64,000 nt of DNA from Clostridium sp. Marseille-Q2269 (lineage in GTDB: Bacteria > Bacillota > Clostridia > Clostridiales > Clostridiaceae), in NCBI RefSeq assembly GCF_943736985.1, contig NZ_CALSFS010000012.1, positions 1 to 64,000 on the forward strand. Reading direction: 5' to 3'. The notes under the pieces are model-generated. The model saw nothing but the letters and a program-made list of their open reading frames with translations, ran no database searches and was not told the DNA's origin. The position numbers were made by a program, and so were the translations under genes. Of this stretch, positions 1 to 64,000 are shown piece after piece. The first letter of the stretch is position 1, and each line of letters opens with the position of its first letter.

Positions 1-194
1 TTTTTAAACAATATGGAATAGATGATTTTTACGTAGTTGTTAACAATGATAATTTAAATTTAATAAATATATTTAAAAAAAATGGTTTTGCTATGTCAAG
101 AATATATGAAAAAAATCAAGGTAATAATATAAGTAGTAATGAAATAGTACTAAAAAAGCTAAGATATTCAAATAAAATTAAATATTATATATGA
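1..194 (+). CDS. C-terminal end of a GNAT-like acetyltransferase (partial)
   Basis: The window opens inside a reading frame (frame 3) that runs to a TGA at 192-194. About 63 residues are visible. The segment FKKNGFAMSRIYEKN resembles the end of GNAT acetyltransferases, where a strand after the acetyl-CoA helix carries a K-x-GF pattern. The start and the acetyl-CoA-binding motif lie outside the window, so the family call is weak. A hairpin with a T-tract follows, so the gene probably ends its own transcription unit. Confidence 0.4.
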   Translation, partial: FKQYGIDDFYVVVNNDNLNLINIFKKNGFAMSRIYEKNQGNNISSNEIVLKKLRYSNKIKYYI

Positions 195-242
195 AAATAA
201 TCTTTATAAAATTTAAATAATACAAGTGCTTTTATAAACTTT

Positions 243-296
243 AAAAGCTATGAGATTGGAGTGTACTAACATAATACTCTGACCTGATGGCTTTTT
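243..296 (+). terminator. Rho-independent terminator
   Basis: A long stem starting AAAAGCTATGAG pairs, with G-U pairs, with a downstream arm ending CTGATGGCTTTT. The loop is short and the arm ends in a run of T. It separates the partial first gene from the SPOR-domain gene. Confidence 0.7.
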
Positions 297-392
297 GTTA
301 TTTAATTGAAAAATTCCGTATTAGTTATATTTATAAAAATATAGAATATATATTTATAAAAGCAATTAAATGATTGTGGGAGGGATGAAAAA

Positions 393-1094
393 ATGAGATA
401 CACACGATATGATATTAAGAAGAGAAATAAGTTTAATTTTACATTTTTTCTAATAATAGCATTAGTATTAGCATTAGCCTTTATATTGGGAACAGTAATA
501 TTTAATCTTGTATCACCTGGCAATATAAAAACAGGTAATTTGGCTAAAAAACAGAATGCTAATATAGTAAAATCTAAAGAAAATAAAACTAATAATTCAA
601 CCTACATAGCAATACAAAAAGGAATATATGCTAAAAAAGAGAATGTGTCTGGAGTTTTAAATAGCTTAAAACCTTATGGAAATGTATTTACCGTAGATGA
701 GAATGGTAAAACCAGAGTTTTTTTAGGAGTATATGAAGAAGATGAAGGAATAAAACTAATGAAAAAGTTAACGGATAATAAAATAGATAATTCAAAGATG
801 ACATTTGTATTAAATAAAAAAGATTTGTGTGATGCAGAAATATCTGAGATTATTACTGCTTATATTAAGATAGTGAATAAATTATCTGAAAAAGATGTTA
901 AATCTGTAAAAACAGAAGAAATTAAAAAATGGATGTCCTCATTAGAAAAGGTAGATAAAGACAGTGCTAATATAAAAGTTTTAAATAATCTAAAGGAGCA
1001 TATAAATAAATTACCTAAAGATTTATCAAGGGATCAAGCAAGCAAAAGTTATATTTTTATTTACAATAATTTAAAACAATTGAACAATAAATAG
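393..1094 (+). CDS. Membrane-anchored SPOR-domain protein
   Basis: 233 aa. Residues 1-15 are basic, and one hydrophobic segment lies at about residues 19-42, giving a cytoplasmic tail and an extracytoplasmic body. Residues 68-140 (YIAIQKGIYAKKENV... VFLGVYEEDEGIKLM) fit the SPOR fold, with two repeats of hydrophobic strand and helix. SPOR domains in general bind denuded glycan strands at division or sporulation septa. The C-terminal 90 residues are helical and charged, with no known domain. The ATG follows GGGAGGGATGAAAAA. It stands just ahead of maf, radC and mre genes, which fits an envelope or division role. The specific function is unknown. Confidence 0.75.
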   Translation: MRYTRYDIKKRNKFNFTFFLIIALVLALAFILGTVIFNLVSPGNIKTGNLAKKQNANIVKSKENKTNNSTYIAIQKGIYAKKENVSGVLNSLKPYGNVFTVDENGKTRVFLGVYEEDEGIKLMKKLTDNKIDNSKMTFVLNKKDLCDAEISEIITAYIKIVNKLSEKDVKSVKTEEIKKWMSSLEKVDKDSANIKVLNNLKEHINKLPKDLSRDQASKSYIFIYNNLKQLNNK

Positions 1095-1126
1095 CATCTA
1101 ATTTTAAGATGCTCAGATTTTTCAAG

Positions 1127-1158
1127 AACCTCATGCATTTCCATGAGGTTTATTTTTT
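1127..1158 (+). terminator. Rho-independent terminator after the SPOR gene
   Basis: AACCTCATG and CATGAGGTT form a 9-bp stem around a 6-nt loop, followed by TATTTTTT. It lies about 30 nt past the stop of the SPOR-domain gene. Confidence 0.85.
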
Positions 1159-1240
1159 CCTTAAAAAATTCTTTAGATACTTGTTTAAGTTTTTATTAAA
1201 TGATAAACTATACTAGATATAATTTTAAGGTGGGGTTGTT

Positions 1241-1498
1241 ATGAAAAGTCCAGATAAAAGTAAAAATTTGTTAGGAGTTTTTATACTATTAGGGGCTATT
1301 TTAGGTAGCATTGCTGGTGAAATATTAGGTTCTAGCTTTACTAAGTTATCCTTTTTAAAAACCGCATATAAAGTAGGAACTACTTCACCGCTGAATTTAG
1401 ATCTAAAAGTTTTAAATTTAGCTATAGGTTTAAATTTTGAGATTAATATTATGACTATAATGGGTATAATATTGGCAATAATATTATACAGGAAATAA
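1241..1498 (+). CDS. DUF4321 small membrane protein
   Basis: 85 aa with two hydrophobic segments (about residues 9-32 and 63-82) separated by a short polar stretch containing TSPLNLDL. Length and pattern fit DUF4321, a small membrane protein commonly found directly ahead of maf in clostridia. An AAGGTGGGG ribosome-binding site precedes the ATG. It stops 15 nt before the preferred maf start, so the two are probably co-transcribed. Function unknown. Confidence 0.7.
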   Translation: MKSPDKSKNLLGVFILLGAILGSIAGEILGSSFTKLSFLKTAYKVGTTSPLNLDLKVLNLAIGLNFEINIMTIMGIILAIILYRK

Positions 1499-1513
1499 CA
1501 GGAAGTGATATCA

Positions 1514-2095
1514 GTGGAAAATATTATATTAGCTTCTGCATCTCAAAGACGACAAGAACTTTTAAAAAGGATAATGGAAAATTTTCAGATTATAGTAAGT
1601 GATTTTGACGAAAGTAGCATACCTTTTAAAGATGATATACCCTCTTATGTAATGAACTTAGCAGAGGGAAAAGCACGGTCTGTCTGTAAAAAGATAGATG
1701 AAAATAGTGATTTAATAATAGGGTGTGATACTATAGTAGCCTTTAACAATAAAATCTTAGGAAAACCTAAAGATAAAAAAGCGGCTATTGAAATGTTGCA
1801 AGCTTTAAGTGGCAATGACCATCAAGTATATTCTGGATTAGCTATATTAGACGTAAAGTCTAATAAGATTATAAAGGATTTTGTTTGTACTAGAGTTAAA
1901 TTTTCCAAATTAACTTTTAAGCAAATAGAAGACTATGTTAATACAGGAGATCCTATGGATAAGGCAGGAGCATATGGTATTCAGGGAAAAGCAGGAATTT
2001 TTGTTGAAAATATCAATGGATGCTATTATAATGTTGTAGGCTTACCTTTGAATAAATTAAATTCTATGTTAATGGAGATGGGGGTAAATCTTTAA
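1514..2095 (+). CDS. maf: Maf nucleotide pyrophosphatase
   Basis: 193 aa. Maf proteins hydrolyse non-canonical or modified nucleoside triphosphates (dTTP/UTP or m7GTP type) to monophosphates and have been linked to arrest of septation. The N-terminal nucleotide-binding motif is seen as [14 protein letters not shown]. The conserved CDTIV and GKPKD segments and the later [15 protein letters not shown] motif are all present. A GTG at 1505 is also in frame, but AGGAAG abuts it. The GTG at 1514 has that site 8 nt upstream and gives the usual short N-terminus, so 1514 is preferred. It sits between DUF4321 and radC in one likely operon. Confidence 0.9.
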
Positions 2096-2112
2096 AAGGA
2101 GTTGTTTATTAA

Positions 2113-2799
2113 ATGGACAATGGCTTTAAAATAAAAGATTTGCCTAAAAATGAAAGACCGCAGGAGAGACTTATAAGGTATGGAGCAGAAGCTCTTTCAA
2201 ATTCAGAACTCTTGGCAGTTATTTTAAGAACTGGTACTAAAAATCAAAATATAATGATTCTTGCAAGTAATTTGATTAGAAAAACTGGTGGTTTGGATCA
2301 GCTTTTTAATCAATCTATAGAAGAATTGACTAGTATTAAAGGTATAGGGGTAACAAAAGCAGTTCAAATATTAGCATTATCAGAGCTTTCTAAAAGGTTT
2401 AAAACTTATAGATCTGGAAATGAATATAAGATAAACACGCCTTTAGATGCTTCTAATTTAGTTATGGATGATATGAAGTATTTAAAACAAGAAAAACTAA
2501 GAATACTAATTTTAAATACTAAGAATATAGTTACATATATAAAAGATGTTTTTATAGGAACTCTTAATTCGTCTGTAGTACATCCAAGGGAAATATTTTG
2601 TGAAGCAATAAAGAAAAATGGTGCATCCATAATTATATGTCATAATCATCCATCAGGGGATCCAACCCCTAGCAGGGAAGATGTAAATGTAACTTTGAGA
2701 TTAAAAGAATGTGGTAGTTTAATAGGAATAGATTTATTGGATCATATAATAATTGGCGAAAATAATTATGTAAGTATGAAAGTTAAAGGTACAATATAA
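2113..2799 (+). CDS. radC: RadC family JAB/MPN+ domain protein
   Basis: 228 aa, full length for the UPF0758/RadC family. Residues 1-90 contain the helix-hairpin-helix region (SIEELTSIKGIGVTKAVQIL). The C-terminal half is a JAMM metalloprotease-like domain: H177-x-H179, then S187 and D190 in HNHPSGDPTPSRED, which would bind zinc. The historical DNA-repair role is not well supported and the true substrate is unknown. AAAAGGAGTTG lies upstream of the ATG. The radC-mreB order is very common in Firmicutes. Next gene 28 nt away. Confidence 0.93.
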   Translation: MDNGFKIKDLPKNERPQERLIRYGAEALSNSELLAVILRTGTKNQNIMILASNLIRKTGGLDQLFNQSIEELTSIKGIGVTKAVQILALSELSKRFKTYRSGNEYKINTPLDASNLVMDDMKYLKQEKLRILILNTKNIVTYIKDVFIGTLNSSVVHPREIFCEAIKKNGASIIICHNHPSGDPTPSREDVNVTLRLKECGSLIGIDLLDHIIIGENNYVSMKVKGTI

Positions 2800-2803
2800 C
2801 TAA

Positions 2804-3838
<1,035 letters not shown>

Positions 3839-3844
3839 TAGATT

Positions 3845-4690
3845 ATGAAATTCTTTAAAAACAAACTGGCAGTAACTATAATTGTACTGTCAGTTGCCTT
3901 TTTAGTATTAATAACACAAAGTGCAGATAGAGGCAAGATGTCCTTTGTTGAAAGCGGTATAGGGTCAGTGGTTAATCCAGTTCAAGGAGTTTTTTATAAA
4001 ATAAATAAAAAAATTAGAAATTCTATTGGTTTTGTTCTTAACATACCGGATGTAAAAAAAGAAAGTGTAGAATTAAGAGCAGAAAATAGTAAGCTTAAAA
4101 GTCAGCTAGCAGAGTATAGCTCTTTAAAGAGTGAAAATGATAGATTAAGAAAAATGCTTAATTTTAAAAATCAACGTTCGGAATATGACTATGTTGGTGC
4201 GGATGTAATTGGTAAAAGTGGTGGAAACTATTTAGATGAATTCACTATAAATAAGGGAACCAAAGATGGAATAGCAAAGGGTATGATTGCTATAACAAAT
4301 GAAGGCTTAGTTGGGCAAGTAATAATCACAGGTGGAAATTGGGCTAAAGTTCAATCATTATCCAATGAAAACTTGGCCGTTAGTGCTATGGTAGATAGCA
4401 CTAAAGAAAATAGTGGTATAGTAAAAGGTTATAAAGATAACCAGAATAATATTTTAGCAAAATTATATTTTTTACCTATAGATTCTAAGATAAAAAATAA
4501 AGACGTTATATTGACTTCTGGTCTTGGAGGTATGTATCCTAAAGGCATAAGAATAGGAGAAGTTACAAGTGTAGAAGTAGATAAGGGTAAAGTAATGAAA
4601 AATGCTACAATTAAGCCTTATGTGGATTTAACAAAAATGGAAGAGGTATTTATAGTAGTGCCTAAAAATAAAGGGGAAGTAAAATATTAA
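3845..4690 (+). CDS. mreC: Rod shape-determining protein MreC
   Basis: 281 aa. There is one N-terminal membrane segment (about residues 7-25). A coiled coil at about residues 65-105 (ELRAENSKLKSQLAEY) is followed by a beta-rich extracellular domain. It links cytoplasmic MreB to penicillin-binding proteins. The start is 6 nt after mreB, and mreD follows within 10 nt. Confidence 0.94.
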   Translation: MKFFKNKLAVTIIVLSVAFLVLITQSADRGKMSFVESGIGSVVNPVQGVFYKINKKIRNSIGFVLNIPDVKKESVELRAENSKLKSQLAEYSSLKSENDRLRKMLNFKNQRSEYDYVGADVIGKSGGNYLDEFTINKGTKDGIAKGMIAITNEGLVGQVIITGGNWAKVQSLSNENLAVSAMVDSTKENSGIVKGYKDNQNNILAKLYFLPIDSKIKNKDVILTSGLGGMYPKGIRIGEVTSVEVDKGKVMKNATIKPYVDLTKMEEVFIVVPKNKGEVKY

Positions 4691-4700
4691 GGTGATGCAT

Positions 4701-5192
4701 ATGAAAAAGAAATTAACATTAGGGGTTATTTTGATACTACTTACCATATTAGATAATTCTCTAATGCCTTTTATAGAAATAAAAGGGGTATATCCTAGTC
4801 TTTTATTTATCTTTATAGTAAGCTATTCTATAATAAGTGATAAATGGGAATCTATTTGGGTTGGTGTTTTTGCTGGAATTCTTCAAGATTTATATTTTAC
4901 TAATGTAATTGGTATGAATTCTTTAATAAATATGTTTGTTTGTTTAATATCAGCAGAAATAGGAACTAATATAATAAAAGGAAAAGTTTTAGTACCAGTT
5001 ATATCTTCTTTTGTATTAAGTATATTTAAAGGAGTTTTGATATTGACTATAGCTTATTTTCTAAAGATTGATATGAACTATAGATTAATAGGGTTTAATA
5101 GTATATATAATGCCGTAATAACTATTGTTGGTTATAAAATAGTATATAATTTATCCAGGAAAAAATATATGGATAGAAAGTGGAAATTCTAA
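4701..5192 (+). CDS. mreD: Rod shape-determining protein MreD
   Basis: 163 aa, almost wholly hydrophobic with five or so membrane segments. It is the integral membrane partner of MreC in the elongasome. In-frame GTG (4692) and ATG (4695) codons lie just upstream. AAGGTG at 4689-4694 is 6 nt from the ATG at 4701, and this gives the classical MKKKLTLG start, so 4701 is chosen. Between mreC and the PBP2 gene. Confidence 0.88.
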   Translation: MKKKLTLGVILILLTILDNSLMPFIEIKGVYPSLLFIFIVSYSIISDKWESIWVGVFAGILQDLYFTNVIGMNSLINMFVCLISAEIGTNIIKGKVLVPVISSFVLSIFKGVLILTIAYFLKIDMNYRLIGFNSIYNAVITIVGYKIVYNLSRKKYMDRKWKF

Positions 5193-5211
5193 AGGAATGG
5201 TGATTTAGTCA

Positions 5212-7878
5212 ATGAAGATAAACAAAGATAAAAAATTTACTAGATTTGGTGGCCTTATGATGGTAATGATATTTATAATTACTGCAATTATATCTAGGCT
5301 TGTTTATTTGCAATTTATAGATTCACAAGAATATATAGAAAAAGCCAACAATAAATCCATAAGAGAAATTCCAGATCCTGCTCCAAGAGGAAATATAATA
5401 GATAGGAATGGAGTAGTGTTAGCTACTAACAAGCAAAATTATATGCTTATATATAATGAAACTGCAGAAAATAAAGAAAGCTTTTTTCCTACAATGGAAA
5501 AAGTATTTAGTATATTAGATCAATATAAAGAAAAACAAACAGATGATTTTGAACTAAAAATTAATCCTTATAGATTTGAATTTAAAGCAAGTACAGCTGA
5601 AGGTAAAAGAGCAGTTGAATTAAGATTTAAAAAAGATAGAGGATTAGATGAAGAAGTTATGAAACAGTTATTTCCAGGTAAAGATAAAAAAGAAAAACAG
5701 GAATTAACAGAAGAGGATAATGCTAGAATTGATGAAGAATTATTAAAAATAACACCAGAGCAAACTTTTAAATATTTATTAAAACAATATAAAATAGATT
5801 CATCAAAATATTCTCTGGATGAACAAAGAAGATTTATGCTAGTAAAAGATGCATCAAAAATGCAAAGTTTTTCAGGATATAAATCTGTAGATGTAGCAAG
5901 CAATATAAAGAAAGAAACAGCATTTATATTTCTTCAAAAATTAAATGATTTACCAGGAATAGATGTAACTACTCAACCTATAAGAACTTATCCAAACAAT
6001 GAAGTGGCATCATCAGTTTTAGGATATATATCTAAAATAAGCGGTGATGATGAAAAGTATAAGGAAAAAGGGTATGATGTTAGCTCAGATTATATAGGAA
6101 TAAATGGAATAGAGGGAGTTTTTGAAGAAAGACTTAAAGGTTCTAAAGGTGGAAGAATTGTTAAGCTTAATAAAAATGGTAGAGTTATAGAAGAATTAGG
6201 AAGAAGAGAACCTTATCCAGGACAAAGCATACAGCTTACAATAGATAAAAACATACAAGCAGCTGCTGAAAAGGCTTTAGATGATACTATGAATCAGTTA
6301 AGGGCTAGAGGAGATACGGCAAATGCTACTAGGGGAGCAGCTGTAGCAGTAGATGTAGATACTGGAGAAATATTAGCCTTAGTAAGTAGGCCAGGTTTTA
6401 ATCCTAATATATTTTCTACTCCAGGTGAACTAACTCCTGATAAATACAAACAATTTTTTAATCCGGATTTAGCTGAATTTGGAAAAAATTATATAAATAC
6501 TAGAGGATTATCTGGAGGAGATACAGGAGCAAAATTAAATGAGTTATTTCCAATAGATAAGAGCATAAAAAATAATAAAACTATAAGACAGGATCCACAT
6601 GATATATATCCTAAGCCATTATATAATTATGCTACTATGTCAATAGTACCACCAGGATCTACTTTTAAACCTATGACTGCAATAGCAGGTCTAGAAAGTG
6701 GTGCTATAGATCCAGGGTTTGGTATACAAGACAACGGTGTGTTTGATGATGGTAAGGGCTTTAATAAAAGATTTTCATTTCAATATGGTTATACTGATTT
6801 AACAAAAGCTCTAGCAGTATCAAGTAACCCATATTTTATGACAGTAGGTAGCTTATTGAGAAAAATTGGTGGAGATGATATATTAGCTAAATATGCTTGG
6901 AAATTTGGATTAGGAGTGCCACCTAATTCTAATGTGAAGCCAACAACAGGTATAGAGATACCAGAAAATTTTGGACAGGTATTTAATAAGTATACTTTAA
7001 CTAATTTATATGGTCAGCAATATCTGTGGACTACTATGTCTACATTAAACGTAGGGAAAGATTCTAGAGGAAATGAATTCCCAGTTATAGATTTATATGA
7101 TAGAGATTCAGATTCACAACAAGTAAAAAATATAAAAACTTCTATAAAAACATTAATAAAAGAATCTATAAAACAAGGACCTAAAAAATTTAATTCAGAA
7201 CAATACAAAAAACTATTTAAGCAGTTAATGGCAGAGGATACAGCACAGAAAAATAGAAATATAACGGATAAAGATATTAACAAGATAATAGATGTTATTA
7301 GTTATATAACAATTTCAGATGCTCATTCTCAGTTAAGTCTTGGAGCAAATATGTATAATGCCTCTATTGGTCAAGGCATAAGTAGTTTTACTCCTCTGCA
7401 GTTGGCAAATTATACAGCCACTATTGCAAATGGAGGAAATAGATATAATCTTCATTTAGTAAAAAAAATATTAGATTCTGACAAAAATGTTATTCAAGAT
7501 GTAAAGCCACAAATAGCAGAGAAAACAAATGTGAACCAAGGGACTCTTGAGGCAGTTAGAAGAGGTATGATAGAAGTTGCTTCTGGAGAAGGTGGTACTG
7601 CAGCTAATGCTTTTAATGATCTTCCAGTTAAAGTAGCAGCGAAAACAGGATCTGCAGATATTAGTGAAGATCAAGGGGATTTTGGAAGAACATCTTATGG
7701 TGTGCTTATAGCGTTTGCACCTATAGAAAAACCTAAAATTGCAGTTTCAGTTATTATATTTGATGGACAACATGGTTCATATGTAGCTCCTGTGGCAAAT
7801 GCAATATTTAAACAATATTTTACTAATCCTAAGGATGCTAAAGCACAAAAGACTGAAACTAAAAAAGTTCCTAACTAA
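5212..7878 (+). CDS. mrdA: Penicillin-binding protein 2, elongasome D,D-transpeptidase
   Basis: 888 aa. One N-terminal membrane anchor (about residues 12-33) is followed by a PBP dimerisation domain and a transpeptidase domain. The catalytic Ser483 is in STFK, the second motif is Ser537-Ser-Asn539, and the third is Lys811-Thr-Gly813. It cross-links peptidoglycan during side-wall growth together with RodA. It is larger than Gram-negative PBP2 (about 630 aa), with charged, lysine-rich insertions at about residues 100-215 and 630-690. Last gene of the mreBCD group, followed by a terminator. Confidence 0.93.
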   Translation: MKINKDKKFTRFGGLMMVMIFIITAIISRLVYLQFIDSQEYIEKANNKSIREIPDPAPRGNIIDRNGVVLATNKQNYMLIYNETAENKESFFPTMEKVFSILDQYKEKQTDDFELKINPYRFEFKASTAEGKRAVELRFKKDRGLDEEVMKQLFPGKDKKEKQELTEEDNARIDEELLKITPEQTFKYLLKQYKIDSSKYSLDEQRRFMLVKDASKMQSFSGYKSVDVASNIKKETAFIFLQKLNDLPGIDVTTQPIRTYPNNEVASSVLGYISKISGDDEKYKEKGYDVSSDYIGINGIEGVFEERLKGSKGGRIVKLNKNGRVIEELGRREPYPGQSIQLTIDKNIQAAAEKALDDTMNQLRARGDTANATRGAAVAVDVDTGEILALVSRPGFNPNIFSTPGELTPDKYKQFFNPDLAEFGKNYINTRGLSGGDTGAKLNELFPIDKSIKNNKTIRQDPHDIYPKPLYNYATMSIVPPGSTFKPMTAIAGLESGAIDPGFGIQDNGVFDDGKGFNKRFSFQYGYTDLTKALAVSSNPYFMTVGSLLRKIGGDDILAKYAWKFGLGVPPNSNVKPTTGIEIPENFGQVFNKYTLTNLYGQQYLWTTMSTLNVGKDSRGNEFPVIDLYDRDSDSQQVKNIKTSIKTLIKESIKQGPKKFNSEQYKKLFKQLMAEDTAQKNRNITDKDINKIIDVISYITISDAHSQLSLGANMYNASIGQGISSFTPLQLANYTATIANGGNRYNLHLVKKILDSDKNVIQDVKPQIAEKTNVNQGTLEAVRRGMIEVASGEGGTAANAFNDLPVKVAAKTGSADISEDQGDFGRTSYGVLIAFAPIEKPKIAVSVIIFDGQHGSYVAPVANAIFKQYFTNPKDAKAQKTETKKVPN

Positions 7879-7961
7879 GATATAAACAAAGGATAATAGT
7901 TTATATATAAATTATTGCCATATAATACACAATAAAGACTAATAACTTATAATATAAAAAT

Positions 7962-7997
7962 AAACATGGCTGTGATTTTCAGTCATGTTTATTTTTT
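7962..7997 (+). terminator. Rho-independent terminator after mrdA
   Basis: AAACATGGCTG pairs with CAGTCATGTTT around a TGATTTT loop, followed by ATTTTTTAT. It closes the mre/mrdA operon about 85 nt past the stop. Confidence 0.85.
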
Positions 7998-8070
7998 ATA
8001 AAATTACGAAAAGTTCTTAAAGTATGCTTACGAGAAAACGAAAAATAAAGAGATATAAAAAGATTATTAA

Positions 8071-8154
8071 AATCCCCTGTAATTTAGAACAATTTAATAA
8101 AATATTTTTAAAATTATCTGTAATTAGAAGGATTTAATAAAAATATGTTGAAAT
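8071..8154 (+). repeat. Two imperfect tandem copies of a ~41-nt AT-rich repeat
   Basis: Two adjacent units share CTGTAATT-AGAA-ATTTAATAAAA followed by ATATTT/ATATGT and TAAA/TGAAA. They lie in the 320-nt gap between the mrdA terminator and minC, which otherwise shows only the minC promoter region. The second unit contains TGTTGAA, one base from the Spo0A box TGTCGAA. That resemblance is only suggestive. Confidence 0.5.
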
Positions 8155-8199
8155 ATGAATTGAGATAGTGTTTTTATAGCTACTTTGGAGGTTTTTATT

Positions 8200-8829
8200 T
8201 TGGAAGACAATATAGTAATAAAAGGTAACAAAGAAGGTCTTGTTGTAATTATAAATATGAATAAGTTCAGAGACTTTAATGATATGATTCATTCTTTAAT
8301 ACAAAAATTATCTCATGGCAAACAATTTTATAAGGGATCTACATTAAAAATATCTACGGAATTAAAGCTTATAAATGAAAAAAATTTAAGAAAGCTAAAA
8401 GATGTTCTTTTTGAAGAATTCATGATAAAAGATTGTATATTTGAAGATAAAGAAGATAAATCCAATAAACCCTTTAGTGGTATATACGAAGGTAGAACAA
8501 AATTTATAAGGAAGACTGTAAGGGGAGGACAAGTAATACGCTATAACGGTAATCTAGTTATAATTGGAGATGTTAATTCTGGAGCAGAAATATATGCAGC
8601 AGGAAATATAATAGTTTTAGGAGCCTTAAGGGGACATGTTCATGCTGGATTTACTGGAAATCATAAAGCTATAGTAGCAGCTTTTTATCTTCAGCCTTCT
8701 ATACTTCAAATAGCCAATGTTATGACTAGGTCACCAGAAGATAATGTAAAACCTCAATACCCAGAAGTTGCAAAGATTAAATCAAGTATAATGGTAGTGG
8801 AACCATATCTACCAGACAAATTTATATAA
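8200..8829 (+). CDS. minC: Septum site-determining protein MinC
   Basis: 209 aa FtsZ-polymerisation antagonist that blocks polar septation when recruited by MinD. The N-terminal half is the FtsZ-inhibiting domain. The C-terminal half, with regular glycine spacing ([19 protein letters not shown]), is the right-handed beta-helix that dimerises and binds MinD. An in-frame TTG at 8185 overlaps the TTTGGAGG site. The TTG at 8200 is 8 nt from it and gives MEDNIVIKG, so it is chosen. First gene of minC-minD-minE. Confidence 0.92.
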
Positions 8830-8846
8830 ATTAAGGAGGACAAATA

Positions 8847-9644
8847 ATGGGAGAAGTGATAGTTGTTACCTCTGGTAAAGGCGGAGTAGGAAAAACAACC
8901 ACATCAGCTAATATATCTACGGCCTTAGCTGCAATGGATAAAAAAGTAGTTGTTATAGATGGAGATACTGGATTAAGAAATCTTGATGTTTTAATGGGAC
9001 TTGAAAATAGAATAGTATTTACTTTATTAGATGTAATAGAGGAAAGATGTAAATTAAAGCAAGCATTGATAAAGGATAAAAGATTAAATAGTTTATATCT
9101 ATTACCAACAGCACAAACAAGAGATAAAGAAGATGTAAAAGTAGAAGATGTACTTAAGATAGTAAATGAACTAAAAGGTGAATTTGACTATGTAATTTTA
9201 GATTGCCCTGCTGGTATAGAAAGAGGCTTTGAAAGTGCAATAGCAGGAGCTGATAGAGCTTTAGTAGTTGTAAACCCAGAAGTAACATCTGTAAGAGATG
9301 CAGATAGAGTCATAGGAAAGTTAGATGCTAAAGGAATAGATAATCATCAGCTTATAGTAAATAGATTAAATTATGAAATGACACAAAGAGGAGATATGCT
9401 AGATATTGAAGATATAATAGATAGTTTAGCTATAAAACTTATAGGGGTGGTACCTGATGATAGAAATATAACTATAGCTACTAATAAGGGAGAACCTATA
9501 GTTTTGGATAATGGAGCCACAGCAGGACAGGCTTTCAGAAACATTGCAAAAAGAATCACTGGAGAAGATGTACCTATAATGGATTTAAGAAATAAAGAAC
9601 AAGGCTTCTTTAAATCTTTTAAGAAGTTATTTGGATTAAAGTAG
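8847..9644 (+). CDS. minD: Septum site-determining ATPase MinD
   Basis: 265 aa. The deviant Walker A motif GKGGVGKTT is at residues 10-18, and the conserved VILDCPAGIE corresponds to Walker B. The C-terminal FFKSFKKLFGLK is an amphipathic membrane-targeting helix. It recruits MinC to the membrane and is released by MinE. AAGGAGG lies upstream of the ATG. Followed 13 nt later by minE. Confidence 0.97.
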   Translation: MGEVIVVTSGKGGVGKTTTSANISTALAAMDKKVVVIDGDTGLRNLDVLMGLENRIVFTLLDVIEERCKLKQALIKDKRLNSLYLLPTAQTRDKEDVKVEDVLKIVNELKGEFDYVILDCPAGIERGFESAIAGADRALVVVNPEVTSVRDADRVIGKLDAKGIDNHQLIVNRLNYEMTQRGDMLDIEDIIDSLAIKLIGVVPDDRNITIATNKGEPIVLDNGATAGQAFRNIAKRITGEDVPIMDLRNKEQGFFKSFKKLFGLK

Positions 9645-9657
9645 GAGTGATATAATA

Positions 9658-9924
9658 ATGGATTTATTTAAGTTTTTTTCAAAACAGTCATCAAAGGATT
9701 TAGCTAAGGAAAGACTTAAACTTATATTAATACAAGATAGAAACTCCATATCTCCAGAAGTATTGGACTCTATAAGAGAAGATATGCTAAAGGTAATATC
9801 TAAATACATAGAGATAGATGACGATGATGTGGACATAAAGATGAGCAGTGTAGATGAAATAGAAGGTATGTCTCCCGCATTAATAGCCAGTATTCCAATA
9901 AAAAGAATAAAAAATAATAAATAA
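9658..9924 (+). CDS. minE: Cell division topological specificity factor MinE
   Basis: 88 aa, normal MinE length. The N-terminal region (SKDLAKERLKLILIQDR) is the MinD-binding, ATPase-stimulating segment. The C-terminal part forms the dimerisation domain. Having minE rather than only DivIVA is typical of many clostridia and points to an oscillating Min system. Last gene of the min operon, followed by a clear terminator. Confidence 0.95.
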   Translation: MDLFKFFSKQSSKDLAKERLKLILIQDRNSISPEVLDSIREDMLKVISKYIEIDDDDVDIKMSSVDEIEGMSPALIASIPIKRIKNNK

Positions 9925-9942
9925 AAATTTAAGAATTTATTT

Positions 9943-9975
9943 AAGCTATGTATAAATTTATACATAGCTTTTTGC
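9943..9975 (+). terminator. Rho-independent terminator after minE
   Basis: AAGCTATGTATAAA pairs perfectly with TTTATACATAGCTT and is followed by TTT. It separates the min operon from rodA. Confidence 0.85.
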
Positions 9976-10018
9976 ATGTGATGTGGTATAATCATATTTG
10001 TAATCGAGGGGGGATAAA

Positions 10019-11137
10019 ATGTTTGATAAATTTTTTATAAATAAAAAACTTTTAAAAGAATTAGATTATAGTATGATTATAATTGCCGTGGCAATAATGA
10101 TTTTTAGTTCTTTAAATATATATAGTGCTACTCATATGAAAAGTGGGCCAAGCTTTCTAGAAAAACAATTAATATGGTTAGTTGTGGGATTAGTTATAAT
10201 TTATATAACTTTAATATTTGATTATATTATTATTGAAAACTATGCTAACATATTTTATTGGTTTACTATATTTTTGCTTATCTTAAATGATACAATTTTT
10301 AAAAAGACAGTTAACGGTGCAGGTTCTTGGATGGAAATAGGACCAGTTTCATTTCAGCCTTCAGAATTTGCTAAAATAGCTCTTATTATAATATTAGCTA
10401 AAAAACTAGATGATATGGAAGGAGAAATAAATAATTTAAGAAACTTCTTTACATTAGTTTTTTATGCTGCTATACCTATGGCATTAATTATAATTCAACC
10501 AGATATGGGAATGACCATGGTGTTCTTTTTTATTGTATTAGGTATGTTTTTTATAATAGGTTTAAATGGAAAGGTAATATCAGGAGGTATTGCTGGTCTA
10601 ACAGCATTAGTAGCTATAATTTGGAATTCATCTTTGATGCCATTTTATTGGAAAAGCAGACTTACTTCATTTTTACATCCCGAAGCAGATGAATTAAATA
10701 CAGGGCATCAACTTGTTCAATCTAAGATTGGAATAGGCTCTGGTGGATTTTTAGGAAAAGGATTCTTAAAAGGAACACAGGTATCTGGTGGATATATTCC
10801 CGAAGCTCATAACGATTTTATATTTTCTGTAGTAGGGGAAGAATGGGGATTTATAGGAGCAGTTGTTTTATTGATTTTTTATGGAGTACTGATCTATAAA
10901 TTTATAAAAACTGCCAAAAGCTCAAAGGATATATTTGGATGTATGGTGACCGTTGGTATAACATCTTTCTTTATGTTCTCTATACTGCAAAACATAGGAA
11001 TGACTATAGGAATATTACCTATCACAGGTATAACGCTACCTTTTATGAGTTATGGAGGAAGTTCTACATTAAATAACTTTTTTGCATTAGGATTAATATT
11101 GAACATAAATATGAGAAGAAAGAAAATAAACTTTTAA
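10019..11137 (+). CDS. rodA: RodA, SEDS-family peptidoglycan glycosyltransferase
   Basis: 372 aa with about ten membrane segments. SEDS signatures are visible: NGAGSWMEIGPVSFQPSEFA, EAHNDFIFSVVGEEWGF, and near the end ITGITLPFMSYGGSS. It polymerises lipid II glycan strands for side-wall growth and pairs with the class B PBP encoded upstream by mrdA. GAGGGGGG precedes the ATG. Placement after mre/min genes supports RodA over FtsW or SpoVE. Confidence 0.9.
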   Translation: MFDKFFINKKLLKELDYSMIIIAVAIMIFSSLNIYSATHMKSGPSFLEKQLIWLVVGLVIIYITLIFDYIIIENYANIFYWFTIFLLILNDTIFKKTVNGAGSWMEIGPVSFQPSEFAKIALIIILAKKLDDMEGEINNLRNFFTLVFYAAIPMALIIIQPDMGMTMVFFFIVLGMFFIIGLNGKVISGGIAGLTALVAIIWNSSLMPFYWKSRLTSFLHPEADELNTGHQLVQSKIGIGSGGFLGKGFLKGTQVSGGYIPEAHNDFIFSVVGEEWGFIGAVVLLIFYGVLIYKFIKTAKSSKDIFGCMVTVGITSFFMFSILQNIGMTIGILPITGITLPFMSYGGSSTLNNFFALGLILNINMRRKKINF

Positions 11138-11194
11138 TAATGAAGTTAATAATATTTAATAAAAATAATATTTTATAGATATAGTTTTTGGAAT

Positions 11195-11301
11195 TGGGAC
11201 TGTCCCATTAAAGAATTTAAGCACAATGTATTGTTTTATAAGTTTAAAGTTAACAAAATATATTGTGGGATTTATTCTTAGTGGGACAGTCCTATTTTTT
11301 T
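11195..11301. repeat. ~100-bp imperfect palindrome (MITE-like) after rodA
   Basis: Two arms of about 43 nt are inverted copies of each other. The left arm begins GGGACTGTCCCATTAA and continues to CACAATGTATTGT. The right arm, read in reverse complement, begins GGACTGTCCCACTAA and continues to CACAATATATT. GGGACTGTCCC is itself a palindrome. A run of T after the right arm means it could also terminate rodA transcription. No coding capacity. Confidence 0.65.
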
Positions 11302-11331
11302 ACAAACAATCAAAAAATTAATACAAGGAGT

Positions 11332-11369
11332 CTATTTAGTTAAATAAAGGTTGAACTAAATAGTTTTTT
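11332..11369 (+). terminator. Hairpin terminator in the rodA / M23 gap
   Basis: CTATTTAGTT pairs with AACTAAATAG around a 12-nt loop, followed by TTTTTT. The rest of the 11138-11498 gap is AT-rich with no gene seen. Confidence 0.7.
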
Positions 11370-11498
11370 ATTTTATGAAAAAATTATTATTCATATTGAA
11401 AAGTTAAGTGTTTTTTATAATATATTATGCCAAAAGTAATAAATAAATGAAAAGCTCAATATAAATAAGAATATAAAAGTATTATAGGAGTGAGTATA

Positions 11499-12284
11499 TT
11501 GTATAATTCTCAATATGAAGAATATTATAATTCATTAAAAAATAGAAAATCTAATAATTTAAGGAATAATAATTATTCACCTGTAAGTTGGAATAATAGA
11601 AGGGAAAATTCAAATAAGAATTTTTTTCAAAAACGTATTATTAGAGATTTAGTAGGTGTATTTTTGTTGCTTGTGATTGTTTTAGGGCTAAAAGCTTTTT
11701 CTAATTCTAAAACACAAATGGTGTACAATTACTCCAAAAAGATGGTTGATCAGAATTATGATTATAAGGCTGTAATGAATAAGGCTAAAACTTTAGATGT
11801 GAAACTTTTAGAAGATAATATTTTAAAATATATAGATACTTTTAAATCTAAAGTTACAGGACAAAAGACCATAGAGGAGATAATAAGTAATGATTTTGTA
11901 TTACCTGTAAATGGAAAAGTAACTTCTAAATATGGAGAAAGAGAAGATCCTATAAATAAAAAGAGAGCTTTCCATAAGGGAATAGATATAAATTCTAAAG
12001 AAAATACAAAGATAGTGGCAAGTTTTAGTGGTACAGTAAAAGAATGTGGAGAAGATAAAGAATTAGGTAAATATATAATTTTAGATCATGGACAAGGTAT
12101 AGAAACTAAGTATGCACATTTAAACCAAATAAAAGTAAAGAAAGGTGAAGAAGTAGAAAAAGGGAGAAGTATAGGTAAAAGTGGGAATACTGGGAAAAGC
12201 ACAGGAGCTCATTTGCACTTTGAAATAATTTATATGGGAGAGAATAAAAACCCACAGGATTATTTTGCTAATATAAAAGAATAA
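11499..12284 (+). CDS. M23 (LytM) metallopeptidase-domain protein, SpoIVFA-like
   Basis: 261 aa. There is an N-terminal cytoplasmic tail, one membrane segment at about residues 50-70, and a LytM domain in the last 130 residues. The zinc-binding pattern looks complete: HKGID (H-x3-D), YAHL, and HLHFE (HxH). Position directly ahead of a SpoIVFB-like protease matches Bacillus spoIVFA-spoIVFB. There SpoIVFA has a degenerate LytM domain and controls SpoIVFB in the outer forespore membrane. An upstream GTG at 11490 overlaps the AGGAG site, so TTG 11499, 8 nt from it, is the likely start. The SpoIVFA role is inferred from context. Confidence 0.75.
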   Translation: MYNSQYEEYYNSLKNRKSNNLRNNNYSPVSWNNRRENSNKNFFQKRIIRDLVGVFLLLVIVLGLKAFSNSKTQMVYNYSKKMVDQNYDYKAVMNKAKTLDVKLLEDNILKYIDTFKSKVTGQKTIEEIISNDFVLPVNGKVTSKYGEREDPINKKRAFHKGIDINSKENTKIVASFSGTVKECGEDKELGKYIILDHGQGIETKYAHLNQIKVKKGEEVEKGRSIGKSGNTGKSTGAHLHFEIIYMGENKNPQDYFANIKE

Positions 12285-12338
12285 AAATAATGTATAGTGA
12301 ATATTGTAGTAGATGTAAGCAATTTTTAAGAGGCAAAT

Positions 12339-13196
12339 ATGGTAAAAATAAATAAATATTTTATTCCTTATGTGATATTTCTATTTTATTTAGGTTATAA
12401 AGGAAGTTTCCTATTATCCATTTGTGTTGTGTTTATTCATGAGATAATTCATTATATAACAGCAAGATATTTAGGATTTACAGGTTTTAATATAGAATTT
12501 TATCCATTAGGTCTATCTTTAAAATTAGATAAACTAGAAAATGCTAATTTTAAAGAAGACTTATTAATATCATTATCAGCTCCAATAGTTAATATTTTTT
12601 CTGCCATAGTGTTCTTTATGATTTATGGAAAATTTAACAACTATAATATATATTTATTATACAAGAGTAATTTGATAATAGGTGTGTTTAATCTTATACC
12701 AGCTCTTCCGCTAGATGGTGGGAGAATATTAAGAGACATATTATGCTTTAAAACCTTTTATAGACGAGCAAATGAGATAATTATAAATGTTAGCATTGGT
12801 ATAAGTGTTTTTTTTATGTTATTATATATTTTTTTATTTATGAAAGGTTATAATAATTTTAATTTAGGTATAATATCTTTATTTATAATATGGGTTTCAT
12901 TAAAAGAGAAAGAAAGGGTAGCTTATATTATTATGAGACATATAGTTAAAAAACGATCTAAGTTCATAAAACGAGGATATATTGAAAATCAGAATATATC
13001 TGTTTATTATGGTAATAGTCTGCTACAGGCACTTTCACTTGTAGATAAAAGCAAATATTGTGTATTTACAGTACTAGATGATGGTATGAAGATATTAGGA
13101 ACTCTATATGAAAATGAAATATTAGAAGCCTTAAAAATTTATGGTAATATAAAAATACATGAATTTATTCAGATAAAAAGCAAAAAAAAAATATAA
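12339..13196 (+). CDS. spoIVFB: M50 site-2 protease, SpoIVFB-like
   Basis: 285 aa multi-pass intramembrane metalloprotease. The zinc motif HEIIH sits in a membrane segment near residue 32, and the second conserved motif NLIPALPLDGGRI supplies the third ligand Asp. A soluble C-terminal region of about 90 residues resembles a CBS-type domain. In Bacillus this enzyme cleaves pro-sigma-K in the mother cell. The clostridial substrate is not shown by the sequence. Pairing with the upstream LytM protein supports the SpoIVFB assignment over a generic S2P. Confidence 0.82.
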   Translation: MVKINKYFIPYVIFLFYLGYKGSFLLSICVVFIHEIIHYITARYLGFTGFNIEFYPLGLSLKLDKLENANFKEDLLISLSAPIVNIFSAIVFFMIYGKFNNYNIYLLYKSNLIIGVFNLIPALPLDGGRILRDILCFKTFYRRANEIIINVSIGISVFFMLLYIFLFMKGYNNFNLGIISLFIIWVSLKEKERVAYIIMRHIVKKRSKFIKRGYIENQNISVYYGNSLLQALSLVDKSKYCVFTVLDDGMKILGTLYENEILEALKIYGNIKIHEFIQIKSKKKI

Positions 13197-13204
13197 AATG
13201 TTTT

Positions 13205-13258
13205 ATAAGCATGGATAATACAATGGATTCTTTTATAATTGTTTTTATCCATGCTTAT
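13205..13258. other. 14-bp perfect stem hairpin between spoIVFB and the radical-SAM gene
   Basis: ATAAGCATGGATAA pairs with TTATCCATGCTTAT around a 26-nt loop. There is no clear U-tract after it, so it may be a weak terminator or an RNA-stabilising hairpin. Confidence 0.4.
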
Positions 13259-13302
13259 GTGTTAAAATGTAATAATGTGATAAACCATGAGGAGGAAATT
13301 TG

Positions 13303-15153
13303 ATGAACAGAATATCAGATGATGTACTATTCAGAGTGGAAAAACCTGCTAGATATATAGGTGGAGAATTAAATTCTTATAATAAAGATTTAAAAGATAT
13401 AGACATAAAATATGCATTTTGTTTTCCAGATGTTTATGAAGTTGGAATGTCTCATTTAGGGATGAAAATACTTTATTACATATTAAATGAAAGAAAAGAC
13501 ACTTTCTGTGAGAGAGTATTTGCACCTTGGCCGGATATGGAAAAAATAATGAGAGAAGAGAACATTCAACTATACGGATTGGAAAGTAAAGATCCTATAA
13601 AAGATTTTGATTTCATAGGATTTACTCTTCAATATGAGATGAGCTATACTAATATATTAAATATGTTGGATTTAGCTGGAGTTACTATAAGAGCCTCAGA
13701 AAGAGGAGAAGATGAACCTATAGTAATGTGTGGTGGACCATGTGCCTATAATCCTGAACCACTTTATGACATAGCAGATATGTTTGTTTTAGGTGAAGGA
13801 GAAGAATTAAATAGTTATATATTAGATTTGTATAAAAAATATAAAGGCAAAGGAAAGAAAAAAGAGTTTTTAAGAGAAGCATCTAAGATAAGAGGAGTAT
13901 ATATACCATCTCTTTATGATGTTACATATAAAGAAGACAATACAATAAAAGAAGTTAAACCTTTATTTGAGGATGTTCCTAGAAAAGTAAAAAAGGTTAT
14001 TATAAATAATATAAATGACGTAGTTTATCCAGACAAATTTGTAGTACCTTATACTGATATAGTTCATGACAGAATAGTTTTAGAAACCTTTAGGGGATGT
14101 ACAAGAGGATGTAGATTTTGCCAAGCTGGAATGATATATAGACCTGTACGAGAAAAGAAAACAGAAAAATTATTAGAGTTATCTGATGATTTAATAAAAA
14201 ACACAGGATACGACGAAATAACGTTATCTTCTTTGAGTATATGTGACTATTCAGATATACAAAATCTTGTGTTTTCAATGGTAGAAAAACACAAAGAAGG
14301 TAAAGTAGGAGTAACACTACCTTCTTTAAGAATAGACTCTTTTTCTGTAGATTTAATAAAAGAAATTCAAAAGGTGAGAAAAACAGGACTAACTTTTGCT
14401 CCAGAAGCAGGAAGTCAAAGAATGAGAGATGTTATAAATAAAGGTGTAACTGAAGAAAATCTAATGACTTCGGTAAAAAATGCTTTTGAATCAGGATGGT
14501 CTACTATAAAATTATATTTTATGTTAGGATTGCCTTATGAGACTATAGAAGATGTTATAGGTATATCTGATTTAGGACATAAGGTTGTAGAAAAATATTA
14601 TGAGATTCCAAAGGAAATAAGAAAAAAGGGTCTTAAAGTTACTGTAAGTACATCTATTTTTGTACCAAAGCCATTTACTCCATTTCAATGGGCACCACAG
14701 GATACCATGGAGAAAGTAAGAAATAAAATAGAAGTTTTAAGAGGATCTATAAAGAGTAAACAAATAACTTACAATTGGCATGAATCTTTGGTAAGTTATA
14801 TGGAAGCTATATTTGCAAGGGGAGATAGAAGACTTTGCGATGTATTAATAAAGGCTTTTGAAAAAGGTGCTAGATTTGATGGGTGGAATCAATATTTCGA
14901 TTTTAATATATGGAAAGAAGCATTAAAAGAATGTAATGTAGATGGCGATTTCTATGCATATAGACAAAGAGAATATGATGAAATACTTCCTTGGGATTTT
15001 ATAGATACAGGGGTTTCAAAGGAATTTTTAATTAAAGAGAACGAAAGAGCTAAAAATGCAGAATTAACTCCAGATTGTAGACAGGGATGTAAAAATTGTG
15101 GAGTAAATGTTAATTTAGAAGGAGAGTGTTTTGAAGGTGCGATATTTAATTAA
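13303..15153 (+). CDS. B12-binding/radical SAM protein (TIGR03960 type)
   Basis: 616 aa. The N-terminal 200 residues form a B12-binding-like domain (YEVGMSHLGMKILYYIL, VMCGGPCAYNPEP). The radical SAM core follows with the cluster motif CTRGCRFCQAG. The C-terminus has a small Cys-rich tail (CRQGCKNCG). The family is widespread in Firmicutes next to a DUF2344 protein and the rng-rplU genes. Its substrate is not established. An in-frame TTG abuts at 13300, but ATG 13303 is 6 nt from GGAGGA. It overlaps the next gene by 23 nt, so translation is probably coupled. Confidence 0.88.
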   Translation: MNRISDDVLFRVEKPARYIGGELNSYNKDLKDIDIKYAFCFPDVYEVGMSHLGMKILYYILNERKDTFCERVFAPWPDMEKIMREENIQLYGLESKDPIKDFDFIGFTLQYEMSYTNILNMLDLAGVTIRASERGEDEPIVMCGGPCAYNPEPLYDIADMFVLGEGEELNSYILDLYKKYKGKGKKKEFLREASKIRGVYIPSLYDVTYKEDNTIKEVKPLFEDVPRKVKKVIINNINDVVYPDKFVVPYTDIVHDRIVLETFRGCTRGCRFCQAGMIYRPVREKKTEKLLELSDDLIKNTGYDEITLSSLSICDYSDIQNLVFSMVEKHKEGKVGVTLPSLRIDSFSVDLIKEIQKVRKTGLTFAPEAGSQRMRDVINKGVTEENLMTSVKNAFESGWSTIKLYFMLGLPYETIEDVIGISDLGHKVVEKYYEIPKEIRKKGLKVTVSTSIFVPKPFTPFQWAPQDTMEKVRNKIEVLRGSIKSKQITYNWHESLVSYMEAIFARGDRRLCDVLIKAFEKGARFDGWNQYFDFNIWKEALKECNVDGDFYAYRQREYDEILPWDFIDTGVSKEFLIKENERAKNAELTPDCRQGCKNCGVNVNLEGECFEGAIFN

Positions 15154-15844
15154 GTTTTCAAAAGAAGGTAATATAAAGTTTGTATGCCATCTAGACCTTC
15201 AAAGAACTCTACAGAGAAACTTTAAAAGAAGTGGATTGCCTGTAGAATATTCAAAGGGATTTAATCCTCATATAATTATGTCTTTGGCACAACCCTTATC
15301 AGTTGGATCTTACTCTATAGGAGATTATCTAGATGTGTCATTTATAGAAGAAGAGAATGAAGATGTAATTGTAGATAAATTAAACAGTACAGCTCCTTCA
15401 GGTATAAAATATTTTAAAGCTGTAAGATTAAAAGAAGGTACAAATAAAAAAGTATTTAAATCTATGGCAGCAGTGGCAGCAGCAAAATATATAATAAAGA
15501 TAAAATATAATAATACAGAAAAATTAGAAGAAGAATTAAAGAAATTATTAAATATAGAAAATTGGGATATAATTAAAAAAGGCAAAAAAGGAAGTAAAAG
15601 TGTAAATATAAGACCTATGATTAAAACCATAGATTATTCTATAACTGATAATATACTGAAGATAAATACCTTAGTGAATTGTGGAAGTATACAAAATCTT
15701 TCACCAGATCTTTTGGCACAATTTATAAAAGAAAATACATCTAATGTAAAAGAAAATAGTTTTGTAGATATACAAAGAAGAGAAATATATGGTGAATATA
15801 AAAATAAACTAGTAGCTCTTTCTGATTATGCTATGTATGTTTAA
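15131..15844 (+). CDS. DUF2344 / TIGR03936 family protein, partner of the radical SAM enzyme
   Basis: 237 aa. The opening MKVRYLIKFSKEGNIKF and the HLDLQRTLQRNFKRSGLPVEYS segment, then FNPHIIMSLAQPLSVG, are hallmarks of the DUF2344 family. In some species it is fused to the preceding radical SAM protein, which argues for a shared task. TTG 15131 has GGAG 6 nt upstream, inside the end of the previous gene. The next gene, for RNase G, is 37 nt on. Biochemical role unknown. Confidence 0.85.
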   Translation: MKVRYLIKFSKEGNIKFVCHLDLQRTLQRNFKRSGLPVEYSKGFNPHIIMSLAQPLSVGSYSIGDYLDVSFIEEENEDVIVDKLNSTAPSGIKYFKAVRLKEGTNKKVFKSMAAVAAAKYIIKIKYNNTEKLEEELKKLLNIENWDIIKKGKKGSKSVNIRPMIKTIDYSITDNILKINTLVNCGSIQNLSPDLLAQFIKENTSNVKENSFVDIQRREIYGEYKNKLVALSDYAMYV

Positions 15845-15881
15845 CTTATTTTCGTATTTATAGAAGGGAAGTGCCTTTACC

Positions 15882-17321
15882 ATGAGAGAAGTATTTATAG
15901 AAAGGCAAAGAGATAACACAAGAGTAGTTTTAAGAGAAAACAAGCATATAAAAGAATTATATATAGAAGAAGATAATAAATCTCCCCAAGTAGGAGAGAT
16001 TTATGTTGGAATGGTGAAGAACATTATTCCTGCTATAAAAAGTGCATTTGTAGATATAGGATGGAATAAAAATGCTTATCTTTATTTAGATAAAAAGTTT
16101 AATAATACTCATATAAAAAAAGGAGACTATATTTTAGTAGAGATAGTTAAAGAGGATCTTAATAAAAAAGGACCTAAGGTAACTAATGCTATAACTATAC
16201 CTGGAAGATATACAGTGCTCCAAATACTCAATCATAATATAGCTTTTTCTCAAAAAATAAAAGACGAAAAAGTAAAAAAAGAAATACAAGAGAATATAAT
16301 AAAGCCAGACAATGTAGGAATATTGATAAGAACAGAGGGTGTAAATACTACCATAGAGAATATAAATAATGAGATAAAGATATTATCTAAAATATATGAT
16401 TCATTAATACAAAAATCTAAGTATAAGATGAATACAGGTCTTCTATTTCAAAATGGAGGAATAGTAGGGAAAATACTAAGGGATAGATTAAATGATAATA
16501 TATCAAAAATCTATGTAAACTGTGAAGAAGATTATGGTTATGTAATGGAATTTTTGAAATCCTATGGAGAAAACAATGTAGATCTAAACATGTATGAAGG
16601 AGAAAGAAACATTTTAGATTATTATTCTATAGAAAAAGAAATATTTTCTCTTAGAAATAAAAAAGTTTACTTAGATTGTGGAGGATATATAATAATAGAA
16701 AAAACAGAAGCAATGTATGTTATAGATGTTAACTCAGGTAAAAATATAAAAGGTAATTCCATGGAGAAAACTATTTTTACTACTAATATAGAAGCTGCAG
16801 AAGAAATTTGTAATCAAATTATACTTAGAAATTTAAATGGCATTATTGTAATAGATTTTATAGATATGGATAATGAAAATCTTAAGGAAAAAGTTTTAGA
16901 TAAATTAAAGCAAGGACTAAAAAGAGATAAAAATAAATCTGTTGTATATCCATTTACAGATTTAAATTTAGTTCAGATAGGGAGAAAAAGACAAGGTAAG
17001 ACCATATATGATTATATAGAGCAGCCATGTAAATGCTGTAATGGCAAAGGGTCAATAATTAGTTTTGATTATATGAAGCTTTTACTTAGAAATGAAATAA
17101 TAAACATTTCAAATATGAAAGAAATAAAGGACATATATGTAGAGATAAATAAAAGATATAAAGATTATATAGATAAGAATAAAATACAATTTATATCAGA
17201 GATTGAAGCTTTAGAAAAAAACATTTATGTAAAGTATACAGATATTCAAAACCAATATAAGGTAGAACCTTTAATATTTAAAAATCAAGTGAAAGATGTA
17301 GAAGAGTTTAAGGTTTATTAA
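15882..17321 (+). CDS. rng: Ribonuclease G/E family endoribonuclease
   Basis: 479 aa, RNase G size, without the long C-terminal scaffold of RNase E. An S1 RNA-binding domain lies at about residues 35-115 (GEIYVGMVKNIIPAIKSAFVDIG). The catalytic magnesium-binding aspartates fall in VIDVNSGK and IVIDFIDMD. The zinc-link motif is PCKCCNGKG near residue 385. It would cut single-stranded AU-rich RNA in rRNA maturation and mRNA decay. Position before rplU is the same as in many bacteria. Confidence 0.92.
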   Translation: MREVFIERQRDNTRVVLRENKHIKELYIEEDNKSPQVGEIYVGMVKNIIPAIKSAFVDIGWNKNAYLYLDKKFNNTHIKKGDYILVEIVKEDLNKKGPKVTNAITIPGRYTVLQILNHNIAFSQKIKDEKVKKEIQENIIKPDNVGILIRTEGVNTTIENINNEIKILSKIYDSLIQKSKYKMNTGLLFQNGGIVGKILRDRLNDNISKIYVNCEEDYGYVMEFLKSYGENNVDLNMYEGERNILDYYSIEKEIFSLRNKKVYLDCGGYIIIEKTEAMYVIDVNSGKNIKGNSMEKTIFTTNIEAAEEICNQIILRNLNGIIVIDFIDMDNENLKEKVLDKLKQGLKRDKNKSVVYPFTDLNLVQIGRKRQGKTIYDYIEQPCKCCNGKGSIISFDYMKLLLRNEIINISNMKEIKDIYVEINKRYKDYIDKNKIQFISEIEALEKNIYVKYTDIQNQYKVEPLIFKNQVKDVEEFKVY

Positions 17322-17330
17322 TAAAATTTC

Positions 17331-17359
17331 TTTACAAAGAAGTCCTACTGTGGTAAAAT
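17331..17359 (+). promoter_or_regulatory. Sigma-A-type promoter for rplU-prp-rpmA
   Basis: TTTACA at 17331 and TAAAAT at 17354 are separated by 17 nt, just after the RNase G stop. The predicted start near 17366 leaves an 80-nt leader before rplU. Confidence 0.6.
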
Positions 17360-17365
17360 GGCTTT

Positions 17366-17438
17366 TGTAGACCGCTCAGAAGAGGTAATAAACATGATTT
17401 TCATGTGCCTTAATTGGCGAGACTGGAATGAGGAGGTG
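17366..17438 (+). ncRNA. Probable ribosomal L21 leader RNA
   Basis: The leader between the promoter and the rplU ribosome-binding site contains GTAGACCGCTCAGAAGAGG. It also has a small hairpin ACATGA-TTT-TCATGT and a GGCGAGACTGGAATG segment just before AGGAGG. Position and composition fit the Firmicute L21 leader (Rfam L21_leader), an autoregulatory site for ribosomal protein operons. Identification is from position and memory of the motif, not a covariance search. Confidence 0.5.
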
Positions 17439-17444
17439 TTTTTA

Positions 17445-17759
17445 ATGTACGCAGTTGTAGTTACTGGAGGAAAGCAATATAAAGTTGCTGAAGGTGATGT
17501 AATATACGTTGAAAAATTAACAGCTGATGTTGATTCAACAGTAGAATTAGACAATGTTCTTTTAGTAGGAAAAGACAACGGAGAAACTGTTGTTGGAAAA
17601 CCAATGGTAGAAGGTGCTAAAGTTACAGTTAAAGTATTAGCACAAGGAAAAGCTAAAAAAGTTATTGTATTTAAATACAAACCAAAGAAAGACTACAGAA
17701 AGAAACAAGGTCACAGACAACCATATACAAAAATTCAAATAGAAAAAATTAATGCATAA
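17445..17759 (+). CDS. rplU: 50S ribosomal protein L21
   Basis: 104 aa, normal length. The start [18 protein letters not shown] and the C-terminal [20 protein letters not shown] are diagnostic. The reading frame stays open upstream to 17358, but that part is the regulatory leader. ATG 17445 follows GAGGAGGTG, so it is the true start. First gene of rplU-prp-rpmA. Confidence 0.97.
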
Positions 17760-17761
17760 TT

Positions 17762-18088
17762 ATGGTTAATGTTATATTTGAAAAAGAAAATAATAATATA
17801 GTACTAGTTAAAATGAGTGGTCATGCTGAATCTACTGATGAGGGGTATGACATGGTTTGTTCTGCTATATCTGCTATATCAATTACTATAGCAAATGGTA
17901 TAACAGAAGTATTAAAGGTGAAGCCTTTAATAGAAAAGAAGGATGGATTTTTAAGCATAGATTTAAGATCTTGCACTAAAGAAGACATACATAAATGCCA
18001 GATACTTATGGATACTATGTTATTAGGAGTAAAGAGTATAGAATTAAATTATGGTGAATATATAAAACTTACAATAGAGGAGGTGTAG
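17762..18088 (+). CDS. prp: Ribosomal-processing cysteine protease Prp
   Basis: 108 aa. His21 in MSGHAES and Cys33 in DMVCSAIS form the catalytic pair. Prp removes the N-terminal extension of ribosomal protein L27 in Firmicutes and related groups that carry one. The next gene encodes L27 with exactly such an extension. The gene starts 2 nt after rplU and ends 2 nt before rpmA. Confidence 0.93.
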
Positions 18089-18090
18089 TC

Positions 18091-18393
18091 ATGTTAGTAA
18101 TGAACCTTCAACTATTTGCTCATAAAAAAGGGGTAGGTAGTTCAAAAAACGGAAGAGATAGTGAAGCTAAAAGATTAGGAGTAAAATGCTCTGACGGACA
18201 ATTCGTTTTAGCTGGAAATATATTAGTTAGACAAAGAGGAACAAAAATTCACCCAGGTCTAAACGTTGGAAGAGGTGGAGATGATACATTATTCGCTAAA
18301 ATTGACGGTGTAGTAAAATACGAAAGACTTGGAAGAGATAAGAAAAAAGCTAGTGTATATCCAGTAGAAGTTGAAGAAGTAGTAGCTGAATAA
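18091..18393 (+). CDS. rpmA: 50S ribosomal protein L27 (with cleavable N-terminus)
   Basis: 100 aa. The leader MLVMNLQLF precedes [15 protein letters not shown]. Prp is expected to cut after the Phe to expose the mature N-terminus, which reaches the peptidyl-transferase centre. The rest ([33 protein letters not shown]) is standard L27. A strong terminator follows within 5 nt. Confidence 0.97.
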
Positions 18394-18397
18394 TTTA

Positions 18398-18425
18398 AAG
18401 CACCCTTGTAAAGGGTGCTTTTTTA
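18398..18425 (+). terminator. Rho-independent terminator after rpmA
   Basis: AAGCACCCTT and AAGGGTGCTT form a 10-bp stem with a 3-nt loop, followed by TTTTA. Confidence 0.92.
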
Positions 18426-18801
18426 GGATTCAATTAAGTAATACTTACATTTAGATAAAATTCTAATTAATTATATAGATACTTAATATTTTATAGAGTA
18501 ATAAAAAGATTTTTATTGTATTAGTGGATTTTAGACATATATTAAGGCTAAAAATCATTAAAATTATATAAATATTATATAAAATAAGATTTATATACAT
18601 AAAATAAGATATAATAATAACTGACTTTAAATTAAGAAAATAACATAAAATTTATGTTAATATAAATACAAAACTTTTTGATAAATAATATAATAAAAAA
18701 TTATAAAACTTATATAATTAATTTTATATTTAAATTATTACAGTTTAATTTTATGGGAAGTATTATATATTAGTTATCGAAATAAAGAGGAGTGAAAAAC
18801 T
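18426..18801. other. Gene-free AT-rich stretch before obgE
   Basis: About 375 nt with no reading frame of note and no strong hairpin. A short direct repeat of ATAAAATAAGAT occurs twice near 18580-18612. It probably carries the obgE promoter, but I could not assign boxes with confidence. GAGGAG for obgE lies at 18787. Confidence 0.5.
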
Positions 18802-20076
18802 TTGTTTATAGATACAGCTAAAATATTTGTAAAATCAGGAAAAGGGGGAGACGGATCCATCTCTTTTAGAAGAGAAAAATATATAGCCTTTGGTGGGCCT
18901 GATGGAGGCGATGGTGGAAAAGGTGGCAATGTAGTATTAGTAGTAGATCCTAATATGACAACTCTTTTAGATTTTACATATAAAAGAAAATATAAGGCAG
19001 AGCCAGGAGAAAATGGAGCAGGTTCAAAATGCTTTGGTAGGAATGGAAAAGATTTATATATAAAAGTACCTATGGGAACTATAGTTAAAGATGTGGAAAC
19101 AGAAAAGATAATGGCAGACTTATCAAAGCCACGAGACTCTTATATAGTAGCTAAAGGTGGAAGAGGTGGAAAAGGTAATTATAGATTTACCACACCTACA
19201 AGACAGGCACCAGATTTTGCAGAGCCAGGTATGCCAGAAGAAGAAAGATGGATTAAATTAGAGTTAAAACTATTAGCAGATGTAGGACTTATAGGATTCC
19301 CTAATGTAGGAAAATCTACTTTGTTATCAGTAGTATCTAAAGCTAGACCTAAGATTGCCAACTATCATTTTACTACATTAAAACCTAATTTAGGAGTAGT
19401 AAGTGTTGAAGGTGCCAATAATTTTGTAATTGCAGATATACCAGGAATAATTGAGGGTGCTTCAGAAGGAGTAGGTTTAGGATTAGATTTTTTAAGACAT
19501 GTAGAAAGAACAAGGGTATTAATTCATGTAGTAGATATATCTTCTGTAGAAGGTAGAGATCCTTATGAAGATTTTTTAAAGATAAATGAAGAATTAAAAA
19601 AATATAGTGTGAAACTTTATGATAGACCACAAATAGTAGCAGCTAATAAGTCTGATATGTTATTTGATGAGGAAAAATTTCAAGAGTTTAAAACAAAACT
19701 AGAAAACTTAGGCTATAAAAATGTATTTAAGATATCTGCAGCTACAAAAAAAGGTGTAGATGATCTTATGAAGGAAGCTGTGAGGATATTAAGTACTATA
19801 CCTGTTACAGACTTAGAAATCTCAGAAGAAGATAAGTTTGTAGAAGAGGAAAAGAAATTTACTTACAGTATAAGAAAAGAAGATAATACTTACATTGTAG
19901 AAGGAAGTTTCGTAGATAGACTTTTGAATGCAGTAAATGTAAATGATCCAGATGATTTAAGGTATTTCCATAAAGTACTTAAAAATAAAGGCGTAATGGA
20001 AGAATTAATGAACATGGGTATTGAAGATGGAGACATCGTAAGATTAAATGATTTTGAATTTGACTTTTTATTATAA
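18802..20076 (+). CDS. obgE: GTPase Obg/CgtA
   Basis: 424 aa. The glycine-rich Obg fold fills residues 1-158 ([28 protein letters not shown]). The GTPase domain follows with G1 [10 protein letters not shown]3 DIPGI and G4 NKSD. The C-terminal 70 residues are the OCT domain, characteristic of Gram-positive Obg. It acts in late 50S assembly and stress responses, including sporulation entry in Bacillus. TTG start 9 nt after GAGGAG. yhbY, nadD and yqeK follow, a conserved order. Confidence 0.96.
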
Positions 20077-20102
20077 TATGCACTTTTAGGAGGAATACAA
20101 TA

Positions 20103-20396
20103 ATGATAACAACAAAGCAGAGAAGTTTTTTAAGATCTTTAGCTAATAATATGACCCCTATATTTCAAATAGGTAAAGATGGAATAAATGATAATTTATT
20201 AAAACAAATACAGGATGCATTAGAAGCTAGAGAATTAATAAAGATATCTGTTCTAAAAAATAGTTTCTATACAGCAAAAGAAGCTTCTAATGAAATATGT
20301 GAAGAATTAAAGTGTGAAGGTATCCAATGTATAGGAAGCAAAATAGTTTTATATAAAAAATCTAAAAAGAAACCTAAAATAGAATTACCACAGTAG
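20103..20396 (+). CDS. yhbY: YhbY family RNA-binding (CRM domain) protein
   Basis: 97 aa, a single CRM domain. The start MITTKQRSFLRSLANNMTP is typical, as is the conserved QIGKDGINDNLLKQI with its GxxG-type loop. YhbY-like proteins associate with pre-50S particles. A GGAGG site precedes the ATG and the gene lies 26 nt after obgE. Confidence 0.92.
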   Translation: MITTKQRSFLRSLANNMTPIFQIGKDGINDNLLKQIQDALEARELIKISVLKNSFYTAKEASNEICEELKCEGIQCIGSKIVLYKKSKKKPKIELPQ

Positions 20397-20539
20397 ACAA
20401 AAATAATATAAAATTTACATGAAAATTTTATTGTTATTTTGTAGTGGTAAATTAATTTTAACTACCTATGCCATATACACAGAAAATTAGGTATTAGGTA
20501 GTTAATAATTAAATAGTTTATAACAAATGGGGGAGTTTT

Positions 20540-21148
20540 ATGATTAACAAAGCTATATTTGGAGGCACTTTTGATCCTATTCATAATGCTCACATAAATG
20601 TAGCCTATGAAGCTCTTGAAAGATTTAATCTGCAAGAGGTTATATTTATACCAGCAGGAAATCCACCACATAAGATAACCTTAAAAAAGACACCAGCGGA
20701 TGTAAGATATGAAATGGTTAAATTAGCAATAGAAAAAGAAAAAAGATTTACTATAAGTGATTTTGAGATAAAATCTGGAGGGGTAAGTTACACATATAAA
20801 ACTTTAAAACACTTTAGAGAGAAAGAGCCAGAAATAAATTGGTATTTTATAACTGGTGAGGATTGTTTATCGTGTTTAGAGCAGTGGAAACATGTAGATG
20901 AAATATTTGATATGTGCAATTTCGTTGTATTTAGTAGAGAGGGATTCAAAGAAAAAGAAGAAATAATAAGAAAAAAAAAAGTAGCCCTAGATAAATATGG
21001 GGAAAGAATATTATTTATGAATGCATCTATATTAGATATATCTTCTACAAAAATAAGAAATAGAATAAAGGCTGGTAAAGAGGTAAGGTTTTATATTCCA
21101 GATAAGGTTTATAAATTTATAATCAAAAATAACTTATATAAATGGTAA
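20540..21148 (+). CDS. nadD: Nicotinate-nucleotide adenylyltransferase
   Basis: 202 aa. It transfers AMP from ATP to nicotinate mononucleotide, giving deamido-NAD. The nucleotidyltransferase signature GGTFDPIHNAH is at the N-terminus, and the second conserved motif ISSTKIRNRI is near the C-terminus. GGGGGAG lies upstream of the ATG. The 140-nt gap before it contains a small stem (ACTACCTA with TAGGTAGT, 20461-20502) without a T-tract. Standard obgE-yhbY-nadD-yqeK order. Confidence 0.95.
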   Translation: MINKAIFGGTFDPIHNAHINVAYEALERFNLQEVIFIPAGNPPHKITLKKTPADVRYEMVKLAIEKEKRFTISDFEIKSGGVSYTYKTLKHFREKEPEINWYFITGEDCLSCLEQWKHVDEIFDMCNFVVFSREGFKEKEEIIRKKKVALDKYGERILFMNASILDISSTKIRNRIKAGKEVRFYIPDKVYKFIIKNNLYKW

Positions 21149-21217
21149 AATTAATATAAAATTATTACACATGAATTTAGTTTGTGTGTTTATTACTTTC
21201 TTTGGGGAGGGGCAAAT

Positions 21218-21787
21218 ATGTGGACAGAAGAACAGATAGATGCATATTTAAGACAAAATTTAAAAGAAGATAGATATAAACATGTAATAAGTGTAAAAGA
21301 TACAGCTATAAAATTAGCCAAAAAGTATGGAGCTGATATATATAAGGCTAAAATAGCAGCTCTGTGCCATGACTGTGCAAAAAACATGAGCGATAACGAA
21401 TTATTAAGTATAATAAAAGATCATAATATAAGCTTAGATTGGATTTCATTAAAAAATTTGCAAATAACTCATGGATTAGTGGCAACAATAATAATGAAGG
21501 AAAAAATGGAAATAGAGGATATAGATGTATTAAATGCAGTAGAGTATCATACTACAGGACGAAATAATATGAGTATATTAGAAAAAGTTATTTATTTAGC
21601 TGATATAATAGAACCATTAAGGAATTTTAAACAAGTAGAAAACTTAAGAAAGTTAGCATTAATAGATATAGATAGAGCCATGATAGAATCTCTAAATTCC
21701 ACGATACAATATGTAGTTAGTAAAGGAGAACTGTTACATATCAATACAGTTATAGCGAGAAATTGCTTAGTAAATGATAAATTGTAG
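21218..21787 (+). CDS. yqeK: HD-domain hydrolase YqeK (symmetrical Ap4A hydrolase type)
   Basis: 189 aa. The HD motif is LCHDCAKNM with an upstream His in RYKHVISV. The conserved EYHTTGR and YLADIIEP segments complete the metal site. YqeK proteins hydrolyse diadenosine tetraphosphate symmetrically. The frame is open upstream to 21182, but GGGGAGGGGC sits 6 nt before ATG 21218, so that start is used. The LCP gene begins 10 nt downstream. Confidence 0.9.
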   Translation: MWTEEQIDAYLRQNLKEDRYKHVISVKDTAIKLAKKYGADIYKAKIAALCHDCAKNMSDNELLSIIKDHNISLDWISLKNLQITHGLVATIIMKEKMEIEDIDVLNAVEYHTTGRNNMSILEKVIYLADIIEPLRNFKQVENLRKLALIDIDRAMIESLNSTIQYVVSKGELLHINTVIARNCLVNDKL

Positions 21788-21797
21788 GTGAGATGTT

Positions 21798-22928
21798 ATG
21801 AGTAATAATATTAAAAAGAAAAAAAAGTCTAGTAAAAGAAAAAATAAAGCTTTAAAGATTGTTATTGTTTTATTTTCTTTTATTATACTGTTTGGTGTTC
21901 TTGGATACTTTTATCTTTTAGGATTTACGAATAATTCTAAATTAGGAGAAGGTAAAATAAATACTAAGAAAGCAGAATCAGGTGAACCTGTGAATATACT
22001 TGTTGTTGGTGTAGATATCGGAAATCCTAATTCTAAATCTGCGTCGGATCCTAAAAGAACAGATACTATGCTTGTGGTAAATTATAATCCTAAAACTAAA
22101 AATATAAAAATATTGTCTGTGCCAAGAGATACCCGTGTAACTATGAATGGCAAAAAAATAAAAATAAATTCAGCTCATGCTATAAATGGAGTTAATGGGT
22201 CCATAGAAGCTATAGAAAATCTTTTGGGCATACAAATCAATAATTATGCTAAGATAGATTATGAAGGCTTTAGAAAGGTTATAGATGCTGTAGGCGGGGT
22301 AGAGATGGATATAACAAGGAATATGAACTATGATGATCCATCACAGAATTTACACATACATTTTCAAAAAGGAACTACAGTACATCTAGATGGGAAAAAA
22401 GCAGAAGAATTTTTTAGGTGGAGAAAAAATAATAATGGAACAGGGCTCGCAGATGGAGATATAGGAAGAATAGAAAATCAACATAAATTTATATCTAAGG
22501 TAGTAGATAAAGTTAAGAGTCCAAGTATAATACCTAAGATTCCTAGTATATTAAGTACAATACCAGATTATATAGAAACAGATATGTCACCAGAAGAAAT
22601 GATAAAATATGGGTATGCTGTAACCAAAGGGGATAAATCTAATATTAATATGATTACTCTTAAAGGTGAATCCAAATATATAGGAAATGTGTCATATTTT
22701 ATATATGATAGAGAAAAAAATAAAGATACATTAGATGCTTTTAGAGCGGGAGAAACTATACAAGATAGTGATGCTCAAATAGATAAGGGTCAAATTAAAA
22801 TTCAGATATTAAATGGGACTAAGGTTAATGGTTTAGCAGCCGATTGTGAGAAAAAACTAAAAGAAATGGGATATAGTAACATTGTTACAGGAAATGGCAA
22901 AAGAAGAGATTTACAAAAGTTCAAGTAA
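21798..22928 (+). CDS. LytR-CpsA-Psr family protein, C-terminus changed by a frameshift
   Basis: 376 aa as read. A basic N-terminus and one membrane segment (about residues 22-45) precede an LCP catalytic domain. Its hallmarks are LVVGVDIGN, KRTDTMLVVNYNPK, SVPRDTRV, and the arginine motif near RWRKNNNGTGLADGDIGRIENQ. LCP enzymes attach wall polymers to peptidoglycan. From QIKIQILNGTKVNGLA a LytR_C domain begins, but it breaks after VTGNG. A one-base gain (extra G at 22896-22897) shifts the frame to an early stop. The catalytic domain is intact, so the product may still work. Confidence 0.85.
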   Translation: MSNNIKKKKKSSKRKNKALKIVIVLFSFIILFGVLGYFYLLGFTNNSKLGEGKINTKKAESGEPVNILVVGVDIGNPNSKSASDPKRTDTMLVVNYNPKTKNIKILSVPRDTRVTMNGKKIKINSAHAINGVNGSIEAIENLLGIQINNYAKIDYEGFRKVIDAVGGVEMDITRNMNYDDPSQNLHIHFQKGTTVHLDGKKAEEFFRWRKNNNGTGLADGDIGRIENQHKFISKVVDKVKSPSIIPKIPSILSTIPDYIETDMSPEEMIKYGYAVTKGDKSNINMITLKGESKYIGNVSYFIYDREKNKDTLDAFRAGETIQDSDAQIDKGQIKIQILNGTKVNGLAADCEKKLKEMGYSNIVTGNGKRRDLQKFK

Positions 22929-23064
22929 ACAAGATAGTTCTATACCTACCACGGAAATAGAGAATTATTTAAATATTCCAAATATAGAGAAAAATATACA
23001 ATCAGGCGAAAATTTTGATATAATAATATTGTTAGGAAAAGATTTTGCTAATAATAGAAATTAA
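22897..23064 (+). pseudogene. Out-of-frame remainder of the LytR_C domain
   Basis: After the extra G the other frame reads AKEEIYKSSSKQ and continues through IPTTEIENYLNIPNIE to a stop at 23064. Joined to the upstream frame as GNAKEEIYK it restores a normal LytR_C domain. It would be part of the preceding gene if the extra base is a sequence error. Confidence 0.75.
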
Positions 23065-23079
23065 AGGGAGGATTATTTT

Positions 23080-23460
23080 ATGGAAAAAGTAGTTATAAGT
23101 ACAAAAAAAGCTCCAGCAGCATTAGGTGCATATTCACAAGCTATTAAGGTAGGAGATTTGTTATTTACTTCAGGACAAATTCCACTAGATCCAGCAACAG
23201 GAGAATTAATCTCTGATGATATTAAAAAAGCAACAGAAAGATCTATGGAGAATTTAAAAGCTGTATTACAAGAAGCAGGAACTTCTTTTGATAAAGTTAT
23301 AAAGACAGTTATTTTCTTAAAAGATATGAAAGATTTTTCATCAGTAAATGAAGTATATGCAAAATATTTTAAAGAAAATCCACCAGCAAGATCTTGTGTA
23401 GAAGTTGGTCAATTACCAAAAGATGCATTAGTAGAAATAGAACTAGTAGCTATGATATAG
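23080..23460 (+). CDS. ridA: RidA family enamine/imine deaminase
   Basis: 126 aa. RidA hydrolyses reactive 2-aminoacrylate and related enamines to keto acids and ammonia. Seen are APAALGAYSQAIKVG, SGQIPLDPATGEL, and the catalytic Arg with PPARSCVEVGQLPKDALVEIE. GGGAGG lies upstream of the ATG. Monocistronic-looking, with a terminator 37 nt past the stop. Confidence 0.95.
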   Translation: MEKVVISTKKAPAALGAYSQAIKVGDLLFTSGQIPLDPATGELISDDIKKATERSMENLKAVLQEAGTSFDKVIKTVIFLKDMKDFSSVNEVYAKYFKENPPARSCVEVGQLPKDALVEIELVAMI

Positions 23461-23496
23461 CATACATAAAATCATAGGTTAAAATTATTAACCTAG

Positions 23497-23531
23497 ACTG
23501 TTGATAAATATATTTTATCAACAGTTTTTTA
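23497..23531 (+). terminator. Rho-independent terminator after ridA
   Basis: ACTGTTGATAAA and TTTATCAACAGT form a 12-bp stem with a short loop, followed by TTTTTT. Confidence 0.9.
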
Positions 23532-23696
23532 ATTTTACACAAACATTTTCAAAATAATATAGGAATGACTATATATAAATAATATATAATTCCGAATATT
23601 GTAAAAAAATATTGAATTGCTTTTAAAATTATGATATATTTCAAATTATTTAAAAACTAATATACAAAAGAACGTATATTGAATGGGGGCGTGTTT

Positions 23697-24425
23697 ATGA
23701 TTAAAATTATGGTTGGTGGTCAGCTGGATAAGGCAAAAGTTTTAGATGAAATTAAAAAATATCCATGTGAAGGAATTTCAGCAGAAATCAAGTCTGATTT
23801 TGAAGCTGCAATAGCTGTAAAAAATGGTGAGTTTGCCGGTGTGGATGCACCAGAATCAGGAGTATATAAGCATGGATATGAAGTAGTACACTTGGGATAC
23901 TGAATAGATCCTAATGTACAACTACCAACCATTATGGACAAAGCTGGTATGATCATTTCTTTATCTGGAAAGTTTGCAGATATTATTCAAACATCAACTA
24001 ATCGTGTTTTTTCAGGAGTTGACACAGAAAAACTATTTCAGCATTTTCAAAGGGAAATAGAACAAGTTAAAGAGGGGTTATTGTGCTTAAATATACAAGA
24101 AACAGATTTAGCAGGACATTCTGAAGATATTATGCGATATGCTGATGTATTGGAAATATCAGATAGATGTATAAAATAGATATTGCTAATGCTAACAAGG
24201 GATGATATTATGATTATAATGGCTGATCATGGTAATGATCCAACAATTGGTCATAGCAATCATACCCGAGAAAAAGTTCCTCTTTTAATTTATAAGAAGG
24301 ATTTAAAAAATGTTTATATTGGAGAACGTTATACCATGGCAGATGTAGCTGAAACAGTAGCAGAATATTTTAATGTCAGTAAACCCCAGTATGGAACGTC
24401 ATTTTTAAGTAAATTATATAGTTGA
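23697..24425 (+). pseudogene. Decayed yhfU-yhfW fusion remnant (DUF2620 + phosphopentomutase-like)
   Basis: A single frame contains two unrelated halves. Residues 1-46 (MIKIMVGGQLDKAKVLDEI to AAIAVKNGEF) match the N-terminus of DUF2620/YhfU. From about 23835 the frame continues as VDAPESGVYKHGYEVVHLGY. It then reads NIQETDLAGHSED and MADHGNDPTIGHSNHTREK, which is the C-terminal half of the YhfW alkaline-phosphatase-superfamily mutase. Two in-frame stops interrupt it: TGA 23901-23903, where Gly is expected, and TAG 24177-24179, where Lys is likely. The intervening yhf genes and both missing halves appear to have been lost in one deletion. A good GGGGG site still precedes the ATG. Confidence 0.85.
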
Positions 24426-24517
24426 TATATTCATGTAATTAATATAGTTAGTATACCATGTATGATTGTTAAAGGAAAAATTGTGTTTAAAGTTAATTTT
24501 TCTAGGAGGTGTTTAAC

Positions 24518-25246
24518 ATAAGAATAGTTTTAGTGAATAATTATGAGGAAATGAGTAAAAAAGCAGCTGATATGGTAGCAAGTCAAGTTATATTAAAACC
24601 AGATAGTGTACTAGGATTGGCAACTGGTAGTACGCCTTTAGGTATGTATAAAGAATTAGTAAATAAACATGAAAATGAAGGATTAGATTTTTCAAACATT
24701 AAAACTTTTAACTTAGATGAATATTATGGATTAACAAAAGATAATTCTCAAAGCTATTATTACTATATGATGAATAATTTATTTAATCATATAAATATAG
24801 ATTTAAAAAATACAAATATACCAAATGGAACTACTAATGATATAGAAAAAGAATGTGAAGAATACGATAAAAGAATAAAAATGGCTGGTGGTATAGATAT
24901 ACAAGTATTAGGAATAGGATCAAATGGTCATATAGGATTTAATGAGCCAGATATAAAGTTTGAAGCTGAAACTCATCTAGTTAATTTAGATGAAGAAACC
25001 ATAGAAGCTAATTCAAGATTTTTTGATTCTAAAGAAGAAGTTCCAACAAAGGCTATAAGTATGGGGATAAAAACTATAATGCAATCTAAAAGGATTGTTC
25101 TTCTAGCTAATGGCAAAGGAAAGGAAGAAGCTTTATATAGAGCTATAAAAGGGAAAATAGATCCTACTACTCCAGCATCTATACTGCAACTTCATAATAA
25201 TGTTACTTTAATTGTAGATAAAGAGGCAGCAGCCAAAATTAAATAA
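24518..25246 (+). CDS. nagB: Glucosamine-6-phosphate deaminase with apparent ATA start
   Basis: About 242 aa. It converts glucosamine-6-phosphate to fructose-6-phosphate and ammonia. Seen are LGLATGSTPLGMYKEL, FNLDEYYGL, and the active-site region GIGSNGHIGFNEP. The family starts M-R-I/L-V. Here the matching codon is ATA (24518-24520, then AGA ATA GTT), 8 nt after AGGAGG. An in-frame GTG at 24509 overlaps the ribosome-binding site, and GTG 24533 has no site at a useful distance. So the start is a rare ATA codon or a start-loss mutation. The body of the protein is intact. Confidence 0.85.
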   Translation: MRIVLVNNYEEMSKKAADMVASQVILKPDSVLGLATGSTPLGMYKELVNKHENEGLDFSNIKTFNLDEYYGLTKDNSQSYYYYMMNNLFNHINIDLKNTNIPNGTTNDIEKECEEYDKRIKMAGGIDIQVLGIGSNGHIGFNEPDIKFEAETHLVNLDEETIEANSRFFDSKEEVPTKAISMGIKTIMQSKRIVLLANGKGKEEALYRAIKGKIDPTTPASILQLHNNVTLIVDKEAAAKIK

Positions 25247-25262
25247 TCATAAAATTTTATAG

Positions 25263-25302
25263 AAAACACGTATGTCTAAATTATTTAAGTCATACGTGTT
25301 TT
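25263..25302 (+). terminator. Rho-independent terminator after nagB
   Basis: AAAACACGTATG pairs perfectly with CATACGTGTTTT around a 16-nt loop. The second arm ends in four T followed by G and TT. Confidence 0.8.
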
Positions 25303-25447
25303 GTTATTATTAAGATAATTTACATAGAATAAGTTTTCAATATGGGTAATAAATAAAAAGGATATTCTTAATCACATACAAATTTATTTCATTTTGATAT
25401 ATAATACTATAGTAAAATGTATTATAAAAGTTAAAGGAGTAGGATTA

Positions 25448-26350
25448 ATGAGTAATAAATTAATCTTTGAAGTTAAAGATATAAATCATGATATTGATAT
25501 AAAAGATTATTTAAGGGAAAGAGAGAATTTATCAGGGAGATTTGTTAGAAAAGCACTTAGAGAGGGAAGAATATTTGTAAATGGAGAGAAAGTAATAAGA
25601 AAACGTAAACTAGAGAAAGCTAATTTAATAGAAATATATATGTCACAAGAGGAGCATCAAAATATACAGCCAGAATCTATGGATATAGAAATAATATATG
25701 AAGATAGTGATATTATAGTGATAAATAAGACACCAGGAATAGTAGTACATCCCACTAAGAGCTATCCTACAGGTACTCTATCTAATGGAATATTATATCA
25801 CTTTCATACAACAGGAGATAGATCTATAGTAAGATTGGTAAATAGGCTAGACAGAGATACATCTGGACTAATAATAGTAGCTAAAAATCAATTTGCACAT
25901 ATGAGATTAGCAGAGGATATGACAAAAGCTAGTTTTAAAAAAATATATGTGGCAGTAGTACATGGAACATTAAAGGAAAAAGAGGGAATAATTAATTTGC
26001 CTATATATAGAGAAGAAGGAACTGGATCTATTAAAAGAGTAGTAGATGATAGGGGGCAAGAAAGTATAACAAGATATAAAGTATTACAAGAGTCATCTAA
26101 GGGTAGTATAGTTAAGTTACAGTTAGAAACAGGGAGAACTCATCAAATTAGAGTACATATGTCTCATTTAGGCCATCCTCTTTATGCAGATTCTTTATAT
26201 GGAAATAGAGATGAAGAAAAGGAATATATAGAAAGGCAAGCTCTACATGCTTATAGACTAGAATTTCCACACCCTAGAACAAGAGAAATTTTAAAATTGC
26301 AGTGTGATTTGCCACAAGATATAAAAGAGCTAATAGAAAAAATAAAATAG
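25448..26350 (+). CDS. RluA family rRNA/tRNA pseudouridine synthase
   Basis: 300 aa. An S4-like RNA-binding segment lies at about residues 12-75 (SGRFVRKALREGRIFVNGE). The RluA catalytic domain follows: the motif RLVNRLDRDTSGLIIVAKN holds the catalytic Asp, and GRTHQIRVHMSHLGHPL is a second signature. The exact target uridine cannot be told from sequence (RluD/YlyB-like). The frame is open back to 25394, but AAAGGAG is 8 nt from ATG 25448. Confidence 0.9.
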   Translation: MSNKLIFEVKDINHDIDIKDYLRERENLSGRFVRKALREGRIFVNGEKVIRKRKLEKANLIEIYMSQEEHQNIQPESMDIEIIYEDSDIIVINKTPGIVVHPTKSYPTGTLSNGILYHFHTTGDRSIVRLVNRLDRDTSGLIIVAKNQFAHMRLAEDMTKASFKKIYVAVVHGTLKEKEGIINLPIYREEGTGSIKRVVDDRGQESITRYKVLQESSKGSIVKLQLETGRTHQIRVHMSHLGHPLYADSLYGNRDEEKEYIERQALHAYRLEFPHPRTREILKLQCDLPQDIKELIEKIK

Positions 26351-26402
26351 ATATATTAAATTAAAATAAAGATTGGGTTTAAAAAATAAAGGCTATTAAT
26401 TA

Positions 26403-26454
26403 AAATGTCCATATAAAATAGATTCTTTAATCTTTCTATTTTATATGGACATTT
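26403..26454. terminator. Bidirectional terminator between convergent genes
   Basis: A perfect 20-bp stem runs from AAATGTCCATATAAAATAGA to its inverted copy ending GGACATTT. It lies between the plus-strand RluA-type gene and the minus-strand carboxypeptidase gene, so it can serve both. Confidence 0.85.
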
Positions 26455-26501
26455 AGCTTAATTTGTAAGATATAGTGTTTATATTATAAAATATACATTT
26501 A

Positions 26502-27752
26502 TTATAGAGAGTGTTTACCTTTTTTTGAATTTAAAAATTTTTTCGTGGTTTTGAATATTACAAATAATATACATATAGCTCCCATACACATGAAAATTAT
26601 AGTTCTTGTATTTAAACGATTAGTATAAATATTATTAGTAAAGAAATTGTTTGATTTATGATCCACACCACTTTTTAAAGTCAGGCTTCCTATACTATTA
26701 GATCCTCTGCTTAAATTAGCACTTAGAACCACATCACCTTTTTTAAATTTAAGATTTTTAAGATCTGTATTTTCTAATTTTAAAGCAGGATTTATGTTAT
26801 CATTTTTTTGCTTTAAATCATAAAAATCTTTTGATGCATATAGTGGCACTTTCAAATTACCGTTTGTATAAGTTGTTACATAAGAATCCTTTGGGTATAA
26901 AAGATTCAATGTGTAATTATTAAATCCATAATCAAATAGTTTTACGGCATCTTCAAAAAAGTGTTTTTCTTTATCATGAATCAGAGCTACTATAAGTCTT
27001 TGATTGTTTCTATTAACACTGGCTACATAAGAATGATCTGATTGAATAGTATATCCGGTTTTACCACCTTCACAATTCTTATAATAAAAATCTGAATATT
27101 TTTGTATAAGTTTATTTTCATTCCACAAAGGTCTTTTTTCTTTTGACTTATTTGTAGATGGTATATTGTAAGACAGTGTTGTTGCTATTTTGCTGTATTC
27201 AGGTTGTTTAACTAATTGATTCATAATAAGGGCTAAATCTCTAGCAGAAGTTCTATGTTTAGGATCATATAATCCACTAGGATTTACAAAGTTTGTATTA
27301 GTGCAACCTAATTCTTTAGCACGTTTATTCATTTCTTTTGCAAAATTATCTACAGATCCGCTTAAGTATTCAGCTAGTGCTTCAGCACAATCATTAGCTG
27401 AAGCCAATAAAAGTCCATATAATAAATCTCTTACTTTAATTTTTTCTCCTTCAAATATATATATTTTGCTTCCATCAATCAAAGGAGGTTTTTTACCTAT
27501 AGTGACTATATCATCCAAATTTCCTCTTTCTAAAGTTAAAAGAGCAGTCATTGTTTTTGTAGTAGAAGCTGGAGGATATGATTTGTCTGGATTCTTAGAG
27601 TGAATTATTTTACCTGTTTTTGAATCCATTAAAACAACACCGTCAGCAGCTACGTTAAAATTAGGAACAGAATCTTTTGCTAAAACTATATTAGAAGAAA
27701 ATATTGATAATAATAAAACTAAACATAATATTTTATAAAAATTTGGTTTCAT
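26502..27752 (-). CDS. D-alanyl-D-alanine carboxypeptidase (DacF/PBP5 type)
   Basis: 416 aa serine peptidase that trims the terminal D-Ala of peptidoglycan stems. A signal peptide (KILCLVLLLSIFSSNIVLA) covers residues 7-25. The catalytic Ser63-x-x-Lys66 is in STTK, SAN is in LLASANDCAEAL, and KTG is in GGKTGYT. A C-terminal PBP5_C domain is followed by a hydrophobic segment (about residues 375-400), which probably anchors it. The frame extends 7 codons upstream, but GGGAGG lies inside that extension, 13 nt before the ATG at 27752, so 27752 is preferred. It may be sporulation-linked like DacF, which is inference. Confidence 0.88.
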   Translation of the reverse strand: MKPNFYKILCLVLLLSIFSSNIVLAKDSVPNFNVAADGVVLMDSKTGKIIHSKNPDKSYPPASTTKTMTALLTLERGNLDDIVTIGKKPPLIDGSKIYIFEGEKIKVRDLLYGLLLASANDCAEALAEYLSGSVDNFAKEMNKRAKELGCTNTNFVNPSGLYDPKHRTSARDLALIMNQLVKQPEYSKIATTLSYNIPSTNKSKEKRPLWNENKLIQKYSDFYYKNCEGGKTGYTIQSDHSYVASVNRNNQRLIVALIHDKEKHFFEDAVKLFDYGFNNYTLNLLYPKDSYVTTYTNGNLKVPLYASKDFYDLKQKNDNINPALKLENTDLKNLKFKKGDVVLSANLSRGSNSIGSLTLKSGVDHKSNNFFTNNIYTNRLNTRTIIFMCMGAICILFVIFKTTKKFLNSKKGKHSL

Positions 27753-27940
27753 TATATTAAGTAAACCTCCCATTTCTACATAATAACAAATTTTATTATA
27801 TCAAAAAAACCATTAATATGCGAATTAAAATTATATATGTGTCAATAATTAGAATAATTAAGGAATTAAGTTATATTTAGATATATTATATTAGTTAACA
27901 ATTTGAAATGTAAATAATCATATTGTGGAGTGATAATCAT

Positions 27941-28549
27941 ATGAAAGATAAGAAAAAAATAATAGGATCTATAATAATAGTTTTTATTTTAGGAGTTTTT
28001 GTTGTTATAGGATATGTATTATCAAAACCAGAAAAAGCTAGTGTAAATGAAGAAGAAATATTTGTACAAGACGTTAAAACCCCATCAAAAGAAGAGTCTA
28101 AATCTAATAAAGAAATAACTGTTTATGTAAATGGAGAAGTAAAAAAACCAGGAGTGTATAAACTTGACGAAAGCAGTAGAGTGGAAGATCTTATAAAGAT
28201 TTCTGGAGGATATACTAATAATGCAGATACTTATAAATTAAATTTAGCTAAAAAACTTAAAGATGAAGATTATATTTATATAGAAAAAAAGGGTGAAAAT
28301 AATATAAAGGGAAACAAAACAGAAGCTCAAAATAATTCTGAGGCTAGCTCAGACGGAAAAATAGATCTAAATCATGCATCTAAGGAAGAATTAAAAACTA
28401 TACCAGGTATAGGCGATGTAACTGCACAAAAAATATTAGACTATAGAGAAAAAGAAGGGACCTTTAAAAGTTTTGAAGATCTAAAATCTATAGGAAGAAT
28501 TGGGGATAAAACTATAGAAAAAATAAAAGAAAAGGCAGATATAAGGTAA
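27941..28549 (+). CDS. comEA: ComEA-like helix-hairpin-helix DNA-binding protein
   Basis: 202 aa. One N-terminal membrane segment (about residues 6-27) is followed by an SLBB domain (ITVYVNGEVKKPGVYKL). The C-terminal HhH pair (IDLNHASKEELKTIPGIG, FKSFEDLKSIGRIGDKTI) binds double-stranded DNA. In Bacillus ComEA is the surface DNA receptor for transformation. A comEC gene lies about 18 kb downstream. ATG 27941 is 10 nt from GGAG; an earlier in-frame TTG overlaps that site. Confidence 0.9.
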   Translation: MKDKKKIIGSIIIVFILGVFVVIGYVLSKPEKASVNEEEIFVQDVKTPSKEESKSNKEITVYVNGEVKKPGVYKLDESSRVEDLIKISGGYTNNADTYKLNLAKKLKDEDYIYIEKKGENNIKGNKTEAQNNSEASSDGKIDLNHASKEELKTIPGIGDVTAQKILDYREKEGTFKSFEDLKSIGRIGDKTIEKIKEKADIR

Positions 28550-28654
28550 AGCTTTTCATGTTTCTTTTAAATATTTAAAAAATAATATATAATTATTATT
28601 GAATAATTTATTATTTTAATGTAGTTGGGTTTTTATAAAAGAGAGGTGCTTAAA

Positions 28655-29734
28655 ATGTCAAATAATATAAATATCAAAGAGGGAGAAGCTTGCGCTGTAA
28701 GAAATAAAGAAGTAAGACTTACAGAACTTTCAAGAACATCAGGATGAGCGGCTAAGATAGCACCGGGAGTGCTCTCAAAAATACTTTCAAAATTACCTAA
28801 AATGGAAAGTGAAAATTTAATAGTGGGAATAGAGACTGCAGATGATGCAGCAGTGTATAAGATAAATGATGATACAGCTATAATACAAACATTAGACTTT
28901 TTTACACCTATAGTAGATGATCCGTACACATTTGGTCAAATAGCTGCAGCTAACTCCTTAAGTGATGTATATGCCATGGGCGGTAAACCTGTTGTGGCAT
29001 TAAACATAGTCTGTTTCCCATCTTGCTTGCCTATAGAAGTATTAGGAGAAATACTTAAAGGGGGAGCCGATAAGGTTATAGAATCAGGGGCTGTGGTAAT
29101 AGGTGGACATACTGTTGACGATAATGAACCTAAATATGGTTTGTCAGTAACAGGTACTGTACATCCAGATAAAGTTTTGAAAAATTATGGATGCAAAGAA
29201 GGCGAAGTATTGATTACTACAAAGCCTTTAGGCATAGGGATTATAAATACTGCAATAAAAGGAGATATGGCATCTAAAGAAGCAAAAGATGCAGCAGTAA
29301 AATCTATGAGTACCTTAAATAAATATGCAGGAGAAATAATAGCTAAATATAATGTGAGTGCTTGTACAGATATTACTGGATTTGGTTTCTTGGGGCATGC
29401 ATATGAAATGGCTAGTGCATCAAACGTTAGCTTAAAATTTGATCATAAAAAAATATCTTATATAAAGGAAGCTGAAGAGTATGCTGAATTTGGATTAGTA
29501 CCAGCAGGAGCTTATGCTAATAAAGACCATATTGAAGGTAATGTTGAGTTTAAAAATGTTCCTGTATTTATGCAGGATATATTATTTGATCCTCAAACTT
29601 CAGGTGGATTATTAGTTTCTTGTTCAAAAGAAGAGGCAGAGAAAATTATGCTAGAGTTAAATGAATTAGATTTAAAATCTTCTATTGTAGGAGAAGTTAT
29701 AAGTAAAAAAGATAAATATATAATAGTTGAATAA
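28655..29734 (+). CDS. selD: Selenide, water dikinase (selenoprotein; Sec31 by UGA)
   Basis: 359 aa, reading through TGA at 28745-28747 as selenocysteine 31. It makes selenophosphate from selenide and ATP. The segment RTSG-U-AAK-IAPGVL places Sec at the catalytic Cys position of E. coli SelD and Lys34 at its essential Lys. Upstream codons run in frame from ATG 28655 (GAGAGGTG site) through MSNNINIKEGEACAVRN, confirming read-through. A hairpin follows the UGA. Later motifs are LDFFTPIVDDPYTFG, ANSLSDVYAMGG and DPQTSGGLL. Followed by selA and selB. A standard gene caller would start it late, at 28769. Confidence 0.95.
28745..28774 (+). promoter_or_regulatory. Bacterial SECIS hairpin in selD
   Basis: Right after the UGA, AGCAC and GTGCT (28759-28773) form an apical stem with loop CGGGA, about 11 nt past the codon. 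This is the distance expected for a bacterial SECIS read by SelB. Only the apical stem is clear. Confidence 0.65.
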
Positions 29735-29800
29735 ATGTATATCATATTTATAACAATAAGAGTTGAATACATAACATAGTTGAGAAATGGAGAATGGGGT

Positions 29801-31189
29801 ATGGATAAAAAACATTTACTACGAAATTTACCAAAAATAGATGAGTTATTAAAAGAAGATATTATTAATAAGTATTTAGAAAGAAATTCTAGAACTTTAG
29901 TAGTAGATAGCTTAAGACAATCTATAGATTATTATAGAAATGAAATTTTAAAAGATAATATAGAAAGCTTTACAAAAGAAGATGTTCTAAATTGTTTTGT
30001 AGACAATTTAGAAGAAAATAAAAATACTAAATTTAAAAAAGTTATTAATGCTACAGGAGTAGTAATACATACCAATTTAGGAAGATCATTGTTGGCCAAA
30101 GAAGCTATAGATAATGTTGTAAAAGTAGCAGAAAACTATAGTAATTTAGAATATGAATTGAAAACAGGAAAAAGAGGATCACGATATAGTCATGTAGAAG
30201 AATTAATTAAGAAAGTTACAGGTGCTGAGGCTGCTATGGTTGTTAACAATAATGCGGCAGCGGTAATGTTAGCATTAAATACACTTTGTGAGGAAAAAGA
30301 AGCCATAGTATCAAGAGGACAATTAGTAGAAATAGGAGGTTCTTTTAGAGTCCCAGATGTAATGAAATTTAGTAGAGCTCATTTAGTAGAAGTAGGTACT
30401 ACAAATAGAACACATCTATATGATTATGAAAATAATATAAATGAAAATACTGGTGTTTTACTTAAAGTTCATACTTCTAATTTTAAGATACTAGGATTTA
30501 CAGAAGAAGTATCATCAGAGGAAATGGTACAATTAGGTGGAAAATATAAATTACCTGTAATGGAGGATATAGGAAGTGGTACTTTAGTTGATTTTTCTAA
30601 GTATGATTTTACTTATGAGCCAACAGTTCAGAGCAGTATTGATAAAGGTGTAGATGTGGTAACCTTTAGCGGAGATAAAATGTTAGGAGGACCTCAAGCT
30701 GGTATAATAGTAGGTAAAAAGAAGTACATAGATAAAATGAAGAAGAACCAATTAACTAGGGCATTAAGAATAGATAAAATGACTTTAGCAGCTTTAGAGG
30801 GAACTTTAAAATATTATATAGATGAAAAGGAAGCTATAGAAAATATTCCAACATTAAATATGATTTTGAGCTCTAAAGAAATTCATAAGAAAAGAGCCAA
30901 AAGATTAAAAAGAAGACTTGAAAATAATGTTCAAGATTTTAATTTCAAAGTATCAGAAGATTGTTCAATGGTAGGTGGCGGTTCAATGCCAGGAGAGAAA
31001 ATACCTACTTATGTAATAAAAGTAACTAGCCATAAAATAACTGCAGAAAAGATAGAAGAAAAATTAAGATTGAGTAAAAATCCTATAATAGTTAGGGTAA
31101 GCAAAGATGAGGTGATTTTAGACATAAGAACCTTGTTTGAAAGAGATTTTAATATAATAACAGAAGAATTTAAAAAACTATTAAAATAA
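29801..31189 (+). CDS. selA: L-seryl-tRNA(Sec) selenium transferase
   Basis: 462 aa PLP enzyme that converts seryl-tRNA(Sec) to selenocysteinyl-tRNA(Sec) using selenophosphate. The PLP-binding Lys293 is in [13 protein letters not shown]. Other family signatures are [31 protein letters not shown] and [15 protein letters not shown]. The frame is open upstream to 29780, but GGAG 8 nt before ATG 29801 sets the start. selB follows 18 nt later. Confidence 0.97.
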
Positions 31190-31207
31190 TTGAAAATGGT
31201 GATGTGT

Positions 31208-33115
31208 ATGAAGAATATAATAATAGGAACAGCTGGACATATAGATCATGGGAAAACTACTTTAATAAAAGCATTAACAGGAAGGGAAACTGATACTCTT
31301 AGAGAAGAAAAAGATAGAGGTATATCTATAAATTTGGGATTTGCATTTTTCGATCTACCTTCAGGTAAAAGAGCAGGAATTGTAGACGTACCAGGGCATG
31401 AAAAATTTATTAAGAATATGCTAGCAGGAGTTAGTGGTATAGATGTGGTTCTTATGGTCATTGCAGCAGATGAAGGAATTATGCCACAAACTAAAGAACA
31501 TTTAGAAATATTACAACTACTTAATGTTAATAAAGGAATAATCGTTTTAACTAAAACAGACATGGTAGATCCAGAATGGGTAGATATGGTTAAAGAAGAT
31601 GTAAGAGAAGAATTAAAAGATACTTTCTTAAAAAATGCATATATATATGCTGTATCTTCAAAAACTAAAGAAGGAATAGATAAATTAATAAAAGCAATAG
31701 ATGATATAACAGAACATATAGAAACAAAAGATGTACAGGGACATTTTAGATTACCCATAGATAGAGCATTTTCTATAATAGGATTTGGAACTGTAGTAAC
31801 GGGAACAGTAATTAGTGGTTCCATAAAAGAAGGACAAACTGTTCAAATTTATCCTTCAAAAATTGTTACAAAAGTTAGAGGAATTCAAGTTCATGAAAAA
31901 CCAACTAAAGTAGCAGAAGCAGGACAGAGATGTGCAATAAATTTATCTAATATTAAAAAGAAAGAAGTAGATAGAGGAGATGTAGTATCTATAGAGAATC
32001 TTATGGAGCCATCTATGATGATAGATTGTAAGCTATATTATTTAAAAAGTGCATCAAAACCGCTGGAGAATAGACAAAGAGTTAGATTATACCATGGAAC
32101 TAGTGAAATAATATGTAGAGTTGTTATATTAGATAAAGAATGCTTAAATCCAGGAGAAGAAGGTTATGTTCAATTAAGACTGGAAAAACCTATAACATGT
32201 CAAAGAAAGGATAGATATGTTATAAGATCCTACTCACCTATGGTAACTATAGCGGGAGGAGCTATAATAGAGCCATTACCTAAAAAATCTAAAAGATTTA
32301 ATGAAAAATATATAGAGGAATTAAAATTAAAAGAAAGTGGAGATACATCTAATATAATAGAAAAAGTTATAGAAAAATTAAGCACTAAATTCCCAAATCA
32401 AGATGAAATATTAAAAGCATTAGGAAAAAATGAAGAAAATATATCAGATGAAATAAAAGAATTAATAAATTCACAAAAGATAGTATCTTTTAGTAATGGA
32501 GACAAAACAGTATACACTCATATAAGTTATATAGATAAAAAAGTAAAAGAGATGACAAATATATTAAAAGAATTCCATAAGAATAATCCTTTAAAGTGGG
32601 GAGTTTCTAAGGAAGAATTAAGAATAAGAGCTTTAGGTAAGGAAATAAAGCAAAAGACTTATGATAAACTTTTAGAACTTTTAGAAAGCAAAGAATTAAT
32701 AAAACTTCATGGGAAGTATATTTCAGATTACAATTTTAAAGTTGATTACACAAGCGATCAAAAACTTATTTATAATAGAATAATAGATAGTTATGAAAAA
32801 GGCAAATATATGCCACCTAAATTTGAAGAACTTATTTCTAAAGAACAAGATGAGACTGAATTTAGAAGGGTTTATGAGGCCATATTGGAAGAAGGAACTT
32901 TATTTAAAGTAAATGAAGATTGTATAATTTTAACATCAGATTATAATGAAGCAAAAGAAAAAGTAAAGAAATATATAGAGAATAATAGCAAAATAACAGT
33001 AGCTGAATTTAGAGATATGATGGATACTAGTAGAAAGTATTCTTTGGCTATACTAGAACATTTTGATGGAATAAAATTCACTAAGAGAAACGGTGATGAA
33101 AGAGTGTTATACTAA
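31208..33115 (+). CDS. selB: Selenocysteine-specific elongation factor SelB
   Basis: 635 aa. The EF-Tu-like GTPase part has G1 [10 protein letters not shown]3 DVPGHEKF and G4 TKTD, followed by beta-barrel domains. The C-terminal half contains repeated winged-helix domains that bind the SECIS hairpin. It brings Sec-tRNA to UGA codons such as the one in selD. An earlier in-frame TTG at 31190 is less likely. GGTGATG lies just before ATG 31208, which gives the usual [11 protein letters not shown] start. Confidence 0.96.
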
Positions 33116-33151
33116 TAATTTACCAGCTAAGAAATTTTAAAGATTAAAAAT

Positions 33152-33247
33152 TAAAACAAGAAATACTTTTAGTAAATAGGTATGTAAATAAATAAACTGT
33201 TTTAATTATTTATGTATCTATATCGTCTAAAAGAATTTCTTGTTTTA
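33152..33247 (+). terminator. Long imperfect palindrome after selB, probable operon terminator
   Basis: TAAAACAAGAAATACTTTTAG on the left is mirrored by CTAAAAGAATTTCTTGTTTTA on the right, with further partial pairing inside, giving a 96-nt foldback. It ends close to the selDAB stop and is followed by TATATTTTT. The rest of 33116-33470 is AT-rich and gene-free. Confidence 0.6.
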
Positions 33248-33470
33248 GTATATATTTTTAAAAGATTAGATCAGGATTTTTACATAATGTATCTGTTTTT
33301 ATAATTACATATGCTTTTTAGTATAAGGGTGGTAAAATTACTTTAAGTGGTGAATTTTCTTATATTTATAGAAAAGATTACATTATTTTTATATATTATT
33401 TGATGATAACAAAAAAATATTTAAAATAATTTATAATAAGTAGAAGAATGGGGAATTTTAATTATATGTG

Positions 33471-33499
33471 TTGACTTTGGTAAAAAGTTTATATATAAT
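33471..33499 (+). promoter_or_regulatory. Promoter of the tRNA-Sec gene
   Basis: TTGACT (33471) and TATAAT (33494) are separated by 17 nt. This is a near-consensus vegetative promoter ending 21 nt before the tRNA. Confidence 0.85.
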
Positions 33500-33520
33500 A
33501 GAAATCGGTCTTTATAACAT

Positions 33521-33617
33521 GGGAGTAGATAGGTGCTGGTGTGCCTGCCGGTCTTCAAAACCGAGTTGTCGTGCTAAGACCACGATGGGTGGGTTCGATT
33601 CCCACATATTCCCGCCA
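33521..33617 (+). tRNA. selC: tRNA-Sec (anticodon TCA)
   Basis: 97 nt with encoded CCA. The acceptor GGGAGTA pairs with TATTCCC, then discriminator G and CCA. The anticodon TCA (33555-33557) sits in the loop of CCGGTCTTCAAAACCG. A long variable arm and a TTCGATT T-loop with an extended T stem are typical of selenocysteine tRNA. It follows selD-selA-selB, completing the pathway. The 3' end is the integration site of the island downstream. Confidence 0.96.
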
Positions 33618-33618
33618 A
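33587..33618 (+). repeat. Left attachment repeat (attL) in the selC 3' end
   Basis: The last 31 bases of the tRNA plus one more base form a 32-nt sequence beginning GGGTGGGTTCGATTCCCACA. It recurs at 42241-42272 with one mismatch (C to T). A duplicated tRNA 3' end is the classical product of tyrosine-integrase insertion. Confidence 0.85.
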
Positions 33619-33628
33619 ATTTTAAAAT

Positions 33629-33675
33629 AAACCTCTAAGTAAGTAATATCAGTGGGTATACAGCTTAGAGGTTTT
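33629..33675 (+). terminator. Hairpin just after selC, supplied by the island
   Basis: AAACCTCTAAG pairs with CTTAGAGGTTT, followed by T. It lies 11 nt after the tRNA and probably now terminates its transcript. The likely original terminator was displaced to 42281. Confidence 0.7.
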
Positions 33676-33759
33676 ACTGTTTCCTTAAAAATAACTTAAA
33701 AGTTGTGTAGTAGTTGTGCAGTAGAAATTTAAAATAATTTATTTAGCTTATCAATAGCC

Positions 33760-34003
33760 TTATTTTTTTTCCTCTGGCATAACATGAGTATATATATTCA
33801 TAGTGGTTTTAATATCACTATGGCCCATTAATGTTTGAACTGTTTTTATAGGCACTCCAAGTTCAAATAATCTAGTGGCATATGTATGCCTTAAAGTATG
33901 AAATTTTTTATATGGTATTTTAGCATCTTTTAATATTTTGGTATATCGTTTAACTAAGTATCTAGTATCTAAATAATGACCAATTGGTCTTATGTCAATA
34001 TCT
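33760..34003 (-). pseudogene. Tyrosine integrase, C-terminal fragment
   Basis: About 80 residues remain, including the catalytic-domain motif [25 protein letters not shown], and the nucleophile Tyr in MNIYTHV. The catalytic Arg of box II, the His and the Tyr are present, but the N-terminal two thirds are missing. The fragment joins IS3 sequence at about 34004 (TGGACAC), so the gene was cut by an IS3-family insertion. It lies next to attL, as expected for the island's own integrase. Confidence 0.85.
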
Positions 34004-34472
34004 TGGACACAAAAAGTCAAACTTTTTTTATGCTACACTTCTAGCTAATAATTCACATTGATCTGTGGTCATGCAATTAATAGAAGAGTGTAGCCTTTTT
34101 CTGTTATACCATCCTTCAATATATTTAAAAATAGCTCTATTAGCTTCTTGGAAGGTACGATATGCATTTCTGTATATTTCTTCTTTTTTTATAGATGAAT
34201 GGAAAGATTCTATACAAGCATTGTCATAGGGACAACCTTTTTTACTAAATGATTCTGTAATATTAAACTTTTTACATAGCTCCTTTAAATCATTACTAGT
34301 GTATTGAGATCCTAAATCGCTATGGAATATTAGTTGCTTATTTTTATGAGGAGATTGGCTGAAATAAGCATTTTTCAAGGCTTTAACAACTAAATCATTA
34401 GTCATTCTTTTACCGAAAGCGTAGCCAATTATTTTTTTAGAATGTAAGTCAAGAACTGAAGCTAAATAGCAC
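34004..34472 (-). pseudogene. IS3-family transposase OrfB, C-terminal fragment
   Basis: The reading frame retains YLASVLDLHSKKIIGYA (a catalytic Asp), FHSDLGSQYTSNDL, and ACIESFHSSIKKEE with the catalytic Glu, ending at a TAA near 34028. OrfA and the N-terminal half of OrfB are absent. The 3' end of the element, TGGACACAAAAAGTC, lies at 34004 and interrupts the integrase. The other side ends against the terminator of the first non-coding cassette. Confidence 0.85.
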
Positions 34473-34752
34473 CAAAAAAAGATAGCTCCACTTAAGGAAC
34501 TACCTTTTTGTTTGGAAAGTATAAATTATAGTATCAATGATTGTATTTTAATTATGTTCAACTTAAAAATTATTTATTCAAGTATTTTAAGAGAAATATT
34601 TTTATTCTTGCAGAATGCTAACAGTATTAATATCATCTTACAATTTTCTTAGCCAATAAGGGAAGGGACTCAAAACGAGCCCCATTCACATGGAATTTGC
34701 TATGATATATATTATGCATAGCAGTGTAGTGTTTTGGGTTATTTTTATTATA
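34473..34752 (-). ncRNA. Candidate non-coding cassette, long type, copy 1
   Basis: Read on the minus strand, a -10-like TATAAT (plus-strand ATTATA, 34747-34752) stands in GGGTATAATAAA. The transcribed part contains AAATTCCATG, then GGGGCTC-GTTTT-GAGTCCC as a hairpin, and CTTCCCTTATT. It ends in a stem GGTAGTTCC/GGAGCTATC with a T7 tract at 34473. The same order and sequences recur in copies 2 and 3. G-U pairs in the stems of this copy favour the minus strand. No protein is encoded. Expression is inferred, not seen. Confidence 0.5.
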
Positions 34753-34930
34753 CCCAAAAATAAAAATTTTAACTATATAAAATTATTATTTAAGAAGGAA
34801 TGTTATTTATAATTATCTATTAACATAAGTTAAATATAAAATTAAATACAGAAAAAGGAATTTATTTAGAAGAATAGAATACTAAATATAAGCACCTTTC
34901 TAAACATTTTAAAAGTCCCTTTTCAAATAT

Positions 34931-35013
34931 AGAAAAGAAGTCCTATATTTATTTTAAGGACTTCTTTTTATGTGTAATTTTTAATTGTGTGCCTAAATCT
35001 ATTTTTTATTATA
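34931..35013 (-). ncRNA. Candidate non-coding cassette, short type, copy A
   Basis: The minus strand has TATAAT (plus 35008-35013), then AAAAAATAGATTTAGGCAC and about 70 nt ending in the stem AAAAGAAGTCCT/AGGACTTCTTTT (34933-34969). Three other short cassettes near 41.2-41.6 kb share the first 20 nt and the terminator type. Confidence 0.45.
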
Positions 35014-35062
35014 TCCAATATTGAACATAAGAATTAATAATATTATTATAGTATATTTTAGG

Positions 35063-35315
35063 AAAAAAGAGTCCTATTCAATAGAACTCTTCTTTTTTGG
35101 AAAATATAAATGTTTAGTTTATAGTAACTAATGATATATTAATTATGTCACATTTAAGAATTGTTTATTCAAGTATTGGAGAATTTATAGAAGTCTAAAA
35201 GTATAAATATTATTGTATCAACTTACTTATTAGGGGAAGGAGCTCGTTGGTGTGAGCCCCTCTACATGGAATTTTCTATACATACCAATGTATAAATTAA
35301 ATCATCTTTATTATA
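35063..35315 (-). ncRNA. Candidate non-coding cassette, long type, copy 2
   Basis: The minus strand has TATAAT (plus 35310-35315) in GGTTATAATAAAG. It then reads AGAAAATTCCATGTAGA and GGGGCTC-(8 nt)-GAGCTCC, and ends in the stem AAGAGTTCTATT/AATAGGACTCTT with a T-run at 35063. The hairpin stem differs in sequence from copies 1 and 3 but keeps pairing, with a G-U pair only on the minus strand. Confidence 0.5.
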
Positions 35316-35342
35316 ACCAACTATGATGATTTTAATTATATA

Positions 35343-36806
35343 ACTTTAGTTATGCAAAATAAAAATCTAAATTGGTAAAACTACCAAAAAATAAATATGG
35401 CATACTTTCTCTCACCGTGTTATATAAAAGTTACCCTAAAAATACACACACGGGAGGTAAGAAGTATGCCAAGTACTAATATTGTATCCATTAATAATGA
35501 ACTTTACAATTACTTAAATGATGTAAATTATGGAATGTCTAAGCCTCAATTTAATCATTTAACCAATATTGCCAATGGATTAATTAATTTACCTGGCACT
35601 AAAACTTTATCTGAAATTGCTAAAAATGTGTTGTCATCAAAAGATAAAAGTTGTATTTATAGATTTTTAAGCCATTCTAAATAGGACGATAGTCTTCTGA
35701 ACAACAATAGAATTAGCTATTTAAACTTTTTCCTTGAGCATAATATTAAACCTAAATCCGTAGGGTTTTTGATTATAGATGATACTGTAAATCCCAAGAA
35801 ATCAGCAAAGAAAATGCAAGGATTATCTTATAATTACTCTCATACAGAAGACAAAAATATTTGGTCACATTGTGTGGTTACTTCAAATTTTGTTGTAAAT
35901 GATAAATCTATTCCTTTACAATATAAACCTTACTATAAAAAGGAATTTTGCAAAGATTTAAATAAAAATTTTAAATCTAAGATTGATATTGCAAAAAATT
36001 TTATAACTTCTTTTAAAACTCCATCTAATTGTGAAAAAATGTATTGTCTTATGGATTCATGGTATACAAATAATAATTTAATAGAAGCATCTTTAGCAAA
36101 GGGCTACCACCTAATAGGAGCAATTAAATCTAACAGAAAAATATCTCCATTAGGAATTTCAATGCAGTTATCAAAATTTGAAAAATTCCTTAGTCCTAAC
36201 ACCTTAGACCTTGTTACAGTTGAAGGTAAGGACTATAGAGTATATACCTATGAAGGTAATGTTTCTAAATTCCCTTATGCTAAAATACTTATTTGCTATG
36301 AAGTCACCGATGATGGATTCAAGAACCCAGTATATTTGCTGTCTACCGACATCTTATTAAATGCAGAAACTATAATTAAATATTATTTCCACAGATGGAC
36401 TATAGAAACTTCATATAAATATTTAAAAAGCAATTTAGCTTTTGATAAATATAGAATGCGTAGCATTTTGTCTATAGAACGATATTTTCTTATAGTATTA
36501 TTAATCTATAATTTTTTAGAATTATTTAGAGTTAGTTCCAACCACGGAGATTTTAAGACTATAGGTGAAACTCAGAAATATCTAAACAGCCTGACGGCAA
36601 AAGCACTTGTGTGCTTTATATATGAAAAATCAAAACAGAATATTGAACTAAAAGATATTTTATCTGAGCTAAAAATCCCTTAGAGTTTTTAAAAATTTAT
36701 TATATAAAATTGAGCAAGTGTTTTCATATTATATGGATAATATATCATAATAAGTATAATATAATCTCAATAGGTAATTTAGCTTTTGAAATTGCCTAAC
36801 TAAAGT
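35343..36806 (+). mobile_element. IS701/IS4-like insertion sequence, defective
   Basis: Candidate terminal inverted repeats are 31 nt with 26 matches: ACTTTAGTTATGCAA at 35343 and the reverse complement of 36776-36806, ACTTTAGTTAGGCAA. The 1.46-kb length fits the family. The transposase inside carries a nonsense codon. A target duplication was not clear. Confidence 0.65.
35466..36683 (+). pseudogene. IS701/IS4-type DDE transposase with in-frame amber codon
   Basis: The frame starts at ATG 35466 after GGGAGGTAAGAAG and runs to 36683, but TAG at 35682-35684 interrupts it after FLSHSK. The next residues, DDSLLNNN, stay in the same frame, so a single change (perhaps TGG to TAG) explains it. Seen downstream are FLIIDDTVNPKKSAK (catalytic Asp), CLMDSWYTNNNLIEA (Asp) and YYFHRWTIETSYKYLK (Glu). 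Without suppression no full transposase is made. Confidence 0.85.
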
Positions 36807-37043
36807 AAATAAGTTTTTTGAAATTTGGATAATAGCATAATCTATTAAATCTTTTAAATAATCTATGTTTTTTTATAGAAGTGATTTTATATGACTATTA
36901 GCAATCATATTATAGTATATTCAGTATACATATTGTATAGCTATATTGAGATATTTTTTTATGGATAAATTTAACACGACTATTATTAAGATAAAATCAA
37001 ATAATATAATTATGCAAAAATTATATTAAATGGAGGTAATAAT

Positions 37044-37262
37044 ATGAGAAAACTTTCAGAAGTAGAAGTATTATCTTTAACATCATTACTAAAAATGGAA
37101 CAAGATGGATTAATTGTACAAAAAGCAATTAATACATTAATAACAGATGATAACTTAAGAAGACAAGGGGAAGCTAGTGCATTAGCATCAGAGGGTAGAA
37201 TAAAAGGATTGCAACAATTTATTAATGAAAATGAAATAATAACTCCAAGGGAGGTACAATAA
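37044..37262 (+). CDS. Small coat-associated-type protein (hypothetical)
   Basis: 72 aa, helical and acidic (LTSLLKMEQDGLIVQKAIN). It lies 1 nt before a CotF-like gene and resembles the short partner proteins that precede CotF-like genes in clostridia. A GGAGG site lies 7 nt before the ATG. The 36684-37043 gap before it holds the right end of the IS element and then AT-rich sequence in which I could not assign a sporulation promoter. A spore-coat role is inferred from the neighbours. Confidence 0.7.
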   Translation: MRKLSEVEVLSLTSLLKMEQDGLIVQKAINTLITDDNLRRQGEASALASEGRIKGLQQFINENEIITPREVQ

Positions 37263-37263
37263 A

Positions 37264-37569
37264 ATGGCAAAGATAATTGAAAACATGATTAAAAATAATA
37301 TTAATGTTAATGATGAAGTTATATCTTTAAATATGCTTTCTGCGGGAAAAGCTGCAGCTGATGCATATCTTAATGCCACATTAACAAGTAGTACTCCAGA
37401 ATTAAGATCCATATACTCTGCCAGTTTAAATCAAATAGTTGGAGGTCATAGTTCTCTTACAGAATTAGCTGTAAATGAAGGTTGGGCTAAACCTTATGAT
37501 TCATCTAAACAGCAATTAAGTGATACTTATAATGAATCAAGAAATGTAATTAATAAAATTGAACAATAG
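37264..37569 (+). CDS. Spore coat protein, CotF family
   Basis: 101 aa. The sequence fits the Coat_F domain: NDEVISLNMLSAGKAAADAY, then an SSTPELRSIYSASLNQIVGG stretch and KPYDSSKQQLSDTY. CotF-type proteins are small helical spore coat components, distantly ferritin-like. The start overlaps the end of the GGGAGG region of the previous gene, with a 1-nt gap, so the two are one operon. A terminator lies 120 nt downstream. Confidence 0.82.
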   Translation: MAKIIENMIKNNINVNDEVISLNMLSAGKAAADAYLNATLTSSTPELRSIYSASLNQIVGGHSSLTELAVNEGWAKPYDSSKQQLSDTYNESRNVINKIEQ

Positions 37570-37690
37570 TATAAATAAAAGCTTATTGAAAATTTAAAAA
37601 TATGTTACTTTTTATAAAATTTGAAGGTAAATTAGATTGAATAGACCCTTTCTTTCAATATTTTATTATTAAAGTAAAAATAAAAATATA

Positions 37691-37720
37691 AAAAAACATC
37701 TAAAAGATTAGATGTTTTTT
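37691..37720 (+). terminator. Rho-independent terminator after the CotF-like pair
   Basis: AAAAAACATCTAA pairs with TTAGATGTTTTTT around a 4-nt loop. The right arm supplies the T-run. Confidence 0.9.
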
Positions 37721-37788
37721 ATATTTGGAATAATTAGTACAATGATAGGAAATTATAACATGGAATATAAAATATGGAGGTGTTAATT

Positions 37789-38460
37789 TTGTTTGAACAT
37801 AAAAAACAATTACTACATGAAGTAAAAGTTGAAAGACCCAATCCACAATATGCTGTATTAATGCAAGAACAATTAGGAGGAGGTAATGGTGAACTAAAAG
37901 CAGCAATGCAATATATTTCTCAAAGCTTTAGGATAAAAGATCCTGAGATAAAAGATCTTTTTTTAGATATTGGTGCAGAAGAATTAAGTCATATGGAAAT
38001 GGTATCCCAAACAATAAATTTATTAAATGGTCATGATGTGAATAATGAAAAAGTTATTAATGGTGAAATTCAGACACATGTACAATGTGGACTATCACCT
38101 GTTCTAATTAATTCATCTGGAGCTCCATGGACAGCAGATTATGTAACTGTTACAGGGGATTTAGTTGCTGATTTATTATCTAATATAGCATCTGAACAGA
38201 GAGCAAAAGTTGTATATGAGTATTTGTATCGTCAAATTGAAGATAAAGAAGTAAGAGCAACAATTGATTTTTTACTTAATAGAGAGGAAGCTCATAATGC
38301 TTTATTTAGAGAAGCATTAAATAAAGTTCAACATTCTGGTTCAAATAAAGATTTTGGAGTTACGGAAGATTCTAAACTCTACTTTAATTTATCTAATCCA
38401 GGACCAGAGCATGAGGTACCAAATCCCACTCCTCCTTCATTTGAAAATCCAAGAAGATAA
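37789..38460 (+). CDS. Manganese catalase family protein, CotJC-like
   Basis: 223 aa. The ferritin-like di-manganese ligands are visible: Glu in EQLGGGNGELKAAMQY, E-x-x-H in GAEELSHMEM, Glu in ASEQRAKVVYEY, and REEAH in the last helix. It is similar in length and plan to CotJC, the spore coat catalase of clostridia and bacilli, and would remove hydrogen peroxide. An in-frame ATG at 37774 overlaps GGAGG, so TTG 37789, 8 nt from it, is chosen. Flanked by terminators, it forms its own unit between CotF-like and DUF2935 genes. Confidence 0.88.
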   Translation: MFEHKKQLLHEVKVERPNPQYAVLMQEQLGGGNGELKAAMQYISQSFRIKDPEIKDLFLDIGAEELSHMEMVSQTINLLNGHDVNNEKVINGEIQTHVQCGLSPVLINSSGAPWTADYVTVTGDLVADLLSNIASEQRAKVVYEYLYRQIEDKEVRATIDFLLNREEAHNALFREALNKVQHSGSNKDFGVTEDSKLYFNLSNPGPEHEVPNPTPPSFENPRR

Positions 38461-38521
38461 TTAATATAACAATAAATAATTTTAATGTAAAAAAGTTATA
38501 GAAATATTTATTTATCCAAAT

Positions 38522-38562
38522 AAAAGGAATGAATCTTATACACTATAATATTCATTCCTTTT
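38522..38562 (+). terminator. Rho-independent terminator after the catalase gene
   Basis: AAAAGGAATGAAT pairs perfectly with ATTCATTCCTTTT around a 15-nt loop. Confidence 0.85.
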
Positions 38563-38665
38563 AGTTTATACTTAATTTTTGATATTATAATTTTATGGTA
38601 ACGTAATTTTCATTATAAACATATTATATAAAGTAGTATAAATCAATATATTTTGGAGGATAGCA

Positions 38666-39475
38666 TTGAAACTTAATAATATTAAAGAAATAACCTTATT
38701 TGAACATCATTTCTGGCTACAAATTTTAGGAGATCATTCTAGGTTTATTTTAAACTCACTTTCATCAAAAGAAGTAGAATTCATAGAAAGAGCAAACAAA
38801 TTTAAAAATTTATTCGATAACCTATTAAAAAAATCTAAACAAAAATTATCACAAGAAGAACTTATTATTTTAAATAATCATGCTTATGATGCAGCAATGA
38901 GAATTAGAGAATTTAAGTTAAGTATAATTAATAGACAGATTACTGATAAAATTATCATTTCATTACCTCCTACTTTTATAAATCATATGGTTAATGAGGT
39001 AAGTGAATATATATGCATATTAACTGAACTAATGAGAGGAAATATATATCCTGCAGGAGATATTTATCTTCATCTTTTATGGCTTCCTGATGGATCAGGT
39101 CATGCATCTAATATATCCAGTAGCCTTGATATGACAGAAAAAAAATTAATTGAAAAGAGTAAAGAATATTCTAAAGAATTTGATGAATTATACTTAAGAA
39201 CTATAGAATATAATGGTTATACAAGAATAGGTATTTGTAATTTCCCTGCACTTGATAAACTTAATAGCGATGTAGATAAATCAATGAGTTGTTTTAAAGA
39301 ATTTTTGAATGAATTAAAAAAAGGGATTATAGAAAATAAAATACTTGCAACACTTGTACCATTAGTGCCAGATCATATGTTTAGAGAAGAGTGTTATTAT
39401 TTAACTAAACTTTCAATGGTTTCAAATATAGAGAAACCTGAATGTGATCCTACAAAACCAAGGATAGAGTATTAG
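38666..39475 (+). CDS. DUF2935 domain protein
   Basis: 269 aa, two repeats of a helical ferritin-like fold typical of DUF2935. Metal-ligand-like residues are seen in LFEHHFWLQILGDHSRFI and in VPDHMFREECYYL. Such proteins are often found with spore coat genes in clostridia; the activity is unknown. TTG start 6 nt after GGAGG. Its stop codon TAG (39473-39475) uses the first base of an IS5 element inserted exactly there. Before insertion the codon would have been TAA, so the protein is unchanged. Confidence 0.85.
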   Translation: MKLNNIKEITLFEHHFWLQILGDHSRFILNSLSSKEVEFIERANKFKNLFDNLLKKSKQKLSQEELIILNNHAYDAAMRIREFKLSIINRQITDKIIISLPPTFINHMVNEVSEYICILTELMRGNIYPAGDIYLHLLWLPDGSGHASNISSSLDMTEKKLIEKSKEYSKEFDELYLRTIEYNGYTRIGICNFPALDKLNSDVDKSMSCFKEFLNELKKGIIENKILATLVPLVPDHMFREECYYLTKLSMVSNIEKPECDPTKPRIEY

Positions 39476-40352
39476 GGTGTGTCTGAAAACTAACCAGTGC
39501 AAAAGACTTAAATTTTAGCTATAATAATATAAAAAACTATGAGGTTAAAACAATGACACAAAAACGCTACGAAATATCAGATGAACAATGGAATCAAATA
39601 AAAAACTTATTTCCCGTTGCAAAGACAGGAAGACCACCCAAAGATAATAGAATTATGTTCAATGCCATACTATGGATTGCAAAAAGCGGTGCTGCATGGC
39701 GTGATTTACCTGAACGCTTTGGGTCATGGAAAACAGTATATAGTCGTTTTTGTAAGTGGCGTGATGACGGTACTTTAGTAGTAATTTTTAAAGAGCTAAC
39801 CTCAGAAGCAGATTATGAAAATTTAAGTATCGATTCAACATGCATTAAAGCCCACCAACATAGTGCAGGTGCTAAAAAGGGGCTGTAAACAACGAAACGA
39901 AACAACATATTGGATTAAGCCACGGAGGACATACGACAAAAATTCATGCAGTTGTGGATGCCCTTGGCAATCCGGTATACTTCCAATTGTCATCTGGTAA
40001 TTTACATGACAGTACACAAGCCATAGATATCCTTTCAAACATTGATATACAAAGTAGTAATATTTTAGCTGATAAAGCATATGGCACAAATGAAATTAGA
40101 GAATATATAACGTCACAGGGAGCCTCATATACTATTCCACCAAAATCTAATTCAAAGAATCCTTGGCCTTGTGATTGGTGGATATATAAGGAGGGTCATC
40201 TAGTTGAATGCTTTTTTAATAAAGTGAAGCATTTTAGAAGAATTGCTACTAGATATGATAAGCTTTCTTATTCTTTTCTTGCATTTGTTTATATTTCTGC
40301 CATTTTTGTTTTATCTAAATAAGCTCTTGATATATTGTTTTCAGACACGCCC
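39475..40352 (+). mobile_element. IS5-family insertion sequence (IS427-like), 878 bp
   Basis: Terminal inverted repeats are GGGTGTGTCTGAAAAC on the left and, in reverse complement, GGGCGTGTCTGAAAAC on the right (15 of 16 identical). The element is flanked by TA on both sides (39473-39474 and 40353-40354), consistent with a 2-bp target duplication. One frameshifted transposase gene fills it. It appears complete and recent. Confidence 0.85.
39553..40322 (+). CDS. IS5-family transposase (orfA/orfB joined by -1 frameshift)
   Basis: OrfA (39553-39888) carries the DUF4096-type N-terminus: YEISDEQWNQIKNLFP, GAAWRDLPERFGSW, and the first Asp in LSIDSTCIKAHQ. At AAAAAGG (39874-39880) a -1 slip enters orfB, which continues KGAVNNETKQHIGLS and then HAVVDALGNPVYF, LADKAYGTNEIREY (second Asp), and the Glu of HLVECFFNKVKHFRRIATRYDK, ending at 40322. 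This slip is the usual expression mode of the IS427 group, so the gene is probably functional. Confidence 0.85.
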
Positions 40353-40374
40353 TAATAAACATATCTAAAGTATA

Positions 40375-40514
40375 TTCAATTTAAAAAAAATATTTATCCA
40401 AATATTAAAAAAGGAATATTACTATTTTAAAAGAATATTAGATATAACGGTTTCTCAAGAATGACCTCTCAAAGAAAAAAGAGCTATACTTTATCAAAGG
40501 GAGGTCTTTTAATG
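40375..40514 (-). other. Partial cassette: conserved upstream element and hairpin beside the IS5
   Basis: On the minus strand a GACCTCCC/GAGAGGTC hairpin (40466-40514) is followed by TTATATCTAATATTCT and ATATTCCTTTT. These two blocks stand upstream of the -10 boxes in the intact cassettes. A -10-like TATACT follows, then the IS5 right end. It looks like a cassette interrupted by the IS, or one whose transcript now enters it. The stretch 40515-40811 has another copy of the upstream element (plus-strand AAGAAGGAGTATTAGAATATTA at about 40750-40771) and otherwise nothing I can name. Confidence 0.35.
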
Positions 40515-40811
40515 TTAAAAAATATAAGTATATACTTATATTTCAAAGGAGTATATTTCAAGTGTAGCAAAATCTATAAATTATCTATTTAAATACTTAG
40601 AAAATATTTTAACATTATAGGATATTAAAAGAATAAATATTTTATTATGAACACTTGATTTCGATTTTAAAATTTGCAAATGATTTATAATCATTTTTAG
40701 ATGTAAATTATATAGTACATTGGTAATTATGTTTATTTGTTTAGTATTTAAGAAGGAGTATTAGAATATTACACATAAGGAACATCTATATTTAGGCATA
40801 AATTTCATCAT

Positions 40812-41068
40812 AAAAAATAGTTCTATTTATTTAAAATAGAACTATTTTTTATGAAAGCGTGTAGGTATCGAGTTGTAGTACTAATATTAGTTATTAAATA
40901 TTTAAAAAAATATTATAAATTTTATAGAAGGCCAACAGCATAAATATCATCACAATAATCTTATCTTTTAATAAGGGAAGGGGCTGGAGATAAATAAGCT
41001 CCATTTAAATGAAATTTTCTATGCATTATACATATCACAATGTACTAATTAAATCTAATACTAGTATA
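40812..41068 (-). ncRNA. Candidate non-coding cassette, long type, copy 3
   Basis: The minus strand has a -10-like TATACT (plus 41063-41068) in GGATATACTAG. It then reads AGAAAATTTCATTTAAA, a GGAGCT-(11 nt)-AGCCCC hairpin, CTTCCCTTATT and GATGATATTTATGCTGTTGG. It ends in a perfect stem AAAAAATAGTTCTATTT/AAATAGAACTATTTTTT (40812-40850). The order of blocks is the same as in copies 1 and 2, with compensating changes in the hairpin. Confidence 0.5.
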
Positions 41069-41180
41069 TCCGAATATAATAATTTTAATCATAAAAAATT
41101 AAAAATTTTAAAAGGATTTTTTGTATTTAAAGAATATTAAATATAATGTTCTTTAATAGTTTTTCACTTTTTTTAAAACA

Positions 41181-41268
41181 TAAAAAAGAGTCTACATTTA
41201 TTTTTATGGGCTCTTTTGGTACTGTATCTATAATTATCTTATTAGGTGTCTGAGTCTATTTCATTATA
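41181..41268 (-). ncRNA. Candidate non-coding cassette, short type, copy B
   Basis: The minus strand has GGGTATAATG (-10 box at plus 41263-41268), then AAATAGACTCAGACACC and about 75 nt to the hairpin at 41183-41217 with a T-run. TTAAAATTATTTTATTT lies upstream of the -10 box, as in the other copies. Confidence 0.45.
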
Positions 41269-41368
41269 CCCAAATAAAATAATTTTAAATATGAAAAGGA
41301 ATATAGTTACAAATATAGAATATTAGACATAAGACTTTCTAGAGTATAATTATAGGCCACTTTACACC

Positions 41369-41452
41369 AAAAGAGTTCTATTATTAATAGGGCTCTTTTA
41401 TTGTATGTGTATATTTATTTTGTTTGGGTGTCTGAATCTATTTTTTAGTATA
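41369..41452 (-). ncRNA. Candidate non-coding cassette, short type, copy C
   Basis: The minus strand has TATACT (plus 41447-41452), then AAAAAATAGATTCAGACACC and a stem AAAAGAGCCCTATTA/TAATAGAACTCTTTT (41369-41399). The leader is nearly identical to copies A and B. Its stem has G-U pairs on the plus strand, the reverse of most copies. Confidence 0.45.
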
Positions 41453-41520
41453 TACAAATAAAATAAATTTCAAATATAGAATACTATTATATACTTCCTA
41501 TAGTTGTTTATTCTTGTAAA

Positions 41521-41602
41521 TAAAAAGAGCCTAAGATATAAATCCTAGACTCTTTTTATATTATATTTACTGAGTGGGGGTTCCAAATCTATATTTATTA
41601 TA
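41521..41602 (-). ncRNA. Candidate non-coding cassette, short type, copy D
   Basis: The minus strand has TATAAT (plus 41597-41602), then AAATATAGATTTGGAACCCCC and a stem AAAAAGAGTCTAGGA/TCTTAGGCTCTTTTT (41522-41557). The two non-Watson-Crick positions are G-U only on the minus strand. Confidence 0.45.
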
Positions 41603-41702
41603 TACATAATAAGTAATTTTATACATAAGCAAAGAAATATATTTCCATTTATAGAATGTTAATATTAGGAAATGGTTTTTTATAAATTAACTATGATTAA
41701 TT

Positions 41703-41846
41703 ATGAACGAAGTAAATTTAATTTTATCGAAAGATATAAGTAATTTAGAAGAGAAGTGCTCAGAAGTATTAGCTGATATAGTTGCAGAAATGTTAACAAC
41801 TGAAGAGCTTGAGTATTTAATATCGCAACTTGAAAATAAAAAATAA
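41703..41846 (+). CDS. Very small hypothetical protein (47 aa)
   Basis: Begins MNEVNLILSKDISNLEEK and ends YLISQLENKK. It is acidic, helical and Glu/Leu-rich, with a single Cys19. No family is recognised and no strong ribosome-binding site is seen. It is followed 24 nt later by another small frame, so the two could form a pair. The frame is short, so chance is possible. Confidence 0.4.
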   Translation: MNEVNLILSKDISNLEEKCSEVLADIVAEMLTTEELEYLISQLENKK

Positions 41847-41869
41847 TAAATTTTATTAGGGGTTATATT

Positions 41870-42001
41870 ATGAATATAAAAAACATAAAACTAAAGCTAA
41901 TAAAGGGAAAGAACACTGCAGCAATAGTAACAGAAGCACTTTTAAAATTATATGAAAATAATGCTGAAAAAGTATTAAATCTAAATGAAGATAAAAAGTA
42001 G
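41870..42001 (+). CDS. Very small hypothetical protein (43 aa)
   Basis: Begins MNIKNIKLKLIKGKNTAAI and ends VLNLNEDKK. It has a basic N-terminal half and a helical C-terminal half. AGGGG lies 7-8 nt before the ATG and a terminator follows 14 nt after the stop, which supports real expression. No family recognised. Small acidic/basic partners next to each other can be toxin-antitoxin pairs, but nothing specific supports that here. Confidence 0.45.
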   Translation: MNIKNIKLKLIKGKNTAAIVTEALLKLYENNAEKVLNLNEDKK

Positions 42002-42014
42002 TTTTTAAAATATA

Positions 42015-42047
42015 AAAACTCTAGAGGGTTAACCTTTAGAGTTTTTT
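42015..42047 (+). terminator. Terminator after the two mini-genes
   Basis: AAAACTCTAGAGG pairs with CCTTTAGAGTTTT with one mismatch, followed by TTT. Confidence 0.8.
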
Positions 42048-42240
42048 ATTTATAAAGTTATCAACAATGTGAATAATAAAAGGGTGGTAAAGCTGAGATT
42101 ATCATACATATTTTTTTTCACACTTTTCCCAAACTAGTTTCAAATTAAGCTAATTTGGTGAAAAAAGGTATATGCATTAAACCAAGTAATATCAATGGTT
42201 ATGAGGATTGATGAATTTTATTAAATTTTATAAATACAAA

Positions 42241-42272
42241 GGGTGGGTTCGATTCCCACATATTCCTGCCAA
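42241..42272 (+). repeat. Right attachment repeat (attR)
   Basis: A 32-nt copy of the tRNA-Sec 3' end including TTCGATTCCCACATATTCC and GCCAA, with one change from the copy at 33587. The rest of the tRNA is absent, so this is not a gene. The sequence from 42048 to 42240 on the island side shows nothing else. Confidence 0.85.
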
Positions 42273-42280
42273 GCTGAATT

Positions 42281-42329
42281 AAAAGTCTATAAGCCATAGT
42301 ACCAAAAGGTACTATGCTTATAGACTTTT
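42281..42329 (+). terminator. Displaced original terminator of selC
   Basis: AAAAGTCTATAAG-CATAGTACC pairs with GGTACTATG-CTTATAGACTTTT, a 22-bp stem with one bulge, 8 nt after attR. Its distance from the tRNA end copy suggests it was the selC terminator before insertion. The remaining 42330-42664 is AT-rich with no gene seen and probably holds the next promoter. Confidence 0.75.
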
Positions 42330-42664
42330 ATGTTTTTGATAATTTGTTAAAAAGTTGTTGGATTAAACATTAAAAATTAAAATTATATAAAATGTATTAG
42401 TAATTTCGTTAATTTTAATATAATATAAAAAGTATAAATAAATTAATATTATTGTCAGTTAATTTAGAGTCGATTTAATGTGTAAAATATGATTCTGTAA
42501 ACTGAATTTAACTAGCACAAGAGTTAAGTCAAATAATAGTTATTTATACTTTTTAAATAAGTTACTTAAACAGGCATATGATTAAAGCATATAAAGAGTT
42601 AAGTAATATATACGACAATAGAATTAGCAAAATTATGTAGTTTAAAACTTGGAGGTAGAGGACC

Positions 42665-45259
42665 TTGACTAATTTTTATAATCATACCTGGGTAGATGTA
42701 GTAAAATATTTAAATAGTGATTCTTATTCAGGACTTTTAGATAGTCAAATAGATTTACATAGAAAGAGATACGGTGCTAATGAATTTAATTTAGGTAAAA
42801 AGAAAAATGTATTTTATTTTATATTAAATGAAATAGCCCAACTATGGTTTTTTAATATAATCTTATGTTCAGTTTTACTTTTCATATCTAAAGAATTCAT
42901 TTGTTTTTCTATATTAATTTTCATAGCTCTAGTAAATATAATTTCTATAGTTCATGTAGAATCAAAAGAAATTAAAAACGTAAAAACTTTAGAAAAATTA
43001 AGTATAACTGGTGCAAGAGTATTAAGAAGTAGCTTAACAAAGAATATAAGTTCTACGGAATTGGTAGTAGGAGATATAGTTACATTAAAACCAGGAGATA
43101 CAGTGCCTGCTGATATAAGAGTTATAGAGACAGAAAGATTAAGAGTGAACGAGGCTGTAATTACTGGAGAAAACTATGTGGTAGAAAAGTACTCCACTAA
43201 AATAGAAGATGAAGAAATAAGAACATCAGAAATGAAGAATATATTGTTTAAATCTTCAACAATAGTTTCTGGTGAGGCAGTAGGAATAGTAATAGCTGTA
43301 GGAGAAAATACAGAAGCATTTAATATAATAAGTAAATCTTCAGAAAAAGAGGAAGAAAAATTTTCTTTGAAAAATAGAATGAGAAAAATAGCAAATCAAA
43401 TAGGATTAATATTTTTAATATTAGCTATTTTAGCATCTTTTATGAATTATATAATGGGTAATGATATACGAAACATAATAAGTAATAGTTCTATATTAGT
43501 ATTTTCATATATACCAATTACGCTTATATTAATTGTTATATTTAGTTCCTTAATAATAATTAAAAAAATGAAAAAAGAAGGTATACTTTTAAAAAATATA
43601 TCCATAATAGAGAAATTTGCAAAGGCGTCTATAATTTTTATAAACAAAACTGGAGCATTATCTGAAAAAACAATGTATGTTAAAAAAATGTATACCAATG
43701 GTAAATCCATTCCTTTAAATGAAGAAACTATAAAAATAGATAGAGAATTTAAGGATGATCTAAATGTAACTAGGCTTTTACAAATAGGTATTTTATGTAA
43801 TGATACAGATTTTAAGATAGGAGAAATAAGAAATTTTAAGAATGATTATGCAGAAATAGCTTTAACAGAACTTGCTATTAGAAATGGCATAAATAAAAAT
43901 TCTTTAGAAGAAGAAAACAATAGAGTATTTCAAATACCATATGATACAGATAAAATGATAATGACTACTATTAATAAAGTTGATGGAAATTATAGAGCAA
44001 ATATAAAAGGTTCATTAGAGAGTATATTAGGTAAGTGTACTCATATAATGAAAAATGGTATAGAAGTAGAAATAAGTGAAGAAGATATAAATAATATAAA
44101 AATGGCAGATATGGAGATGTCTAAAAACAGTTTATCTGTTATGGGATTTGCATATAGAAGCTTTAATTATGAGCCAAGCTCAAAGGGAAATATAGAAAGT
44201 AATTTAGTCTTTGTAGGTATTATAGGTTTTAATAATCCTTTAAAAGATAATTATGAGGAAGCTATAAATTTATCAAGATATCTTTGTGTTTATCCCATAA
44301 TAATTACAGAGGATAACAAGCTGGCTGCTTATTATACTGGAATGAAATTAGGAATACTAAGAAAAGTAAATCAGGTTATATCTGGAGTAGAGTTAGATAA
44401 TATGAAGGAAGAGGAAATCAAGGATAATATAGACAAAATAAAAATTTTTTCTAGAATTAATTATAAGCATAAAATAAAAATAGTTAATAATTATAAGGGA
44501 AAAGGATATGTAACTGTTATGGAAGGAACTAAGTCAAATGATTTATCCTCATTAAAATTGGCAGATGTAGGTATAACAGATTCTAGTAGCAGTTTACTTG
44601 AAAAATTTTCAGATATAGTATTAAAAGATTGGAACTTAAAAAATTTACTTATGAGTATAGTAGATTGTAGAAAAATTTTACAAGCATCTAAAAATGTTAG
44701 TGTATACATAATAACAGCACTATTGTCTACATTTTTGTTCTCTACATTAATTAATAGTTTTTATTCTATTTCAGATTTTAAATTTTATATACTTTGGATT
44801 AATTCTGTAACTATACTAATATCATCTTTAGCTATTATAATGCAATATAAAGAAGAAGATTACTCCATAAATAATTTAAAAGAAGATCACTATATAATTA
44901 ATAAAAATAGATGGTTTATAATTTCTACGTCATTAATAATAGCAGCTATTTCATTTTTAAATTATAAGTTTTCTTATTCCTATTCCAAGGAGACTGCTGT
45001 AATAAGTTCGTTTTTTATATTAAATTTATTATTAAGTACTTCTATTTGTATATTAAGTAAAACAATTATATTTAAAAATAAATTATCTAACATTTTTGTA
45101 GCTGTGAATGCATTATTGCCTATAGTTATAACTGCTATATTAGATTATAGTATTCTATTTAAAATTTTTAACCTTCAATATTTAAAAATATTTATAGGTA
45201 TAATAGTTTTATGGTTTATTGGAATAGTATTCAATAGTTCAAGAAAAAAACTCTCATAA
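42665..45259 (+). CDS. P-type ATPase homologue lacking catalytic residues
   Basis: 864 aa with the plan of a type II cation ATPase: an N-terminal cation-ATPase domain (YSGLLDSQIDLHRKRYGANEFN region), actuator domain with VITGEN, and about ten membrane segments. The phosphorylation motif DKTGT is replaced by NKTGA, with Asn327 at the essential Asp. The hinge motif GDGxND reads GTKSND, losing its first Asp. The DPP-type motif reads NNPLKD. Such a protein should not form the phospho-intermediate and may be a regulator or relic. The frame is fully open with normal codon use. TTG start 9 nt after GGAGG. Confidence 0.85.
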   Translation: MTNFYNHTWVDVVKYLNSDSYSGLLDSQIDLHRKRYGANEFNLGKKKNVFYFILNEIAQLWFFNIILCSVLLFISKEFICFSILIFIALVNIISIVHVESKEIKNVKTLEKLSITGARVLRSSLTKNISSTELVVGDIVTLKPGDTVPADIRVIETERLRVNEAVITGENYVVEKYSTKIEDEEIRTSEMKNILFKSSTIVSGEAVGIVIAVGENTEAFNIISKSSEKEEEKFSLKNRMRKIANQIGLIFLILAILASFMNYIMGNDIRNIISNSSILVFSYIPITLILIVIFSSLIIIKKMKKEGILLKNISIIEKFAKASIIFINKTGALSEKTMYVKKMYTNGKSIPLNEETIKIDREFKDDLNVTRLLQIGILCNDTDFKIGEIRNFKNDYAEIALTELAIRNGINKNSLEEENNRVFQIPYDTDKMIMTTINKVDGNYRANIKGSLESILGKCTHIMKNGIEVEISEEDINNIKMADMEMSKNSLSVMGFAYRSFNYEPSSKGNIESNLVFVGIIGFNNPLKDNYEEAINLSRYLCVYPIIITEDNKLAAYYTGMKLGILRKVNQVISGVELDNMKEEEIKDNIDKIKIFSRINYKHKIKIVNNYKGKGYVTVMEGTKSNDLSSLKLADVGITDSSSSLLEKFSDIVLKDWNLKNLLMSIVDCRKILQASKNVSVYIITALLSTFLFSTLINSFYSISDFKFYILWINSVTILISSLAIIMQYKEEDYSINNLKEDHYIINKNRWFIISTSLIIAAISFLNYKFSYSYSKETAVISSFFILNLLLSTSICILSKTIIFKNKLSNIFVAVNALLPIVITAILDYSILFKIFNLQYLKIFIGIIVLWFIGIVFNSSRKKLS

Positions 45260-45363
45260 CATGTTAATAACATTAATAGAATTTAAATATAGCTTAACCA
45301 CTAATATCAATGATTAAAGAATTTTAGGATGGTTAAAATAATAATATGGAGGTGGAGTGTTTC

Positions 45364-45594
45364 ATGAGCTATAATATTTTTGAAACAGTTGTAAAAGGAA
45401 GCAACACAGTATTCTTAGATATACCTTCAGAACAATATTTTTCATGCTATGACAAACTAGATAAAAAGTCAGCAGATAACATAGTTAGAGACTATTTTAT
45501 AAGTAAAGGAAATAAAAAAGATGCTGAAGCTATGAATATAAAATATAATGACTATACAAAAAGTATTCAAATATTAGCTAAACTTCAAAGTTAA
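45364..45594 (+). CDS. Small conserved-type hypothetical protein
   Basis: 76 aa, soluble and mixed in charge, starting MSYNIFETVVKGSNTVF. No domain recognised. GGAGGTGGAG lies 6 nt before ATG 45364; an earlier in-frame ATG at 45346 overlaps that site. Only 11 nt before comEC, so probably co-transcribed. Confidence 0.65.
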   Translation: MSYNIFETVVKGSNTVFLDIPSEQYFSCYDKLDKKSADNIVRDYFISKGNKKDAEAMNIKYNDYTKSIQILAKLQS

Positions 45595-45605
45595 GGAGAT
45601 AGTTT

Positions 45606-47387
45606 ATGGAAAAACCATTAATTTATTATGCTATTTCAGTTTTTTTGGGGTGTATTTCTACCTTGTTATTATTTAATAATGTATTATTAGGTGCAGTGTT
45701 TACTGCATCTTTTTTAATAATCATTTTTATAAATGAAGATACAAAAAACTTTATCATAATTTTATTATTTTTTATTTTAGCTATGTTTAGTTTTTATAGT
45801 TATTTTAATATAGATGTTCCCAATACTATTCAGGTTAGAATTGAAAAAGGAGAAAAATATTATTGCCTTGGAAAATACAAAGGAAGAAATATTCTTATAG
45901 TAGGAGAAACTAAAAATTTAGAAGAGGGTCTTAAAACTACTATAGAAGGAACTTTTAGAAAAGATGTTAAATATGATTATGGATCTGTAGGAATCTTTAA
46001 AGTAAAGAAAGTAAAAGAAAAAAATAAAGATATAATATATGGCATATATAATTTTAAATCTAAGGCATATAGTAAATTTAAAGAACAATTGGGAGAAAAC
46101 AAAACTGCTATGGTAATGTCTTTATGCTTTGGAGAAACTAAATATATATCTAACAGTCATAAAGATACATTAAAAAAATTAGGGGTTATACATGCAGTTA
46201 GCGTATCAGGTTTTCATATGGGCATAATTTATAAACTGTTGGAGAGAACATTAGGGCTTGTTTTAGCTATTCCTGTATCTTTTGTATATGTAATCCTAAC
46301 AGGCATGAAATCTTCAGCCATAAGAGCTTTTATAATGATTATAATATTAAAGTCTTCTAAAAAAATATTTAGAAAATATGATAGTTTGTCATCTATAAGT
46401 TTATCAGCCATAATAATATTATTAAATAAGCCATATTACATATCAGACATAGGCTTTATGCTATCTTTTTTATCTACTTTGGGTATTATTTTGTATAATA
46501 AAAAAATATCTAAGGTTCTTTATAAATTACCAAATAAAATTAATTCCTGTGTAAGTCTTACATTAAGTTCTCAAGTGTATACTTTCCCATATATATGTTT
46601 TAACATTAAAAGTTTTGGTTTAGGTTTAATAATGGGAAATTTAATATTAGTACCTCTTTATGCACCTATAGTTTTATTAGGAAATTTAGCAATAGTATTA
46701 ATTAAAATTCCAATTTTATTTAATATTATAAATAAAATTATGTATGTTTTTTTAATGATGATAGATGGAGCGCATTATTTATTATCTAATATAACACCAG
46801 AATGCATTTATGTAGGTGCATTTGAAGGAATATGCTTTATACTCATATATATTAGTTATATATTATTTAATAATGGCTATAAAAATACAAAGTATTTACC
46901 GTTAACTTGTATAATATTTTTTATCTTATTTAATTATACTTTTTTTCCAAGTGTAGATTTTTATAGAGAAAAAGATTATAATATTACAGTTGTAAAATAT
47001 AAGTTCAAAACTATTATGCTTTGCGATTATGAAAATAATGCTAGTAAAAATATATTAAATGTAAAAGAACAAGTAAATCCAGATAAGGTTATTACTAATA
47101 TAAAAAATAATGAAAAGATAAATGTAGATAAAAATTTAAAAGTGTATGTTTTAAATAATGGAAAAGAACGGAGTACATATGATAAAGCAAAGAATCAAGA
47201 TAAATATAGGAACATTGATGTTCTGTTAAAAAATAAAAATAAGAATATAATTTTTACAGAAAAATCTATTAGTTTAAATAAGGGGAAAAATAATTATGTT
47301 ATAATAAATTTAAAAGAAAAAAATACCACATCCATATTAAATAAAAGATATGTAGTGGTTTTTAATAGAATTTTATGTTTAAAATAG
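45606..47387 (+). CDS. comEC: ComEC/Rec2 family DNA-uptake channel
   Basis: 593 aa. N-terminal membrane segments and an OB-like extracellular part (residues 60-150) precede the Competence domain. The Competence domain shows the signature AVSVSGFHMGIIY and many membrane segments up to about residue 440. The last 130 residues are short and Asn/Lys-rich. They lack the HxHxDH metal-binding motif of the metallo-beta-lactamase domain found in longer ComEC proteins, so this is a nuclease-less or shortened form. It would carry single-stranded DNA across the membrane. Confidence 0.85.
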   Translation: MEKPLIYYAISVFLGCISTLLLFNNVLLGAVFTASFLIIIFINEDTKNFIIILLFFILAMFSFYSYFNIDVPNTIQVRIEKGEKYYCLGKYKGRNILIVGETKNLEEGLKTTIEGTFRKDVKYDYGSVGIFKVKKVKEKNKDIIYGIYNFKSKAYSKFKEQLGENKTAMVMSLCFGETKYISNSHKDTLKKLGVIHAVSVSGFHMGIIYKLLERTLGLVLAIPVSFVYVILTGMKSSAIRAFIMIIILKSSKKIFRKYDSLSSISLSAIIILLNKPYYISDIGFMLSFLSTLGIILYNKKISKVLYKLPNKINSCVSLTLSSQVYTFPYICFNIKSFGLGLIMGNLILVPLYAPIVLLGNLAIVLIKIPILFNIINKIMYVFLMMIDGAHYLLSNITPECIYVGAFEGICFILIYISYILFNNGYKNTKYLPLTCIIFFILFNYTFFPSVDFYREKDYNITVVKYKFKTIMLCDYENNASKNILNVKEQVNPDKVITNIKNNEKINVDKNLKVYVLNNGKERSTYDKAKNQDKYRNIDVLLKNKNKNIIFTEKSISLNKGKNNYVIINLKEKNTTSILNKRYVVVFNRILCLK

Positions 47388-47415
47388 ATGAAATGTCAAA
47401 TAAGGAGTGAACATT

Positions 47416-48446
47416 TTGTTAGATATACTAGAGTTTGAACACAATATAGAGAAATATATAAATGAGAATTGCTACATTTTTTCTGGTCATCATGAACAAT
47501 TGATAAAAGAAAATATAAAAAAAATAATAGATAGCAACATAAAAAGTGATTTTAGGGATTTAAATTATGTTCAATTTGATGGATCACAATTAGAAGAATT
47601 TAATACAGTGTTTAATGCTTGTGAGACATTACCTTTTATGAGCGAAAAGAAGGTTGTATTAATATATAGAGCAGAATTTTTAGATGATAATAAAAGTGAT
47701 AATAAAACTAAAAAATTATATAAAGATATAGAAAATTATATAAAAAGTATTCCTTCTCATTGTATTTTTATTATGTATTATATAATGAATAATAAAGGGA
47801 TAAGCTAAGCTATAGAATAAAAAAATTAGATAAGAATGCATGTATAGTTACTATTGACAAAATTAAAGGACAAAATTTAGAAAGAAGAGTAGAGAAATTC
47901 TTTGATGATAGAGGAAAAAAAATAGCCAAAATACCATTGAAGGCTTTTATACAAACTATAGGAAATGAAAATTTAAGCTACATAGAGAATGAAGTAGAAA
48001 AGTTATGTACTTATGCATTGCATGAGGAAATAGAAAAAAAACATATCAAAGAAATGTATGAAAGCATAAAAGATGAAGATATATTTGATTTAATAAATTT
48101 TATATCTGAAAAAAAACCACGAAAAGCTATAGAAATTCTAAATGAATTAATTTATAAAGGTCAAAAAATAAATCATATATTAGTTATGATAGAAAAACAG
48201 TTTAGAAATCTATATCTTGTAAAGATAGGAATGGAACAAGGGAAAACTAAGGAAGAGCTTGCTAAAGAGTTGAAAATTCATCCTTATGGTTGTAGTGTGC
48301 TCATGAACCAAAGTAAGAAATTTACTTTAAGACAAATAGAAAAATCCATAAATTTAGTTATAGAAACAGACCAAAAAACAAAAACTACTTCTGCTAATAT
48401 GCAAACAGAAGTAGAATTATTAATAATAAACTCTACATGTGCTTAA
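47416..48446 (+). pseudogene. holA: DNA polymerase III delta subunit, frameshifted as sequenced
   Basis: The clamp-loader delta subunit, expected to be essential. The first part (LDILEFEHNIEKYINENCYIF to IFIMYYIMNNK) stops at about 47808. The remainder continues in another frame from KLSYRIKKLDKNACIV through FDLINFISEKKPRKAIEIL to TEVELLIINSTCA at 48446. One missing A in the AAA run near 47794-47797 restores a continuous protein (NNKRDKLSYR). Because the gene should be essential, a sequence error or tolerated slippage at the run is more likely than real loss. TTG start 8 nt after AAGGAG. The gene holA next to comEC and rpsT is the usual order. Confidence 0.85.
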
Positions 48447-48450
48447 AATA

Positions 48451-48479
48451 AATAAACCCGTTTAAATACGGGTTATTTA
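48451..48479. terminator. Bidirectional terminator between holA and rpsT
   Basis: AATAAACCCG and CGGGTTATTT form a stem with a T-run on both strands, between convergent genes. Confidence 0.8.
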
Positions 48480-48481
48480 TT

Positions 48482-48748
48482 TTAAGCATTTAATGCGTTT
48501 AATTTTGCAGCTAATCTAGATTTTGTTCTAGCAGCTTTGTTTTTGTGGACTATTCCTTTTGAAACAGACATATCTAAAGCTCTAGCAGCTTTTTCATAAG
48601 CAGCTTTTGCTTCTTCAACGTTTTTACCTTCAACAACAGTTAAGAAGTTCTTTATTGTTGTTTTTAATGAAGATCTTAACATCTTATTTCTAAGAGTTTT
48701 AGTTTCTATAACTTTTATTCTTTTCTTAGCTGATTTAATATTTGCCAT
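48482..48748 (-). CDS. rpsT: 30S ribosomal protein S20
   Basis: 88 aa. [21 protein letters not shown] at the start and [20 protein letters not shown] near the end are diagnostic. It binds 16S rRNA early in assembly. A GAGGGGG ribosome-binding site precedes the start. The 85-nt leader between promoter and start may carry autoregulation, as in other bacteria. Confidence 0.97.
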
Positions 48749-48834
48749 TTTTTCACCCCCTCGTGTTTTTATAGGGTTTTAGCAGTTTTGGGGAAATCTG
48801 CGTATGTAATAATCATTAAGATTTAACAAATGAT

Positions 48835-48863
48835 ATTATAACATTAATCATGATACACTTCAA
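48835..48863 (-). promoter_or_regulatory. Sigma-A promoter of rpsT
   Basis: On the minus strand TTGAAG (48858-48863) and TATAAT (48835-48840) are separated by 17 nt, about 90 nt upstream of the rpsT start. Confidence 0.7.
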
Positions 48864-48954
48864 GTGATTTTATTATAAAAGAATAATTATAAAAAATCAG
48901 TGAAAAATATATTTAGAAAAAATATATTTTTTAATAAAGCTAGGAGGATGTACT

Positions 48955-49929
48955 ATGTTTAATATAAGAACAGATTTAGCTATTGAAGCTAAACAAATAT
49001 ATGAAGAGCAAAATAAAAGCAAAATAGATGGAGTTCAGGTATATGAATATAAAGAAGAGGATGTAGATATAACAGAGGTGAAAATAGTAAATGATAGTGG
49101 AGAATTGGCTATGAAAAAACCAAAAGGTTCTTATATAACGTTAAATGTTCCAGAATTTGCTCATTATGATAGTGAAACATTAGAACGAGTTAGTAAAATC
49201 TTAGGAAAGGTTTTAAAAAAAGTTATAAACATAGATAAAAGCATGACAGCTTTAGTTGTAGGATTAGGCAATTGGAATGTTACTGCAGATTCTCTTGGAC
49301 CTAAAGTTGTTTCCAGAATAATGGTTACTAGACATTTAAAAGAGCTAGTGCCAAATCAAATAGATGAAAATATTAGACCTGTTTGTGCTATATCACCAGG
49401 TGTTTTAGGAATTACAGGTTTAGAAACTAGCGAAGTTATAAAAGGAATAGTACAAAAAATAAAACCTAATATAGTAGTATGTATAGATGCTTTGGCTTCA
49501 AGAAAAACTGATAGAGTAAATAATACAATACAAATAGGAACCACAGGAATATCACCAGGAGCAGGTGTAGGCAATAAAAGGATGGAATTAAGTGAAAAGA
49601 CATTAGGGGTGCCAGTAATAGCAGTTGGTGTACCTACTGTAGTAGATGCTGCAACTTTAGCTAATGATACCATTGATATGGTATTAGAAGATATGATTAA
49701 GAATTCTAAAAAGGGAGAAAAATTTTATGAGATGTTAAAGTCATTAGATTCAGAAGATAAATTTAATATGATAAAAGAAGTAATAAATCCTAGACTAGGT
49801 AATCTTATAGTTACACCAAAAGAAGAAGATATGCTTATAGAGTCATTATCTAAAATAATAGGAAATGGAATAAATATAGCCTTGCAGCCTGCTTTTCAAT
49901 TAGAAGATATAAATAAGTACTTAAATTAA
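48955..49929 (+). CDS. gpr: Spore germination protease GPR
   Basis: 324 aa. GPR is made as a zymogen in the forespore and degrades small acid-soluble proteins on germination. The N-terminus FNIRTDLAIEAKQIYEE contains the autoprocessing region. The conserved core (VVGLGNWNVTADSLGPKV, RPVCAISPGVLGITGLET, CIDALASR, TTGISPGAGVGN) is complete. TAGGAGG lies upstream of the ATG. Paired with spoIIP, as in Bacillus and other clostridia. Confidence 0.95.
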   Translation: MFNIRTDLAIEAKQIYEEQNKSKIDGVQVYEYKEEDVDITEVKIVNDSGELAMKKPKGSYITLNVPEFAHYDSETLERVSKILGKVLKKVINIDKSMTALVVGLGNWNVTADSLGPKVVSRIMVTRHLKELVPNQIDENIRPVCAISPGVLGITGLETSEVIKGIVQKIKPNIVVCIDALASRKTDRVNNTIQIGTTGISPGAGVGNKRMELSEKTLGVPVIAVGVPTVVDAATLANDTIDMVLEDMIKNSKKGEKFYEMLKSLDSEDKFNMIKEVINPRLGNLIVTPKEEDMLIESLSKIIGNGINIALQPAFQLEDINKYLN

Positions 49930-50187
49930 AGAATATAATTAATAAAGGTTTTAAATAATCTATATAATGAAATTTATATGATTTTATTTCTTGTTCTAGT
50001 TAATTATTTTAACGCAATTTACAGATAGAAAATCCTAAAATATATAGTAACCTTATATTAAAAACCAATTTTGAATATTTGTGTTAAATTATAGAACGAA
50101 AATTTTTAAAAATTATTTCATAAATATAGTAATAAAATACTTTTCTCTCCCATAAAATTATATATAAGTAGGATAGGGGGAGGAAAA

Positions 50188-51270
50188 ATGAATTACAAAA
50201 GTATAAGGCCAAAAACAAATAGAAACAATAATAAAGCGTGGATAATTTTATTCATGATATTAATTTTTTTTGTGGGAACAGTACCTTGTGTAGCTAAAGC
50301 AAAAGAAAAAGTTAATTTTAATAAAAGAAATATGTTTTATGTTCAAATATTAAACTATGCTATGCCTACAGTAAAAAGTATTTCTTTTAATGAAGAAGAT
50401 ATGGCAGAAAATAAGTTTACTTTTAAAAATTTTATGCTTCAAATAATAGGATTGAACATACATAATCCTATGTCATTGATAGAAAAAGAAATGCCTGTTT
50501 TAAATCTTAATTCCTCTGAAAAAAATACAGAGGATAAAAGTGTAGCATTAAGTCCTTTTAAATTAGAAGATAAAGAAGTGTCAAAGTATAAAGCAGAAGA
50601 AGTAAAAGAAGATTTGAATTTGGACAATAAAGTAGTGAGTGTTCAGGAACCAAAATTAAAAAAGAAGTTAAATCCTAAAAAACCAGAGGTGTTAATATAT
50701 CACACCCATACCACAGAAAGCTATAAACCAGGAGAAGCAAGTAATTTTGACAATGATAAAAATGTTTGTGCAGTAGGACAAGAGCTATCAAAAGAGCTTA
50801 TAGATAATTATGGTATAAATACTTTGCACGATAAAACAGTACATGATGCTCAAGCCTATACACAAAGTTATGCAAGATCAGCAGTTACGGTGGATAAACA
50901 GTTAAAACAGCATGGAGATTTTAAACTTATAATAGACTTACATAGAGATGGTGGAAGCAACAAAAAACCATTTCTAACGAAATTAAATGGAGAAAATGTA
51001 GCAAAATTTATGCTGGTAATGGCAAAAAAGAATCCTCATTTTAATCAAAATAATAAGATGGCTAATAATATAATAAATACTTCAAACAAACTATTTCCAG
51101 GGTTCTGTAGAGGAGTATATTATTATAATTACGGTACTAGATATTTCAATCAAAACAAAAGCAATAATGCAATTTTGCTAGAAGTAGGGGCAGATATAAA
51201 CACTACATTAGAAGCTAAAGCTTCAGCAAAATATTTAGCTAGAATTATTGCAGAATGTTTAAATAAATAG
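50188..51270 (+). CDS. spoIIP: Stage II sporulation protein P
   Basis: 360 aa. An N-terminal membrane segment (about residues 16-35) and a linker of about 130 residues precede the amidase/endopeptidase domain. That domain begins VLIYHTHTTESYKPG, with likely zinc-binding His and Glu. IIDLHRDGG and ILLEVGADINT follow, with the second Glu. SpoIIP works with SpoIID in septal peptidoglycan remodelling during engulfment. AGGGGGAGG lies before the ATG. The 258-nt gap from gpr probably holds a sporulation promoter that I could not assign. Confidence 0.93.
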   Translation: MNYKSIRPKTNRNNNKAWIILFMILIFFVGTVPCVAKAKEKVNFNKRNMFYVQILNYAMPTVKSISFNEEDMAENKFTFKNFMLQIIGLNIHNPMSLIEKEMPVLNLNSSEKNTEDKSVALSPFKLEDKEVSKYKAEEVKEDLNLDNKVVSVQEPKLKKKLNPKKPEVLIYHTHTTESYKPGEASNFDNDKNVCAVGQELSKELIDNYGINTLHDKTVHDAQAYTQSYARSAVTVDKQLKQHGDFKLIIDLHRDGGSNKKPFLTKLNGENVAKFMLVMAKKNPHFNQNNKMANNIINTSNKLFPGFCRGVYYYNYGTRYFNQNKSNNAILLEVGADINTTLEAKASAKYLARIIAECLNK

Positions 51271-51339
51271 CAAAATTGAATAAATAGAGAAAAAATGGTA
51301 CATCCTTATAGTAAGAATAAAAAAGGGGTGTACTTTTTT

Positions 51340-51723
51340 ATGGAAATAATAAAAAAGAGAAAAAAGTTTAAATTAAATTGGAACAAATATAAAACAGTTA
51401 TATTATTAGGTGTGTTAATAGCTATAAGTGGTTTTCTTATTGTGAGTAATACTATGCCTAAGTTTGTAAAGGACAGATCAAAGGTAGCTATTTATTTTAC
51501 TAGAAAGCCTTTGGATATTAGACTGAAGACCGAAAATTATACAATATATATGAATGAAAAAATATTAAATGATATAAATATCAAGACTTATGCAACTTTT
51601 AATAATGTGAAAAATTCCACAGATAATTTTATTAAAAATGAAAGCTTAAATAAAATAGGAAATGTGATTTACTATATAAAAGAAGGAATATTAGAAGTTT
51701 TTGGTAGTAGAGGAGTACAATAA
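51340..51723 (+). CDS. Single-pass membrane protein, hypothetical
   Basis: 127 aa. A basic N-terminus (KKRKKFKLNWNKYK) is followed by one hydrophobic segment at about residues 20-38 and a polar extracytoplasmic tail. No family recognised. An in-frame ATG at 51295 lies upstream, but AAGGGGTG sits 9 nt before ATG 51340. Placed between spoIIP and lepA, so a sporulation or envelope role is possible but unsupported. Confidence 0.6.
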   Translation: MEIIKKRKKFKLNWNKYKTVILLGVLIAISGFLIVSNTMPKFVKDRSKVAIYFTRKPLDIRLKTENYTIYMNEKILNDINIKTYATFNNVKNSTDNFIKNESLNKIGNVIYYIKEGILEVFGSRGVQ

Positions 51724-51752
51724 AATAAATAACTAGGTATTTCACCTTTCAG

Positions 51753-51783
51753 TTGACATATCACCGGAGTTTTATGTTATAAT
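51753..51783 (+). promoter_or_regulatory. Sigma-A promoter of lepA
   Basis: TTGACA at 51753 and TATAAT at 51778, spaced 19 nt (18 if TTATAA is used). About 80 nt upstream of lepA. Confidence 0.65.
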
Positions 51784-51861
51784 TTACAGTGATTATTTTT
51801 ACAATCTTGGAATTGAAATTTGTTATTAAAAACCTATATGTTATTTGGGGGTAAAGATATA

Positions 51862-53670
51862 ATGCAAAGCGAAAGACAGAAATACATAAGAAATTTTTCA
51901 ATAGTAGCGCACATAGATCATGGAAAATCTACATTAGCAGATAGATTAATAGAAGCAACAGGAACACTTACAGAAAGAGAAATGGATACTCAGGTACTAG
52001 ACAATATGGATTTAGAAAAAGAAAGAGGAATAACTATAAAATCTCAGGCTGTAAGATTAATTTATAAAAGAGATACTGGAGAAGAATATACACTTAATTT
52101 AATAGATACTCCAGGACATGTAGACTTTAACTATGAAGTTTCTAGAAGTTTAGCAGCTTGTGAAGGTGCTATATTAGTTGTGGATGCAACTCAAGGCATA
52201 CAAGCTCAAACATTGGCTAATTGCTATTTGGCTTTAGACAACGAATTAGAAATAGTTCCTGTTATAAATAAAATAGATTTGCCAAGTGCTAGACCAGAGG
52301 AAGTAAAGAAAGAAATAGAAGATGTAATAGGAATAGAAGCAGAAGATGCGCCTTTAGTTTCAGCTAAAACAGGATTAAATATAAAGGATGCATTAGAAGC
52401 TATAGTGGAAAAAGTGCCAGCACCAGAAGGTGATGAAAAAGGCTCTTTAAAAGCTCTTATATTTGACTCATACTATGACAGCTATAAAGGGGTAGTTTGT
52501 CATATAAGAGTAAAGGAAGGTACTATAAAAGAAGGTACAGAAATAAAACTTATGAACACAGGAAAAGTCTATGAGGTAGTAGAGGTAGGAGTTTTTGTAC
52601 CTAATTATATGGCCGTAGATGAATTAAAAGCAGGAGATGTTGGTTATGTAACTGCATCAATTAAAAATGTTAGAGATGCAAGAGTGGGAGACACCATAAC
52701 AGAATCTAAGAGACCTGCTAAAGAGGCGTTATCAGGATATAGACCTGCAGTGCCTATGGTGTTTAGTGGTATATATCCAGTGGATGGAGCTAAATATGAA
52801 GAATTAAAAGAAGCATTAGAAAAACTTCAAGTAAATGACGCAGCACTGTCATTTGAACCAGAGACTTCTATAGCTTTAGGCTTTGGATTCAGATGTGGAT
52901 TTTTGGGCCTTTTACATATGGATATAATACAAGAAAGATTAGAAAGAGAGTTTAATCTAGATATTATAACTACAGCACCATCTGTTATATATAAAATAAC
53001 AAAAACTGATGGAACTCTTATAGAATTGACAAATCCAACTAATATGCCAAATCCTTCAGAAATAAAACTTATGGAGGAACCTATAGTTAAATCATCTATA
53101 ATAACACCATCAGATTATGTTGGTGCAGTTATGGATTTAGCTCAAAATAGAAGAGGCGTATTTAAGGATATGCAATACTTAGATACCACTAGAGTATCTC
53201 TAAATTATGAAATCCCTTTAAATGAAATAATTTATGATTTCTTTGATGCCTTAAAATCACGAACAAGAGGATATGCTTCTTTTGATTATGAATTGATAGG
53301 ATACAAACAAGCTGATCTTGTAAAATTAGATATATTACTAAATGGAGAGATAGTAGATGCTTTATCCATGATAGTGCCAAATGAAAGAGCTTATGCAAAA
53401 GGAAGAAATATGGCTCAAAAATTGAAGGAAATAATACCAAGACAAATGTTTGAGATACCAATACAAGCAGCTGTAGGAGCTAAAATAATAGCAAGAGAAA
53501 CAATAAAAGCTATGAGAAAAGATGTTCTTGCAAAATGTTATGGTGGAGATATATCTAGAAAAAGAAAGCTTCTAGAAAAACAAAAAGAAGGAAAAAAGAG
53601 AATGAGACAAGTAGGATCTGTAGAGGTACCACAGGAAGCATTCATGGCAGTATTAAAAACAGAGGAGTAA
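51862..53670 (+). CDS. lepA: Elongation factor 4 (LepA)
   Basis: 602 aa ribosomal back-translocase-type GTPase. G1 is [15 protein letters not shown]3 DTPGHVDF and G4 NKIDLP. The LepA-specific C-terminal domain is present ([41 protein letters not shown]). The frame is open upstream to 51820, but GGGGGT 10 nt before ATG 51862 sets the start. hemW follows 26 nt after the stop, a conserved pair. Confidence 0.97.
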
Positions 53671-53696
53671 TAGTATATAGGTTAGGAGTGTTAGTT

Positions 53697-54839
53697 TTGA
53701 ATAGAGAGGATAAAAATACAGAAGTGTCACTTTATATACATATACCTTTTTGTATGCAAAAATGTTTATATTGTGATTTTACGTCCTATAGTAAAAAAGA
53801 AGATTTAATGCTTAAATATGTTAAAGCCCTCTCTAAAGAAATTGTTAATAAAACAAAGAATAAGATAATAAAAACAATATTTATAGGTGGGGGTACTCCC
53901 ACCTATTTATCTTTAGAAGCTTTAAATATTTTAAAGGATGCTTTAAATTATGTTCATAAAAAAGAAAATTTGGAATTTACAGTAGAAGGTAACCCAGGAA
54001 CTTTTACAGAGGATAAGTTAAACTTATTGAGAGCCATGGGGGTAAATAGGTTAAGTATAGGGCTCCAAAGTTCTAAAAATTATATATTAAAAACATTAGG
54101 TAGAATTCATAGTTTTGAAGATTTTGTTCATAGTTTTAAAATGGCTAAAAAACAAGGTTTTTCTAATATAAACGTTGATTTAATGTTTGCTGTTCCAAAT
54201 CAAAATCTGGGTGAATGGAAAGAAACTTTAAAAGAGGTAATAAATTTAAATCCAGATCATTTATCCTGTTATAGTTTAATAATTGAAGAAGGAACAAAGT
54301 TTTATGACATGTATGAAAAATCATTGTTAAATCTTCCAGGAGAAGAGGAAGAACGTGAAATGTATGAATATTGCATTGATTTTTTGAAAATAAATGGATA
54401 CTCACAGTATGAAATTTCAAATTTTGCTAAACCTAGTAAGGAATGTAGACATAATTTAGTGTATTGGAATTTGGAAGATTACATAGGTTGTGGAGTAGGG
54501 TCACATTCTTATATAAACAATGAAAGATATGAAAATACTAGTTCTATAGAAAAGTATATAGAAGAAGTAAATCTAAATAACCTTATAAAAATAAATTTTC
54601 ACATTAATTCTCAGAAGGCAAATATGGAAGAGTTTATGTTCATGGGACTTAGAAAAACTGAAGGAATATACATAGATAAATTCAGAGAAAAGTTTGGTGA
54701 AGATATAACTGATATATATGGTGACGTGATAAACAAGTATAAAAAATTCAATTTATTAATAGAAAAAGAAAAAAGAATATATTTATCTAGAGAGGCTGTA
54801 AGTATCTCAAATACTATACTTTGTGACTTCATAGTATAA
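53697..54839 (+). CDS. hemW: HemW-type radical SAM protein
   Basis: 380 aa. The 4Fe-4S motif CMQKCLYCDF (C-x3-C-x2-C) follows VSLYIHIPF. Other signatures are FIGGGTPTYLS and VEGNPGTFT, then RLSIGLQSS and NVDLMFAVPNQ. The single extended cysteine set and its place beside lepA indicate HemW (a heme chaperone) rather than the coproporphyrinogen dehydrogenase HemN. A GTG at 53688 overlaps AGGAG, so TTG 53697, 8 nt away, is used. Confidence 0.9.
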   Translation: MNREDKNTEVSLYIHIPFCMQKCLYCDFTSYSKKEDLMLKYVKALSKEIVNKTKNKIIKTIFIGGGTPTYLSLEALNILKDALNYVHKKENLEFTVEGNPGTFTEDKLNLLRAMGVNRLSIGLQSSKNYILKTLGRIHSFEDFVHSFKMAKKQGFSNINVDLMFAVPNQNLGEWKETLKEVINLNPDHLSCYSLIIEEGTKFYDMYEKSLLNLPGEEEEREMYEYCIDFLKINGYSQYEISNFAKPSKECRHNLVYWNLEDYIGCGVGSHSYINNERYENTSSIEKYIEEVNLNNLIKINFHINSQKANMEEFMFMGLRKTEGIYIDKFREKFGEDITDIYGDVINKYKKFNLLIEKEKRIYLSREAVSISNTILCDFIV

Positions 54840-54949
54840 GGACTATGAGATAAACAAAGTATTTTAAAGGAAAAATGAGATTTTAAATAGTTAATATAAA
54901 TTTTTTTATAATATCAAGAATAAACAAAGTAAAATATGAAATAATTAAG

Positions 54950-54977
54950 TTGACAAATAATTTATACAATGTTAGAT
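54950..54977 (+). promoter_or_regulatory. Promoter of the hrcA heat-shock operon
   Basis: TTGACA at 54950 and TTAGAT at 54972 with 16-nt spacing. The expected start lies at about 54984, just before the CIRCE operator. Confidence 0.65.
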
Positions 54978-54991
54978 TTTAATCATAGTAA

Positions 54992-55018
54992 TTAGCACTC
55001 GTTGCTAGTGAGTGCTAA
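54992..55018 (+). promoter_or_regulatory. CIRCE operator (HrcA binding site)
   Basis: TTAGCACTC, nine bases, GAGTGCTAA: a perfect match to CIRCE. It lies in the 5' leader of hrcA, so HrcA represses its own operon until heat stress. Confidence 0.98.
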
Positions 55019-55039
55019 TAAAAGAGGTGTCAATATGAT

Positions 55040-56071
55040 ATGGATGAGAGAAAAATCAGGATACTTCAAGCTATAATAAGAGATTATATTAATAGTGGAG
55101 AACCTGTTGGATCAAGAACTATTGCTAAAAAATATGATTTAGGAGTAAGTTCTGCAACCATAAGGAACGAAATGGCAGACTTAGAGGATATGGGATATTT
55201 AGAACAGATTCATAGTTCATCTGGAAGAAAACCATCAGATAAAGGCTATAGACTATACGTGGATAAACTTATGACATTATCAGCTTTAACAGAGCACGAA
55301 AAAATGCTTATAAAAGATCAAGCTATAGATTCAGCCTTATATGAAATAGATAAAACCATAAAGCATTCTATAAGTATACTATCTGAAATAACTAAGTTAA
55401 CTTGTTTGGTAAAAGCCCCTTCTATGATAAGAAGTAGGTTGAAATCAATACAAGTAATTAAAATCGATAAGTATAATTTATTATTGATTGTTGTAACGGA
55501 TAATGCCATGATAAAAAACATGCTATTAAGAGTAACAAAAGAAATAGATGAAGGCTCCTTAATAAAAATAAATAATTTATTAAACTTAAAATTAAAAGGA
55601 CTAAGCCTAAGAGAAGTAAATGTAGAATTACTAACGGAATTAAAAAAAGAAATGATAGGATATGGTGATATATTAAAAAATATTCTATCATCTATATATG
55701 AAGCTCTTACAGATATAGAGGATGCAGAAATATATATGGAGGGAGCCACAAATATATTTAATTACCCTGAATATAATGATGTAGACAGGGCTAGAGAGTT
55801 CTTATCTATGCTAAATGATAGAGAAAAGGTAGAAGAACTATTATATGTGGATTCTGATATTGCTATAAAAATAGGAAAAGAAAATTTTGTAGAAGATGCA
55901 AAGCAATGTAGTGTTATTTCAGCAGTATATAGTATAGGTAAAACACCAATAGGAACTATAGGGGTTATAGGGCCTACAAGGATGCCTTATGAAAAAATAA
56001 TATCAGCTGTGGCTACGCTAGTTAAGGTAATAAATCATACTTTAACTGATGACAATAATATTCATAAATAA
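55040..56071 (+). CDS. hrcA: Heat-inducible transcription repressor HrcA
   Basis: 343 aa. The N-terminal winged helix is clear (RILQAIIRDYINSGEPVG, GVSSATIRNEMADLEDMGYL). A GAF-like and dimerisation region follows, ending IGVIGPTRMPYEKII. It binds CIRCE with help from GroEL. The ATG lies inside an overlapping ATATGG and is 10 nt from GAGGTG. First gene of hrcA-grpE-dnaK-dnaJ. Confidence 0.96.
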   Translation: MDERKIRILQAIIRDYINSGEPVGSRTIAKKYDLGVSSATIRNEMADLEDMGYLEQIHSSSGRKPSDKGYRLYVDKLMTLSALTEHEKMLIKDQAIDSALYEIDKTIKHSISILSEITKLTCLVKAPSMIRSRLKSIQVIKIDKYNLLLIVVTDNAMIKNMLLRVTKEIDEGSLIKINNLLNLKLKGLSLREVNVELLTELKKEMIGYGDILKNILSSIYEALTDIEDAEIYMEGATNIFNYPEYNDVDRAREFLSMLNDREKVEELLYVDSDIAIKIGKENFVEDAKQCSVISAVYSIGKTPIGTIGVIGPTRMPYEKIISAVATLVKVINHTLTDDNNIHK

Positions 56072-56097
56072 TATGTGGATAGAATGGAGGTATATAA

Positions 56098-56745
56098 TTG
56101 GAAAAAAGATGTAAGGATGCTAAAGATACTGAAATGGAACAAGATTGCTGTTGTTGTAATGAGGACAGTGATAAAAAAGTAGAAGATGAAGTTAAAGAAG
56201 ATTTAGAGTTTGAAGAACTGGAAGAAGAATTAGAAAAATCTGATGACTCTTCTCATGACTCTAATGAAGAAAAGATAAAGGAATTAGAAGATATGAAAAA
56301 TAAATTAAAAGAAGAAAATAAAAAATTAGAAAATCAGCTAGAGGAAATAAAAGAAAGATTAGTTAGAACAGTAGCTGAATATGACAATTTTAGAAAAAGA
56401 ACAACTAAGGAAAAAGAAGAGTTATATGTTAGTGCTTGTGAAGATGTTTTAAAAGAAATGCTTCCAGTTTTAGATAACTTACAAAGAGCAGCAACAGTAG
56501 AGGGTTCAATAGAAGATATTAAAAAAGGAATAGATATGACTGTTAAACAGTTTGAAACTTCCTTAGAAAAACTAGGAGTAGAAGAAATATCTACAGAAGT
56601 TGCTTTTGATCCTAATATGCACAATGCAGTAATGCATGTAGAAGATTCTAATTTAGGAGAAAAAGAAATAGTAGAGGTATTCCAAAAAGGATACAAAAAA
56701 GGTGAAAAAGTTATAAGATATAGTATGGTAAAAGTAGCAAACTAG
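56098..56745 (+). CDS. grpE: Nucleotide exchange factor GrpE
   Basis: 215 aa. An acidic disordered N-terminus is followed by a long coiled coil (about residues 58-100, KIKELEDMKNKLKEENKKLE). The GrpE core (VRTVAEYDNFRKRT, VLDNLQRA, GVEEISTEVAFDPNMHNAVM) then follows. It promotes ADP release from DnaK. An unusual CCCC run at residues 17-20, with an earlier Cys5, stands in the N-terminal tail. TTG start after GGAGG. Confidence 0.96.
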   Translation: MEKRCKDAKDTEMEQDCCCCNEDSDKKVEDEVKEDLEFEELEEELEKSDDSSHDSNEEKIKELEDMKNKLKEENKKLENQLEEIKERLVRTVAEYDNFRKRTTKEKEELYVSACEDVLKEMLPVLDNLQRAATVEGSIEDIKKGIDMTVKQFETSLEKLGVEEISTEVAFDPNMHNAVMHVEDSNLGEKEIVEVFQKGYKKGEKVIRYSMVKVAN

Positions 56746-58671
<1,926 letters not shown>

Positions 58672-58722
58672 AAAAATAAATGACAAATACTAAAAAATTG
58701 TATAATATATAATAGGTATGAC

Positions 58723-58753
58723 TTAAGGGAGGGAGTTTGTACTCCTCCCTTAA
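58723..58753 (+). other. GC-rich hairpin between dnaK and dnaJ
   Basis: TTAAGGGAGG-AGT pairs with ACT-CCTCCCTTAA around TTGT, with one bulged G. The tract after it is AATTT rather than a T-run. It may partly terminate or process the operon mRNA, lowering dnaJ relative to dnaK. TATAAT-like sequences at 58701 could give a secondary dnaJ promoter. Confidence 0.6.
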
Positions 58754-58815
58754 TTTAAGTGAAAAAACAATTTTAGATTACATTGAATTAGATAATTAGG
58801 TGGTGAAAGATAGGA

Positions 58816-59961
58816 ATGCCTAGCAAAGATTATTATGCATTACTTGGAGTAGATAAAGGTTCTAGTCCAGAAGATATAAAAAAAGCTTTTAGAAAATTAG
58901 CTATAAAATATCATCCAGATAAAAATAAAGGTAATAAAGAGGCTGAAGAAAAATTCAAAGAAATAAATGAAGCATATCAAGTACTTTCTGATCCTCAGAA
59001 GAAAGCTCAGTATGATCAATTTGGAACTACAGATTTTAATGGAGCAGGTGGATTTGATTCATCAGGCTTTGGAGGATTCGATTTTTCAGATATGGGAGGC
59101 TTTGGAGATATATTTGATTCCTTCTTTGGTGGTGGATTTTCTTCTGGTGGAAGAAGAAAAAATGCTCCTCAAAGGGGTGCAGATATAGAAACTGCTATAA
59201 ATCTAACCTTTGAAGAAGCAGTTTTTGGTGTAGAAAAAGAAATATCTGTAAATAAGAATGAAAAATGTGATACTTGTAGTGGAACTGGTGCAAAACCAGG
59301 AACAAGCCCAAAAACTTGTGATAAATGTGGCGGTAGTGGAAGAATTAGAATCCAAAAGAACACTATATTAGGAAGTATGGTTACAGAAACTTCCTGTGAT
59401 AAATGCGGCGGTAGTGGAAAAGTTATAGAAAATCCATGTCATAAATGTCACGGAAAAGGTAAGATTAGAAAAAACAAAAAGATTAAAGTTAATATACCAG
59501 CAGGAGTAGATACAGGAAATGTTATTCCATTAAGGGGACAAGGTGAACCAGGAAATAATGGAGGTCCAACAGGAGATCTATATATAAATATAAGAGTAGC
59601 TTCTCACCCTACATTTAAAAGAAAAGGCTTTGATATTTATATAGAAAATCATATAAGCTTTGCTCAAGCTGCTTTAGGTGTTGAAATAAAAGTACCTACC
59701 GTAGATGGAGAAGTTAAATATGAAGTACCAGCAGGAACACAGCCAGGAACTGTATTTAGGTTAAAAGGTAAAGGTGTTCCAAAGATAAATAGCACAGCTA
59801 GAGGAAATCAATATGTTACTATAATAGTAGACATACCAAAACGATTGAATAATAAGCAAAAAGAGGCTTTAGCTATGTATATGGAAGCAAGTGGCGAAGC
59901 ACCACAAGGAAAAGATAAGGGTAATATTTTTGAAAAGATAAAAAAAGGTTTCAAGGACTAA
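58816..59961 (+). CDS. dnaJ: Chaperone DnaJ (Hsp40, type I)
   Basis: 381 aa. The J domain has the HPD motif (KYHPDKNKG). A Gly/Phe-rich region at about residues 75-115 is followed by a zinc domain with four CxxCxGxG repeats ([16 protein letters not shown] twice, CHKCHGKG). The C-terminal substrate-binding domains are present. It stimulates DnaK ATPase and delivers clients. The ATG follows TAGGTGGTG. A terminator immediately follows. Confidence 0.97.
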
Positions 59962-59962
59962 T

Positions 59963-59996
59963 ATAAGGAAAGTGCTAAGCACTTTCCTTATATTTT
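59963..59996 (+). terminator. Rho-independent terminator of the heat-shock operon
   Basis: ATAAGGAAAGTGCT-AGCACTTTCCTTAT is an almost perfect palindrome followed by ATTTT, starting 2 nt after the dnaJ stop. Confidence 0.9.
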
Positions 59997-60136
59997 GTGG
60001 TGGATTCTTATATTTTTAGGTATAATATATTAGTAACGTTAGATAAATCGTATAATTATAGTTATTAGTTTTTAAATAGAGTTAATTTATAATAAATAAA
60101 TTAACAATAGTTTTTTATTAGAAGGAGGAATTTTCA

Positions 60137-61075
60137 ATGGATAAAGAATGGTTAGAGATTTGTATATATACAAGTAGTGAAGCTTTAGAAGCTATATCAG
60201 GAATATTATATAATACAGGTGTAAAGGGAGTCTCAATAGAAGATCCCAAGGATATTGAGTTTAAAAAGAAACATCCTGGAGATTGGGATTACTTCGATGA
60301 AACTTTATTAACTGTTAAAGATACTGCTATAGTAAAGGGATATTATAAAGAAGATGATAAATTTAATGGATATTTAGAGTACATAAAAGAATCAGTAAGT
60401 AATTTAGGTGAGTTTGGAATAGATAAAGGTAAAGGATTAATAGAAGTTCATAAGGTAAATGAAGAAGATTGGGAAAATAATTGGAAGAAATACTATAAGC
60501 CAACTAAGGTTTCAAATAAAATAGTTATAAAACCTATATGGGAAAGTTATGATAAAAAAGAAGAGGAAATATTGGTAGAATTAGATCCAGGCATGGCTTT
60601 TGGTACAGGAACTCATGAAACAACAAGAATGTGCATAAATGCTTTAGAAAAATATATAAAAGATGATACAACTGTATTTGATATAGGTTGTGGATCAGGT
60701 ATATTATCTATAGCAGCAGCTAAGCTAGGCGCTAAACATGTAATAGGGGTAGACTTAGATCCAGTAGCTGTGAAATCATCTAAAGAAAATATTAAATATA
60801 ACAATTTAGATAATATAGAAATACTAGAAGGCAATCTAATGGGAGTTGTAGATGGTAAGGCTAATATAGTAGTAGCTAACATAATAGCAGATATTATAAT
60901 ATTTTTAACAGAAGGAGTTAAATCTTTTATAGAAAAGGATGGATATTTTATAGCTTCTGGTATAATAAATTCTAGAAAAGAAGATGTTATTAAAAAGCTG
61001 GAAGAAACAGGTTTTATTATACAAGAGGTAAAAGAAGAGGGAGAATGGGTTTGTATAGTATCTAAAATAAGTTAA
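60137..61075 (+). CDS. prmA: Ribosomal protein L11 methyltransferase
   Basis: 312 aa. It trimethylates ribosomal protein L11. An N-terminal L11-binding domain ([21 protein letters not shown]) precedes the SAM-dependent methyltransferase fold, with motif [21 protein letters not shown] and [15 protein letters not shown]. Motif IV is [17 protein letters not shown] precedes the ATG. Downstream of dnaJ in the conserved clostridial order prmA-rsmE-mtaB. Confidence 0.95.
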
Positions 61076-61224
61076 TGGATATACTTAACTAACAATTAAC
61101 ACTATATAAATAGATTATACCTACATAAGTAGGGGGAATCTTAGTATATATGTATTTAATTCAAATTTTAAAGTATTAATTTATATTTATTTCTTATAAG
61201 AAAATATTAAAGTAGGTGATTATT

Positions 61225-61983
61225 GTGCATAAATTTTTTGTGCCAGCTGAAAATATAGTTGATAAAAAGGCTAAAATTGATGGTGATGATGTTAAGCACA
61301 TCTATAAAGTATTGAGATTAGAGTGTGGAGATGTTATAAACATAAATAATTGCCAGGGAAAAGAATACAAAGGTGAGATAGAAAGTATAGATAAAAAGGC
61401 TGTCTTTGTAAAAATACTAGAGGAAGTAGAAGTAAATAACGAGAGCCCTTTAAATATTTATTTATATCAAGGACTTCCTAAATCTACTAAAATGGATCTA
61501 ATAGTTCAAAAGGCCACTGAACTTGGTATAAAAGAAGTAGTACCAATATTAACAGAAAGAGTAGAGATAAAAACTTTATTAAAGGAATTTAAAAAGTTAG
61601 ATAGGTGGAATAGAATTGCACTTGAAGCATGCAAACAGTGTAAAAGATCTTTAATTCCAACAGTTAGAGAACCTTTAGAGTTTAATGATTTACTGGAAGA
61701 ATTAATAAATATGGATTTAATAATTGTACCTTATGAAAATAAAGAAAATTATGGAATGAAATCTCTTATAAGGGATATAGAATGTGAAATAAAAAATATT
61801 AAAAATGTAGGAATAATTATAGGGCCAGAAGGTGGATTTGAAGAAAGTGAAATAAAAGCTTTAGAAGAAATAAAGGCTAATATAATAACTTTAGGACCTA
61901 GAATATTTAGAACGGAAACAGCAGGTATAGTATGTACTTCTATAATTTCATATGAATTAGGAGATCTAGGAGGAAATATATAA
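61225..61983 (+). CDS. rsmE: 16S rRNA m3U1498 methyltransferase
   Basis: 252 aa SPOUT-class enzyme. A PUA-like N-terminus (MHKFFVPAENI, VKHIYKVLRLECGD) is followed by the knot region with IIGPEGGFEESEI and LGPRIFRTETA. An in-frame GTG at 61216 overlaps AGGTG, so GTG 61225 gives the usual MHKFFV start. The stop overlaps the mtaB ATG by one base, so translation is coupled. Confidence 0.94.
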   Translation: MHKFFVPAENIVDKKAKIDGDDVKHIYKVLRLECGDVININNCQGKEYKGEIESIDKKAVFVKILEEVEVNNESPLNIYLYQGLPKSTKMDLIVQKATELGIKEVVPILTERVEIKTLLKEFKKLDRWNRIALEACKQCKRSLIPTVREPLEFNDLLEELINMDLIIVPYENKENYGMKSLIRDIECEIKNIKNVGIIIGPEGGFEESEIKALEEIKANIITLGPRIFRTETAGIVCTSIISYELGDLGGNI

Positions 61984-63281
61984 TGAAAGTTGCTTTTTCT
62001 ACATTAGGATGTAGAGTAAATGTATATGAGACAGAAGCTATGACAGAAAAATTCACAAAGCAAGGATATGAAGTGGTGGATTTTAATGAAGTAGCTGATG
62101 TATATGTAATAAATACTTGTACAGTGACTAATATGGGTGATAAAAAATCAAGACAGATGATAAGCAGGGGAAGAAGACAAAATCCTAAAGCCATAATTGC
62201 AGTAGTAGGTTGTTATTCTCAAATAGCTTCAGAAGAAGTATCTAAAATAGAAGGGGTAGATGTAGTCTTAGGTACTAGAAATAAAGGAGAAATAGTTTAC
62301 TGGGTAAATAGAGCAATGGAAGAAAAAACTCAAGTAATAGAAGTCAAAGACGTTCTTAAAAATAAAGAATTTGAAGAATTAAATATAGAAGAATACAGAG
62401 ATAAGACAAGAGCTTTTCTAAAAATACAAGATGGATGTAATAGATTTTGTTCTTATTGCCTGATACCTTTTGCAAGAGGAGCAGTGTGCAGTAAAAACCC
62501 AGAAAAAGTTATAGAAGAGGCTAAAAAACTTTCTAAACATGGATTTAAAGAAATAATTTTATCTGGTATAGATATAGCCTCTTATGGCTTTGATTTAAAA
62601 GGAGAATACAATTTAACAACTATACTAGAACAGATAGATAAAATAGATGATATTGAAAGAATAAGAATAGGTTCCATAGACCCAACATTTTTTACAGAAG
62701 AAGAAATAAAAAGAATAGGTAAACTAAAAAAATTCTGCCCGCATTTTCATTTATCCCTTCAGAGTGGATGTAATGAAACATTAAAAAGAATGAATAGAAA
62801 ATATACTATAGAGCAGTATAAAGAGATAGTATATAATTTGAGAAAAAATATACAAGATGTTTCTATAACAACAGATATAATAGTAGGGTTTCCAGGAGAA
62901 ACAGAAGAGGAATTTAATAAAACTTATGAATTTTTAAAGGATATAAAATTATCTAAAATGCATGTGTTTAAATTTAGTCCAAGAACAGGTACAAGAGCAG
63001 AAAAGATGGAGCAGCAAATAGATGGCAATATAAAAGAAGAGAGAAGTAATAAAATAATAAATTTGGATAGAATTCTTGAAAAAGAATTTATGAACAAATT
63101 TATAGAAAGAGAAATGCCAGTATTATATGAAAAGGAAACTAAAGATGAAGGTATTTTTGAAGGGTATACTCCTAACTATATAAAAATATATGCAATAAGT
63201 TTAAATGATATTACTGGAGATATAATAAATACATCATTGAAAGAAGTATCAAAGGATTTTATTAAGGGAGAAATTTATTAG
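61983..63281 (+). CDS. mtaB: tRNA t6A37 methylthiotransferase MtaB
   Basis: 432 aa radical SAM enzyme that adds a methylthio group to t6A37, giving ms2t6A in tRNA. The N-terminal UPF0004 cluster domain starts MKVAFSTLGCRVNVYE, with Cys also in NTCTVT and VVGCYSQ. The radical SAM motif is CNRFCSYCLIPFARG (C-x3-C-x2-C). A TRAM-like C-terminus (about residues 365-430) completes it. The NTCTVTNMGDKKSR region supports MtaB over MiaB or RimO. Confidence 0.94.
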   Translation: MKVAFSTLGCRVNVYETEAMTEKFTKQGYEVVDFNEVADVYVINTCTVTNMGDKKSRQMISRGRRQNPKAIIAVVGCYSQIASEEVSKIEGVDVVLGTRNKGEIVYWVNRAMEEKTQVIEVKDVLKNKEFEELNIEEYRDKTRAFLKIQDGCNRFCSYCLIPFARGAVCSKNPEKVIEEAKKLSKHGFKEIILSGIDIASYGFDLKGEYNLTTILEQIDKIDDIERIRIGSIDPTFFTEEEIKRIGKLKKFCPHFHLSLQSGCNETLKRMNRKYTIEQYKEIVYNLRKNIQDVSITTDIIVGFPGETEEEFNKTYEFLKDIKLSKMHVFKFSPRTGTRAEKMEQQIDGNIKEERSNKIINLDRILEKEFMNKFIEREMPVLYEKETKDEGIFEGYTPNYIKIYAISLNDITGDIINTSLKEVSKDFIKGEIY

Positions 63282-63337
63282 AGTAGAAGGATTTTTAATA
63301 TATTTATTGAATATTTCACTTAGCAGGAGGTGATATA

Positions 63338-63682
63338 ATGAAAAATTGTATTTTTTGTAAAATATTAAAGGGAGAAATACCAAGCTCTAAAGTGTATGAA
63401 GATGAAATAGTATATGCTTTTAATGATATAGATCCAGTTGCGCCACATCATATTCTTATAATACCTAAAGAACATATAAGTTCTTTGAATGATCTAACAG
63501 AAGAAAACAGTAAAGTTATAAGCCATATATTCATGGTAGCTAAAAAGTTAGCTAAGGATCTTAATATATCAGAACAAGGTTATAGAATAGTTTCTAACTG
63601 TGGAGAGTCAGCAGGACAAACTGTTTTTCATATACATTTTCATTTGATAGCAGGAAGAAATTTGAAGTGGCCTCCAGGCTAA
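63338..63682 (+). CDS. HIT family nucleotide hydrolase (HinT-like)
   Basis: 114 aa. The histidine triad HIHFHLIAG is preceded by GESAGQTVF. The N-terminal CIFCKILKGEIPSS holds a Cys pair usual in this group. HinT-type enzymes hydrolyse adenosine phosphoramidates. GCAGGAGG lies before the ATG. Confidence 0.95.
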   Translation: MKNCIFCKILKGEIPSSKVYEDEIVYAFNDIDPVAPHHILIIPKEHISSLNDLTEENSKVISHIFMVAKKLAKDLNISEQGYRIVSNCGESAGQTVFHIHFHLIAGRNLKWPPG

Positions 63683-63712
63683 AAAACTTATTAAAGTCCA
63701 TATATTAAGTTG

Positions 63713-63742
63713 TTGACAGTTTCCCAAAATATGTTGTATAAT
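63713..63742 (+). promoter_or_regulatory. Sigma-A promoter of rpsU
   Basis: TTGACA at 63713 and TATAAT at 63737, 18-nt spacing. A leader of about 70 nt follows, with a GGAGGGAGGG ribosome-binding site. Confidence 0.85.
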
Positions 63743-63817
63743 AGCTAGTGTGTTATTTAGCCCGCAATTAACTGCTTTGTTTTTACTAAATTGAACTAGC
63801 GGAGGGAGGGAGAAAAC

Positions 63818-63994
63818 ATGTCAGAAATAAAAGTTGGAGAAAATGAATCATTAGAAAACGCACTAAGAAGATTTAAGAAAAAATGTGCAAGAGCTGGTGT
63901 TTTATCTGAAGTAAGAAAAAGAGAACACTACGAAAAACCAAGTGTAAAGAAAAAAAAGAAATCTGAAGCTGCAAGAAAGAGAAAATTCAAGTAG
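63818..63994 (+). CDS. rpsU: 30S ribosomal protein S21
   Basis: 58 aa, below many gene-calling thresholds. It begins [19 protein letters not shown], has [20 protein letters not shown], and ends in a Lys/Arg-rich tail [12 protein letters not shown]. It reads from ATG 63818, 7-8 nt after GGAGGGAGGGAG, to TAG 63994, just before the window ends. S21 is needed for base-pairing of mRNA and 16S rRNA at initiation. Confidence 0.97.
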
Positions 63995-64000
63995 TCATAA

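Follow-up and report, generated by a model that had tools for sequence, protein, structure and literature searches.

Small-RNA families with several gene copies are known from Listeria, streptococci and other bacteria, and Sib/Ibs are type I toxin-antitoxin loci of short RNA genes. The LisRK-dependent LhrC1-5 of Listeria are homologous copies whose promoters need an upstream region, and motifs of the UCCC type are thought to be seeds pairing with Shine-Dalgarno sequences in low-GC bacteria (both from the sections consulted of PMC4132741). The CiaR-dependent csRNAs of streptococci comprise 2-6 sibling RNAs, some of them in tandem (excerpts of PMC4211561). They share a direct-repeat activator site and carry stretches complementary to ribosome-binding sites, and CiaRH is described, in the part of PMC8186281 consulted, as not found outside streptococci. 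In C. difficile, mobile elements also carry type I systems (PMC7699646, opening of the abstract). The window analysed here, a whole stretch of 64,000 nucleotides from Clostridium sp. Marseille-Q2269 (contig NZ_CALSFS010000012.1, positions 1 to 64,000), carries repeated cassettes that can be compared to these systems. The chances appear to us evenly balanced that they constitute a prophage-borne tandem array of duplicated small-RNA genes on the minus strand, acting in trans, a reading in which we infer transcription, strand, activator, pairing and targets.

The cassettes lie in an island bordered by a 31-bp repeat of tRNA-Sec, with one mismatch between the copies in the direct-repeat comparison. 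The left copy (33587..33617, plus strand) is the 3' end of the called tRNA-Sec gene (selC, 33521-33617) and pairs with the right copy at the island end (42241..42271, plus strand). Next to selC, a truncated tyrosine integrase is encoded on the minus strand (33760..34020; Phage_integrase, E 9.5e-17; phrog_1), a C-terminal remnant of 86 aa compared to frames of 392-403 aa in its four best relatives. Intact relatives of 392 aa adjoin selC in two other genomes, with tRNA-Sec beside them (loci L121 and L122), and in C. tepidiprofundi the relatives of the genes located beyond the island start 1.3 kb after selC. Copies of the tRNA 3' end on both flanks and the tyrosine integrase remnant mark the island as a prophage-derived element integrated at selC. 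The domain search also revealed transposase genes or fragments inside the island, bordering both clusters of cassettes; one fragment with integrase-core rve domains (34028..34405, minus strand), presumably of the IS3 type, adjoins the stem of the first unit. Some short direct repeats (D14, D16 and D20), of chance-like length, touch transposase genes.

Seven minus-strand units, three long and four short, are arranged in two clusters, all head to tail in a single orientation, and each comprises a promoter-like block, a putative transcribed part and a terminator-like stem. In long unit A (34475..34772), TTAAAAT starts at 34772, the -10-like box TATAAT lies at 34752-34747, the putative RNA starts at about 34740 and the stem is located near 34475-34508. 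The other long units are B (35060..35335, TATAAT at 35315-35310) and C (40816..41088, TATACT at 41068-41063), and the short units are S1 (34931..35030, TATAAT at 35013-35008), S2 (41181..41288, TATAAT at 41268-41263), S3 (41367..41472, TATACT at 41452-41447) and S4 (41521..41625, TATAAT at 41602-41597). With some 7 nt past TATAAT taken as the start and the end of the stem as the limit, the predicted RNAs span 241-266 nt in the long class and 70-76 nt in the short class. A degenerate fourth long copy, D (40430..40790, minus strand), resembles A, B and C (z of 4.5, 3.5 and 2.7; of 300 shuffles, none scored as high for A or B and two did for C); neither the promoter block of the array nor the C-rich motif described below is recognisable in it by alignment and pattern scans, and it has a sigma-70-like TAAACA-17-TATAAT at 40735-40707.

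Within each class the RNA parts are alike in all nine pairs, none of 300 dinucleotide shuffles reaching the similarity of any pair (z of 12.4-14.5 for the three long pairs and 4.8-9.6 for the six short ones). Between classes, only two of the 12 pairs were reached by four or fewer of the 300 shuffles and the ten others by at least 30, so that outside the promoter the putative long and short bodies are unlike for 10/12 pairs. The in-register identity between classes is 0.44 at -30 to -21, 0.73 at -20 to -11, 0.56 at -10 to -1 and 0.82 at 0 to 9, compared to 0.25-0.37 in the remaining bins from -60 to +39. When 5000 sets were drawn from 403 further TATA[AC]T sites in the window, 46, 0, 0 and 5 sets, respectively, reached these four values, a control which corrects for the registration of the units on TATA[AC]T, by which the 0 to 9 bin is partly true by construction. 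This footprint around TATAAT is the best evidence for the putative minus-strand promoters. With a promoter matrix built by leaving one unit out, the omitted unit came at rank 5-15 of about 128,000 positions in the window, some of the higher ranks being taken by other units, and TTAAAAT-N8-14-GGNTATAMT occurs four times in the window, always in the array (0.08 expected), this strict form not being fitted by S1, S3 and S4. In all three pairs of long units, no segment is as well conserved as the promoter block (74-77% vs 36-71% elsewhere). S1 is an outlier: when its promoter region is compared with those of S2, S3 and S4, the similarity does not exceed that of shuffles (reached by 42-133 of 300). 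An array of at least seven related cassettes, its two classes of about 250 nt (three copies) and 75 nt (four copies), the promoter-like block they share and their setting in a selC island had all been proposed in the initial annotation; the array is read directly from the DNA, the spans and similarities agree with the classes, the matrix ranks and control sets with the block, and the tRNA-Sec repeat, the integrase relatives and the C. tepidiprofundi locus with the setting. Copy D comes in addition.

None of the seven boxes appears in the output of the sigma-70 scan, and no -35 with at least 4/6 matches is located 16-18 nt before any of them; their use would therefore require an activator or a different sigma factor. 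A 29-bp upstream box, TATTCTWT-N11-WATTCCTTTT, has three exact matches in the window, all on the minus strand within the array, with a spacer of 11 that was chosen after viewing the sequence (an earlier 12-base version, found 14 times for 7.9 expected, was not clearly enriched). These matches lie between S1 and A (34853..34881), directly 5' of the S2 promoter (41294..41322) and downstream of copy D (40409..40437), where the box perhaps belonged to a lost unit.

Only the long units carry the C-rich motif YCCTTCCCYT, whose three matches in the window (34658..34667 in A, 35232-35241 in B and 40973-40982 in C, minus strand) fall one in each; the region was read by eye, as MAFFT misaligns it in B. 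The motif is only partly unpaired in the folding models (mean 0.40-0.49), and once the terminator is removed, the folding of the long bodies barely surpasses that of shuffles (z of -1.40, -2.06 and 0.57). The short bodies have no stable fold, and share a AUAGAUUCAGACACCC-like 5' end, largely unpaired in the models (mean unpaired probability 0.58-0.99), which precedes the terminator-like stem and shows a mean identity of 0.74 over 16 nt vs 0.34 in the background. Against the 5' regions of the 57 genes of the window, pairing by the C-rich seed was weaker than that of shuffled seeds (-6.74 vs -7.67, sd 0.26); the S3 seed differed little from its shuffles (-6.34 vs -6.16) and the S4 seed had a small advantage (-7.21 vs -6.71). 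Target prediction among these 57 genes was not significant: for three variants of the C-rich seed, 20, 14 and 48 of 400 shuffles did as well as the best single target.

Rfam holds an LhrC model, and LhrC was absent among the matches of both the gathering-threshold scan of the window and the permissive scans of the array. The initial annotation knew no named family with this layout and had suggested an Rfam scan of the units, which agrees with it: tRNA-Sec is the only family to reach its gathering threshold in the window. The best permissive match in the array, SpF10_sRNA (26.6 bits for a threshold of 60, plus strand, over one upstream box), was taken as chance; ncr1015 on S4 (26.1 vs 60) and RefA9 on S3 (20.8 vs 49) fit the stem and AT-rich sequence, and the OrzO-P model reached 18.9 bits for a threshold of 60, on the plus strand. 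A search of clostridial genomes with a model of the units had also been suggested, and gave weak matches and no convincing homologue, so that conservation between species lends the array no support. The long-core model (R1, sequence only) and the short-unit model (R2) score their own source units at 104-122 and 57-68 bits by construction. Of 206 genomes of the family, six had an R1 match at E<=0.01 (best 20.0 bits) and ten an R2 match at the same cutoff (best 20.6 bits). In a class-wide sample of 391 genomes, perhaps sharing members with the 206, one genome had an R1 match at E<=0.001 (21.4 bits), and in four genomes accessed through loci R1 scored at best 15.1 bits. Among 22 weak-match loci checked for frames, a set to which the weak loci L008, L011, L012 and L013 do not belong, 19 lie mostly inside a stop-to-stop frame of at least 60 aa, the shortest of which may be due to chance, and three do not; the parts read of these three (L073, L074 and L076) contain no repeated unit. 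Over 43 loci of viral contigs, R2 had no match at E<=0.1 and R1 a single one of 11.9 bits; pattern scans found the 16-base short-unit pattern in 29 viral contigs and the long-unit pattern in none. With blastn, unit B retrieved one plasmid record and the second cluster four phage records, all limited to pieces of 40-75 bases.

These observations could be combined as follows. One promoter module, TTAAAAT followed by GGnTATAAT and in several places accompanied by the upstream box, would have been duplicated with two unrelated RNA bodies: a long RNA of 241-266 nt with a G+C-rich hairpin followed by the C-rich CCUUCCCyU stretch, and a short RNA of 70-76 nt with a conserved, largely unpaired 5' end before the terminator. 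To judge from the upstream box and the lack of a canonical -35, transcription would be activator-dependent and coordinated, and the RNAs may pair in trans with ribosome-binding sites through their C-rich or conserved single-stranded parts, as do LhrC and the csRNAs.

The initial annotation described the stems as terminators read on the minus strand. Folding corrects this in that they can form on both strands: five of the seven pair without mismatch on the minus strand and those of A, B and S4 favour it, C is equal, S1 slightly favours plus, and the stems of S2 and S3, mismatched on minus, fold better on plus (-10.8 vs -4.9 and -13.6 vs -9.0 kcal/mol). For the inner hairpin, minus is preferred in A and B but plus in C, and the only stem accepted by the consensus terminator scan is that of S3, on plus. 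Functional transcripts from the plus or both strands, the TATAAT block then not being a minus-strand promoter, would accommodate S2, S3 and the inner hairpin of C; they nevertheless seem improbable, considering that the block common to both classes, read on the minus strand, stops immediately after TATAAT and that A, B and S4 favour this strand. The imperfect S2 and S3 stems also fit decaying relics, in which a phage intergenic segment with promoter and terminator, once preceding genes, was duplicated in tandem, leaving neutral or leaky transcription that serves no function. The shortened integrase, the transposase genes or fragments of the island, copy D devoid of a recognisable promoter block and the lack of a target signal point in the same direction; this reading is nonetheless unlikely, if worth serious consideration, as the promoter block and the short 5' ends are kept while the remainder drifts, and most stems are perfect on minus. 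Selection for transcription, proposed in the initial annotation, is plausible and unproved: the conservation of the promoter block among the long units speaks for it, yet the decay of D and stems that do not all prefer the same strand fit partial decay as well.

The long units also contain a hydrophobic frame (MILILLAFCK in A, MIFMLLAFYK in C), and in one 30-nt stretch of A, B and C eight of the ten variable sites fall on its third positions, a bias reached by 4 of 2000 permutations of alignment blocks, the frame having been noticed before the test was run. Together with the type I systems on C. difficile mobile elements (PMC7699646), this bias could suggest that a hydrophobic microprotein, some 18-20 residues in length, is encoded by the long units and regulated by the short RNAs, in a tandem array resembling type I toxin-antitoxin systems. 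The frame, however, has no start codon in B and no Shine-Dalgarno before A or C, four unit peptides, two of them from this frame, had no Pfam match, and none of the 12 short-long duplexes, computed without the stems, stands out from shuffles (the lowest, S4 with A, at 5/100), which makes this reading very improbable. We give as little credence to a broader version, one duplicated promoter module driving two paired classes, the long with the microprotein frame and the short controlling them or acting in trans; if true, the pairing would represent a multi-unit type I toxin-antitoxin-like RNA system. We know of no description of such a layout. Finally, the transposase genes or fragments bordering the clusters could mark the units as the termini of an insertion sequence or MITE, or as repeats inside one. 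This is scarcely credible for units placed head to tail in one orientation, whose classes differ outside the promoter in 10/12 pairs, and for which the inverted-repeat search returned stems and scattered AT-rich pairs, with no common terminal inverted repeat framing them.

If the array indeed consists of duplicated small-RNA genes, its seven units and decayed eighth, with two unrelated bodies behind a common promoter module in a mobile setting, would show small-RNA families arising through duplication of a promoter cassette and a dying prophage leaving a regulatory array behind, and this compact locus would allow the comparison of seven natural promoter variants.

Multiple homologous copies, a candidate upstream promoter region and a C-rich UCCC-type motif, present as CCTTCCC in all three long units though only partly unpaired in the models, bring the array close to LhrC (PMC4132741), from which it differs by its two unrelated RNA classes and its location in a prophage remnant. 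Sibling RNAs, partly in tandem, a common activator site and complementarity to ribosome-binding sites are features of the csRNAs. The window shows no excess of the CiaR repeat TTTAAG-N5-TTTAAG (45 copies with up to 2 mismatches vs 48.6 expected), none of the 45 being on the minus strand inside the two clusters; one exact copy is present in the island outside the clusters (33684-33700). Sib/Ibs, OrzO/ZorO and the C. difficile type I loci resemble the array by their short RNA genes, repeated or borne by mobile elements, and by a possible tiny hydrophobic frame, which in the array differs by its missing start in B and missing Shine-Dalgarno, without significant short-long pairing. Related units, a common promoter-like block and stems give the locus the anatomy of sibling small RNAs, but with no canonical -35 and with S2 and S3 stems that are weak on minus. 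The best reading is that the array would work like LhrC or the csRNAs while being a member of neither family.

The array comprises seven minus-strand units, three long (A, B and C) and four short (S1 to S4), ordered in the direction of transcription as B-S1-A in one cluster and S4-S3-S2-C in the other. The initial annotation had proposed at least seven related units in two classes, and the in-class similarity of the predicted RNAs, far above that of dinucleotide shuffles in all nine pairs, bears this out; the array is real and statistically solid. A degenerate long copy, D (40430-40790), lies downstream of C; its similarity reaches z values of 4.5 with A, 3.5 with B and 2.7 with C. Between the classes, the similarity of the promoter regions was equalled by at most 11 of 300 shuffles in 10 of 12 pairs (the exceptions being B-S3 and B-S4), and only two of the 12 RNA pairs stand out, C-S3 (1/300 shuffles) and B-S3 (4/300). 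Three of the six short-short promoter pairs, all involving S1, are indistinct from shuffles. A 62-nt stretch at 36860-36921 shares 71% identity with the S1 promoter region and is possibly a further degenerate short unit; the model built on the short units (R2) did not report it at E<=0.1.

With the units aligned on their TATAAT box, the between-class identity in successive 10-nt bins is 0.28, 0.27, 0.37 and 0.44 from -60 to -21, then 0.73, 0.56, 0.82, 0.37, 0.25 and 0.28 from -20 to +39. Since this register is itself set on TATA[AC]T, the null consisted of 5000 sets drawn from the 403 TATA[AC]T sites found elsewhere in the window. None of these sets reached the observed identity in the -20 and -10 bins, five did in the 0 bin and 46 in the -30 bin, and each of the six remaining bins was reached by at least 637 of 5000. 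The part shared between the classes is promoter-sized and stops just past the -10 box, a pattern in favour of the blocks being minus-strand promoters. Their strict form (TTAAAAT, 10 nt, GGnTATA(A/C)T) is found in A, B, C and S2, four of the seven units, for 0.08 expected in the window, and leave-one-out scoring places the seven units at ranks 5-15 of about 128,000 positions, S1 being the weakest. A -35 element with at least 4/6 matches, 16-18 nt upstream, is absent for all seven boxes. According to PMC7438776, a strong -35 is usually missing from the extended -10 promoters of Clostridium difficile, which can be difficult to distinguish from SigB promoters, and activator-controlled genes may also be without one.

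A putative activator site is represented by the upstream box TATTCTWT-N11-WATTCCTTTT, of which the window holds three exact matches, all on the minus strand (one immediately upstream of S2, one in the S1-A interval and one downstream of D). Two more matches with two mismatches each are located elsewhere, giving five against 0.76 expected, and weaker versions are visible by eye before S4 and C. The interval separating selC from the integrase remnant contains, at 33684-33700 on the minus strand, an exact match to the CiaR-type repeat TTTAAG-N5-TTTAAG; the window shows no enrichment in repeats of this type.

The predicted short RNAs share a conserved 5' end of 16 nt (mean pairwise identity 0.74 for a background of 0.34), followed by bodies folding no better than shuffles and by a stem. 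The long ones display a G+C-rich hairpin followed by CCTTCCC(C)TT; YCCTTCCCYT matches three times in the window, once per long unit, for 0.59 expected (at least three in 3/100 shuffles). At full length, A and B fold better than shuffles (z of -3.44 and -3.66) and C does not (-1.20). This excess shrinks once the terminator stem is removed (-1.40, -2.06 and 0.57 for A, B and C), and no conserved fold is therefore claimed beyond the stems. The structural predictions are mixed as to the strand: stem folding clearly favours minus in A, B and S4, plus in S2 and S3 and slightly plus in S1, and is equal in C. For the inner hairpin, minus is preferred by A and B, and plus by C. The promoter footprint tips the balance, so that the seven units would be transcribed on the minus strand from their promoter-like blocks.

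Target prediction against the 57 gene starts of the window gave nothing significant. Frames of 15-46 aa are present on both strands, and one of them, in the long units (MILILLAFCK in A, IIFILLDFYK in B, MIFMLLAFYK in C), has 8 of 10 variable sites on third positions, a bias reached by 4 of 2000 permutations. It could suggest a paired system, in which the long RNAs carry a microprotein frame and the short ones control them or act in trans. This frame has no start codon in B and no Shine-Dalgarno sequence, and pairing between short and long RNA bodies does not exceed that of shuffles (12 pairs; lowest 5/100); we regard such a system as very unlikely.

The last 31 bases of tRNA-Sec (33587-33617) are repeated with one mismatch at 42241-42271, and the island integrated at selC spans 33587-42271. 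Between these repeats are found the remnant of an integrase (86 aa), one transposase fragment and two more transposase regions, and genes for a manganese catalase, a DUF2935 protein and a Coat_F-domain protein. The DDE transposase region at 35397-36683 is annotated as two frames, 35397-35684 (without Pfam match) and 35769-36683, and this element may therefore be inactive. Between the array clusters, the segment 37044-38460 encodes a small protein, the Coat_F protein and the manganese catalase, possibly related to the spore coat; the small protein and the Coat_F protein both have matches in PHROG families and share 79-80% identity with a viral-contig locus (L030). The interval from the array to the right attachment repeat contains two small ORFs, at 41703-41846 (47 aa) and 41870-42001 (43 aa), without any Pfam match at E<=1, the former having weak PHROG matches only.

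Integrase relatives (E<=1e-25) occur in 18 of 206 family genomes. The best two, in loci L121 and L122, share 80 and 78% identity with the remnant and adjoin tRNA-Sec and selB/selA, the third-best adjoins tRNA-Arg, and a diverged piece (39% identity) follows tRNA-Sec in locus L001. In C. tepidiprofundi, relatives of six post-island genes start 1.3 kb past selC in conserved order, with no integrase match at that locus. The tRNA-Sec repeat, the selC-side integrase relatives and this gene order support an insertion at selC, in agreement with the selC island initially proposed, and the integrases beside tRNA-Sec in L121, L122 and L001 make selC look like a recurrent attachment site. Searched in the loci of the integrase relatives, R2 and R1 (a sequence-only model of the long-unit core) found nothing except one 11.8-bit R1 match in locus L123. 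The source genome is Clostridium-like, and selA, selB and selC are all present in the window. Its HrcA shares at most 61% identity with any order member (220/225 matched) and its SelB 66% with that of Clostridium sp. CX1, the highest among the 5 loci recovered, indicating no close relative among the genomes compared.

The initial annotation had assigned the array to no named family, and Rfam agrees: at gathering thresholds, tRNA-Sec was the sole match in the whole window, with no family for the array. Among the matches listed, titles and abstract openings on multicopy, tandem or paralogous sRNAs, type I and tandem arrays and structured RNAs gave no description of such a Clostridium array, and no paper dealt jointly with selC, a genomic island, small RNA and Clostridium, both searches reaching few subscription journals. 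Most likely, these units form a sibling-sRNA array, presumably regulatory, in a selC prophage remnant, where one promoter module would serve two classes. Its anatomy is closest to the multicopy LhrC sRNAs of Listeria (PMC4132741) and to the CiaR-dependent csRNAs of streptococci (PMC8186281; sibling-sRNA review PMC4211561).
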